Source: Candidatus Limicola stercorigallinarum
GTDB taxonomy: Bacteria; Actinomycetota; Coriobacteriia; Coriobacteriales; Coriobacteriaceae
Length of the DNA stretch: 37,653 nt
Assembly (NCBI GenBank): GCA_018711625.1
Contig: DVID01000022.1
Span: 1 to 37,653, forward strand
Direction of reading: 5' to 3'
Within the stretch, counting starts at the first letter, position 1; every line of letters begins with the position of its first letter. The position numbers were made by a program, and so were the translations under genes. A model generated the notes under the pieces. The model searched no databases. It worked only from the letters and a program-made list of their open reading frames with translations, and had not been told where the DNA came from. Positions 1 through 37,653 of this stretch are shown here, in pieces.

Positions 1-40
1 ACATCCGGGTCCAACTTGCTCTATTGTCTTCACGTGTGGG

Positions 41-538
41 ATGGCTGGAATGCAGAAAGGTATCTTATTGTTGAACCAAGTCAGTTCACATACATCAGTA
101 ACACTGTTATTTCTTTCTAGCGCACATAAACGTTTATTCGCTGTCCTAGCTGCAGCCCTGCTTTTGGGATGCATGTGGCTTTTGATGGCTACTAATACGC
201 CGCCCACTACAAGCGGTTATTCACCCATAAGCGGAAACGCAACGGTGGATCTGGTAAATCAGCCAGAAGGCGCTGTCTACCTACGTGACATTGAGTACTT
301 GCGCCCGCCCGACGGTTATTCTCAAAGCGACCTTTCCCATCCCATCAAGCTTGTTTTTCCAGAATACGAGGAAGAACTTGAGCTCACGGGATATACGAGC
401 GATTGGGATATTGGATCACGCGTGACGTTTTACGCCGATACGGTACCAATTAAGGATTGGATTTTTTTCGGACTTTCCATAGGAAAAGAGGAGCAAACCG
501 CACCCGGAACTATATCTACGGCACTCGACAATTCATAA
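41..538 (+). CDS. Hypothetical membrane-anchored protein
   Basis: I do not recognise this protein. As read from the ATG it has 165 residues, with a basic/hydrophobic segment at about residues 30-51 (KRLF followed by an Ala/Leu-rich stretch) that looks like a single transmembrane anchor or uncleaved signal. A polar, presumably extracytoplasmic domain of about 110 residues follows, rich in Tyr, Asp and Pro. No catalytic motif is visible. The frame is open to the left edge (positions 2-40 have no stop) and no clear ribosome binding site precedes the ATG, so the true start may lie outside the window. Its codons are visibly AT-richer than those of every neighbour, which may mean recent acquisition. 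It ends just before a strong bidirectional hairpin. Confidence 0.5.
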   Translation: MAGMQKGILLLNQVSSHTSVTLLFLSSAHKRLFAVLAAALLLGCMWLLMATNTPPTTSGYSPISGNATVDLVNQPEGAVYLRDIEYLRPPDGYSQSDLSHPIKLVFPEYEEELELTGYTSDWDIGSRVTFYADTVPIKDWIFFGLSIGKEEQTAPGTISTALDNS

Positions 539-556
539 TCACGTTATCCCTTAACA

Positions 557-599
557 AGCGCGCAGGCTCCGGAACATTGTGCTCCGGGGCCTGCGCGCT
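557..599. terminator. Bidirectional hairpin terminator
   Basis: Bases 557-573 pair with 583-599 in a 17-bp stem with one G-T wobble and a 9-nt loop. It sits between two converging genes, the hypothetical gene ending at 538 and the aldo/keto reductase ending at 604. The T-rich stretch that follows is better on the minus strand (TTGTTAA), so it probably serves mainly the reductase. Confidence 0.75.
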
Positions 600-603
600 A
601 CCG

Positions 604-1542
604 TTACGGCAGGTCGTTGCCGGCGGCAAGGTAGAGATCCCACCACTCTTGGCGCGTGAGCTCCACCTCGGTGGCCGTCGCTATATTGCGAATGCGGCTG
701 GGCGTCATCGAGCCAGGAATGACCTGAATCTTTGAGGGGTGCCGCAAGATCCAGGCCGTCGCAATCGTCTCCTTGGCCACACCATGGCGGGCGGCGATGG
801 CGGCAAGCAGGGCGTTGAGCTGCGGGAACTTATCGTTATCGATGAAGCAGCCCTTGGAAGCGCCGTACTGGAAGGGGCTCCACGCCTGAAGCGTCATGCC
901 ACGCAGCTGCGAGTACGAGAGCACATCGCCGCTCTCCGCGGTGGTACCGGCGTCTTCCATATTGGTGTGCAGCTGTGAGCGGATCATGCTGCTGTGCATG
1001 AGGCCAAACTGTAGCTGGTTTACCTCCAGGTGGTCGCTCAACGCACTCTGCAAAAGCTCCACCTGCCAGGGACCCATGTTGCTCACGCCAAAGTGACGCA
1101 CCTTGCCCTTTGCCTTGAGCTCGGTGAAGGTGTCGGCGAGCTCCTGCAGGTCCGCCAGCGGGTCGGGACGATGGAGCAACACGAAGTCCACGTAGTCGGT
1201 TTGCAGAAGCTCAAGCTCCTGGTCGAGGGCGGCGATAAGGTGGTCGTGCGTGAAGTCGTAACGCTTGGCTGCCTTCGCTTTGGGGTCAATGTAGATACCA
1301 AACTTGGTTTGCAAAAGCACGCGATCGCGCTCGACGCCCAGCTCCCGGAGCGCCTTGCCCAGCACCGACGAGCTTTTGCCGCGCCCGTAGATATCCGCCG
1401 TATCGATGAAGTTGATGCCGCAGTTGAGTGCCGTGTCGAGCACATGGCACGCTTGCTCAACGCTTTTGCCGGCAAGGCGCATCACGCCGAGCGCCACCCG
1501 GCTTGCCGAAACGCCAGAACGACCAATCTCTTGGTACTGCAT
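604..1542 (-). CDS. Aldo/keto reductase (YdhF-like)
   Basis: A 312-residue NADPH-dependent oxidoreductase of the aldo/keto reductase superfamily, predicted cytosolic. The catalytic tetrad is visible: Asp47 in FIDTAD, Tyr52 in IYGRG, Lys80 in LLQTKFG and His124 in LLHRPDP. The C-terminal part has the usual cofactor-loop features (IPGSMTPSRI). Overall wording resembles the YdhF/COG4989 branch; the physiological carbonyl substrate cannot be told from sequence. The frame is open further upstream, but I chose the ATG at 1542 (MQYQEIGRSG) because a purine-rich AAAGGGGG lies a few bases before it and family homology starts there. It appears to be a single-gene unit between two hairpins. Confidence 0.9.
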   Translation of the reverse strand: MQYQEIGRSGVSASRVALGVMRLAGKSVEQACHVLDTALNCGINFIDTADIYGRGKSSSVLGKALRELGVERDRVLLQTKFGIYIDPKAKAAKRYDFTHDHLIAALDQELELLQTDYVDFVLLHRPDPLADLQELADTFTELKAKGKVRHFGVSNMGPWQVELLQSALSDHLEVNQLQFGLMHSSMIRSQLHTNMEDAGTTAESGDVLSYSQLRGMTLQAWSPFQYGASKGCFIDNDKFPQLNALLAAIAARHGVAKETIATAWILRHPSKIQVIPGSMTPSRIRNIATATEVELTRQEWWDLYLAAGNDLP

Positions 1543-1644
1543 AGGTCCCCCTTTGCGTGGACGACGGTATATATGCATTGAACCATTGAGCTGGCGTCCC
1601 CATGCCCGGAACACGCCGAGGTGTGCGGAAGCGTCGGCAAGCGG

Positions 1645-1670
1645 GGCGCATGCGTGAAAACGCATGCGCC
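1645..1670 (-). terminator. Hairpin after dnaE
   Basis: A perfect 10-bp stem (1645-1654 with 1661-1670, GGCGCATGCG and its complement) with a six-base loop lies directly after the dnaE stop codon. There is no T-run on the minus strand, so it may be a weak or factor-assisted terminator. Confidence 0.5.
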
Positions 1671-1676
1671 ATCAGC

Positions 1677-4600
1677 CTAAATCACCGTCACGCGGCCCTT
1701 GTTGCCCACGATAGCCTTTGTCTCGGCGAGAAGCGCAATCGAGCGCGCGTTCACGCGGGCCGGGATCTCGGCGCGCATGGTCTGCCCGTCGCTCTGCTCG
1801 ATGAAGAGCTCCACACGGTCGCCGCCCGGGTTGGTGCTGAGCACCGTGGCGAGACGCGCCATATTGCCCTGCGAGAACCGCGAGCTGGGAATCATGACCT
1901 CAAACACGCGCGGGCGGTTGGACTCCTCATTGAGCTCAAGCGCTACGACCTCCTGGGCGATGATCTGGTCGCCGCGGTCACTGCGCTCCACCTTGCCGCG
2001 CACGCGAATGAAGGCGTCCGAGAGCACGGCACCCGTCTCGGGATCGGTCTCGCCATAGAGGAAGCTCTCACACTCCTTATAGACCTTGGGGAAGATCACC
2101 ACGGTGGCCTCCCCTTCCATGTCTTCCAGACGCACGATGGCCATAGGGTCACCGTTTTTGGTGACGCGTTTGGAAACCTCGGCAACCATACCGGCAAACC
2201 AGAATGGCTTGCCCTCGGGAATGGCCTGGTTCACGGTACCTTCGCCACCCGGGACCGCCACTTCGTAGCCCGTATCGATCTGCGAGAGCGAGAACTCGCG
2301 TGCCTTGCCGAGCGCGTACTCATAGGGCCGGAGCGGATGGTCAGAAACATAGATGCCCAACACGTCGCGCTCGGCGGAGAGCTTCATGTGGCGATCCCAC
2401 TCCTGGCCATCGGGCTCGGGCACGGTGACCTCAAAGCCCGACCCCTCCACATCGCCAAAGAGGTCGAAGAACGAGGTCTGACCACTCGCGCGATCCTTCT
2501 GACGCTTAGCCGCGGCATCGATGATGTTCTCGGGGTTCGTCTTGTCCACGAAGCTCATGAGCTGGCGACGCGGGTAACCGGTGGAGTCGAAGGCACCTGC
2601 CTTGATGAGCGCCTCGATCACACGGCGGTTAGCCTGGCTTGAGTCCACGCGGTCCACGAAATCGTGCAGATTCTTAAAGGCGCCACCGCGCGTGCGTTCC
2701 TCGATGATGGCCTGCGCCACACCTTCGCCTACGCCGCGGATACCCGCAAGACCAAAGCGCACACCCTCGGCCGTTGCCGTGAATTCCTTGCCCGACTCGT
2801 TCACATCTGGTGGCAATACGGGGATGCCGTCGTGACGACAAGCCGAAACGTAGTGCACGATCTTGTCGGTCTTGCCTGTGTAGGAGGTAAGCACGGCCGC
2901 CATGTACTCATGCGGATAGTGCGCCTTCAGCCAAGCCGTCTGCATAACCAAGATGGCATAGCCGGCGGAGTGCGACTTGTTGAAGGCGTAGGAGGCGAAT
3001 TCAAGCACGTCGTCCCAGATGCGCTGGGCCGTCTCGCGCTTGTAGCCATTGCGCTCCGCACCGTTCATCCAGTGGTCGTAGATGGTCTCCTCGTGCCCAT
3101 CCTCCCAGGTGAAGACCTGCTCGGTGAGCATCTTGATCTTCTTTTTGGCCACAGGCTTGCGGATACGGCTGTCCGACTCGCCCTTGGAGAAGCCGCACAT
3201 CTCAACCGAGATGTTCATAACCTGCTCCTGGTAGACCATGGTGCCGTAGGTCTCGCCCAGGATGTCGTCCAAGCGCGGGTCGTAGGAGACAGCAGGTTCC
3301 TTGCCGTTCATACGGTTGATATAGGACGACACCATGCCTGCGCCCAAGGGACCCGGGCGGTAGAGGGCGATCAATGCCACCACGTGCTTGTACTCGGTGG
3401 GCTTCATGTTTTTGATCGTGGCCGTCATGCCCGCAGATTCGATCTGGAAGACGCCGGCGGTGTGACCGGTCTGCATGAGTTTGAAGATCTCGGGGTCATC
3501 GAAGGGAATCTCGTCGGGGTTGATGTCGATGCCGAAATTCGCCTTGATGTTGGCCTTGGCCTTGGAGATAACGGTAAGCGTGCGCAGGCCCAGGAAGTCC
3601 ATCTTCAAGAGGCCCATGTCGGCCACCGTATGACCTTCGTACTGGGTGATCTCCACGCCGCCCTTGGTGTCGAGCTTGGTGGGCACATGCTCGTTAACCG
3701 GATCGCGGCAGATGAGCACGGCGCACGCATGCACGCCTTCGCCGCGCGTGAGGCCCTCGATGGAGAGGGCCGCGTCGATGATGCGGCGGGAATCGTCATC
3801 GGTGCGATACGCCTCAGCAAAATCGGGATTGTAGTTTTCCTCTTTGCCCTCAACGCGCTCGAGCACCTGCTTGAGCTTAACCGACGGGTCGCTCGAGATC
3901 ATCTTCGAGAGGCGCTGGCCCATGTACACGGGGTAGTCGAGCACGCGCGCCGCGTCGTTGATGGCCTGCTTGGCCTTGATGGTGGAGTAGGTGATGACGT
4001 GCGTGACCTTCTCCGAGCCGTAGAGCTGGCGAACATGCTCGATCACCTCGAGCCTTCGCTCATCGTCGAAGTCCATATCGATATCCGGCATCTCGGTACG
4101 TTCGGGCGAGAGGAATCGCTCGAACATGAGGCCGTTCGAAAGTGGGTCGAAGGTGGTGATGTCCATGGCGTACGCAACAAGGGCGCCGGCGGCCGAGCCA
4201 CGGCCCGGACCCACGCCGATGCCGTTTTGCTTAGCCCAGCGCACGTACTCTGCCACGATAAGGAAGTAGGCGGCAAAGCCCTTGTCGCAGATGACCTTGT
4301 ATTCAAACTCAAAGCGCTCTTTAACCGAAACGCCGCCAATTACCTGCGTCTCCCAGTCGGGCCCATAGCGCTTGGCAAGACCCTCTTCGCACTCGCGCCT
4401 AAACTGACTCTCGTGCGTCTCGCCCGGATCAAGCAGCGGGTAGCGCGGCAAGATGATCTGGCCCCACTCAAGGGTAACGTTACACTTCTCGGCAATCTCG
4501 AGCGTGTTGTCGCAGGCCTCGGGGCAATACGGGAAGAGCGCGCGCATCTCTTCCTCGGCCTTCATGTAAAACTCCGACCCCGTCATGCGGATGCGGTTGG

Positions 4601-5468
4601 GGTCGTCCACCTTGGAGTTGGTGCCGATGCACATCATGATGTCCTGCACCGGCGCATCATCACGCGTGAGGTAGTGGAAGTCGTTTGCTGCGATAACCTT
4701 GCAGCCCACCTCCGCGGCAATCTGGATGAGCTGTCGGTTGATCTCTTCCTCGGTGTTGCCACGCTCGGTGGTGATACCGTGCTCCTGAATCTCGATGTAG
4801 AAGTTGCCCGGTTCAAAGAGATCGCGGAACGTGGTTGCCCAGCGCAGCGCCTCGGCAGGGTTGCCCTGGTCGAGATTGCGCATGATAGCGCCCGAAAGGC
4901 AAGCCGAGGTGGCGATAATGCCTTCGCGATGACGACGCAGGTTGTCGAGGGTCACACGCGGCTTGTAGTAAAAGCCCGAAACCGCCGCCTCGGACACAAT
5001 CTGCATGAGGTTAACGTAGCCCGTGTGATTACGAGCAAGCAAGATCATATGGTAGAGCTCGGGCTTGCGATCGCGCGCCAAGGTGTCGTCGGGCGTGAAG
5101 TACACCTCGCAGCCAAAGATGGGCTTGATCACCGGCTTGGGGCGCGCGGTATCGAGCGAGCCCGTTTCGTCCCAAACGGCACGATCGTGCTCCCATTGGG
5201 CACGAGCGCGCTCGTTTTCTGGCGCCTCACCGAACTCCCCGTTTGCAAACGCCTCTTTGTCGTGCTTCCACTGACGAAAGTCTGGAGCGGCGTTGTTGAC
5301 CGCATCACACGCAAGACCCAGCTCGGGAATGCCGTACATATAGCCGTGATCGGTGAGGGCAACGGCAGGCATGCCCAGCTCAACGGCGCGCGACACCATA
5401 TCTTTCACACGGGTGGCGCCGTCGAGCATGGAGTATTCAGAGTGGTTGTGCAGATGAACGAAGGCCAT
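1677..5468 (-). CDS. dnaE: DNA polymerase III alpha subunit DnaE
   Basis: The replicative polymerase catalytic subunit, 1263 residues. Visible in order: an N-terminal PHP domain with its metal-ligand motifs (HLHNHSEYS at 5-13, TDHG near 39, NDFHYLTRDD near 265); the C-family polymerase core with GVGPGRGSAAGALVAY near 420 and the catalytic aspartates of PDIDMDFDD near 462; the thumb/finger motifs (YRPGPL, YQEQVM, FNKSHSAGYA); a helix-hairpin-helix (LAGIRGVGEGVAQAI) near residue 920; and a C-terminal OB fold. The PHP metal residues look intact. About 60 extra residues (roughly 55-113, charged, Trp-containing) are inserted in the PHP domain relative to the E. coli protein. The start at 5468 has AAGGAG eight bases upstream. 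It appears monocistronic. Confidence 0.98.
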   Translation of the reverse strand: MAFVHLHNHSEYSMLDGATRVKDMVSRAVELGMPAVALTDHGYMYGIPELGLACDAVNNAAPDFRQWKHDKEAFANGEFGEAPENERARAQWEHDRAVWDETGSLDTARPKPVIKPIFGCEVYFTPDDTLARDRKPELYHMILLARNHTGYVNLMQIVSEAAVSGFYYKPRVTLDNLRRHREGIIATSACLSGAIMRNLDQGNPAEALRWATTFRDLFEPGNFYIEIQEHGITTERGNTEEEINRQLIQIAAEVGCKVIAANDFHYLTRDDAPVQDIMMCIGTNSKVDDPNRIRMTGSEFYMKAEEEMRALFPYCPEACDNTLEIAEKCNVTLEWGQIILPRYPLLDPGETHESQFRRECEEGLAKRYGPDWETQVIGGVSVKERFEFEYKVICDKGFAAYFLIVAEYVRWAKQNGIGVGPGRGSAAGALVAYAMDITTFDPLSNGLMFERFLSPERTEMPDIDMDFDDERRLEVIEHVRQLYGSEKVTHVITYSTIKAKQAINDAARVLDYPVYMGQRLSKMISSDPSVKLKQVLERVEGKEENYNPDFAEAYRTDDDSRRIIDAALSIEGLTRGEGVHACAVLICRDPVNEHVPTKLDTKGGVEITQYEGHTVADMGLLKMDFLGLRTLTVISKAKANIKANFGIDINPDEIPFDDPEIFKLMQTGHTAGVFQIESAGMTATIKNMKPTEYKHVVALIALYRPGPLGAGMVSSYINRMNGKEPAVSYDPRLDDILGETYGTMVYQEQVMNISVEMCGFSKGESDSRIRKPVAKKKIKMLTEQVFTWEDGHEETIYDHWMNGAERNGYKRETAQRIWDDVLEFASYAFNKSHSAGYAILVMQTAWLKAHYPHEYMAAVLTSYTGKTDKIVHYVSACRHDGIPVLPPDVNESGKEFTATAEGVRFGLAGIRGVGEGVAQAIIEERTRGGAFKNLHDFVDRVDSSQANRRVIEALIKAGAFDSTGYPRRQLMSFVDKTNPENIIDAAAKRQKDRASGQTSFFDLFGDVEGSGFEVTVPEPDGQEWDRHMKLSAERDVLGIYVSDHPLRPYEYALGKAREFSLSQIDTGYEVAVPGGEGTVNQAIPEGKPFWFAGMVAEVSKRVTKNGDPMAIVRLEDMEGEATVVIFPKVYKECESFLYGETDPETGAVLSDAFIRVRGKVERSDRGDQIIAQEVVALELNEESNRPRVFEVMIPSSRFSQGNMARLATVLSTNPGGDRVELFIEQSDGQTMRAEIPARVNARSIALLAETKAIVGNKGRVTVI

Positions 5469-5593
5469 CGAACGTGCTCCTTGTGCTCGGTTGGTAGACC
5501 TGCATTCTACCGCAGAGCCCGGACACCGCTTGCCTTAAGACCGCACCCGCGTAAGGCCCACACGCGCCCGGGTGCCACGAAGCCGTAGCGCAG

Positions 5594-5611
5594 CGTCTCC
5601 CTAGGGAGACG
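5594..5611 (-). terminator. Perfect palindrome, possible terminator
   Basis: An 18-bp perfect palindrome (CGTCTCCCTAGGGAGACG) lies 20 bases past the stop of the DUF3284 gene and upstream of dnaE. As RNA it would fold into a compact hairpin that could end the DUF3284 transcript. It lacks a T-run, so a protein-binding palindrome upstream of dnaE is an alternative reading. Confidence 0.4.
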
Positions 5612-5630
5612 TCGTGCGGGCCTATGTCCT

Positions 5631-6113
5631 CTATTCCTGCTCAATCTCCTGGGCCTTGCGGGCTGCGATCTCGTTGTTCTTGCGCCGCTCGCGCACCGCC
5701 TTCTCGATGGAGGAGATGGTCTGCTTGGCGCGGGCCTGCAACTTGCGGTCGTAGTTCATGCGCGTAAGCCGGTAGACGAGGCCTCGCTGCGGCGTGGTGG
5801 GCACGAACTCCTCCGTATAGGTGAGGTCGCATCCGCCGTTTTCACTCGGCTCAAGCTCGTAGCGGATGGTATTGGTGCCCGTGCCGTAGGTGAAACGCGC
5901 CTCGTACACCGCCGGGCGGCGGAAATGTTTGATCTTCACCTTCATGGGCACCTGATGGCGCCCGTTGGCCACCTTCTTGGTGTAGCGGTACCCCTGCAGA
6001 TGCGCAGGGTTAACCTGTTTTCCCGTGGCGTTCTCAATGTCTGAGAGCACGTTCTCTTCCAAGATGTCAAAAAACTCATCAGGGGTAACATCCAGGTGCT
6101 GCGTAAGCTCCAT
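5631..6113 (-). CDS. DUF3284 domain protein
   Basis: A 160-residue protein recognised by its wording as a DUF3284 family member: MELTQHLDVTPDEFFDILEE at the start, then ATGKQVNPAHLQGYRYTKK, then the RRPAVYEARF and YELEP segments. The family is of unknown function and its alternating strand pattern suggests a small SRPBCC-like (START-type) fold that could bind a hydrophobic ligand; that structural reading is inference. The last 45 residues are a highly charged helix (KQTISSIEKAVRERRKNNEI). There is no signal peptide, so it is predicted cytosolic. The start is supported by AAGGAGG eight bases upstream. It lies between addA and dnaE with hairpins on both sides, so it is probably transcribed alone. 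Confidence 0.8.
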   Translation of the reverse strand: MELTQHLDVTPDEFFDILEENVLSDIENATGKQVNPAHLQGYRYTKKVANGRHQVPMKVKIKHFRRPAVYEARFTYGTGTNTIRYELEPSENGGCDLTYTEEFVPTTPQRGLVYRLTRMNYDRKLQARAKQTISSIEKAVRERRKNNEIAARKAQEIEQE

Positions 6114-6137
6114 GGTGCTCTTCCTCCTTTTCTTGAG

Positions 6138-6171
6138 ACGGGATGGATGGGGACGAGTCGTTTCATCCCGT
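6138..6171. repeat. GGGGACG-type palindromic repeat
   Basis: ACGGGATG (6138-6145) pairs with CATCCCGT (6164-6171) around an 18-base loop containing GGATGGGGACGAG. The segment 6145-6168 matches the minus strand of 33757-33781 with one substitution and one indel. It is thus a dispersed repeat, and it may also act as the addA terminator. Confidence 0.6.
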
Positions 6172-6193
6172 GTGGCTTCTGCGTGTCTATAGT

Positions 6194-9100
6194 CTATAAA
6201 GTGTACGTCACCACCTGCGGCTCGCCGGGATGATCCGCGTCTTCCACCTCTACCCGCACAAACTTAAGCGTCACGTGCGCATACCCGGCCTTGTGCAGCA
6301 CGTCGGCATACACGCGCGCCTGAAGAGCGTGCTTCTCGTGCAGCTGCTCGGCGGTTTCAGCAGGGTTGCCACCTGTTTTGTAATCGATCACCAGCGCCTC
6401 GTCAGGACGCGCGGGATCGGTGCACAAGAGATCGATCGCGCCCTCAGCATAGCGGCCAAACTGCTCGCTCAGCTCTTCCATGCCCAGCGAGAAAAACGGC
6501 ACCTCGGCACGAACGAGCGGCCACGCAAGCGCTTCGGCACGAACCGCCGAGCCCATCCACCGTGCAAGGGCTGCGTTCAGGCGTGCACGCTGGGAAGGCG
6601 TAAGCCCCCAATAGCGGCACTGTGCCTCAATACGCTCAGGAGGCAGCGCATTGACCCCACACTCAACAAGCCATTGTGCAAGCGCATGGAAGGCCGAGCC
6701 CAGAGCCGTGGGGTCGCCCGCGGGCTCCGTAGAAGCGGCAGCGTCGTTTCTCATCTGCGCCACGCGCCCCGCTGCGGCCGCCGCCGATACGGGCGCCGTG
6801 GCCACGAGTTCATCGTCCGTCGCAAGCCCAGCGTCGTCTTGCTGTGCACGGACCGCCGGAGCACGATCTTCGTCTGCCGCATGGAGCGCTGCGGCCAAGG
6901 AGGTGTAGCTGTACGAGCCACGCGCAGGCGGCACAGCAGGCACTACAACCCCCGTAGGCACGCGCGGCCATACGAGCGCAAAGGAGCGTGTTGGCTCTTG
7001 TGGGGCGGGCTCCTCAGCCTGCTCTGCGCTCATCGCAGCGACAGGCTCGCCCTCCGCTGCTACAGAGGCAGCTTGAGACTCCTGCTCGGGCTCAGGTGCG
7101 CCCCCAGCACACCCGCTATCCTCCACGCTATCGTCCATGGCCTCACCCGCCGGATGCTCCGCCGCAGCAAAGGCACGGTTGGGCTTTTTCTTGGGGTAAG
7201 AGATGTCATTCAGAAGCATCAGCCGGTAATCGCCCGCATGAGCGTTGTCGAAGGCCAGACGGGTCGCATCGAGCATGGGCAGATCGGGCAGCGCCGGGTC
7301 GGGCGGCAAGATACGCGCACACACCTCGCCCACCAGCGAGGTCCCATGCCCCGGCTCAAGCTCGGTTGCGTACTTGGCGCCCATAGCAAGAATGACCACT
7401 TCGCGCGCACGCGTGACCGCAACATAGAGCAGACGCGCCGCCTCCTCGTAGTCCAGGCACTTCGCCTCGTGTTTGAGGTAGGCAAACGCCTCGGCCGCAT
7501 GCCCGGGCACCTGATCGGACGCCAGCTCGTCCTCGTCAAGCGGCGGCAGCTCGTCGAGCAGCTCCCGATCCGAGGCAGGCATAAAACGATTAGGAAGCAC
7601 CACCCAGGGCACCATACCCGCACGATCACCCATCTGCAACCGGTCGCTGCTCGCTGTGATGCCGTCGCACTCCGCCACAGCCACCACGGGAAACTCCAAG
7701 CCCTTCGAGGCGTGGATGGTCATGATGCGCACCGCATCGCCATCCGACCCGTTGAGGGTCGCCGGAGACTCCTTGACATTCTCAATATGCTGGGCGAATG
7801 CCTGCGCCACCACGCGCGGCGCATAGGCACGACCGCACTCTTCCTCCTCCACGATAGCAAGCGCCTTGAGCACGTTCGCCGCCATGGCATGCTCTTGCGG
7901 GCCGCCCGACTCCAGGCGCTTGAGCCAGCCCGAAGCATGCACCACGTCGCGCACAATGCTCGACATGCGGTCGCGGCCCACGCGCGCAAACGCCGTGCGC
8001 ATGATGGTGCGTGCCCTCTCAAGCAGCGGCAACTCACCAAATTCCGGTAGTACCTCGCCCTCGGCAAGCACGTCGCCCGTAACGCTACGCACGTCGATGG
8101 TATCCGTCTCTAGATCACGCCGCGTGGCGAGCGCCAAAAGCTCCTGCGCACCCAAACCAAAAAGCGGAGAGGAAAGAAGCGGCGCCAGGCCCTGCTCGCC
8201 ATCATCGGAATTGGCAAGCACGTTGAGCAAGGCCCCAATCACGCCCACCTCGGGCGCACGCTTGAACACCGATGTGCCACCCGACACTACGCAGGGCATA
8301 CCTGCCGCACGCACCGCCTGTGCATACACATCGGCCTTGGAAAGGCGGGCCATGAGGATCACCATGTCGCCCGGGCAGAACCCCTCTTCATCACGGAGGC
8401 GTACAAAGCGTCGAGCAATCTCTTCTGCCTTGGCGGCAGCGCGCTCGTCTGAGGTGCCGCCAACTACAAGCACCGCTTGACGGCGCGAGGTGCCCTCGCC
8501 CACCGCGCGGGCGCGTCCACGACGGTCTTCGCCGCACGAAACCAGATGGAGGAAGTCGCGACCCAGCGGATTAGCCGCACCGCCTTCAAAGATACGGTCG
8601 GCAAACGAGAGGATGTCCGCATGGCTGCGGTAGTTAACATCGAGGTCGCACACAACGCCCTCGGCCTCCACCTCGGTTTTCTTCGTGCGAAACACCGAAA
8701 CATCCGCGCCACGGAAGCGATAAATCGACTGCTGGGCATCACCCACCGTGCAGAGCTCGCGGCCATCGGGGCTGCAAAGCAAGCGCACCAGCTCCACCTG
8801 CTGCTGCGCCGTATCCTGAAACTCGTCCACCATCACCATCTTAAACTTGCCGGCAAACTCGGCCCGCACACGCGGGTCGCTCGCCAGCGCGTCGTAGGCA
8901 AGGGTAAGCAGGTCGTCGTTGTCGAGCACCGCCTGACGCCGCTTAATGGCGTTGTACTCTCGCTGCACGTCACGCGCAAGCGGGATGAGCTCTTCGAGCG
9001 CAGAGGCTTTGGTTGCAAGGTATGCGTTGGCAAAAAATGCCGTCCGGGCGGCACGTACCGCGTCCACCGCCGCCTTCTCGTCTTTGCCCATGCCGCGCGC

Positions 9101-9907
9101 CGTTTTGCTGAGCTTGCCACACGCCGCAAAACAGGTGCGGAGCGCCGGCAAATCGCGCGCCGAAGCCTGGAAGTCGGTAAGTGCCATAAGCGCCTGACGC
9201 GCCTCATCCACATTTGCGTAGGAGGGCGTCTCAGCAATAACCCGATACGCTTCGATGCAATCGATGGACGACGCGGCAGGCGGCACCAAGCGAAAGGCCT
9301 CAAAGCCGCCCACGGTGGCAGAAACCTTGGCAAGCAGGGCAAAGAGAATCCCCACCAGGTCGCTTATCGCTGTGGTAGCTCCCGCCGACTCCAGCACAAA
9401 CGCATCGAGCACAGCAGCGTGGGCGCCGCCACCTTGGGCGCTATCCGCAGCCACGCGACGCACCACATGCTCAACGGCAAGACGCTTCAAATCGTCGGCA
9501 TAGCCCACCACCGAAAACGCCGGATCAATCCCCAAATCGAGCGCATGGGCTCGAATGATGCGCGAGCACATGCCATGAATGGTCGAAATCCACGCATTGT
9601 CAACACGCTCCGCCTGGTCGGTGAGGCCCTGCTCGGTCAGAGCCGCCCGAATACGCTGTTTGAGCTCCTGTGCCGCCTTGTCGGTGAAGGTGATGGCAAG
9701 CACTTGATCGATGCTATCGAGAAACGGCTCAGGCACGCTTGGATCGGCCCAGTGCTCGCGTGGCTTTGACCCTGGGGTAAGCGCATAGAGCACGCGCTGC
9801 GTGAGCGTGAACGTTTTGCCCGAGCCAGCGCCTGCCGAAACAAAGAGCGGGCCCTCAAGCGTGCGCACGATGCGCTCTTGCTTTTTCTCCAACACAACGC
9901 GCGCCAT
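6194..9907 (-). CDS. addA: AddA-type helicase-nuclease
   Basis: A 1237-residue UvrD/RecB-like superfamily 1 helicase with a C-terminal RecB-family nuclease, partner of the upstream AddB-like protein in resecting double-strand breaks for RecA. Visible motifs: Walker A SAGAGSGKT at 24-32; Walker B MVDEFQDT near 358; GDAQQSIYRFRGAD near 390; LDVNYRSH; IHASKGLEFPVV near 730; YVAVTRARE near 827; then the nuclease with GAIDLLCTD near 1160 and VIDYKTGG near 1172, which holds the catalytic Asp and Lys. A roughly 55-residue Ala/Glu/Pro-rich linker (about 919-972) separates helicase and nuclease. The start ATG shares one base with the addB stop (TGATG), which implies translational coupling; AGAGG lies seven bases upstream. 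Confidence 0.93.
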   Translation of the reverse strand: MARVVLEKKQERIVRTLEGPLFVSAGAGSGKTFTLTQRVLYALTPGSKPREHWADPSVPEPFLDSIDQVLAITFTDKAAQELKQRIRAALTEQGLTDQAERVDNAWISTIHGMCSRIIRAHALDLGIDPAFSVVGYADDLKRLAVEHVVRRVAADSAQGGGAHAAVLDAFVLESAGATTAISDLVGILFALLAKVSATVGGFEAFRLVPPAASSIDCIEAYRVIAETPSYANVDEARQALMALTDFQASARDLPALRTCFAACGKLSKTARGMGKDEKAAVDAVRAARTAFFANAYLATKASALEELIPLARDVQREYNAIKRRQAVLDNDDLLTLAYDALASDPRVRAEFAGKFKMVMVDEFQDTAQQQVELVRLLCSPDGRELCTVGDAQQSIYRFRGADVSVFRTKKTEVEAEGVVCDLDVNYRSHADILSFADRIFEGGAANPLGRDFLHLVSCGEDRRGRARAVGEGTSRRQAVLVVGGTSDERAAAKAEEIARRFVRLRDEEGFCPGDMVILMARLSKADVYAQAVRAAGMPCVVSGGTSVFKRAPEVGVIGALLNVLANSDDGEQGLAPLLSSPLFGLGAQELLALATRRDLETDTIDVRSVTGDVLAEGEVLPEFGELPLLERARTIMRTAFARVGRDRMSSIVRDVVHASGWLKRLESGGPQEHAMAANVLKALAIVEEEECGRAYAPRVVAQAFAQHIENVKESPATLNGSDGDAVRIMTIHASKGLEFPVVAVAECDGITASSDRLQMGDRAGMVPWVVLPNRFMPASDRELLDELPPLDEDELASDQVPGHAAEAFAYLKHEAKCLDYEEAARLLYVAVTRAREVVILAMGAKYATELEPGHGTSLVGEVCARILPPDPALPDLPMLDATRLAFDNAHAGDYRLMLLNDISYPKKKPNRAFAAAEHPAGEAMDDSVEDSGCAGGAPEPEQESQAASVAAEGEPVAAMSAEQAEEPAPQEPTRSFALVWPRVPTGVVVPAVPPARGSYSYTSLAAALHAADEDRAPAVRAQQDDAGLATDDELVATAPVSAAAAAGRVAQMRNDAAASTEPAGDPTALGSAFHALAQWLVECGVNALPPERIEAQCRYWGLTPSQRARLNAALARWMGSAVRAEALAWPLVRAEVPFFSLGMEELSEQFGRYAEGAIDLLCTDPARPDEALVIDYKTGGNPAETAEQLHEKHALQARVYADVLHKAGYAHVTLKFVRVEVEDADHPGEPQVVTYTL

Positions 9908-12900
9908 CAGTGCCTCTTTTCGCACAGGGTGAACGGACAATACGTACAAGAATCAGACGCGGGCGCGGGCGCAACGTCTCCGCCTTCCAAGCGACCAAGC
10001 GCTGCGGCCACGCCTTCCTCAACATGGGCAAGCAAGTCGTGGAATGACCAGCTGCCGTCGTGTTTGGCAGCAGAACGCGGGCGCTTGATACCCGGATAAG
10101 GCGACACCTTGGTCTCGGTGAACGCCGGTGGCTCAGAAAGGACAAGCGCATCGCTCACGGCCCCCGCCGACTGAGGTCCGCGTGTAGCAAGATACACGGC
10201 ACCCTCGGCCGAACAGCCGCCCAGACGCTCCAAGGCGGTGGCATAGATGAGCGTCTGCACCTTAGGTGCACGGTCGGCATCGCGTCCCGGCAGCCAACCC
10301 TCAGGAATCTCCTCTCCATCCTCCAGCACCATTGTGGGGTCCGGACAAGCAAACTCCCCTACCGACGAGCGGTTTTTGTAGTCAATGACCACAAAGCGCT
10401 CGCCCGAGCCTGCATCGGGCGCCACATCAACGCGGTCGATACGCCCGCCCAGCGGGTGCCCGGCGTAGATGATGCCCTCCTTATCGAACGAACGCTCAAA
10501 ATATGCCGGCGTAAAGATGGAGAGGATGGTGGCCTCGTAGCGCACCACCTCGTGCAGCTTAGGCAGCATGGCCTCAATCTGGTTGCGTTCAAGCTCGTCG
10601 AGGGGTACCAAGCCGCTGCGTATCTGCTGGGGACGCTTCTCGCGCGCATACTTGCCATGCGTGTATTTGCCACGGGCGTGGTCGGAGCGTATCTCGGCAA
10701 ACGCCTCGTCCATCTCGGCCAAACACGCATCCACGTTATCGGGAGTCACGCGCATGAGCCCGCGCTCTATCAGGCGCTCGTGAAAGCGCTGCATAACGTC
10801 GTGCACAAAGTTGCCCATTTCAATGGGGCCAAACCCCACATCGAGCCGGCGCGTGGGAACGCGATTGTTGAGCAGCCACAAATAGGGGCACGAGAGATAG
10901 TTCTCAATCTGTGAGGCCGAAAGCGTACGCGGCACCACAGACCCACCCACCACGCGCGTGGAGGGTAGCACGTAAGGCACCACATGGGCATCGAGAGCGG
11001 AGATGCCACGGCGCGGCGCGTCATCCACGCGAGCCTCTTTGCCAAAAGCAGCATCGGCATTGGCAAAAAGGCTTCCCTCGTCGGGCAGCTCGGGAGCCGG
11101 TTGCAATATGCCCGCGGCACGCGCCGCTTCCTCAATCTCGGTGTAGGCAAAGGCGGGATAGCGGTCATCAGTATGCTCATCGTGCGCCACAAAGGCCAAG
11201 GTGGCGCACACGCCCGCCTCGGTAGCGTGGCGCATCTGGGCGCGCTGCGCGGCCGCACTCGGCAACGAGAGCGCGGCACACCCCAGCTTATCGGCGAGGA
11301 GCGTAAGCGCGGTTTCACGGCGCGCCAAGGGGTAGGAGGAGGCATCCGCATCGAGCAGAAGCACGTGGTCAAGCACACCCTCACGGCACGGCACACGGTT
11401 GAGCGTGCCCAGCTGCACTTCGGGCAGAACGCTGGTTTTTTCCGTGTCGCAAGCAGGAGCCGCATCCGCAACGGGCTCCATGGCGTACGAAGCCGACGTC
11501 GCAAGCTGGGGCAACATGAGCGCCGCTTCCTCCTCGGACACGCCGAGGCTCCGTGCCATCTCAAGGTATGCGCAAGCGGCATCAAGCGCCGCGCAGGCTG
11601 CCGTTTTGCCCGCCACACCCATGGCGCCAAACGCGGCAGGGGCCGCCACTTCAACGGCATCCCGCATGAGCTTAAGGGCGCGTGTATAGCGCCCGCGCGC
11701 CACGGCCTCAAACACCGAAGCCGCCACCACGGGACGGGGTTCCTCCCCCGCCTCATCCGCCCGGATACGCTCCCGGTTGGCCTCGCGGCTCTGTAAGCTT
11801 GCCAGCTCACGCATAAGCGTCTCGGCGCGCGTGGTGCGTGTCTTGCGCAGATGCGTGTCAAACGTACGTGCCACGCGCGCAGCACCTGCCCCCAAGCCAG
11901 AAAAAGGAGAACGCAACCAATCGACCAGCTCGGGCGCCGGCCACCATGCGCCCGGCTCTTCCTCGGCCATGCGCTTCGCAAGGTCAACGAGCATATAAAA
12001 GAGTTCTCCGGGGCGCGTACGCTCAAACGGCACCGATGCGCGCACGCGCGTGGTCACACCCTGAAGCGCCAGCCGCGGCGCCAGCTCGCGGAAGAGCGCA
12101 AGCGGATCGGGCGCGGCCACCGTCACGGGCGGTGCTACCTCGCCCTTCGCCGATGTTGCAACCGCCTCGCATGCCTTGAGCACAAGACGCGCATATGCTG
12201 CACCGCGCGCCGTGGGGCCCGCCACCGCAGCGGTCTGCACGTGTTGTGGGCACGTCCGTACCGCATCCGAAGGCTCACGCAGCGCTCTCGCACCGCGCCC
12301 AGCACCTCCAGCATCTTGCCCGGTGGCCACCACGGCACCGCGCTGCTCAAGCGCAGCGCTCACATCGCGCGCAAACGCGGCACCCTCCGGTTCAACAAGC
12401 ACAAGCACCGCGCCCTGTTGGGCAAGCACCGATAGCACATCAAGCAGGTAGGCAGGATACTCCCCTATGCCACTCACCACCACGGCGCGGGCGCAAGCGG
12501 GAACCGACGACGCCATCTGTGTGCCCAGCCTTGCCGCAGCAGTGGAAATCTCAATCAGGCCGCGGTCATGAACAAGCTCCGCATAGGCATCAACCTGGGA
12601 CAACAAGCGCTGCTCGGCGCTTGAGAGGCTCGAGCGCGTCTCGGGAGGCGTGGCCACAAGCTGAGGAAGGATGGTTTGCGCAGCCCGGGCAATGAGCTCA
12701 ACCACGCCACTGGTGAGCGTGGTCGCAGGCCCCTCTTGGACCGCAGCATGGGTGGCGAGCAGTGCACGCTCCGCCCCACCTATCACACGCTCGCCCGAGC
12801 CCATCAGCTCCCACAGGGCCGCAATCCATGCCTCGGGCGTAGCCACGTCAACCGCCATGCCATGGCCCATCTCGGCCAGGGCGCGGCGCCACGCATCGCG

Positions 12901-13023
12901 AGCCGCAAAGGTGGGCACCAAAACCGTTGCCCGCCCCGCGCGCGCCGCAAGGGCAGCAACCGAGGCTAGCTCGGCCTCGTGCGGAGACACGCAAGATGCA
13001 ACCGGGGCAAACGCGAGGGCCAT
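9907..13023 (-). CDS. addB: AddB-like nuclease/helicase subunit
   Basis: A 1038-residue partner of AddA. The C-terminal half is clear: SQIENYLSCPYLWLL near 705-720 (first iron-sulfur cysteine), a RecB-type nuclease with GRIDRVDV and VIDYKNRS near 880, and a closing Cys1026-x2-Cys1029-x4-Cys1034 that would complete an AddB-type 4Fe-4S staple. The N-terminal half looks like an inactivated helicase: LVPTFAARDAW is present, but I see no GxxGxGK[ST] Walker A where B. subtilis AddB has one. The chosen ATG (13023) has AAGGAG about six bases upstream. It is first in a two-gene operon with addA. The addB assignment rests on the Cys pattern and linkage rather than full-length similarity. Confidence 0.85.
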   Translation of the reverse strand: MALAFAPVASCVSPHEAELASVAALAARAGRATVLVPTFAARDAWRRALAEMGHGMAVDVATPEAWIAALWELMGSGERVIGGAERALLATHAAVQEGPATTLTSGVVELIARAAQTILPQLVATPPETRSSLSSAEQRLLSQVDAYAELVHDRGLIEISTAAARLGTQMASSVPACARAVVVSGIGEYPAYLLDVLSVLAQQGAVLVLVEPEGAAFARDVSAALEQRGAVVATGQDAGGAGRGARALREPSDAVRTCPQHVQTAAVAGPTARGAAYARLVLKACEAVATSAKGEVAPPVTVAAPDPLALFRELAPRLALQGVTTRVRASVPFERTRPGELFYMLVDLAKRMAEEEPGAWWPAPELVDWLRSPFSGLGAGAARVARTFDTHLRKTRTTRAETLMRELASLQSREANRERIRADEAGEEPRPVVAASVFEAVARGRYTRALKLMRDAVEVAAPAAFGAMGVAGKTAACAALDAACAYLEMARSLGVSEEEAALMLPQLATSASYAMEPVADAAPACDTEKTSVLPEVQLGTLNRVPCREGVLDHVLLLDADASSYPLARRETALTLLADKLGCAALSLPSAAAQRAQMRHATEAGVCATLAFVAHDEHTDDRYPAFAYTEIEEAARAAGILQPAPELPDEGSLFANADAAFGKEARVDDAPRRGISALDAHVVPYVLPSTRVVGGSVVPRTLSASQIENYLSCPYLWLLNNRVPTRRLDVGFGPIEMGNFVHDVMQRFHERLIERGLMRVTPDNVDACLAEMDEAFAEIRSDHARGKYTHGKYAREKRPQQIRSGLVPLDELERNQIEAMLPKLHEVVRYEATILSIFTPAYFERSFDKEGIIYAGHPLGGRIDRVDVAPDAGSGERFVVIDYKNRSSVGEFACPDPTMVLEDGEEIPEGWLPGRDADRAPKVQTLIYATALERLGGCSAEGAVYLATRGPQSAGAVSDALVLSEPPAFTETKVSPYPGIKRPRSAAKHDGSWSFHDLLAHVEEGVAAALGRLEGGDVAPAPASDSCTYCPFTLCEKRH

Positions 13024-13101
13024 GAGTTCTCCTTCCTTGTGATTACGCACCCATGATACCCGCGCGTGCGGACATACACAGCGCGGCTCCCAAGGACAGC
13101 A

Positions 13102-13138
13102 GATTCCCCGCTTGAGCACACGGCTCAGGCGGGGAATC
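13102..13138 (-). terminator. Hairpin terminator after GNAT gene
   Basis: Bases 13102-13117 pair with 13123-13138 in a 16-bp stem (one G-T wobble, 5-nt loop). The hairpin lies between the GNAT stop at 13181 and the addB start, so the yerC-GNAT and addBA units are probably transcribed separately. No T-run follows. Confidence 0.6.
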
Positions 13139-13180
13139 CATAGGTACTGTAATCTTGCGGGCGCAGGGCGCGCTCAAGCT

Positions 13181-13711
13181 TCATGCGCACGAGGTGGAGC
13201 GCTCCATAATGTAGTCGTCCATGACAAAGCCCGAGCCGATGTCGGTCTCCACGGCATCAATCGTGGTGAATCCACAGCCACGATAGGCCCTAATTCCCAG
13301 CTCGTTGTACTTGTTCACCGTGAGGTACATGGCCTTGAGGCCACGATCGCACAGGAGCTCGTCATACGCCTCGATGATGGCGCGCGCAAACCCGCGGCCG
13401 CGCTCAGGCGCCAAAAGATAGATCTTCGAGATAAAGAACCGATCGGTCTCGGGCTCCACGTGGCCACCGGTATAGCCCACCACGCGGCCATCGTCCGCTG
13501 CATGCACAAACCAATACTCATAGGCATGATCGCGCATATCGCGCACAATCGCCTCAAGCGACTGAAACTGCTCGACCATGTATTCCGTTTGCGCCACTCC
13601 CAGATGCGCCGGCCAATACTCACGCCAAATCTCGCCCGCTAGTGCGGCTAGGCGCTCCTGACCAGCAGCATCGACCACCGGCTCAAGCTCAATCGCGTCG
13701 CGCCACGCCAC
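13181..13711 (-). CDS. GNAT family N-acetyltransferase
   Basis: A single-domain GNAT acetyltransferase of about 176 residues that transfers an acyl group from acetyl-CoA to an unidentified amine. The acetyl-CoA pyrophosphate-binding loop is visible as LLAPERGRGFARAIIEAY, preceded by the strand FFISKIYLL and followed by YLTVNKYNELGIRAYRGCGF, the usual motif B region. There is no membrane segment. The start is uncertain: a GTG at 13711 begins one base after the yerC stop, and a TTG at 13729 would overlap yerC by 17 bases. I chose the GTG, but neither has a well-placed ribosome site, which suggests translational coupling to yerC. The substrate cannot be predicted. Confidence 0.85.
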   Translation of the reverse strand: MAWRDAIELEPVVDAAGQERLAALAGEIWREYWPAHLGVAQTEYMVEQFQSLEAIVRDMRDHAYEYWFVHAADDGRVVGYTGGHVEPETDRFFISKIYLLAPERGRGFARAIIEAYDELLCDRGLKAMYLTVNKYNELGIRAYRGCGFTTIDAVETDIGSGFVMDDYIMERSTSCA

Positions 13712-13712
13712 G

Positions 13713-14012
13713 CTACTCGCCGTCCTCAAGGCGAATCAGCATACGGCGATACCCACCGTACTCACCATTGAGCGCTTTGGAAACACGGCTGACCGTAGTT
13801 GACGAGGCACCGGTTCGTGCCTGTACCGCAACATAAGGTTCGCCCTCGTCAAGGTAACGTGCCACCTGCAAACGCTGGGCAAAGTCGCAGATTTCGCGCG
13901 GGGTGCAGAGATCGGTGAGGAATGCGCGAACGTCCGCCTCGCCGTCGAGCAGCGAAAACGCGTGCACAAGCTGACGAACGTCGGGCCGTTCAAACATAGT
14001 TTCGATATTCAT
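13713..14012 (-). CDS. yerC: YerC/YecD TrpR-like DNA-binding protein
   Basis: A 99-residue protein of the YerC/YecD family, related to the Trp repressor fold. The N-terminal helices (VRQLVHAFSLLDGEADVRAFLTDL) lead to the conserved CTPREICDFAQRLQVARYL segment and then a helix-turn-helix at about residues 60-82 (VAVQARTGASSTTVSRVSKAL). The closing GGYRRML is typical of the family. It is predicted to be a cytosolic DNA-binding regulator; the ligand and target genes are not established by the sequence. The ATG at 14012 has only a weak GGTGG upstream. The acetyltransferase gene follows with essentially no gap, so the two form an operon. Confidence 0.88.
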   Translation of the reverse strand: MNIETMFERPDVRQLVHAFSLLDGEADVRAFLTDLCTPREICDFAQRLQVARYLDEGEPYVAVQARTGASSTTVSRVSKALNGEYGGYRRMLIRLEDGE

Positions 14013-14234
14013 GCGACGCCACCAAATCTAGTTAAACGAGTGACCTGAACATCGTGCCTGCTCAGGTAAACATGCAATACATCGCAGGAGGATGCCGAGC
14101 CCGGCCCCTCCAAGACCCAAGCAGTGTAGCACGTCACCATACTAAAGCACTATGTATAACTTGTGGGCTTACATGCATACTACAGACGGTAAACGGCCCT
14201 AGACACTACGGCAATGGACGGCACGTGAATGGAC

Positions 14235-14254
14235 GCCGCAACATACGATGCGGC
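14235..14254 (-). terminator. Small hairpin after apbE
   Basis: GCCGCA (14235-14240) pairs with TGCGGC (14249-14254) about 40 bases past the apbE stop, before yerC. It has a 6-bp stem and 8-nt loop with no T-run. I see nothing else definite in the 279-base stretch 14013-14291. Confidence 0.3.
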
Positions 14255-14291
14255 CTGTGTCACGAACGCCCGCAAAGAGGAGACGCTTTCG

Positions 14292-15356
14292 TTACCATTG
14301 CGGCAGTGTAGGCACAATGCGCAACTTATCAGCAATACCACTCGTCCAGCGCACCTCGTCCGCCTCACTCACCAGCACGGCCTCCACGCCCTCAAGCTCC
14401 TCAATGAACGCAAGCGCGGCATCCATGCCAAACATAAAGGCCGTGGTGGACCATCCATCGCAGTCGAGAGAACGCGCTGCCACAATAGTGGCGCTCGCCA
14501 CATCGGTATGCGCCGGCATGCCGGTCGCAGGGTCGATAATGTGATGATAGGTAACGCCCCCGCGTGTAAAGCGGCGCTCGTGTGTTCCGCTCGTGACTAC
14601 CGATCCGTCCGCAAGCGCGATGACCGCTCGATTGTGCGCCGGATCGAATGGGTTCACCACGCCAATCTTCCAAGGGTCACCAACATGCACAGGCGGCCGA
14701 TGCCCGCAATCCTCAGGCCGGCCCCCCGCGATGAGCACATTGCCACCTAGGTTCATGGCAAACCGCTCAACCCCATGTGCGCGCAACACGCCGGCCAGCT
14801 CGTCGGCAATGTAGCCTTTGGCAATGCCGCCCAAGTCGAGCACCGTCTGTGGGTCAGTGATGGCAAGCGTGGGTACGCCGTCCTCCTCAGCCACCACAAT
14901 GCGCTCGTATCCCACATGAGGCAGGGCGCGCGCAAGCGCCAGCGATGACGGAACAACACCCGTATGAAAATCCCAGAGCGAGGTGATGGTGCCCATGGTG
15001 ATGTCAAAATGCCCCTGGCTACGAGCGCAATACGCAAGCGCTTTCGTGACCAGGTCGGCCGTCTCAGGCGCCACCGGCACCGCCTCGGGCGCCGCAGCAT
15101 GGGCGCGCGAAATGTCGGAATCGGGCCGGGTGCGCGAAAACAGATGCTCATAGCGGCAGCACGCCGCCCGAAAGGCCTCAAGCGCGGTATCCAGGCGCTC
15201 CTGCACCGCCGGGTCGCTCACATCCTCACCATCACCGGGATACACATGCACATGAACGCCCGTGTTGAAGATGAAAAACGCGATCACGCGCGAGCCGTCA
15301 ATGCCCGCCTCGGGCTGCGCAGCCGCCGGATCGCCATACCTATAGTGCTGCACCAT
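14292..15356 (-). CDS. apbE: ApbE FAD:protein FMN transferase
   Basis: A 354-residue ApbE-family enzyme, which covalently attaches FMN from FAD to Thr/Ser residues of target flavoproteins such as Rnf/Nqr subunits or secreted flavin carriers. Family landmarks are visible: FSRTRPDSDISRAHA, GHFDITMGTITSLWDFH, the LDLGGIAKGYIADEL segment, FAMNLGGNVLIAGG, and the late VVTSGTHERRF...YHHIIDPATGMPA block that holds the metal-binding Asp/Thr region. No signal peptide or lipobox is present, unlike many ApbE proteins, so it looks cytosolic. The ATG at 15356 was chosen because AGGTGG lies six bases upstream. No obvious flavinylation target is encoded in the window. Confidence 0.92.
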   Translation of the reverse strand: MVQHYRYGDPAAAQPEAGIDGSRVIAFFIFNTGVHVHVYPGDGEDVSDPAVQERLDTALEAFRAACCRYEHLFSRTRPDSDISRAHAAAPEAVPVAPETADLVTKALAYCARSQGHFDITMGTITSLWDFHTGVVPSSLALARALPHVGYERIVVAEEDGVPTLAITDPQTVLDLGGIAKGYIADELAGVLRAHGVERFAMNLGGNVLIAGGRPEDCGHRPPVHVGDPWKIGVVNPFDPAHNRAVIALADGSVVTSGTHERRFTRGGVTYHHIIDPATGMPAHTDVASATIVAARSLDCDGWSTTAFMFGMDAALAFIEELEGVEAVLVSEADEVRWTSGIADKLRIVPTLPQW

Positions 15357-15561
15357 GAACAACCACCTCGCATCATGCGCCTCTGCACAGGGAGTAGCTT
15401 ACCCCATGCGAGGCACCCGCGATGCCAAGGCGTGCTCATGCGAGCCGTGTGTGCGCAGCTCACATCCTGGCGACAAGAGCTCCGCGGCACCCGTGTCCAG
15501 CCATGCGCCACGAGACAGCGCACTGCCGTTCCATCTTCGCACGATAAACCTGCGTCGCTCC

Positions 15562-15972
15562 CTACGACAGCCCGTTCAGCAGATCCGCCACCGTGATGTT
15601 ATCCAAATAGGAGCTGATACGATTGTTGAGCTCAGCCCAAAGCGGGCGCGTGGAACAGTCCTCGGCATGCGGGCAGGTGGGACAATCGTTTTCCAAACAG
15701 CCCACCGGCGCGATGGTTCCCTCGGTAAGCCGCAAAACCTCGCCCACCGTGTACTCCTCGGGCGCTCGCGACAACCGGTATCCCCCGCCCTTGCCGCGCA
15801 TACCTGAAAGCAAATTGTTACGCACCAAAACAGCAAGGATGTTTTCGAGGTACTTCTCCGAAATTCCCTGGCGCTCGGCAACTTCTTTCAGGGGCACACG
15901 TCCATCTCCCTGATGCCGGGCAAAATCAACCAAAACGCGCAGTGCATAACGACCTTTTGTGGAGACTAGCAC
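15562..15972 (-). CDS. Rrf2 family regulator (CymR/IscR-like)
   Basis: A 136-residue Rrf2 repressor. The winged helix is clear: STKGRYALRVLVDFA, then VPLKEVAERQGISEKYLENILAVLVRNNLL as the helix-turn-helix, then GMRGKGGGYRLSR as the wing. Four cysteines follow (92, 97, 100 and 106) in the place where IscR holds its 2Fe-2S ligands, whereas CymR is normally cysteine-free there. It may therefore sense iron-sulfur status, redox or nitric oxide. It is divergent from cysK-mnmA, so control of cysteine and sulfur genes is likely by position. The GTG at 15972 was chosen because AAAGGGGG lies eight bases upstream; another in-frame GTG at 15981 is too close to that site. Confidence 0.9.
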   Translation of the reverse strand: MLVSTKGRYALRVLVDFARHQGDGRVPLKEVAERQGISEKYLENILAVLVRNNLLSGMRGKGGGYRLSRAPEEYTVGEVLRLTEGTIAPVGCLENDCPTCPHAEDCSTRPLWAELNNRISSYLDNITVADLLNGLS

Positions 15973-16036
15973 GACTAACACCCCCTTTGTTTATTTCAGG
16001 ATACACCAGTTGCGCGTACCATGCAGCCCTTCGTTG

Positions 16037-16046
16037 ACCAATTGGT
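16037..16046. promoter_or_regulatory. Palindrome in Rrf2/cysK divergent region
   Basis: ACCAATTGGT is a perfect 10-bp palindrome, overlapped by TTGACC on the left and followed by an AT-rich stretch. A related half-site (AATTGGTT) appears near 16089. It lies in the 268-base region between the Rrf2 gene and cysK and is a candidate Rrf2 operator. No consensus CymR box is recognisable, so this is inference from position and symmetry. Confidence 0.35.
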
Positions 16047-16177
16047 ATAAATTGTCAGTGCCTCTGTGCTATTTATTCCTATCAATGAAATTGGTTGCAA
16101 ACAGTGGGTAGCATGGCGCTCAGAGCTTTCGCGAGCGCGTGGCGCCGATACTCGTCCAGCATCCATGCTGCGGGTAA

Positions 16178-16206
16178 TTGACCCCACGCGACCTGCGGAA
16201 GACAAT
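16178..16206 (+). promoter_or_regulatory. Putative cysK promoter
   Basis: TTGACC (16178-16183) and GACAAT (16201-16206) are spaced by 17 bases, giving a predicted start near 16213 and a leader of about 28 bases before the cysK ATG. The -35 matches consensus at five of six positions; the -10 is only moderate. Confidence 0.45.
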
Positions 16207-16240
16207 CGAACGTACGCCATCTTGTATCCAAGGAGAGATC

Positions 16241-17179
16241 ATGGGCAACATGTATACATCTATCGACCAGCTTATCGGACACACGCCGTTGCTTGAGCTT
16301 TCGCACATCGAAAAGGCCGAGGGCCTGCGGGCGCGTGTACTTGCCAAGCTGGAGAGCTTCAACCCGGGCGGCTCTGCCAAGGACCGCATCGCGCGCGCCA
16401 TGCTCGACGCCGCCGAGGAGGCGGGCGTCCTCACGCCGGGTGAAGGCACGGTCATCGAGCCCACCTCGGGCAACACAGGCATCGGCCTTGCCATGGTTGC
16501 CGCCGCGCGCGGCTATCGCGCCGTGATTGTGATGCCCGACACCATGAGCATCGAGCGCCGCCGCCTGGTTGCCGCCTATGGCGCCGAGGTGGTGCTCACG
16601 CCGGGCGCCAAGGGCATGGCCGGCGCCATCGAGCGGGCAAACGAGCTTGCGCGCTCCATCCCCCAGAGCATCGTGGCAGGCCAGTTTGACAACCCGGCTA
16701 ACCCCAATGCCCACTACGCCACCACCGGCCCCGAGATTTGGGAAGACACCGATGGCAACGTGGATATTCTGGTTGCCGGCGTAGGCACGGGTGGCACCAT
16801 CACGGGCGCAGGTTCCTACCTTAAGGAGAAGAACCCTGCACTCAAAGCGGTTGCCGTGGAACCCGAAGCCTCGCCCGTACTTTCGGGCGGCACCGCTGGC
16901 CCGCACAAGATCCAGGGCATTGGCGCCGGCTTTGTGCCCCAGGTACTCGATACGGCCATCTACGATGAGATTGTGACCGTCTCGGCCGAAGACGCCTTTG
17001 CCACCGGCCGTATGTTGGGCGCCCGCGAGGGCGTGCTGGCGGGCATCTCTTCGGGAGCGGCGCTTTGGGCCGCACTGGAAGAGGCCAAGAAACCCGAGAA
17101 CGAAGGCAAGACCATTGTGGTTGTGCTGGTGGATACGGGCGAACGTTACCTCTCGACCGATCTTTTTGCCAACGAGTAG
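16241..17179 (+). CDS. cysK: Cysteine synthase A
   Basis: O-acetylserine sulfhydrylase, 312 residues, a PLP enzyme of fold type II that makes cysteine from O-acetylserine and sulfide in the cytosol. Visible are the N-terminal IGHTPLLEL, the PLP lysine in [12 protein letters not shown], the substrate-binding loop [14 protein letters not shown], the phosphate-binding [12 protein letters not shown], and [10 protein letters not shown] near the C terminus. Length is normal for the family. The ATG at 16241 has AAGGAG five bases upstream; a second ATG three codons in is possible. mnmA follows after 13 bases. No serine acetyltransferase gene is in the window. Confidence 0.95.
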
Positions 17180-17192
17180 CCCGAGGCATTCC

Positions 17193-18371
17193 ATGGCACA
17201 CGAGCGCATATTGGTGGCGATGAGCGGCGGCGTTGATTCAAGTATGGCCGCTCGTCTCCTTATAGAACAAGGATATGACTGCGTAGGCGGTACCATGCGC
17301 CTTTTTGGCGATGACGCCTCCCCTGCCACCTCCACCAGCGCAGAGGCGAGGTGCGGCAACGCGCGCGACATTGAGGATGCCCGCGCCGTTGCCGCCCAGC
17401 TGGGTATTCCCTTCACCGTGTTTGACTGCCGCGAGGCCTTTGACCGCGATGTGGTGGAGGCGTTTGTGCAGGCCTATGAGCGCGGCGTGACACCCAACCC
17501 CTGCACGCTCTGCAACCGGCGCATCAAATTTGGCCTTTTGCTGGAATGCGCTCGCAGCATGGGCTGCGGCACAGTGGCAACCGGGCATTATGCCCGCGTG
17601 CGCACACGCCTGGACAGCACAGGAAACCCCGTATACGAGCTAGCGAAAGCTGCCGATCCCGCCAAAGACCAGAGCTACTTTCTCTATGGCCTTACCCAGG
17701 ACGTCTTGGCCCATGTGCGCTTTCCCTTGGGTGACCTCATCAAGGAGCGCGATGTGCGGGCGGCGGCCCAAGCGGCGGGACTTCCCGTGGCACACAAGCA
17801 CGAAAGTCAGGGTATCTGCTTTGTGCCCAAGAACGACTTTGCCACGTTCATTGAAAACCGACGCGGAACGGCACTTCCTGAAGGCGACATCGTGAGCACA
17901 GACGGGACACTGCTGGGGCACCATCATGGCGCCATCCGCTACACCGTAGGCCAGCGCAAGGGCCTGGGCGTTGCCGCGTCGAAGCCCCTCTATGTGACGG
18001 CTATCGATGCCCTCGCAAACACCGTGGTGCTCGGCGACGAGGAAGACCTCTTTGCCTCGACCCTCATCGCTGAGGACTGGGTATGGAGTGCGCCCACCAC
18101 AGAGCTTGCTCGCGCACTTGCGCACGCAACCGAGACGCAAGAAGGCCTCCCTGCCTCGGCGCAGATTCGCTACCACCAGCCCAACCAGGCCGTTCGTCTC
18201 TTTTTGGAGGACGGAGACGCAAGCCAAACGCGTGCGGTACGCGTTTGCTTTGATCAGCCCCAGCGAGCCATCGCCCCCGGCCAGGCCGTTGTGATTTACC
18301 AGGATGACGTAGTCCTGGGCGGCGGCACCATCACACGCGCCCTAAAGGGCACAACGGAGCTCCGGAGGTAA
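17193..18371 (+). CDS. mnmA: tRNA 2-thiouridylase MnmA
   Basis: tRNA-specific 2-thiouridylase, 392 residues, which installs the 2-thio group on U34 of Lys, Glu and Gln tRNAs using ATP and a persulfide sulfur donor. The PP-loop is visible as MSGGVDSS (10-17), the first catalytic cysteine in TLCNRRIKFG (Cys107), and the second in SQGICFVPKNDF (Cys209). The central KDQSYFLYGL and HHGAIRYTVGQRKGLG segments are characteristic. The ATG at 17193 has CGAGG six bases upstream. It is co-transcribed with cysK. No cysteine desulfurase gene, the usual sulfur donor, is adjacent, so one must be elsewhere. Confidence 0.96.
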   Translation: MAHERILVAMSGGVDSSMAARLLIEQGYDCVGGTMRLFGDDASPATSTSAEARCGNARDIEDARAVAAQLGIPFTVFDCREAFDRDVVEAFVQAYERGVTPNPCTLCNRRIKFGLLLECARSMGCGTVATGHYARVRTRLDSTGNPVYELAKAADPAKDQSYFLYGLTQDVLAHVRFPLGDLIKERDVRAAAQAAGLPVAHKHESQGICFVPKNDFATFIENRRGTALPEGDIVSTDGTLLGHHHGAIRYTVGQRKGLGVAASKPLYVTAIDALANTVVLGDEEDLFASTLIAEDWVWSAPTTELARALAHATETQEGLPASAQIRYHQPNQAVRLFLEDGDASQTRAVRVCFDQPQRAIAPGQAVVIYQDDVVLGGGTITRALKGTTELRR

Positions 18372-18430
18372 CCGTCACAAGCGGAAGCCTGGTAGCAGCC
18401 GTCTTCAGCCCCACCCCTGCACCATACAAA

Positions 18431-18460
18431 ACGGCCGGAGAGGCATCCCTCCCCGGCCGT
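18431..18460. terminator. Bidirectional hairpin terminator
   Basis: Bases 18431-18443 pair with 18448-18460 (13-bp stem, one mismatch, CATC loop) between the converging mnmA and fucO genes. On the minus strand it is followed by TTTTG, so it is a good intrinsic terminator for fucO, and it probably also ends the cysK-mnmA transcript. Confidence 0.8.
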
Positions 18461-18501
18461 AATCAACCGCCCAATTGAGCTTAGAACATGCAGGTATGTG
18501 C

Positions 18502-19662
18502 CTACTTCATGATCTTGCGGAACAGCTCCACCACGGCTGCGTGATCGGCCTCACGCGGGTTGCCCGGATAGCAGGCATCGGCAAGCGCGTCGTCGGCAAT
18601 CTGATCAAGATCTTCCTCGGTGATAGCCTCGCACACCGCCGGAATCTCAACGTCGGCAGAAAGCTGCTTCACCGCGTCGATGGCAGCATCGGCGGCCTCG
18701 TCGGTGGTCATGCCCTCGGTGTTCACGCCCATGGCCGTAGCGACCTCGGCAAGGCGCTCCGCCACAACCGGCTTGTTGAACTCCATGGCATGAGGCAGCA
18801 GCATAGCGCAGGCCACACCGTGCGGCGTGTCGTAGTGAGCAGAGAGGGTGTGCGCCATAGCGTGGTCGATACCCAGACCCACATTGGAGAAGCCCATGCC
18901 AGCAATGTACTGAGCAAGCGCCATGCCCTCGCGGCCGCTACCAGGCTTGCCGCTTTTGGCCTCGGCCACAGCGTCGCGCAAGTTCTTGGAGATGAGCTCG
19001 ATGGCCTTGAGATGGAACATGTCGGTGAGCTCCCACGCACCCTTGGTGGTGTAGCCCTCGATGGCGTGCGTGAGCGCGTCCATGCCGGTTGCAGCAGTAA
19101 GACCAGCAGGCATGGTGGCCATCATATCGGGGTCGACAACAGCAACCTCGGGAGCGTCGTTGGTGTCGACGCACACAAACTTGCGCACCTTCTCGGGGTC
19201 GGTGATCACGTAGTTGATGGTGACCTCGGCCGCAGTGCCGGCAGTGGTGGGCACAGCGATGGTGAACACAGCATGGTTCTTGGTGGGAGCAACGCCCTCG
19301 AGCGAACGCACGTCGGCGAACTCAGGGTTGTTGATGATGATGCCAATGGCCTTAGCGGTATCCATGGCAGAGCCGCCACCTACGGTTACGATGGAGTCGG
19401 CCTCGGCAGCCTTGAAGGCCTCAACGCCATCCTGCACGTTCTTGATCGTGGGGTTGGGCTTAATCTCGGAGTACAGGCTCCAGGCAATACCCGCCTCGTC
19501 CAAAAGATCAGTAACCTTGGTGGTAACGCCAAACTTCACCAGGTCGGGGTCGGAGCACACAAAGACCTTCTTGAAACCGCGGCGCTGAATCTCGCCGGGG
19601 ATCTCCTGAATGGCGCCAGCGCCATGATACGAAATGGTGTTAAGAACGATTCGGTTAGACAT
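18502..19662 (-). CDS. fucO: Lactaldehyde reductase (Fe-dependent alcohol dehydrogenase)
   Basis: A 386-residue group III iron-containing alcohol dehydrogenase that closely follows E. coli FucO, which interconverts lactaldehyde and 1,2-propanediol with NAD. Shared landmarks are VGGGSAMDTAKAIGIIINN, NPEFADVRSLEGV, IPTTAGTAAEVTINYVITD (with VPTTAG here) and GMDALTHAIEGY. The Fe-binding residues appear as the Asp/His of DALTH and the histidines of GIDHAMAH and DTPHGVA. It would serve fermentation of fucose or rhamnose, but no other deoxysugar gene is present. The start has AAGGAGG four bases upstream. Length is normal. A related 1,2-diol or alcohol substrate is possible. Confidence 0.9.
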   Translation of the reverse strand: MSNRIVLNTISYHGAGAIQEIPGEIQRRGFKKVFVCSDPDLVKFGVTTKVTDLLDEAGIAWSLYSEIKPNPTIKNVQDGVEAFKAAEADSIVTVGGGSAMDTAKAIGIIINNPEFADVRSLEGVAPTKNHAVFTIAVPTTAGTAAEVTINYVITDPEKVRKFVCVDTNDAPEVAVVDPDMMATMPAGLTAATGMDALTHAIEGYTTKGAWELTDMFHLKAIELISKNLRDAVAEAKSGKPGSGREGMALAQYIAGMGFSNVGLGIDHAMAHTLSAHYDTPHGVACAMLLPHAMEFNKPVVAERLAEVATAMGVNTEGMTTDEAADAAIDAVKQLSADVEIPAVCEAITEEDLDQIADDALADACYPGNPREADHAAVVELFRKIMK

Positions 19663-19795
19663 GAAGCCTCCTTGATGCAGCCTACGGGCCACTTGCCCGC
19701 CGTTTGGGATATACCCTACGACGTATTGTACGAGCGCAAGCGTCCACATTTCATATAAAACATCATCGAGGAGGCAGAAGGTGCAGGGGCCTGCG

Positions 19796-20479
19796 CTAGG
19801 CGTTTGCACGCGCACGCCGACGAGCGCGCTCGCGGTCGGCAAACATAATTACAAAGGCAAGCAGCAGAAGAAGACTCGCCACCGCGATGGCCCTCAGCCC
19901 CAGCATATCGACGCACCAATTGCCCAGTACCGCACCCGCCACAAAGCAGGCGATGATGCCAAAGTACAGCGCGCCGTTTTCCAAAAAACCGCGCTTGTGC
20001 GTAACGATGTAGTCGTCCACGCTCTGCAAGGCCGAGCGCAAATTGCCGATGCACATGGTGGTTGCGATGCCGTGGCCGTGAATCTTACGGAACGATTCCA
20101 CCTGCATGCCACAGGCAAACGATGTAAGACAATTCGCCGGCAGATCGAGGTCGGAGCTCATGAAGCTCACACCTAAAAGAATGAGCGCCTCGGTAAAAAC
20201 GGTGACTTGGCGCCAGTGAAAGCGGCTGCAAAACCGCTCATGCACCAGATCGGCGAGCATAATGCCCACAGCAAAACAGATGACCGGGGCGGCGTAACGG
20301 ATGGCGAGGGCAAAGTCCCCCTCCGAGAGATGCACGCCCGTGAGCAGAATGTTGCCGGTCTGGGCATTTGCGAACACGCCACCGCGTGCCACATAGGAAT
20401 ATACGTCCATGAACCCGCCGGCAAGGGCAAGTACAATGCCGAGCTCTATGGATTCGGAGGCCTGTTTGGCACGCTCCAT
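19796..20479 (-). CDS. YoaK/DUF1275 membrane protein
   Basis: A 227-residue polytopic membrane protein of the YoaK (DUF1275) family. The family signature is visible: LALAGGFMDVYSYVARGGVFANAQTGN near the start, and the later CFACGMQ-type segment (here SFACGMQVESFRKIHG followed by TTMCIGNLRSA). About six hydrophobic segments are seen; the protein ends in a very basic tail (DRERARRRARANA). The function of the family is unknown; transport has been suggested only from its topology. The ATG at 20479 was chosen, but a TTG six bases upstream is better spaced from AAGGG, so the N terminus may be two residues longer. Confidence 0.85.
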   Translation of the reverse strand: MERAKQASESIELGIVLALAGGFMDVYSYVARGGVFANAQTGNILLTGVHLSEGDFALAIRYAAPVICFAVGIMLADLVHERFCSRFHWRQVTVFTEALILLGVSFMSSDLDLPANCLTSFACGMQVESFRKIHGHGIATTMCIGNLRSALQSVDDYIVTHKRGFLENGALYFGIIACFVAGAVLGNWCVDMLGLRAIAVASLLLLLAFVIMFADRERARRRARANA

Positions 20480-20582
20480 GGTCAAAAACACCCTTCATTC
20501 CCAGCAGAACTCCTGCTAAGCGGGTATCGTACCGCATGCTGCGGCCCCAGAGCACAACTCCCACGACGAAACCATATAGGAA

Positions 20583-20612
20583 CAAAGGCGTTATCGTGCT
20601 ACGACGCCTTTG
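20583..20612 (-). terminator. Hairpin overlapping the CPBP gene stop
   Basis: CAAAGGCGT (20583-20591) pairs with ACGCCTTTG (20604-20612), extended by CGT/ACG inside. It covers the stop codon of the CPBP protease gene and precedes the DUF1275 gene, so the two minus-strand genes are probably separate units. Confidence 0.5.
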
Positions 20613-21711
20613 GCAAGGGGCCGCGCGTGGCATCCCAGAAGAGCCAGGCGCCCGCCGCGCACATGAGCAGAGGGCCTACAACAATACCCAGATCGCCCAG
20701 CACTCCCAGCACGTTCACGAGCGGCGTCACCGCAAACGATGAGAGGTTGACTACCCCATGCAAAAACATGGAGTGAGCGAGCCTACCCGTGCGCCAAGCA
20801 ACCATCGCAAGCACAAACCCCGCGATGGTGGCGTAGCTTGTTTGGATGGGGTCACCGTGCAGCAAGCCAAACAGCAGCGCCTGCATCAATGCTGCAACGG
20901 CAAAGCGCACCACCGGAACGGGCCGCTCGGGCACAGAGGCCGGCTCGGGCAACGCGGCCGGGCCGGACGCGCTGGTACCGGTGCCTTCGGGCTCCTCATG
21001 AGGAGCCAGGGCATTACTGGCCGTTGGCACCTCGCACGTATGAGGCTCCTCGCTTGTCTTAGGCGTCTCGCACACCGCGGGCGCGTCGGCGGCCGCAGGG
21101 ACATCCAAATCCTTCGGAGCTTGCGGCGAACGGGGCTTCCGGATCCAGCGATTGCGCCAAGCGGGGCATACGCTCCGCAACGCAAACTCAAGCATCACAC
21201 CACGGCAGGTGAGCTCCTCGGTAAGCGGCGCCCCCAGCGCAAGCACCACCAGCGAAAGCACGTTGAAATCGTTTGACCCAGAGTCTTCGAGCATCTGCGC
21301 ATACTCGTTCATCATCTCTGGTATCACCGCAGTGAGCAGCGACAACACAACCGCAACAGCAAGCTGCATGCCCACACCCAGCAGTACCAAACCCGCAATG
21401 CGCTTCAGGCGCATGACAGGGGCGCCATCGAGGGGTAAGCGGCGCGCACGCAAAAACGAACGCGGCTCAAGCCGATGCCACCACCACCAGAACACAACGA
21501 AGCTTCCCAGCTGTACAAAAAGGCTCATATACAGTTCGAGCGCCGCCGCAGGCTTGCTACCCAGCGCGTTCGCGGTGAGATCGGCAAGCAGGTATGCGAG
21601 CGATTGCGTGAACAAAAGAACAACCACCTGCACGCCCAGAAACGCTGCAGCCGCACCCACGCATGCAAGAAGCCATCCCGCACCGCGAAGGATCTTTGCC
21701 CCCATACTCAT
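20599..21711 (-). CDS. CPBP family intramembrane protease
   Basis: A 370-residue polytopic membrane protein of the CPBP (CAAX protease / bacteriocin-processing, ABI) family. All three glutamic-protease motifs are present: EExxxR as Glu165-Glu166...Arg170 (TEELTCRG), FxxxH as Phe281...His285 (FGLLH) and HxxxN as His318...Asn322 (HGVVN). About 80 residues rich in Pro, Ala, Glu and Cys (187-266) are inserted between motifs 1 and 2, where typical members have only a short loop. The start ATG overlaps the stop of the upstream DinJ-like gene (ATGA), with AGGAGG seven bases before it inside that gene, so translation is coupled. The substrate is unknown; roles in the family include bacteriocin self-immunity and membrane-protein processing. 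Confidence 0.88.
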   Translation of the reverse strand: MSMGAKILRGAGWLLACVGAAAAFLGVQVVVLLFTQSLAYLLADLTANALGSKPAAALELYMSLFVQLGSFVVFWWWWHRLEPRSFLRARRLPLDGAPVMRLKRIAGLVLLGVGMQLAVAVVLSLLTAVIPEMMNEYAQMLEDSGSNDFNVLSLVVLALGAPLTEELTCRGVMLEFALRSVCPAWRNRWIRKPRSPQAPKDLDVPAAADAPAVCETPKTSEEPHTCEVPTASNALAPHEEPEGTGTSASGPAALPEPASVPERPVPVVRFAVAALMQALLFGLLHGDPIQTSYATIAGFVLAMVAWRTGRLAHSMFLHGVVNLSSFAVTPLVNVLGVLGDLGIVVGPLLMCAAGAWLFWDATRGPLPKAS

Positions 21712-21989
21712 GCCGCCACCTCCTGAGACGCCGCGCGCGCCTTGCCTCCGGGGCCGCCCGTACCATCAGGGCCACCATCCAGGGGCGCCGCATCCATGCC
21801 AGCAGCGCCAAGGCCAAAAGCGCCCGTGGGCGATATGTCAAACGGGAAGGTGCCGCACCGATTGAATGCAGCGATGAACATGCGGATGGCGTTTGAGGGG
21901 GTGGTTCCTACCCGCTGGGTTGCCGCCGCGAAGGCCGCCTTCTCTTCAGGCAAGACCTTCGCGACGACTGGGGTCATGTGTTCTGCCAT
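21708..21989 (-). CDS. DinJ/RelB-like antitoxin-type protein, no toxin
   Basis: A 93-residue protein whose first 55 residues read as a RelB/DinJ ribbon-helix-helix domain: VVAKVLPEEKAAFAAATQRVGTTPSNAIRMFIAAFNRCGTFPF is the DinJ layout (strand, helix, 'TTPSNAIRMFI' helix, then LPFD-like FPFD). The last 35 residues are a Gly/Ala/Pro-rich low-complexity tail in place of a DinJ toxin-neutralising region. No YafQ/RelE toxin gene follows; the CPBP protease does, with a 4-base overlap. AAAGGA lies seven bases before the ATG. A strong promoter and three tandem 10-bp repeats lie upstream, which suits autoregulation by a ribbon-helix-helix protein. It could be a plain transcription regulator of the protease. 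Confidence 0.75.
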   Translation of the reverse strand: MAEHMTPVVAKVLPEEKAAFAAATQRVGTTPSNAIRMFIAAFNRCGTFPFDISPTGAFGLGAAGMDAAPLDGGPDGTGGPGGKARAASQEVAA

Positions 21990-22111
21990 GGAACGTCCTT
22001 TATAGAACGACGGTGGTGTGTTTGCAGGTTAGGGCGTACGCGGGACTGTTGCACTACCCGATTTGATATGTCCCACGCACACCCGAGCCTTAGCTACAGT
22101 GTGCCATGTTG

Positions 22112-22141
22112 GTATTACTTAGTATTCCTTAGTATTACCCC
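22112..22141. promoter_or_regulatory. Three tandem 10-bp repeats, candidate operator
   Basis: GTATTACTTA, GTATTCCTTA and GTATTACCCC follow one another without gaps. The 10-bp period puts each on the same face of the helix. They lie at about +1 to +30 of the predicted minus-strand transcript of the DinJ-like gene. Ribbon-helix-helix repressors commonly bind such helically phased repeats, so self-control is likely. Confidence 0.55.
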
Positions 22142-22148
22142 GCTGCTC

Positions 22149-22177
22149 AGTATAGCAGGTGGCCCCTTAAAGGACAA
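22149..22177 (-). promoter_or_regulatory. Promoter of the DinJ-like/CPBP operon
   Basis: On the minus strand TTGTCC (22177-22172) and TATACT (22154-22149) are separated by exactly 17 bases, a near-consensus sigma-70/SigA promoter. The predicted start is near 22142, directly before the tandem repeats. Confidence 0.65.
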
Positions 22178-22261
22178 ACGATAATCATGTGGTTGAGAAA
22201 TGCGTAGGGCAGGCGCGCCCGAGCGGCAAGTAGGCAATGGCAAGCCGCATGCCCATTCCCT

Positions 22262-22387
22262 TGAATTTCCGATTCATGCATGCTCGCCGCATTGCGATGC
22301 TTCTTCGCTCATGCATAAACATTTCAGTTTCGTAACGCAATTTCTCTTGTTATGAATAAAACTGGGTTGATTATTGCAATTCATGAG
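22262..22387. promoter_or_regulatory. Cluster of ArgR-box-like sites
   Basis: Four sites resemble the arginine repressor box (TGAAT-N4-ATTCA core): TGAATTTCCGATTCA at 22262-22276 (spacer of five instead of four), TCATGCATAAACATTTCA at 22309-22326, TTATGAATAAAAC at 22350-22362, and on the minus strand CATGAATTGCAATAA around 22371-22385. They sit upstream of a polar amino-acid ABC transporter gene, a typical ArgR target. No match is perfect, so this is a motif-by-eye call. Confidence 0.4.
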
Positions 22388-22403
22388 AGAAGTGGGATAC
22401 TAC
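22375..22403 (+). promoter_or_regulatory. Weak candidate promoter, amino-acid transporter
   Basis: TTGCAA (22375-22380) and TACTAC (22398-22403) are 17 bases apart, which would place a start near 22410 and a 100-base leader. The -35 overlaps the last ArgR-like site, so repressor and polymerase would compete. The -10 is poor. Confidence 0.3.
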
Positions 22404-22509
22404 CATCCATGTATTAACCGTAGCCGATGACGGTGGACACGAGGACGGATGCGCACATCATCTGTATCGGGGGGTTCTTCGTCCACCGGCTCAATCACAG
22501 GGAGCAGCC

Positions 22510-23349
22510 ATGAAATCTTGGAAGAAAACAGCCTTCGCCAGTATGGCGACGGTCGCCCTCGCGACGGTGATGGGCCTTACTGCTTGCGGCAACACCACCA
22601 CCCCTGCCGCCGGATCCAGCACGTCGGGCAGCGACGATGCCACAATCACCACGCTTGACGAGGGCAAGCTCACCTTTGCCACCTCGCCCGACTATCCGCC
22701 GTTTGAGAACCTCGTTGATGGCGAGTACGTAGGCCTCGACATGGACCTTGGCCGCGCTATCGCCGAAGAGTTGGACCTTGAGTGCGTCTACACCAACATT
22801 GACTTCGACGGCATCGTGCCCGCCATCGTAGCCGGCGGCCAGGCAGACGCTGGCCTCTCCGGCATCTCCATCACGCCCGAGCGCGAGGAGCAGGTGGACT
22901 TCTCCGACCCGTACTACGTTGACAACCAGGCCGTTGCTGTTATGAGCGACAACACCGAGCTCACCGAGGACAACGCCGCCGAGGCCCTCAACTCCGAGAC
23001 CGTCACCATCGCGGTGCAGAGCGGTTCTACCGGCGAGGCCCACGCGGGCGAGTACTTCCCCAACGCCGAGATCATCTCCTTCCCCAACTTCACCGACTGC
23101 TTCGCGGCAGTTCAGGCTGGCAAGGCTGACGCCGTCTGCGGCAACAGCGCCGTTGTTGAGCAGATGCTCTCGGGCGCCTATGACAACGAGCATGTGATTT
23201 ACACCTCTGCCACCGGCGAGGAGTACGCCATCGCTGTCTCCAAGGACAACCCCGAGCTGCTCGCCGCCATCAATGACGCCATCGCCAAGCTCAAGGAAGA
23301 TGGCACCCTCGACGAGCTCATTGTTAAGAACATGGGCGGAGAGGCATAA
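22510..23349 (+). CDS. Amino-acid ABC transporter binding lipoprotein
   Basis: A 279-residue extracytoplasmic solute-binding protein of family 3 (polar amino acids). It has a lipoprotein signal peptide with lipobox LTAC (Cys26), a short Thr/Ser/Gly linker, then the family fold: FATSPDYPPFENLVDGEYVGLDMDLGRAIAEEL, the DFDGIVPAIVAGGQADAGLSGISITPEREEQVDFSDPYY segment (ligand carboxylate-binding Ser/Thr-Arg region), and AVQSGSTGEAHAGEYFPNAEI. It would be membrane-anchored outside the cell and deliver ligand to the permease encoded next. Arginine or glutamine are likely ligands; the ArgR-like sites upstream lean to arginine, but specificity is not proven. GGGAG lies five bases before the ATG. Confidence 0.94.
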   Translation: MKSWKKTAFASMATVALATVMGLTACGNTTTPAAGSSTSGSDDATITTLDEGKLTFATSPDYPPFENLVDGEYVGLDMDLGRAIAEELDLECVYTNIDFDGIVPAIVAGGQADAGLSGISITPEREEQVDFSDPYYVDNQAVAVMSDNTELTEDNAAEALNSETVTIAVQSGSTGEAHAGEYFPNAEIISFPNFTDCFAAVQAGKADAVCGNSAVVEQMLSGAYDNEHVIYTSATGEEYAIAVSKDNPELLAAINDAIAKLKEDGTLDELIVKNMGGEA

Positions 23350-23427
23350 TAGGGCCTAGACCATTGGTCTACCCCTGCCCCCGGGCGGCGCGAACACCCG
23401 TAATGCGCAGTCCCCACTGCATATTCA

Positions 23428-23460
23428 AGCGGCCCCGCTTCCCCTGGGAGTGGGGCCGCT
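23428..23460 (+). terminator. Intercistronic hairpin in transporter operon
   Basis: AGCGGCCCC (23428-23436) pairs with GGGGCCGCT (23452-23460), extended inward by about four to five further pairs around a CCCTG loop. It lies between the binding-protein and permease genes. Such hairpins often protect or partly terminate the message so that the binding protein is made in excess. Confidence 0.6.
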
Positions 23461-23483
23461 CTACCGTTTGAAACGAGGAAATC

Positions 23484-24791
23484 GTGAGAAGCACACCTAC
23501 GAGCGTACATCGGCTTATGCGCGTTGTTGCCCTCTGCCTCATGAGCTGTCTCATGTGGCTCGCTGCCCCGGCAACTCCCGCGCACGCCATGGAGATTGTG
23601 AACTGCACCGGCCGACCCAACTCCGACCAGGACAAGACCTCCATCATGGGCGCCACCCAGTCGCGCATCACCTTCGTGGCAAGCATTGCCGAGGGTGAAG
23701 GCGTCGAAGAGCTCACCCTGCACATTCCCGACGGCACCACCTTTGGTACCGACGACCTTCAGGTGACGCTTCTCACCGGTGAGAACCTCATGACCCGAAA
23801 CGAGGTGGCCTACAACGCCACGGTTGATGGTCAGGACCTCGTTCTCGAGTTTGACGAACCCATCACGCAGGCAGGCAACCTCAACATCATCGTCTACGAC
23901 GTGTACTTCCCCCAGGAAGGCGGCGACGTGCAGGTTGAGGCAACCTATGTAGCGGCCGCGGGCACGGCAGATGTGGATGACATCCCCGCCATCAAGGTGA
24001 CGGGCATCTCGGGCCCTGAGGCGCTCTCGCAATGGCTCGCCGATCAAGCTTGGGTGCAGGCCTGGAACAGCAACCGTTTCCTGCGCCTGTTCTTTGACCC
24101 CACCATCCTGGTCACCAGCTTCCCCGTGGTGCTCAACGGCTTTTTCATGTCCGTCGGTGTGGTGGCGCTTGCCTTCCCCCTGGGCATTCCGCTCGCGCTG
24201 GTGCTTGCCCTCATGCGCCTCTCGAAGTTCTTCCTGTGGCGCGGCATTGCCACCACCTATGTGAACCTCATGCGCGGCACGCCGCTCTTCCTCCAGATCT
24301 ACGTGGCGTTCTTCGGCCTGCCGCTCGCGGGCATCGATGTTCCCAACTTCCCGCTCGGCGTGATCGTGCTCATGCTCAACTCGGGCGCGTACATGTGCGA
24401 GATCTTCCGCGCGGGCATCCTCTCCATCAACAAGGGGCAGAACGAGGCCGCCCGCTCACTGGGCATGTCGCGCGTACAGACCATGCTGCATGTGATCATC
24501 CCGCAGATGTTCCGCCTGGTAATCCCCAACCTCACCAACGAGTTCATCACGCTTTACAAGGACTCCTCGCTGCTCGCCGCCGTGGGTGTTATGGAACTTG
24601 TTATGTATGCGCGCACCATCGTGGCCACCACGGGCTCCATCACGCCCTACATTGTGGCCGCCGTGTTCTATCTCGTTATCACGCTGCCGCTTTCCAGGGT
24701 AACGCGTCACCTGGAGGAAAGCTTGCGCGGGCATCGCTCCCGCAAGCGCAAGCGCGCCGCCGCAGCCGCGAAGGAGGCCAGCCATGCCTAA
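23484..24791 (+). CDS. Amino-acid ABC permease with N-terminal ectodomain
   Basis: A 435-residue fusion. Residues 1-35 are a cleavable-looking signal peptide (ending PATPAHA); about 36-180 form a polar, strand-rich domain with acidic loops and no cysteine cluster or known catalytic motif; residues from about 200 are a normal His/Glu/Gln-family MetI-type permease. The EAA loop is visible as [34 protein letters not shown], and the end is a basic tail ([15 protein letters not shown]). Ordinary GlnP/ArtQ permeases are 210-240 residues. Some permeases carry a fused SBP3 domain, but this one is too short and lacks that signature. It starts with GTG (GAGGA four bases upstream) and overlaps the ATPase gene by 8 bases. 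Confidence 0.9.
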
Positions 24792-25569
24792 GAACAGCCA
24801 ACCCATCGCCGGCGCCGCCGTGGGAGGCGCAGCTTCCGCCCCCATTCTTTCGGTGCACGACCTGCACAAGAGCTTTGGCGACAACGAGGTGCTCAAGGGC
24901 ATTTCCTTCGATGTCCACAAGGGCGAGGTCGTGGTGATTCTGGGCCCCTCGGGCTCGGGCAAGTCCACCATTCTGCGCTGCCTCAACCTGCTGGAAAAGC
25001 CCACGAGCGGCTCCATCGTGTTTGAAGGCGAGGACATTTGCTCCCCGTCCTCCGACGTCAACGACATCCGCAAGCGCCTGGGCATGGTGTTTCAGCAGTT
25101 CAATCTCTTCCCACACCTGGACGCCTTGCACAATGTGATGCTGGCGCAGGAGAAGGTGCTCAAGCGCTCTAAGGAAGAAGCGGAGCGCGTTGCCCTCGAG
25201 CAGCTTACACGCGTGGGCCTGGCAGACCGCGCTGACTACTTCCCCGACGAGCTATCGGGCGGCCAGCAGCAACGCGTGGCCATCGCGCGCGCCCTCGCCA
25301 TGGACCCGCACATGATGCTCTTTGACGAGGCCACGAGCGCCCTCGACCCCGAGCTGGTGCGCGGCGTGCTTGATGTTATGCGCGAGCTTGCCCAAGGCGG
25401 CATGACCATGGCCGTGGTGACGCATGAGATGAGCTTCGCACGCGACGTTGCCGATCGCGTGATCTTTATGGAAGACGGCGTTATCGTGGAGGAGGGCACA
25501 CCCGAAGAGGTGTTTGAGCATCCCAAGAGCGAACGCACCCGCGCCTTCATTGGCCAGGTTACCGGGTAG
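24784..25569 (+). CDS. Amino-acid ABC transporter ATPase
   Basis: A 261-residue GlnQ/ArtR-type ATP-binding subunit. After a Gly/Ala-rich extension of about 20 residues, the domain shows [11 protein letters not shown] (Walker A, about residue 55), the Q-loop [11 protein letters not shown], the signature [15 protein letters not shown], Walker [15 protein letters not shown] and the switch histidine in VVTHEMSFA. It powers the permease encoded upstream from the inner face of the membrane. The start ATG lies inside the permease gene, with AAGGAGG seven bases upstream, so the two are translationally coupled. Third gene of the transporter operon. Confidence 0.95.
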
Positions 25570-25696
25570 GGCGGGGCACGAAAGGCACGTCGGGCTCGAG
25601 AGCCGCCCAAAGTGAACCAATCAGTGCCTCGCCGGCAGGTTTATGCATGCTCCCGCGGCGCTGATACGTGCTTGAGGTGCGCTCGAACCCTCTCCT

Positions 25697-25855
25697 TGTC
25701 GAAAAATCACCGTTTTGTACGACCTATTTTCAATGACGCGCGGATTGCGATCTTCAGCTCGCGCTGACCTGCGGAAACGCATGCATAAAACCCTCCTAGA
25801 AGTGGCATTCGGTGTATACGGAAATAAGTTCGTTCAAAACGGTGGTTTTTCGACA
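25697..25855. repeat. 159-bp element with 24-bp terminal inverted repeats
   Basis: Bases 25697-25720 (starting TGTCGAAAAA) are the inverted complement of 25832-25855 (ending TTTTTCGACA) with only two differences, one of them a G-T pair as RNA. The interior is non-coding apart from a ten-codon frame with a perfect Shine-Dalgarno on the minus strand. Because it lies between converging 3' ends, it is not a leader of either neighbour. It looks like a miniature inverted-repeat element or a free-standing structured RNA. No target-site duplication is obvious. Confidence 0.65.
25754..25786 (-). other. Ten-codon mini reading frame in the element
   Basis: Inside the inverted-repeat element, on the minus strand, AGGAGG is followed five bases later by ATG and the codons for MHAFPQVSAS, then TGA. 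The Shine-Dalgarno is as good as any in the window. Whether the peptide is made is unknown. Confidence 0.3.
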
Positions 25856-25860
25856 TTGGG

Positions 25861-25886
25861 GTCACCCTAAGGAGCCTTAGGGTGAC
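25861..25886. terminator. Perfect 12-bp hairpin, possible terminator
   Basis: GTCACCCTAAGG (25861-25872) and CCTTAGGGTGAC (25875-25886) are exact complements around AG. It begins five bases after the inverted-repeat element. It may end read-through from the transporter operon; there is no T-run. Confidence 0.45.
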
Positions 25887-25957
25887 AGGCGCCCCATCCA
25901 TCAGGCGGGCAACGGCGCCGCCGTGAGGTGCCGCGCTGCACGCGCTTGTGTGAACTG

Positions 25958-26000
25958 AGAAGACCCGGGAGCCGTCAACCTGACGACTCCCGGGTCTTCT
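25958..26000. terminator. Bidirectional terminator
   Basis: Bases 25958-25977 pair with 25981-26000 (20-bp stem with one mismatch, ACC loop; core AGAAGACCCGGGAG). It lies about 30 bases after the helicase stop codon and ends both converging transcripts. The plus-strand arm ends TCTTCTTG; no long T-run on either strand. Confidence 0.75.
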
Positions 26001-26031
26001 TGTGCGCATTGTTGCTGCGTCTTGCGCCGTG

Positions 26032-27942
26032 TTAGCGACGGCCCCCGCGATCGCCGGGGCGACGGGCGGCGGAGCCCGACATGCGGCCGCCACGAGCACC
26101 ACGCGGGACACGATGCTCGGCGCGAGCGCTGCGACCTCCCCTACCGCGACGCTCGTCTACCAAGTCGCTGTTGCGCCAATCATGTCCAGACGAGGCGGAC
26201 GTACGACCCGAGGTGGCACGGCCAGAGGCCGCGCGACCTGAAGTTGCACGGCCCGCATGCTCGCGCGGCGCATGCTCGCGCATAGACTTTGCGCGGGCGG
26301 CTGAGGCACGACGGTCGTGGCGCGACCAATTGCCGTGATCACCCGTAGCGCTCGGAGCATCCGATGCGGGCGCCGCTGCGGCACCCTGATCCTGCTGCGG
26401 CTTCTTACGAGCAGCGGGCGCCTTCGCCTCTCCCTCGGCGTGCACACGCACCCTGCCAGCACGCTTTGGCCGTGCAGGACGAGCGGAGCGGGAAGGGCGC
26501 TCCTCCGCTGTTCCCTCCTCCTCGGCACGCTCCGTACGACGGCGCGCGCCAGAACGCTTCTTTTTAGACGTGGACTTGCCGCGCTTGGTCTTCTTCTTGC
26601 CCTTGTGCTGCTCAGGAACACGGTTGGGATCCACCACCGGGGGCTCCACGCCCACATCAAGCCCTGTTGCATCGTAGAGCCCGGCGGTCTTCCCCATGAG
26701 GGCCTCAATGGCGTAAAACTCATCCACGTCGGCGCTGGTGACCATTGTGAGCGCCCAGCCCAGCTCACCTGCGCGGCCGGTGCGACCAATGCGGTGAATA
26801 TAGTCCGTGGGTTCCGCGGGCACGTCAAAGTTCACCACATAGCGCACGTCGGTAATGTCGATGCCGCGCGAAAGCACGTCGGTTGCCACCAGCACGTCAA
26901 CCTTACCCGCGCGGAAGTCGCGCAGCGCACGCTCGCGCTGCGCCTGGCTACGATCACCGTGAATGGGGGCCGCCGAGATGCCCGCCTTGTTCAGGCGACG
27001 GCAGCAGCTGTCGGCACGATGCTTGGTGCGCATGAACACAATCACGCGCTCGGGGCCCTCTTTCTTGAGCACCTGAGCCAAAAGACCGTTTTTTGCTTCA
27101 AGCGAAACGGGCAGCACAAACTGATCGATGGTATCGGCCGTGGCAGTTGCCGGAGCAATCTCCACGCGCGCGGGATCGTGGACTAGGTCGGTGATGGAAC
27201 CCACAGCCTTCTCGTCCAAGGTGGCCGAGAAAAGGAGGGTCTGACGCGTTTCGGGCGTTTTCTCCACGATGCTGCGCACCTGCGGCAAGAAACCCATGTC
27301 GAGCATGCGGTCTGCCTCGTCGAGCACAAGCACCGACACCTCGTCGAGGCGGCAGGCACCCTGCTCGATGAGGTCCACCAAACGGCCGGGCGTTGCCACC
27401 AGCACGTCGCAGCCACGGCGCAGCGCGCTTCGCTGCGGGTTGTAGCCCACGCCGCCCACCACGGTCACCGCGATGTGCTTGGTGCAGGCCGCGATCTTGG
27501 TGCACACCTCGTCAATCTGCTGCGCCAGCTCGCGCGTGGGCGTGATGATGAGCATAAGGGGACCGCGGCCAGCAGCGCGCTTGCGGTCGCGCCCGCGCGG
27601 CACCACGTGACCCAGGCGGTCGAGGGCCGGCAGCAAGAACGCCGCGGTTTTGCCCGTGCCCGTCTGCGCGGCGGCGAGGAGGTCGCGCCCGGCAAGCACC
27701 GCCGGGATCGCCTCGGCCTGCACAGGCGTAGGCGTGGAGTAATGCAGGCTGCGCACCGCCTTGAGCACCGTTGCGGAAAGGCCGAGGTCGGCAAAGCTCG
27801 GGCCAGCCTCTTCGGGCGCAGGCTCACCAGGCGCGTCGAGCGCGGGCGTAGGCGAGCTGTCGCGCAAAGATGTGCCCGTCGCGTCAACATTCAAGGCATC
27901 CGCCGCGGAGGCGATGCCAGAACGCTCTTCAGTTGTAGACAT
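26032..27942 (-). CDS. DEAD-box RNA helicase
   Basis: A 636-residue ATP-dependent RNA helicase of the RhlE/CsdA type. After a 45-residue acidic lead, the Q motif (PSFADLGLS...PTPVQAEAIP), motif I AQTGTGKT (92-99), PTRELAQQ, TPGRL, DEAD (VLVLDEADRMLD near 207), SAT, VLVATDVLSRGIDI and HRIGRTGRAG all follow in order. From about residue 440 to the end is a very basic, disordered tail with KKKTKRGKSTSKKK, then short repeats of the GRATSGRAASGRATSGRT kind and Arg/Gly-rich ends, typical of RNA-binding tails. Likely roles are ribosome assembly and cold-time RNA remodelling. The ATG at 27942 was chosen; one five codons earlier (27957) is possible, and neither has a strong ribosome site. Confidence 0.93.
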   Translation of the reverse strand: MSTTEERSGIASAADALNVDATGTSLRDSSPTPALDAPGEPAPEEAGPSFADLGLSATVLKAVRSLHYSTPTPVQAEAIPAVLAGRDLLAAAQTGTGKTAAFLLPALDRLGHVVPRGRDRKRAAGRGPLMLIITPTRELAQQIDEVCTKIAACTKHIAVTVVGGVGYNPQRSALRRGCDVLVATPGRLVDLIEQGACRLDEVSVLVLDEADRMLDMGFLPQVRSIVEKTPETRQTLLFSATLDEKAVGSITDLVHDPARVEIAPATATADTIDQFVLPVSLEAKNGLLAQVLKKEGPERVIVFMRTKHRADSCCRRLNKAGISAAPIHGDRSQAQRERALRDFRAGKVDVLVATDVLSRGIDITDVRYVVNFDVPAEPTDYIHRIGRTGRAGELGWALTMVTSADVDEFYAIEALMGKTAGLYDATGLDVGVEPPVVDPNRVPEQHKGKKKTKRGKSTSKKKRSGARRRTERAEEEGTAEERPSRSARPARPKRAGRVRVHAEGEAKAPAARKKPQQDQGAAAAPASDAPSATGDHGNWSRHDRRASAARAKSMREHAPREHAGRATSGRAASGRATSGRTSASSGHDWRNSDLVDERRGRGGRSARAEHRVPRGARGGRMSGSAARRPGDRGGRR

Positions 27943-28476
27943 AACGTCGTATTCCATTCTGCACGCACAGCGTGCGGGAAGCGCGGCGGCAGGCGCCGCC
28001 GGACGAACGATTGCTGGGCGGTATCGCGCGGGATGCCAGAGACGTGGCCACAAAACGCGCGGGAGCAGAAACCGCCGCACGAAAGTATAGCCGCCCCCAC
28101 GTGCGTACATGCACATCTCGTAGTGCTGCGCACGCAAACCCCATGTTCTCACGGAGCGACGCCGCGGGTGCCTAGCCGCGGAACGCATCTTACACGCCGC
28201 CCCATGCGCACCATACGTGGCAGCGACGCATCTAGTCCCGCGCGCTGCATAGGACACCTTGCCGCAAAGCGCCCCAAGCCTGTGCTCCCCACATGCCACC
28301 TTGCAGCCGCGCAACCTCATGCGGCGCAACTTCCGCACCCAAACACCTTCCGTTACCCATCGCTAACTTCTACTTGACACCCCCTGGGGGTGGGGGTGTA
28401 CTATCCTCTCAAGGAGCGAGCGCCCGCCTCAGACGCTTTGCCACCTCTTCGTACACTCACAAGGCTTGGAGGCCTT
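27943..28476. other. Divergent intergenic region (534 bases)
   Basis: This region separates the helicase gene from copA. Near the helicase start is a small perfect hairpin (GCACGC-ACA-GCGTGC, 27961-27975), and TATACT on the minus strand at 28089-28084 is a possible helicase -10 with no good -35. The right end holds the copA promoter and operator. Nothing recognisable is seen in about 28110-28365; open frames there lack start signals. Confidence 0.5.
28374..28404 (+). promoter_or_regulatory. copA promoter with CsoR-like operator
   Basis: TTGACA (28374-28379, consensus) and TACTAT (28399-28404) are spaced by 19 bases. The spacer and -35 are covered by the G/C-run palindrome CACCCCC-T-GGGGGTG (28378-28392) followed by GGGGTGTAC, which is the layout of CsoR operators. 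csoR is the last gene of the operon, so copper-relieved self-repression is the natural model. The long spacer is also seen in MerR-type promoters, but no MerR gene is nearby. Confidence 0.75.
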
Positions 28477-30831
28477 ATGGCTCATGAAAACTTTGATGTA
28501 GGCGGCATGACCTGTGCTGCGTGCCAAGCGCACGTGGAGAAAGCCGTCTGCAACCTGCCTGGCGTGCAAAATGTTGCCGTCAACCTGCTTTCGGGCGCTA
28601 TGGCCGTGGACTTTGACGACCAGCAGCTCACCGAAAACGACATCGTCAACGCAGTGGACCGCGCAGGATACAGCGCTCAACCTGTTGTCGACACGCCGCA
28701 AGCGACAGCTACGGGCGGAAGCGCCTCCGCCCCGGCAGCCAAGCTCGAATCGCCCACCAAAAAGCTTGAGGCCACGGCGCGCGCCATGAAGCAGCGGCTC
28801 ATCACCTCGTTTGTGTTTTGGACCCCCCTTTTCTACATTGGCATGGGGCACATGATCGGCCTGCCCGTACCCGCGGTGTTTGCCGATACCACCCATTCCA
28901 TGACGCTCGCTCTGACGGAGCTCGTGCTGACGCTCCCCATCCTCTATGTGAACCGGGCGTATTTCATAAACGGCTTCAAGTCGATGGCGCACGGTGCCCC
29001 CACCATGGATGCCCTCATCGCCGTGGGCGCCACGGCAAGCGTCGCCTGGTCGCTCTATGCCATGTTCCTCATGGCAGATAGCCTGGCCACAGGCGATGTC
29101 CACGCGGCGCACGAGGTTGCCATGAACAACCTCTATTTCGAGAGCGCCGGCACCATCCTCACCTTGGTCACCGTGGGCAAGTACCTCGAAACGCGCAGCA
29201 AGTCCAAGACCGGCGGCGCCATCGAGAAGCTCATCGACCTCGCGCCCAAGCAGGCAACCGTGGTGCTTGAGGACGGATCCGAATCGGTGGTTGAGGTTGA
29301 AAAGATTCAGCTGGGCCAGACCGTGCTTGTGCGGCCGGGCGAGTCGATTCCCGTTGACGGTGTGGTTCTCGAAGGCACCTCGGCCGTGGACGAAAGCGCA
29401 CTCACCGGCGAGTCCATCCCCGTTGAAAAGACTCCCGGCGACACCGTGAACGCCGCCACCATCAACCGCACGGGCGCCTTCACGTTCCGCGCCACGCGCG
29501 TGGGAGGTGACACCGCACTGGCCAAGATCATCCAGCTGGTTGAGGATGCCAATGCCACCAAGGCCCCCATCGCCCGCCTGGCCGACAAGGTCGCCGGCGT
29601 GTTTGTGCCCATCGTGCTGGGCATTGCCGTCGTCACCTTTGTGGTGTGGATGCTCGCGGGCGGCAGCGTCAATCAGGCGCTCACCGCCGCAGTGGCCGTG
29701 GTGGTTATCAGCTGCCCGTGCGCCCTTGGCCTCGCCACCCCCGTTGCCATTATGGTGGGCACCGGCAAGGGCGCCGAGATGGGCGTGCTCTTCAAGAGCG
29801 CCGAGGCGCTTGAGACACTGCACGGCGTAAAGACCGTGGTGCTCGACAAGACAGGAACCATCACCAAAGGCTCCCCCGCCGTCACCGATGTGCTGCCCGC
29901 CCTCGACGACTCCGGTGCGCCCGTCATGTCGAGCAAGGCCCTCATGAAGCTCGCCGCCGCACTTGAGAAGAAAAGCGAGCATCCGCTTGCCGAGGCCATT
30001 ATGGCGCGCGCCGACGAGATGGGCATTGTTGCACGCACCGTAGAGGACTTCGAGGCCATCCCCGGACGCGGCGTGCTGGCGCGGGAAGGCGAGAGCACCA
30101 TCGCCGCCGGCAACGCGCAGCTTATGGAAGAGCTGGACATTCCTGTACCCCATGAGACGCGCGAGGCGTTTGCTCGCGAGGGCAAGACGCCGCTCTTCTT
30201 TGCGCGCAACGGTCGCTTGGCCGGCACGATCGCTGTCGCCGACGAGGTGAAGCCCACGAGCGCCGCCGCTATCAAGGCTCTCGGCGCGCTGGGCGTGAAG
30301 ACCGTGATGCTCACGGGTGACAACCAACTCACTGCCGAGGCTATCGCACGGCGCGTGGGTGTGACGCACGTGGTTGCCGACGTTATGCCTGCCGACAAGG
30401 AGCGCCAGGTGCGCGAGCTGCAGGAAGCCGGCGAGACCGTGGCCATGGTTGGTGACGGCATCAACGACACCCCCGCGCTTGCTCGCGCCGACGTGGGCCT
30501 GGCCATTGGCACCGGCGCCGACATCGCCAAGGAAGGTGCCGACGTGGTGCTTATGCACAGCGACCTTATGGATGTGGCGCGTGCCATCGAGCTCTCGCGC
30601 GGCGTGATCCGCAATATCAAGCAAGATCTGTTCTGGGCGCTCTTCTACAACGCCTGCGGCATTCCGCTGGCAGCCGGCGTGTTCTTCCCGATTCTGGGAT
30701 GGCAGCTTTCACCCATGTTTGGCGCGGCGGCCATGAGCCTCTCGAGCGTGTGCGTGGTGACGAACGCGCTCAGGCTGCGTGGGTTTAAGCCCAAGGTGTC
30801 AAACCGGCTGGCGCAGGAGCAGCAGGCATAG
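28477..30831 (+). CDS. copA: Copper-exporting P1B-type ATPase
   Basis: A 784-residue heavy-metal ATPase that exports Cu(I). Visible in order: one N-terminal metal-binding domain (GGMTCAAC, Cys13 and Cys16); a variable linker; eight expected membrane helices with the CPC ion-path motif [11 protein letters not shown] (Cys413, Cys415); actuator domain with TGES; phosphorylation Asp457 in DKTGTITKG; the His-Pro of [21 protein letters not shown]; and [12 protein letters not shown]. The Tyr-Asn ([12 protein letters not shown]) and late Met-Ser ([15 protein letters not shown]) segments fit Cu(I) specificity. The frame is open further upstream, but the promoter lies in that part; the ATG at 28477 has GGAGG four bases before it. 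Confidence 0.97.
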
Positions 30832-30958
30832 AACTCGGCATCACGCAACCACAAACGTTGCGGCAAGCCGACCCATCGGCAAGACGGTATCGCCAGCAAG
30901 CCAGTATCATAGGTACATTGGGCAAGCATCGCTCGCCCGTAATCAGAAAGGATGCATC

Positions 30959-31180
30959 ATGAACTACATCATCAAGACCGAAGGACTGCACTGCGGCCAC
31001 TGCGACGCCTCGGTGGAGACCGAGCTCATGAAGGTAGCAGGCGTCACCGATGCCGACGCAGACCACGAGACCAACACCGTTGAGGTCACCTGCTCGGACG
31101 AGGTAGACACCGCTCTGCTCGCAGCAGCCGTTGAGGCCGCGGGCGACGGATTCAAGGCCCTCTCCATCACGGCAGCGTAG
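30959..31180 (+). CDS. copZ: Copper chaperone, CopZ-like
   Basis: A 73-residue heavy-metal-associated domain protein with the Cu(I)-binding Cys-x2-Cys at residues 12 and 15 (GLHCGHCDASV) and the usual ferredoxin-like sequence pattern (VETELMKVAGVTDADADHETNTVEVTC). It shuttles Cu(I) in the cytosol, to CopA or to CsoR. AAAGGA lies seven bases before the ATG. It is 127 bases after copA and 3 bases before csoR, so it belongs to the copper operon. One extra cysteine is found late in the domain (VEVTCSDE). Confidence 0.92.
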   Translation: MNYIIKTEGLHCGHCDASVETELMKVAGVTDADADHETNTVEVTCSDEVDTALLAAAVEAAGDGFKALSITAA

Positions 31181-31183
31181 ACT

Positions 31184-31456
31184 ATGCAGGCTGATTCGGA
31201 CAAAACGCTCCGCCTGCTGAGAACGGCACGGGGGCAGATTGACGGCATTATCAAGATGGTCGAGGCTGATCGCTACTGCATCGACATCTCCACCCAGCTC
31301 ATGGCCACACAGTCGCTCCTCGCCCGCGTGAACGCCGACGTGCTCAAGGCGCACCTGGAGCATTGCGTGCGCACAGCGATGGAATCAGGCTCGCCGGAGG
31401 AGAAAAACGAAAAGCTTGCCGAGGTTGAGCGCGTCATAGACAAGCTGGCGCGCTAG
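31184..31456 (+). CDS. csoR: Copper-sensing repressor CsoR
   Basis: A 90-residue CsoR/DUF156 four-helix repressor. The Cu(I) ligands are present with the canonical spacing: Cys32, His57 and Cys61 (RYCIDIS ... KAHLEHC), 25 and 4 residues apart as in characterised CsoR proteins. The N-terminal ARGQIDGIIKMVEADR helix is diagnostic. It binds GC-run operator DNA and lets go when it binds Cu(I). The start is 3 bases after the copZ stop with no clear ribosome site, so translation is likely coupled. It closes the operon it controls; the operator is at 28378-28392. Confidence 0.95.
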   Translation: MQADSDKTLRLLRTARGQIDGIIKMVEADRYCIDISTQLMATQSLLARVNADVLKAHLEHCVRTAMESGSPEEKNEKLAEVERVIDKLAR

Positions 31457-31570
31457 GTAAGGTTTGGGCCTGACGGAGCGTCATTAAGCAGCTGCGCCCT
31501 TTGACGTTTGTTTTTATCCATGGCCGTCCATCCGGCACACTCCGGCAGCTGCGACACTGTTATTGCACGA

Positions 31571-31613
31571 CCCCGGGCTCGGGTCCGCGCCATGCGCGCT
31601 GGCTCGCCCGGGG
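31571..31613 (+). terminator. Terminator of the copper operon
   Basis: CCCCGGGC (31571-31578) pairs with GCCCGGGG (31606-31613) around an inner GCGC-rich loop, and TTT follows. It lies about 115 bases after the csoR stop. Confidence 0.5.
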
Positions 31614-31681
31614 TTTGCGCTATTCTCGGGCTAAGCTTGGCTGCCTGCTCATCATTTTTTCGAACGCAGGGCCAAAAGATA

Positions 31682-31881
31682 GACAGTTAGTTCAGATATG
31701 CATGACACCACAGGGCTCCGGGGTCAAACCCGCTCGGCACATTACGCGCTGACACCCTAAAACTGTCGGAAAAAGCTCTGAATGCGCGATGCGGGTATAC
31801 GCCCGGAGCGCATGCGGGGATGTCTCCGCCAGAGCCATCTCGGGCGCTCGGGGCCCGTCGTGCATATCTGAACTAACTGCC
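31682..31881. repeat. 200-bp element with 25-bp terminal inverted repeats
   Basis: Bases 31682-31706 (core CAGTTAGTTCAGATATGCA) are the inverted complement of 31857-31881 with two differences, one a G-T pair as RNA. The 150-base interior is GC-rich, has internal inverted motifs (for example AGCTCT ... AGAGC) and encodes nothing convincing. The layout is similar to the element at 25697-25855, but the repeat sequence is different. A miniature mobile element or structured RNA is likely; no flanking duplication is obvious. Confidence 0.6.
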
Positions 31882-32081
31882 TTAAAAAGGCGGGTACGCA
31901 AGAAAAAAAAATGGGAAACACGACCTACGCGCACCTGAAAAGGCGGCAAAATCACAAGCCCACCGCGCAGCATCATCGCGAAGCGCTCATGTATGAAACA
32001 AGGTAAGATTCAAAGCACGATGGGTTAGACCGCCCCAAATAGGGTACCACCCATACGTTAACCCCAACGAAGGACTTCAAC

Positions 32082-32573
32082 ATGCAGAACTTTATGAACG
32101 GGCGCCGCGGCGTCGACGATCTTTCCGCAGCGCTGTGCGCCATCGGCGTTGTGCTCACCATCGTGGGCACGGTCTTCTCTATCCAGCCCATCACCTACAT
32201 AGCGCTTGCCATTATGGTGTGGGCGCTTATTCGCGCACTCTCAAAAAACGAGGCTGCTCGCGAACAGGAAAACCGCGCCTTCAAGCATCTCGTAGGCCGC
32301 ATCCCCGTTGTGGGCGAACGCCTGGGTGGCACCAGTGGTACCAGTGGTACCAGCGCCTCGTCATACTCATCATCGCGCCCGAGTTCAGGAAACACCAAGG
32401 CAGACGACCTGAAGCGCCAGGCCCGCACGGCAAAGAAGATGTGGAAGGACCGCAAAACCAAAGCCTTCCTTAAGTGCCCCACCTGTGGTCAAACGCTTTC
32501 GGTCCCCAAGGGCAAAGGGCGCATCATCGTAACCTGCCCCAAATGCCACACCCGCATGGAAACCAAGTCGTAA
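32082..32573 (+). CDS. Two-helix membrane protein with zinc ribbon
   Basis: A 163-residue protein I cannot assign to a named family. Two transmembrane segments (about 14-34 and 37-53) with a very short turn are followed by a basic cytosolic part: a GTS-GTS-GTS low-complexity linker (82-91), a Ser-rich stretch, a charged helix (KADDLKRQARTAKKMWKDRK), and a zinc ribbon with Cys132-x2-Cys135 and Cys152-x2-Cys155. The ribbon reads like an MJ0042-type or rubredoxin-knuckle domain. The linker comes from a nine-base repeat (GGTACCAGT). GAAGGA lies seven bases before the ATG. It stands alone between a long leader and a terminator. Confidence 0.8.
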   Translation: MQNFMNGRRGVDDLSAALCAIGVVLTIVGTVFSIQPITYIALAIMVWALIRALSKNEAAREQENRAFKHLVGRIPVVGERLGGTSGTSGTSASSYSSSRPSSGNTKADDLKRQARTAKKMWKDRKTKAFLKCPTCGQTLSVPKGKGRIIVTCPKCHTRMETKS

Positions 32574-32648
32574 GGACGAGACACGCGAGCGGGCGGCAAG
32601 TGAACGCCGCAAGCCAAAGAATATGATTGCGGAGGAAACCGCTACAAC

Positions 32649-32670
32649 AGAGGGGCCTTGCGGCCCCTCT
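32649..32670. terminator. Bidirectional hairpin terminator
   Basis: AGAGGGGCC (32649-32657) and GGCCCCTCT (32662-32670) pair around TTGC between the converging zinc-ribbon and PHP genes. A short T stretch (CTCTTG) follows on the plus strand and TGTTGT on the minus. Confidence 0.75.
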
Positions 32671-32756
32671 TGCATGCTCACTCGTTTATTCCTACGCACC
32701 TGCTCGCCCCCGCCGCGCGACTTTGACATGCAGCACACGGCACGCGGTCGGCAGCG

Positions 32757-33599
32757 TCAGTCGACAATCGGCATTGCCTCCCAGGAACCATCCGCGCGAG
32801 GCACCTCGACCGTGCGATATCCTATGCGCGCGGCATGATCATAGGCGCGGGCAATGCCGGAGCAGATGTCTCCCGGCGTATGGCCGTCCGATCCCACGGT
32901 AATGGGCACGCCAGCGCGGAAGAAACGCTCAAGCAGGCCCTCTGCTGGGTAATAATCGCCCACGCCCTTGCGCAGGCCGGCGGTCGAAAGCTCCACGCGC
33001 TTACCGCAATCATGGGCCGCCTCAACCATCTGATCCCATAAGGGCGCAAGGTCAATCGTGGGCGCAAAGCCATCGTTTACAAAACGCATGGCAAGGTCAG
33101 GATGTGCCATGGTGTCAAAGAGATTGCACGTACAGGCCTGGCACCAGGTCTCGGCATAGCGACGCCACACCTCGTCGGGGCCGAGTTCCTCCCAAATGTG
33201 CTGGTCAGACGCATCGTCAATCCAAGCACCGTTGTCCTGCGCACCGAGCCAATGTACCGAGCCCAAACGCACCTGCGCGCCCGCACTCCAACGTACGATG
33301 TTCTCCTCGCAGCCCTCGTACCAGTCGCACTCAAAGCCATAGATGCACTCCAGCTCCGGATGCACATCGCGCGCCTCCTCCCATGCAGCACGGTGGGCGG
33401 CGAGCTCAGCCTCGATTACCTGCACCTCCCCCGCCGGATCCATAACAGCCGGCAGCGTGAGATGGTCGGTGGACACAAGCACGCGACAGCCAGCGGCAAG
33501 CGCGGCGTCAGCGTTTTGCATAAACGTGCCAACGCCGTCCGAGAAATGCGTATGGGTATGGGTATCAACAATGGAGCGTGCAGGCAGCGGCTGAGTCAT
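32757..33599 (-). CDS. PHP-domain phosphatase (HisJ/HisK-like)
   Basis: A 280-residue PHP-family metal-dependent phosphoesterase resembling histidinol-phosphate phosphatase HisJ/HisK. Metal-ligand motifs are visible: DTHTHTHFSDG (12-22), VSTDH near 44, GFECDWYEG, GSVHW, DTMAHPDL, ELSTAGL and VGSDGHTPGDI. Length fits HisK. No other his gene is near, so a role in histidine synthesis is likely from the family only; another phosphomonoester could be the substrate. Predicted cytosolic. The ATG at 33599 has AAAGG seven bases upstream. The next gene upstream also has a PHP domain, but the two belong to different subfamilies. Confidence 0.85.
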   Translation of the reverse strand: MTQPLPARSIVDTHTHTHFSDGVGTFMQNADAALAAGCRVLVSTDHLTLPAVMDPAGEVQVIEAELAAHRAAWEEARDVHPELECIYGFECDWYEGCEENIVRWSAGAQVRLGSVHWLGAQDNGAWIDDASDQHIWEELGPDEVWRRYAETWCQACTCNLFDTMAHPDLAMRFVNDGFAPTIDLAPLWDQMVEAAHDCGKRVELSTAGLRKGVGDYYPAEGLLERFFRAGVPITVGSDGHTPGDICSGIARAYDHAARIGYRTVEVPRADGSWEAMPIVD

Positions 33600-33690
33600 G
33601 AGGTACCTTTCTCACCAGGCATCGAGCTGAGGCGGCATCTTCTTGAGACGTCACATAAAGGATAGCGTAGAGCGTTGGGCATGCGCTTTG

Positions 33691-33791
33691 AGATGGATGG
33701 ATGGGGACGGGGTGGATGAATGGGGGCGGGATTTCATCCACTCTTGGGATGAAAGTGGATGAAACGAACCCGTCCCCATCCGTCCATCCAA
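33691..33791. repeat. Nested palindromic GGGGACG repeat
   Basis: Outer arms 33691-33711 and 33771-33791 pair over 21 bases with two differences; inside, TTTCATCCACT (33732-33742) pairs exactly with AGTGGATGAAA (33754-33764). The motif GGATGGGGACG occurs once in each orientation here and again at 6145-6155. It looks like a REP/BIME-type repeat placed between two genes, and could also end the upstream PHP gene. Confidence 0.6.
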
Positions 33792-33800
33792 CCATCAGGG

Positions 33801-34787
33801 CTAGTCGGCGTAGATGGGGTTCGTCCAGGCCGTCTTGCCCTGGGCGTCCACGCATTCCAGGCGGATGTAGGTCTCATCGCCACGCAGTGCAAACTCGGCA
33901 CGACAAAGCCCCTCATCGCTCTCAGCTATAACGGTGCTGCCCGCATTGATAAAGCCGCCCGCAACCATGTTCACGCGCTCGCAAGGACTACATTCCACCC
34001 AAACGCGTCCATCGCACACACCCCAGTTGTCAATTGCGGGGCCACTCGAGGAGTAGTAGGCACCCTCTATGAGCGCGCGAACCACAGCATCGCGTGTGAG
34101 CGTAGGAGCGCACACAACAACCCAGCCACCAAAGCTGTCGTCAAAAAGGCCCTCGTTGTGGTTGTCGTCGGCAGCGATGGCGCCCAAGCGTGCGCCGCGA
34201 CGCAACATGAGATCCCAGTACACGGTGTCGGCGCCTGTACCCGATTCGTTCACCGTGTCGTAGTTGTACACCTCAATGCCAAATACGCCCGTGAGGCCCA
34301 GTACGTCATCAGGCTCAATGCGGCTCCAGATGGGATGGTTGTACGTCACGGCGCAGCCATGCGCGGCAAGCGTGTCGGCCAGTTCCTGCGCAACCGCACG
34401 TCCATCCCAGCTACCTCGGCAGACAATCGGCTCCAAGCGCTCCATATGCGCAAAATGCTCAGGAGCAGCCGCGATCATCTCGTCGGTTCCCAGGATGCCA
34501 TGCATGTGATGCGTGCGCAGACGCGCGCCGGTTCCATCGTCGGCAATGAGTACCGCCGAGGCCTCAAGGCCCGGCAGGATGATGAAGTCGTCGCGATCAA
34601 ACTGGAAACTGTAGTCGGTGTAGAGGTCATGCTCAGAAAGGCACAAAAACTGGTAGCCGTGCGCACGGAACTCCTGAACGGCCCGTTCGGGTGTCCAATG
34701 CCCGTCGGAGTTGGTGGTGTGGCTGTGCAGGTTGCCCTTAAAACGCGGCAGGCCTTCAGGCAAAACGGTTTGGTTGGGAAAAGCCAT
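33801..34787 (-). CDS. PHP-domain phosphoesterase beside ABC importer
   Basis: A 328-residue protein. The N-terminal two thirds are a PHP domain: GNLHSHTTNSDG (18-29), LSEHDLYTDY, ILPGLEAS, TYNHPIW, and GAIAADDNHNEG carry the metal ligands. The last 100 residues are a strand-rich domain (YYSSSGPAIDNW ... VARPGG-like VNMVAGG) seen in CehA/McbA-type PHP proteins. It would hydrolyse a phosphoester or phosphodiester in the cytosol. It is downstream of a PotABC/AfuABC-type importer on the same strand, about 270 bases apart, so it may process the imported compound. The ATG at 34787 has only a weak GAGAA upstream; an ATG at 34808 is possible. Confidence 0.8.
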   Translation of the reverse strand: MAFPNQTVLPEGLPRFKGNLHSHTTNSDGHWTPERAVQEFRAHGYQFLCLSEHDLYTDYSFQFDRDDFIILPGLEASAVLIADDGTGARLRTHHMHGILGTDEMIAAAPEHFAHMERLEPIVCRGSWDGRAVAQELADTLAAHGCAVTYNHPIWSRIEPDDVLGLTGVFGIEVYNYDTVNESGTGADTVYWDLMLRRGARLGAIAADDNHNEGLFDDSFGGWVVVCAPTLTRDAVVRALIEGAYYSSSGPAIDNWGVCDGRVWVECSPCERVNMVAGGFINAGSTVIAESDEGLCRAEFALRGDETYIRLECVDAQGKTAWTNPIYAD

Positions 34788-35008
34788 GGGTTCTCGATTC
34801 TGTTGCATCGGGGACGAAAAGATGAGGGCTGAGGTGGAAAGCAGAGACGGATCGTGAGGTTGCCGACGTACAAGGCGCACGGCGCAGGACACGGAAGGCC
34901 GCTGGCACACGGCGGCCTCTGCGCGCCATACGGCGCCCGCAAGCGCCGCACACCACCCGCGCCACAAACCAGCACAGCCCCACACCCGCCCCGCCCTAAA
35001 CGACGATA

Positions 35009-35038
35009 GGCGGGCGCCGCACTGCTACGACACCCGCC
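35009..35038 (-). terminator. Possible hairpin after importer ATPase gene
   Basis: GGCGGG (35009-35014) pairs with CCCGCC (35033-35038) around an 18-base loop, just past the ATPase stop at 35058. There is no T-run; the rest of 34788-35057 is very GC-rich and shows nothing definite. Confidence 0.35.
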
Positions 35039-35057
35039 CACGTGGAAGGGATGGACA

Positions 35058-36098
35058 CTAAGCGGCGGAACGGAGTGCGCCCACCGGAATCTGCAGGCAG
35101 TCGTGTGTGGGGATGGAAAGCCACACGTCCTGCCCCGTCTCAAACATATGGAAGCTACGGAAGAGCGTGTCCACGCGCAGGGTCACAGCACCCATCCGTA
35201 CGGTGTAGCGCAGCACGTTACCGCGCGGCACACTGTCGGCCACCACACCGCGCACCACAAAGTGCTCGTCATCGGCCTCAACGGGCTTGCCCGAGATAGC
35301 GATGGTTTCCGGGCGAATGGCCACCACATGGCCCGCCGGCACCGCCGCGCCCGTGAGCCCGCCAAACTCCTCGCGGCTCAGCTGGTTGTAACTGCCGATA
35401 AAGCTCGCAGCAAACTCCGAAACCGGGCGCGTGTACACCTCAACCGGGCTACCAGCCTGCTCTATGCGACCGTCGTGGAAGAGCTGAATCACGTCGGACA
35501 TGACCATGGCCTCGTCCTGGTCGTGCGTAACAAAGATGGAGGTGAGGCCCAGCTCCTGGTTGATCTCGCGGATGCGCGACTGCAGCGCCTTGCGAAGCTT
35601 TGCGTCAATGGCCGAGAGCGGCTCATCAAGCAGGAGCACCTTCGGTTCGGTTACGATGGAGCGCGCAAGGGCAACACGCTGTTGCTGACCACCGGAGAGA
35701 TTCGCGGGGTAGGCGCGCTCTTTGCCCTGAAGCTCCACGAGCTCCACGGCATGGGCAACCTTCTCGGCAATCACGTCGGCCGGAACCTTTTGCATCTTCA
35801 GGCCGAAGGCGATGTTCTGCTCCACGTTCATGTTGGGGAACAGACTGTACTGCTGGAACACCATGCCGATGTTGCGCTTTGACGCAGGCACGTTGGTGAC
35901 ATCTTCCCCGTCGAGGATGATGGTGCCCTCGGTCACGCTCTCAAGACCGGAAAGACAACGCAAGAGCGTCGACTTACCGCAGCCCGAAGGGCCGAGCAGG
36001 GTCACCAAATCGCCCTTTTGGATGCCAAAGTTGATGTGGTCGAGCACGGTGTTGTCGCCAAAGCGCTTCACCACGTCGCGGAATTCGATGTAGGCCAT
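35058..36098 (-). CDS. ABC importer ATPase (PotA/AfuC-type)
   Basis: A 346-residue ATP-binding subunit of the spermidine/putrescine/ferric-ion class of importers. Walker A is GPSGCGKST (36-44), the Q-loop VFQQYSLFPNM, the signature LSGGQQQR (134-141), Walker B VLLLDEPLSAID (154-165) and the switch histidine in VTHDQDEA. A C-terminal TOBE domain (about 240-346) has VAIRPETIAISG. It would drive the two permeases encoded directly upstream. The ATG begins immediately after the permease stop (TAAATG), with AGGAGG eight bases upstream. Substrate class is open: polyamine, ferric ion, sugar phosphate and aminoethylphosphonate importers share this form. Confidence 0.93.
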   Translation of the reverse strand: MAYIEFRDVVKRFGDNTVLDHINFGIQKGDLVTLLGPSGCGKSTLLRCLSGLESVTEGTIILDGEDVTNVPASKRNIGMVFQQYSLFPNMNVEQNIAFGLKMQKVPADVIAEKVAHAVELVELQGKERAYPANLSGGQQQRVALARSIVTEPKVLLLDEPLSAIDAKLRKALQSRIREINQELGLTSIFVTHDQDEAMVMSDVIQLFHDGRIEQAGSPVEVYTRPVSEFAASFIGSYNQLSREEFGGLTGAAVPAGHVVAIRPETIAISGKPVEADDEHFVVRGVVADSVPRGNVLRYTVRMGAVTLRVDTLFRSFHMFETGQDVWLSIPTHDCLQIPVGALRSAA

Positions 36099-36911
36099 TT
36101 ACGCGACCTCCTTCTTACTGGCGGTGTTCTGGAGCTTGAGCACGAACGCCGTCACGAGCGCCACCACCACAAAGATGACAACGACGATGGCGCTCGAAAG
36201 GCCACTGGAAACATCCATATTGGCCTGGAGGAACACCTGGATGTTCTGGTAGTTGGTGCCGGCGATGTTGTTGGCAAGCACGAAGTCGCCAAAGATGATG
36301 CTCTCGGCAAGCAGGCTCGACACCAGGATGCCGCCCAGGATATTGGGGAGCACCACCTGCACGTATGCACGGAAGCGACCACAGCCCAGCATCTCTGCCG
36401 CCTGGATGAGCATCTCCGCGTCGATGGAGTTGAGCGCATTGCGAATACCCTGGTAAATGTAGGGCAGCACCAGGATGGTGTAGGCGCCAAAGAGCATGAA
36501 CAGGCGGTTGGAGAGGATAGTACCCGTGCCGGTGTAGAGCGAGATGATGCCGATGGAGAGGATCACGCCCTGCAGCGCATAGGGAATCATGCAGAGGAAT
36601 TGCATGACCTGCGAAAGCTTGCGATTCACCGCCACAACCACGTACATGGCCGCGAGAATGAGCACGATCGTAATGGCAACGCTCACAAGGCACAGGATGA
36701 GCGTGCGTCCAATAGAGGCCCAGAAGACAGAGTTGCTGAAGAGCTCGATGTAGTTGCGCAGCGTGAAGCCAGAGGGCAGGATGTCCGTCCACTCCACAAA
36801 GAGCGAGTACACCAAGGTGACAGCAAACGGAATCAGCAGGTAGAGGGCAACAAGACCCAGAAAAATCTTTCCGGCGAGCGATGTCTTGCCCGCTGCAGCT
36901 GCCTTACTCAT
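36099..36911 (-). CDS. ABC importer permease (PotC-like)
   Basis: A 270-residue inner-membrane permease of the PotC/AfuB type with six predicted helices, starting MSKAAAAGKTSLAGKIFLGL. The EAA loop is visible as DAEMLIQAAEMLGCGRFRAYVQVVLPNILGGIL, which contacts the ATPase. It forms the transport channel with the permease encoded just upstream, with a 4-base overlap (ATGA at 36908-36911) and GGGAG before the start. Second of at least three cistrons in this importer operon. Confidence 0.93.
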   Translation of the reverse strand: MSKAAAAGKTSLAGKIFLGLVALYLLIPFAVTLVYSLFVEWTDILPSGFTLRNYIELFSNSVFWASIGRTLILCLVSVAITIVLILAAMYVVVAVNRKLSQVMQFLCMIPYALQGVILSIGIISLYTGTGTILSNRLFMLFGAYTILVLPYIYQGIRNALNSIDAEMLIQAAEMLGCGRFRAYVQVVLPNILGGILVSSLLAESIIFGDFVLANNIAGTNYQNIQVFLQANMDVSSGLSSAIVVVIFVVVALVTAFVLKLQNTASKKEVA

Positions 36912-37653
36912 ACGATCTCCCTCCCCTTGGCGGCGCGACGCGTGAAGTAGTTGTTGATGAGCGTGCAGGCCACCATGAGCGCGATGAGCACCATAGCGAG
37001 CGCGCCACCCGTTGCGGCATCCGTCTGCACGTCGCCCTTGAAGCGCGAGGTGATCTGGAGCGCCAGCAGCGCGTAGTTGTTCATCACGAGCGCGTAGGCC
37101 GTGGCATAGGCCGCAAGCGCGTTGGAGAAGAGCACCGAAAGCGTGCCGAGGATCGAGGGCATGAGGTTGGGGATGACGATGCGGAACCAGTAATCGAAGG
37201 TCGATGCCTTGAGGATGGTGGCCGCCTCGCGCCACTCGCGGCGGATGCCCGCGAAGGCCGGGATGAGCAAGAGGGTTGCCAGCGGAATCTGGAAGTAGAT
37301 GTACATCACCACGAGGCCGTCGGCGCCGTAGAGATTGAAGTCCGCCAAGAACGGGATGCCGAAGCGCTCACCGATGAGCGTGAGGACGCCGGCGTTGCCC
37401 ATGAGGATCATGAAGGCGAAGGCCAGCGGCACGCCGGAGAAGTTCGACATCATGTTCAGCACCATGGTAAAGGCGTTACGCACGCGTGGACTCGCGTCGC
37501 AGCAAAACCGCGCGGCCAAAAAGGCCACGATGATGCCCACCACGGCCGAAAGCAGGCTAATCCACACGCTGTTCCAGATGGACTGCTGATACAGCGGAGT
37601 GGTGAAGACACGGGCGTAGTTCTCAATGCCCAGCGCGCCGGAGTCGCGGCCCA
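36908..37653 (-). CDS. ABC importer permease (PotB-like), 5' end cut
   Basis: At least 248 residues of the first permease of the importer; the frame is open to the window edge (beginning GRDSGALGIENYARVF), so the start lies outside. Hydrophobic helices and the EAA loop (EWREAATILKASTFDYWFRIVIPNLMPSILGTL) are clear, and the YARVFTTPLYQQSIWNSVWISLLS stretch is the usual entry into the transmembrane domain. A GTG at 37567 is internal and should not be used as the start. A solute-binding protein gene, which would define the substrate, is expected upstream beyond the window. Confidence 0.9.
   Translation of the reverse strand, partial: GRDSGALGIENYARVFTTPLYQQSIWNSVWISLLSAVVGIIVAFLAARFCCDASPRVRNAFTMVLNMMSNFSGVPLAFAFMILMGNAGVLTLIGERFGIPFLADFNLYGADGLVVMYIYFQIPLATLLLIPAFAGIRREWREAATILKASTFDYWFRIVIPNLMPSILGTLSVLFSNALAAYATAYALVMNNYALLALQITSRFKGDVQTDAATGGALAMVLIALMVACTLINNYFTRRAAKGREIV

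Follow-up and report, generated by a model that had tools for sequence, protein, structure and literature searches.

A DinJ-family antitoxin whose toxin was lost long ago probably survives, judging from sequence comparison across the order Coriobacteriales, as a stand-alone autorepressor, with a CPBP intramembrane protease as its passenger. The gene lies in a stretch of 37,653 nucleotides from Candidatus Limicola stercorigallinarum (hereafter the window) at positions 21989–21708 of the minus strand, and encodes a solo RelB/DinJ-type ribbon–helix–helix (RHH) protein of 93 amino acids, an assignment that draws on Pfam RelB, orthologue comparison and an AlphaFold2 model. The standing annotation of the group to which it belongs, that is, RelB/DinJ antitoxin of a type II toxin–antitoxin (TA) system, is corrected by the present work.

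The RHH group and its toxin–antitoxin relatives

The protein passes the cut-off of Pfam RelB (PF04221; 24.0 bits against 22.4) and does not reach that of NCBIfam TIGR02384 RelB_DinJ (24.1 against 45.65 bits), and its PDB matches are DinJ (9lew) and RelB (2k29 and 4fxe). Residues 1–59 are conserved and residues 60–93 form a variable tail. In the AlphaFold2 model, the two-helix core (helices 14–27 and 31–45) has pLDDT values of 82–86 and the Gly/Pro-rich tail (residues 59–93) is disordered, with pLDDT below 50; because a single chain was modelled, the inter-chain ribbon could not form. Two residues that are invariant in the group, K11 and S32, align with R7 and S28 of RelB, the former a DNA-contact residue and the latter located in helix 2 (PMC2812701).

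Searches covered 120 relatives with the protein itself and 299 Coriobacteriales genomes with a profile. The profile delimits an RHH group that is present in 65 of the 299 genomes at 120–133 bits, the next homologue reaching 84.5 bits. Members spread over ten genera: by our count they occur in 42 of 67 sampled genomes of the window's family, the Coriobacteriaceae (named records among Collinsella and Enorma), and in 23 from a second family (f5, which includes Atopobium; named records among Atopobium, Olsenella, Olegusella and Parafannyhessea). The orthologue is single-copy in each genome, a second short match in genome G013 resembling a fragment. This piece of RHH core (L033; G013:C25:26733–26837) is frame-shifted within a ThrE-like gene approximately 2 kb 3′ of the intact gene, and would reflect recombination or an assembly chimera. 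Searches for a mobile origin gave no match in viral contigs or phages, and the sole ‘plasmid’ match, a 0.9-Mb Collinsella record, is probably chromosomal.

Over residues 1–59, identity is 93–98% in most members of the window's family; at the same loci it is 71–77% for CysK, 74–85% for DUF1275 and 25–46% for CPBP, and the RHH protein is more conserved than most neighbouring metabolic genes. The frozen part ends at about residue 59 in this family and about residue 52 in the second, and the tail beyond it differs in nearly every lineage. Given that third codon positions of the core are only about 0.63 identical and that dN/dS (orthologues against the window) ranges from 0.00 to at most 0.052 over dS values of 0.6–1.6, constraint acts on the protein itself. 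Although a lost toxin and a random tail might suggest a decaying TA remnant, or an annotation accident, without function, these dN/dS values and an operator conserved across two families make such a reading scarcely credible, and the selection data already contradict it.

The group resembles RelBE and DinJ–YafQ in its RHH fold signature, in a PF-D/E-I/L motif after helix 2 and in a repeat operator at the promoter, with self-repression expected (RelB by itself represses its own promoter; PMC2812701). Unlike these systems, it has neither a toxin gene nor a C-terminal neutralising segment, it is single-copy and near-frozen, and its operator consists of three 10-bp repeats, whereas relO consists of four hexads. 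The original prediction had described the protein as an orphan, and indeed no toxin gene lies 3′ of it in the orthologous loci, where the neighbours are CPBP, ThrE-like, DUF1275 or unrelated genes; the cognate toxin that adjoins the antitoxin in type II TA systems is missing from RHH loci. Other DinJ homologues of the order, 43–59% identical to the RHH protein, are full-length, and most lie beside a YafQ-like or GNAT-like gene. These TA homologues carry approximately 40 more C-terminal residues than the RHH group and retain the toxin-neutralising segment, which is absent from all RHH orthologues examined and replaced there by unrelated tails, a comparison that bears out the predicted substitution of a Gly/Pro-rich tail in the window. 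The alignments indicate that the group lost both toxin and neutralising segment and kept the RHH.

The closest homologue of the RHH protein (59% identity, 84.5 bits) belongs to a Coriobacteriales DinJ–YafQ locus (L163, in genome G108), which resembles the window's RHH in its β-strand, SPITAKL, and in an operator with GTACTAAGTAATAC, but differs in its length of 96 amino acids, full C terminus and overlapping YafQ-like toxin. At loci L177, L178 and L181, DinJ-like antitoxin genes overlap GNAT-type genes, a pairing of RelB-type antitoxin and acetyltransferase-like toxin. Among the publications searched, none joins Coriobacteri-, RelB and antitoxin.

Orphan antitoxins of Klebsiella, Mycobacterium and others likewise have no adjacent toxin, and have mostly been called degraded or been proposed as anti-addiction modules (PMC7354431); the RHH group departs from the former description in being conserved at the level of the order and in having a near-invariant operator of its own. 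An antitoxin acting in trans, which would neutralise or repress the toxins of incoming or unlinked TA loci, is consistent with the sporadic DinJ–YafQ loci in the same family, and with the similar operator of the homologous TA locus L163; however, the neutralising segment has gone from all orthologues examined and unrelated tails stand in its place, and 11 RHH genomes, including that of the window, have no YafQ match. Moreover, immunity genes usually diversify, whereas the RHH is frozen, and we consider this role very unlikely. The original prediction had also allowed that a toxin elsewhere might prove to be the true partner; YafQ is of patchy occurrence, and because of the same 11 genomes a hidden, unlinked YafQ partner is unlikely.

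Promoter, operator and leader

Sequence inspection and a promoter scan point to a sigma-70-type promoter upstream of the gene (22149–22177, minus strand), with TTGTCC at 22177–22172, a 17-nt spacer, TATACT at 22154–22149 and TG before the −10 box. The promoter is present as originally described, but ‘good’ suits it better than ‘near-consensus’, as it has 9 of 12 consensus matches (two such sites occur in 2.1 kb, against 0.8 expected). The operator, three tandem 10-bp repeats GGTAATACTAAGGAATACTAAGTAATACC (22139–22111, minus strand), starts 9 bp after the −10 box, which agrees with the earlier placement of the repeats at about +1 to +30 from the putative transcription start. With up to three mismatches, a 16-bp operator core has three overlapping matches in the window, all at the operator, against 0.04 expected. 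In a generic self-comparison the array shows up weakly, only a 20-bp-spaced pair being reported, and we judge the array real because it is conserved in 82 orthologous loci, not from internal similarity. In these loci, of which 42 belong to the first family and 40 to the second (related species are included, so that the loci are not independent of one another), the 29-bp operator is almost invariant, with columns 2–4, 7–8, 17–18 and 25–28 invariant or nearly so, and in most of them its offset from the −10 box is 8–9 bp.

Several TA homologues of the order also have 10-bp-repeat operators. Proteins with a TESISAKL β-strand have ACAATGT-type repeats, and SPITAKL (L163) goes with repeats resembling those of the window; this variation of operator sequence with the β-strand lends support to the view that the predicted RHH ribbon recognises the repeats. 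Genome scans used a pattern of two adjacent near-consensus repeats, which weak or single sites would escape. Nearly all RHH genomes scanned show the pattern at the RHH promoter, and elsewhere in the scanned genomes it occurs only at the rate of a reversed-pattern control; RHH-less genomes yielded only scattered matches at chance level, and 12 second-family genomes gave the same picture, with one own-promoter match weaker. Since the operator is conserved in 82 loci and occurs nowhere else above chance in the genomes scanned, putative single-target negative autoregulation by the RHH protein is strongly supported, as is the self-repression through the repeats that had been predicted. The frozen DNA-binding core would also suit a wider transcription factor that controls further genes from single or degenerate sites, its own promoter being just the strongest, and E. 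coli DinJ has been reported in PMC4996492 to act as a global regulator, with an effect on RpoS levels as well. However, no second above-chance site appears at the two-repeat level and the extra matches away from the RHH promoter resemble coding sequence; we regard a wider role of this kind as possible, but rather unlikely.

The 5′ leader is predicted to fold into a hairpin (22032–22084, minus strand; fold z = −2.4) with a 15-bp stem and a 23-nt loop ending in GTAGTGCAACA (22057–22047). In Coriobacteriaceae leaders, approximately 20 nt separate the hairpin from the operator on its 5′ side, and usually about 33–37 nt separate it from the ATG on its 3′ side; its stems (about 7–30 bp) are unrelated in sequence between lineages, with pairing kept and position nearly fixed. 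When arms were exchanged between species, the mean pairing energy was −11.2 kcal/mol, whereas the two arms of one leader reached −26.5 kcal/mol on average; in this comparison, the stem could not be picked automatically for three leaders. Some relatives' leaders are no stabler than shuffles, and Rfam gave no match in the RHH leader. The loop ends in GTAGTGCAACA in three genera and in CCCAGCCGC in another large genus. Between operator and start codon (window 21990–22110; leaders L220–L258), AAACGNAGCA-like motifs occur in 11 of 42 and 17 of 40 leaders of the two families, where shuffling predicts 0.19 and 0.07, counts that are uncorrected for relatedness; several second-family leaders have no obvious Shine–Dalgarno sequence.

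The loop sequence GGTAGTGCAACA (22057–22047) and TGTTGCACTACC, which several genera have in their conserved rplU (L21) leader (near G000:C4 41055–41065; L107 and L131), are exact reverse complements. Pairing between the two RNAs was considered and rejected: as there is no co-variation and the rplU sequence persists in the large genus whose loop differs, the complementarity is probably coincidence. Most family genomes conserve CTGTTGCACTAACnGATGCATGAAGGG strongly in their rplU leaders (L122–L162), and this sequence may be an L21 leader element.

The neighbouring CPBP gene

The RHH stop overlaps, in an exact ATGA as originally noted, the start of an intact gene for a CPBP (Rce1-like) intramembrane protease of 370 amino acids (21711–20599, minus strand; Pfam PF02517, E = 3e-12). 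The protein shares the EExxxR, H and HxxxN motifs of CPBP/Rce1-like proteases (for example, MroQ), with E165, E166, R170, H285, H318 and N322 invariant in eight CPBPs compared; it scores under every NCBIfam equivalog cut-off and is not tied to the RHH gene. An Ala/Pro-rich insert between the catalytic motifs (approximately residues 190–265; window ~20917–21140) is long only in the window's genus. After a gap of 107 bp follows a gene for a DUF1275 protein (20491–19796, minus strand), which we do not claim to be within the regulated unit; in four relatives that lack CPBP, DUF1275 is the gene directly 3′ of RHH.

The original prediction envisaged a dedicated two-gene module, in which the RHH protein regulates or is switched by the protease, or in which the protease replaces the toxin. 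Profile searches of the 67 family genomes give this some substance: by our count, a high-scoring CPBP is present in 34 of the 42 RHH genomes, in 32 of them directly 3′ of the RHH gene (contig ends block the check in G045 and G057), despite CPBP identities of only 25–46%, and the catalytic residues are intact. Yet the other 8 RHH genomes have no CPBP of this family and keep RHH and operator, with DUF1275 or a ThrE-like gene next door, while 16 of the 25 RHH-less genomes keep CPBP, in several of them with an apparent promoter of its own and a short leader. No CPBP was found near the RHH gene in any Atopobiaceae-type locus examined, all of which have RHH and operator; ThrE and DUF1275 are likewise not near, and the neighbours vary. 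A scan of genome contigs with a single CPBP sequence as query gave no match. The RHH core, furthermore, is frozen while CPBP drifts. Co-occurrence is thus not obligate (8 genomes with RHH only, 16 with CPBP only): the adjacency is old, yet each gene lives without the other. Conservation of both repeats and pairing had been proposed as a check, and the repeats are kept in 82 loci, but the pairing in 32 of 42 and in none of the Atopobiaceae-type loci examined. We consider a dedicated module unlikely, and the presence/absence table and the RHH-less CPBP loci lead us to reject the ideas that CPBP replaces the toxin or is an obligate partner. The best-supported view is that CPBP is a frequent but dispensable neighbour, a putative passenger in the window's lineage. 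Being just 3′ of the RHH gene and often overlapping its stop, it is probably on the RHH transcript, and co-transcription from the RHH promoter in the window's genome, in a predicted operon, is plausible.

Proposed autorepression and its meaning

For the stand-alone autorepressor that we favour, we propose that RHH dimers bind the three 10-bp repeats just 3′ of the −10 box, contacting DNA through the N-terminal β-strand ribbon, and that the bound protein blocks transcription initiation or escape. By blocking its own promoter, the protein would hold its level constant, and CPBP, which would share the transcript where it lies just 3′ (as it does in the genome of the window and in most relatives of Collinsella type), would come under the same feedback. 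A protein this strictly kept probably does more than regulate itself; the two-repeat pattern revealed no second target in the scanned genomes, and our guess is that a further protein partner, or a signal, acts on the frozen RHH surface and is presumably what keeps the protein. With low confidence, we further suggest that the order-wide domesticated antitoxin might serve as a private one-promoter feedback sensor, in which the frozen RHH dimer has no DNA site other than its own operator, a conserved partner or signal relieves repression and the leader RNA forms a second layer of control.

Orphan antitoxins are commonly written off as debris or taken, as a guess, for anti-addiction genes. The one described here has become a fixed chromosomal gene in two or more families of bacteria from gut and mouth, and has a near-invariant operator. 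With it, the use of an antitoxin without a toxin can be tested directly in Collinsella, Atopobium and Olsenella, which can be cultured.
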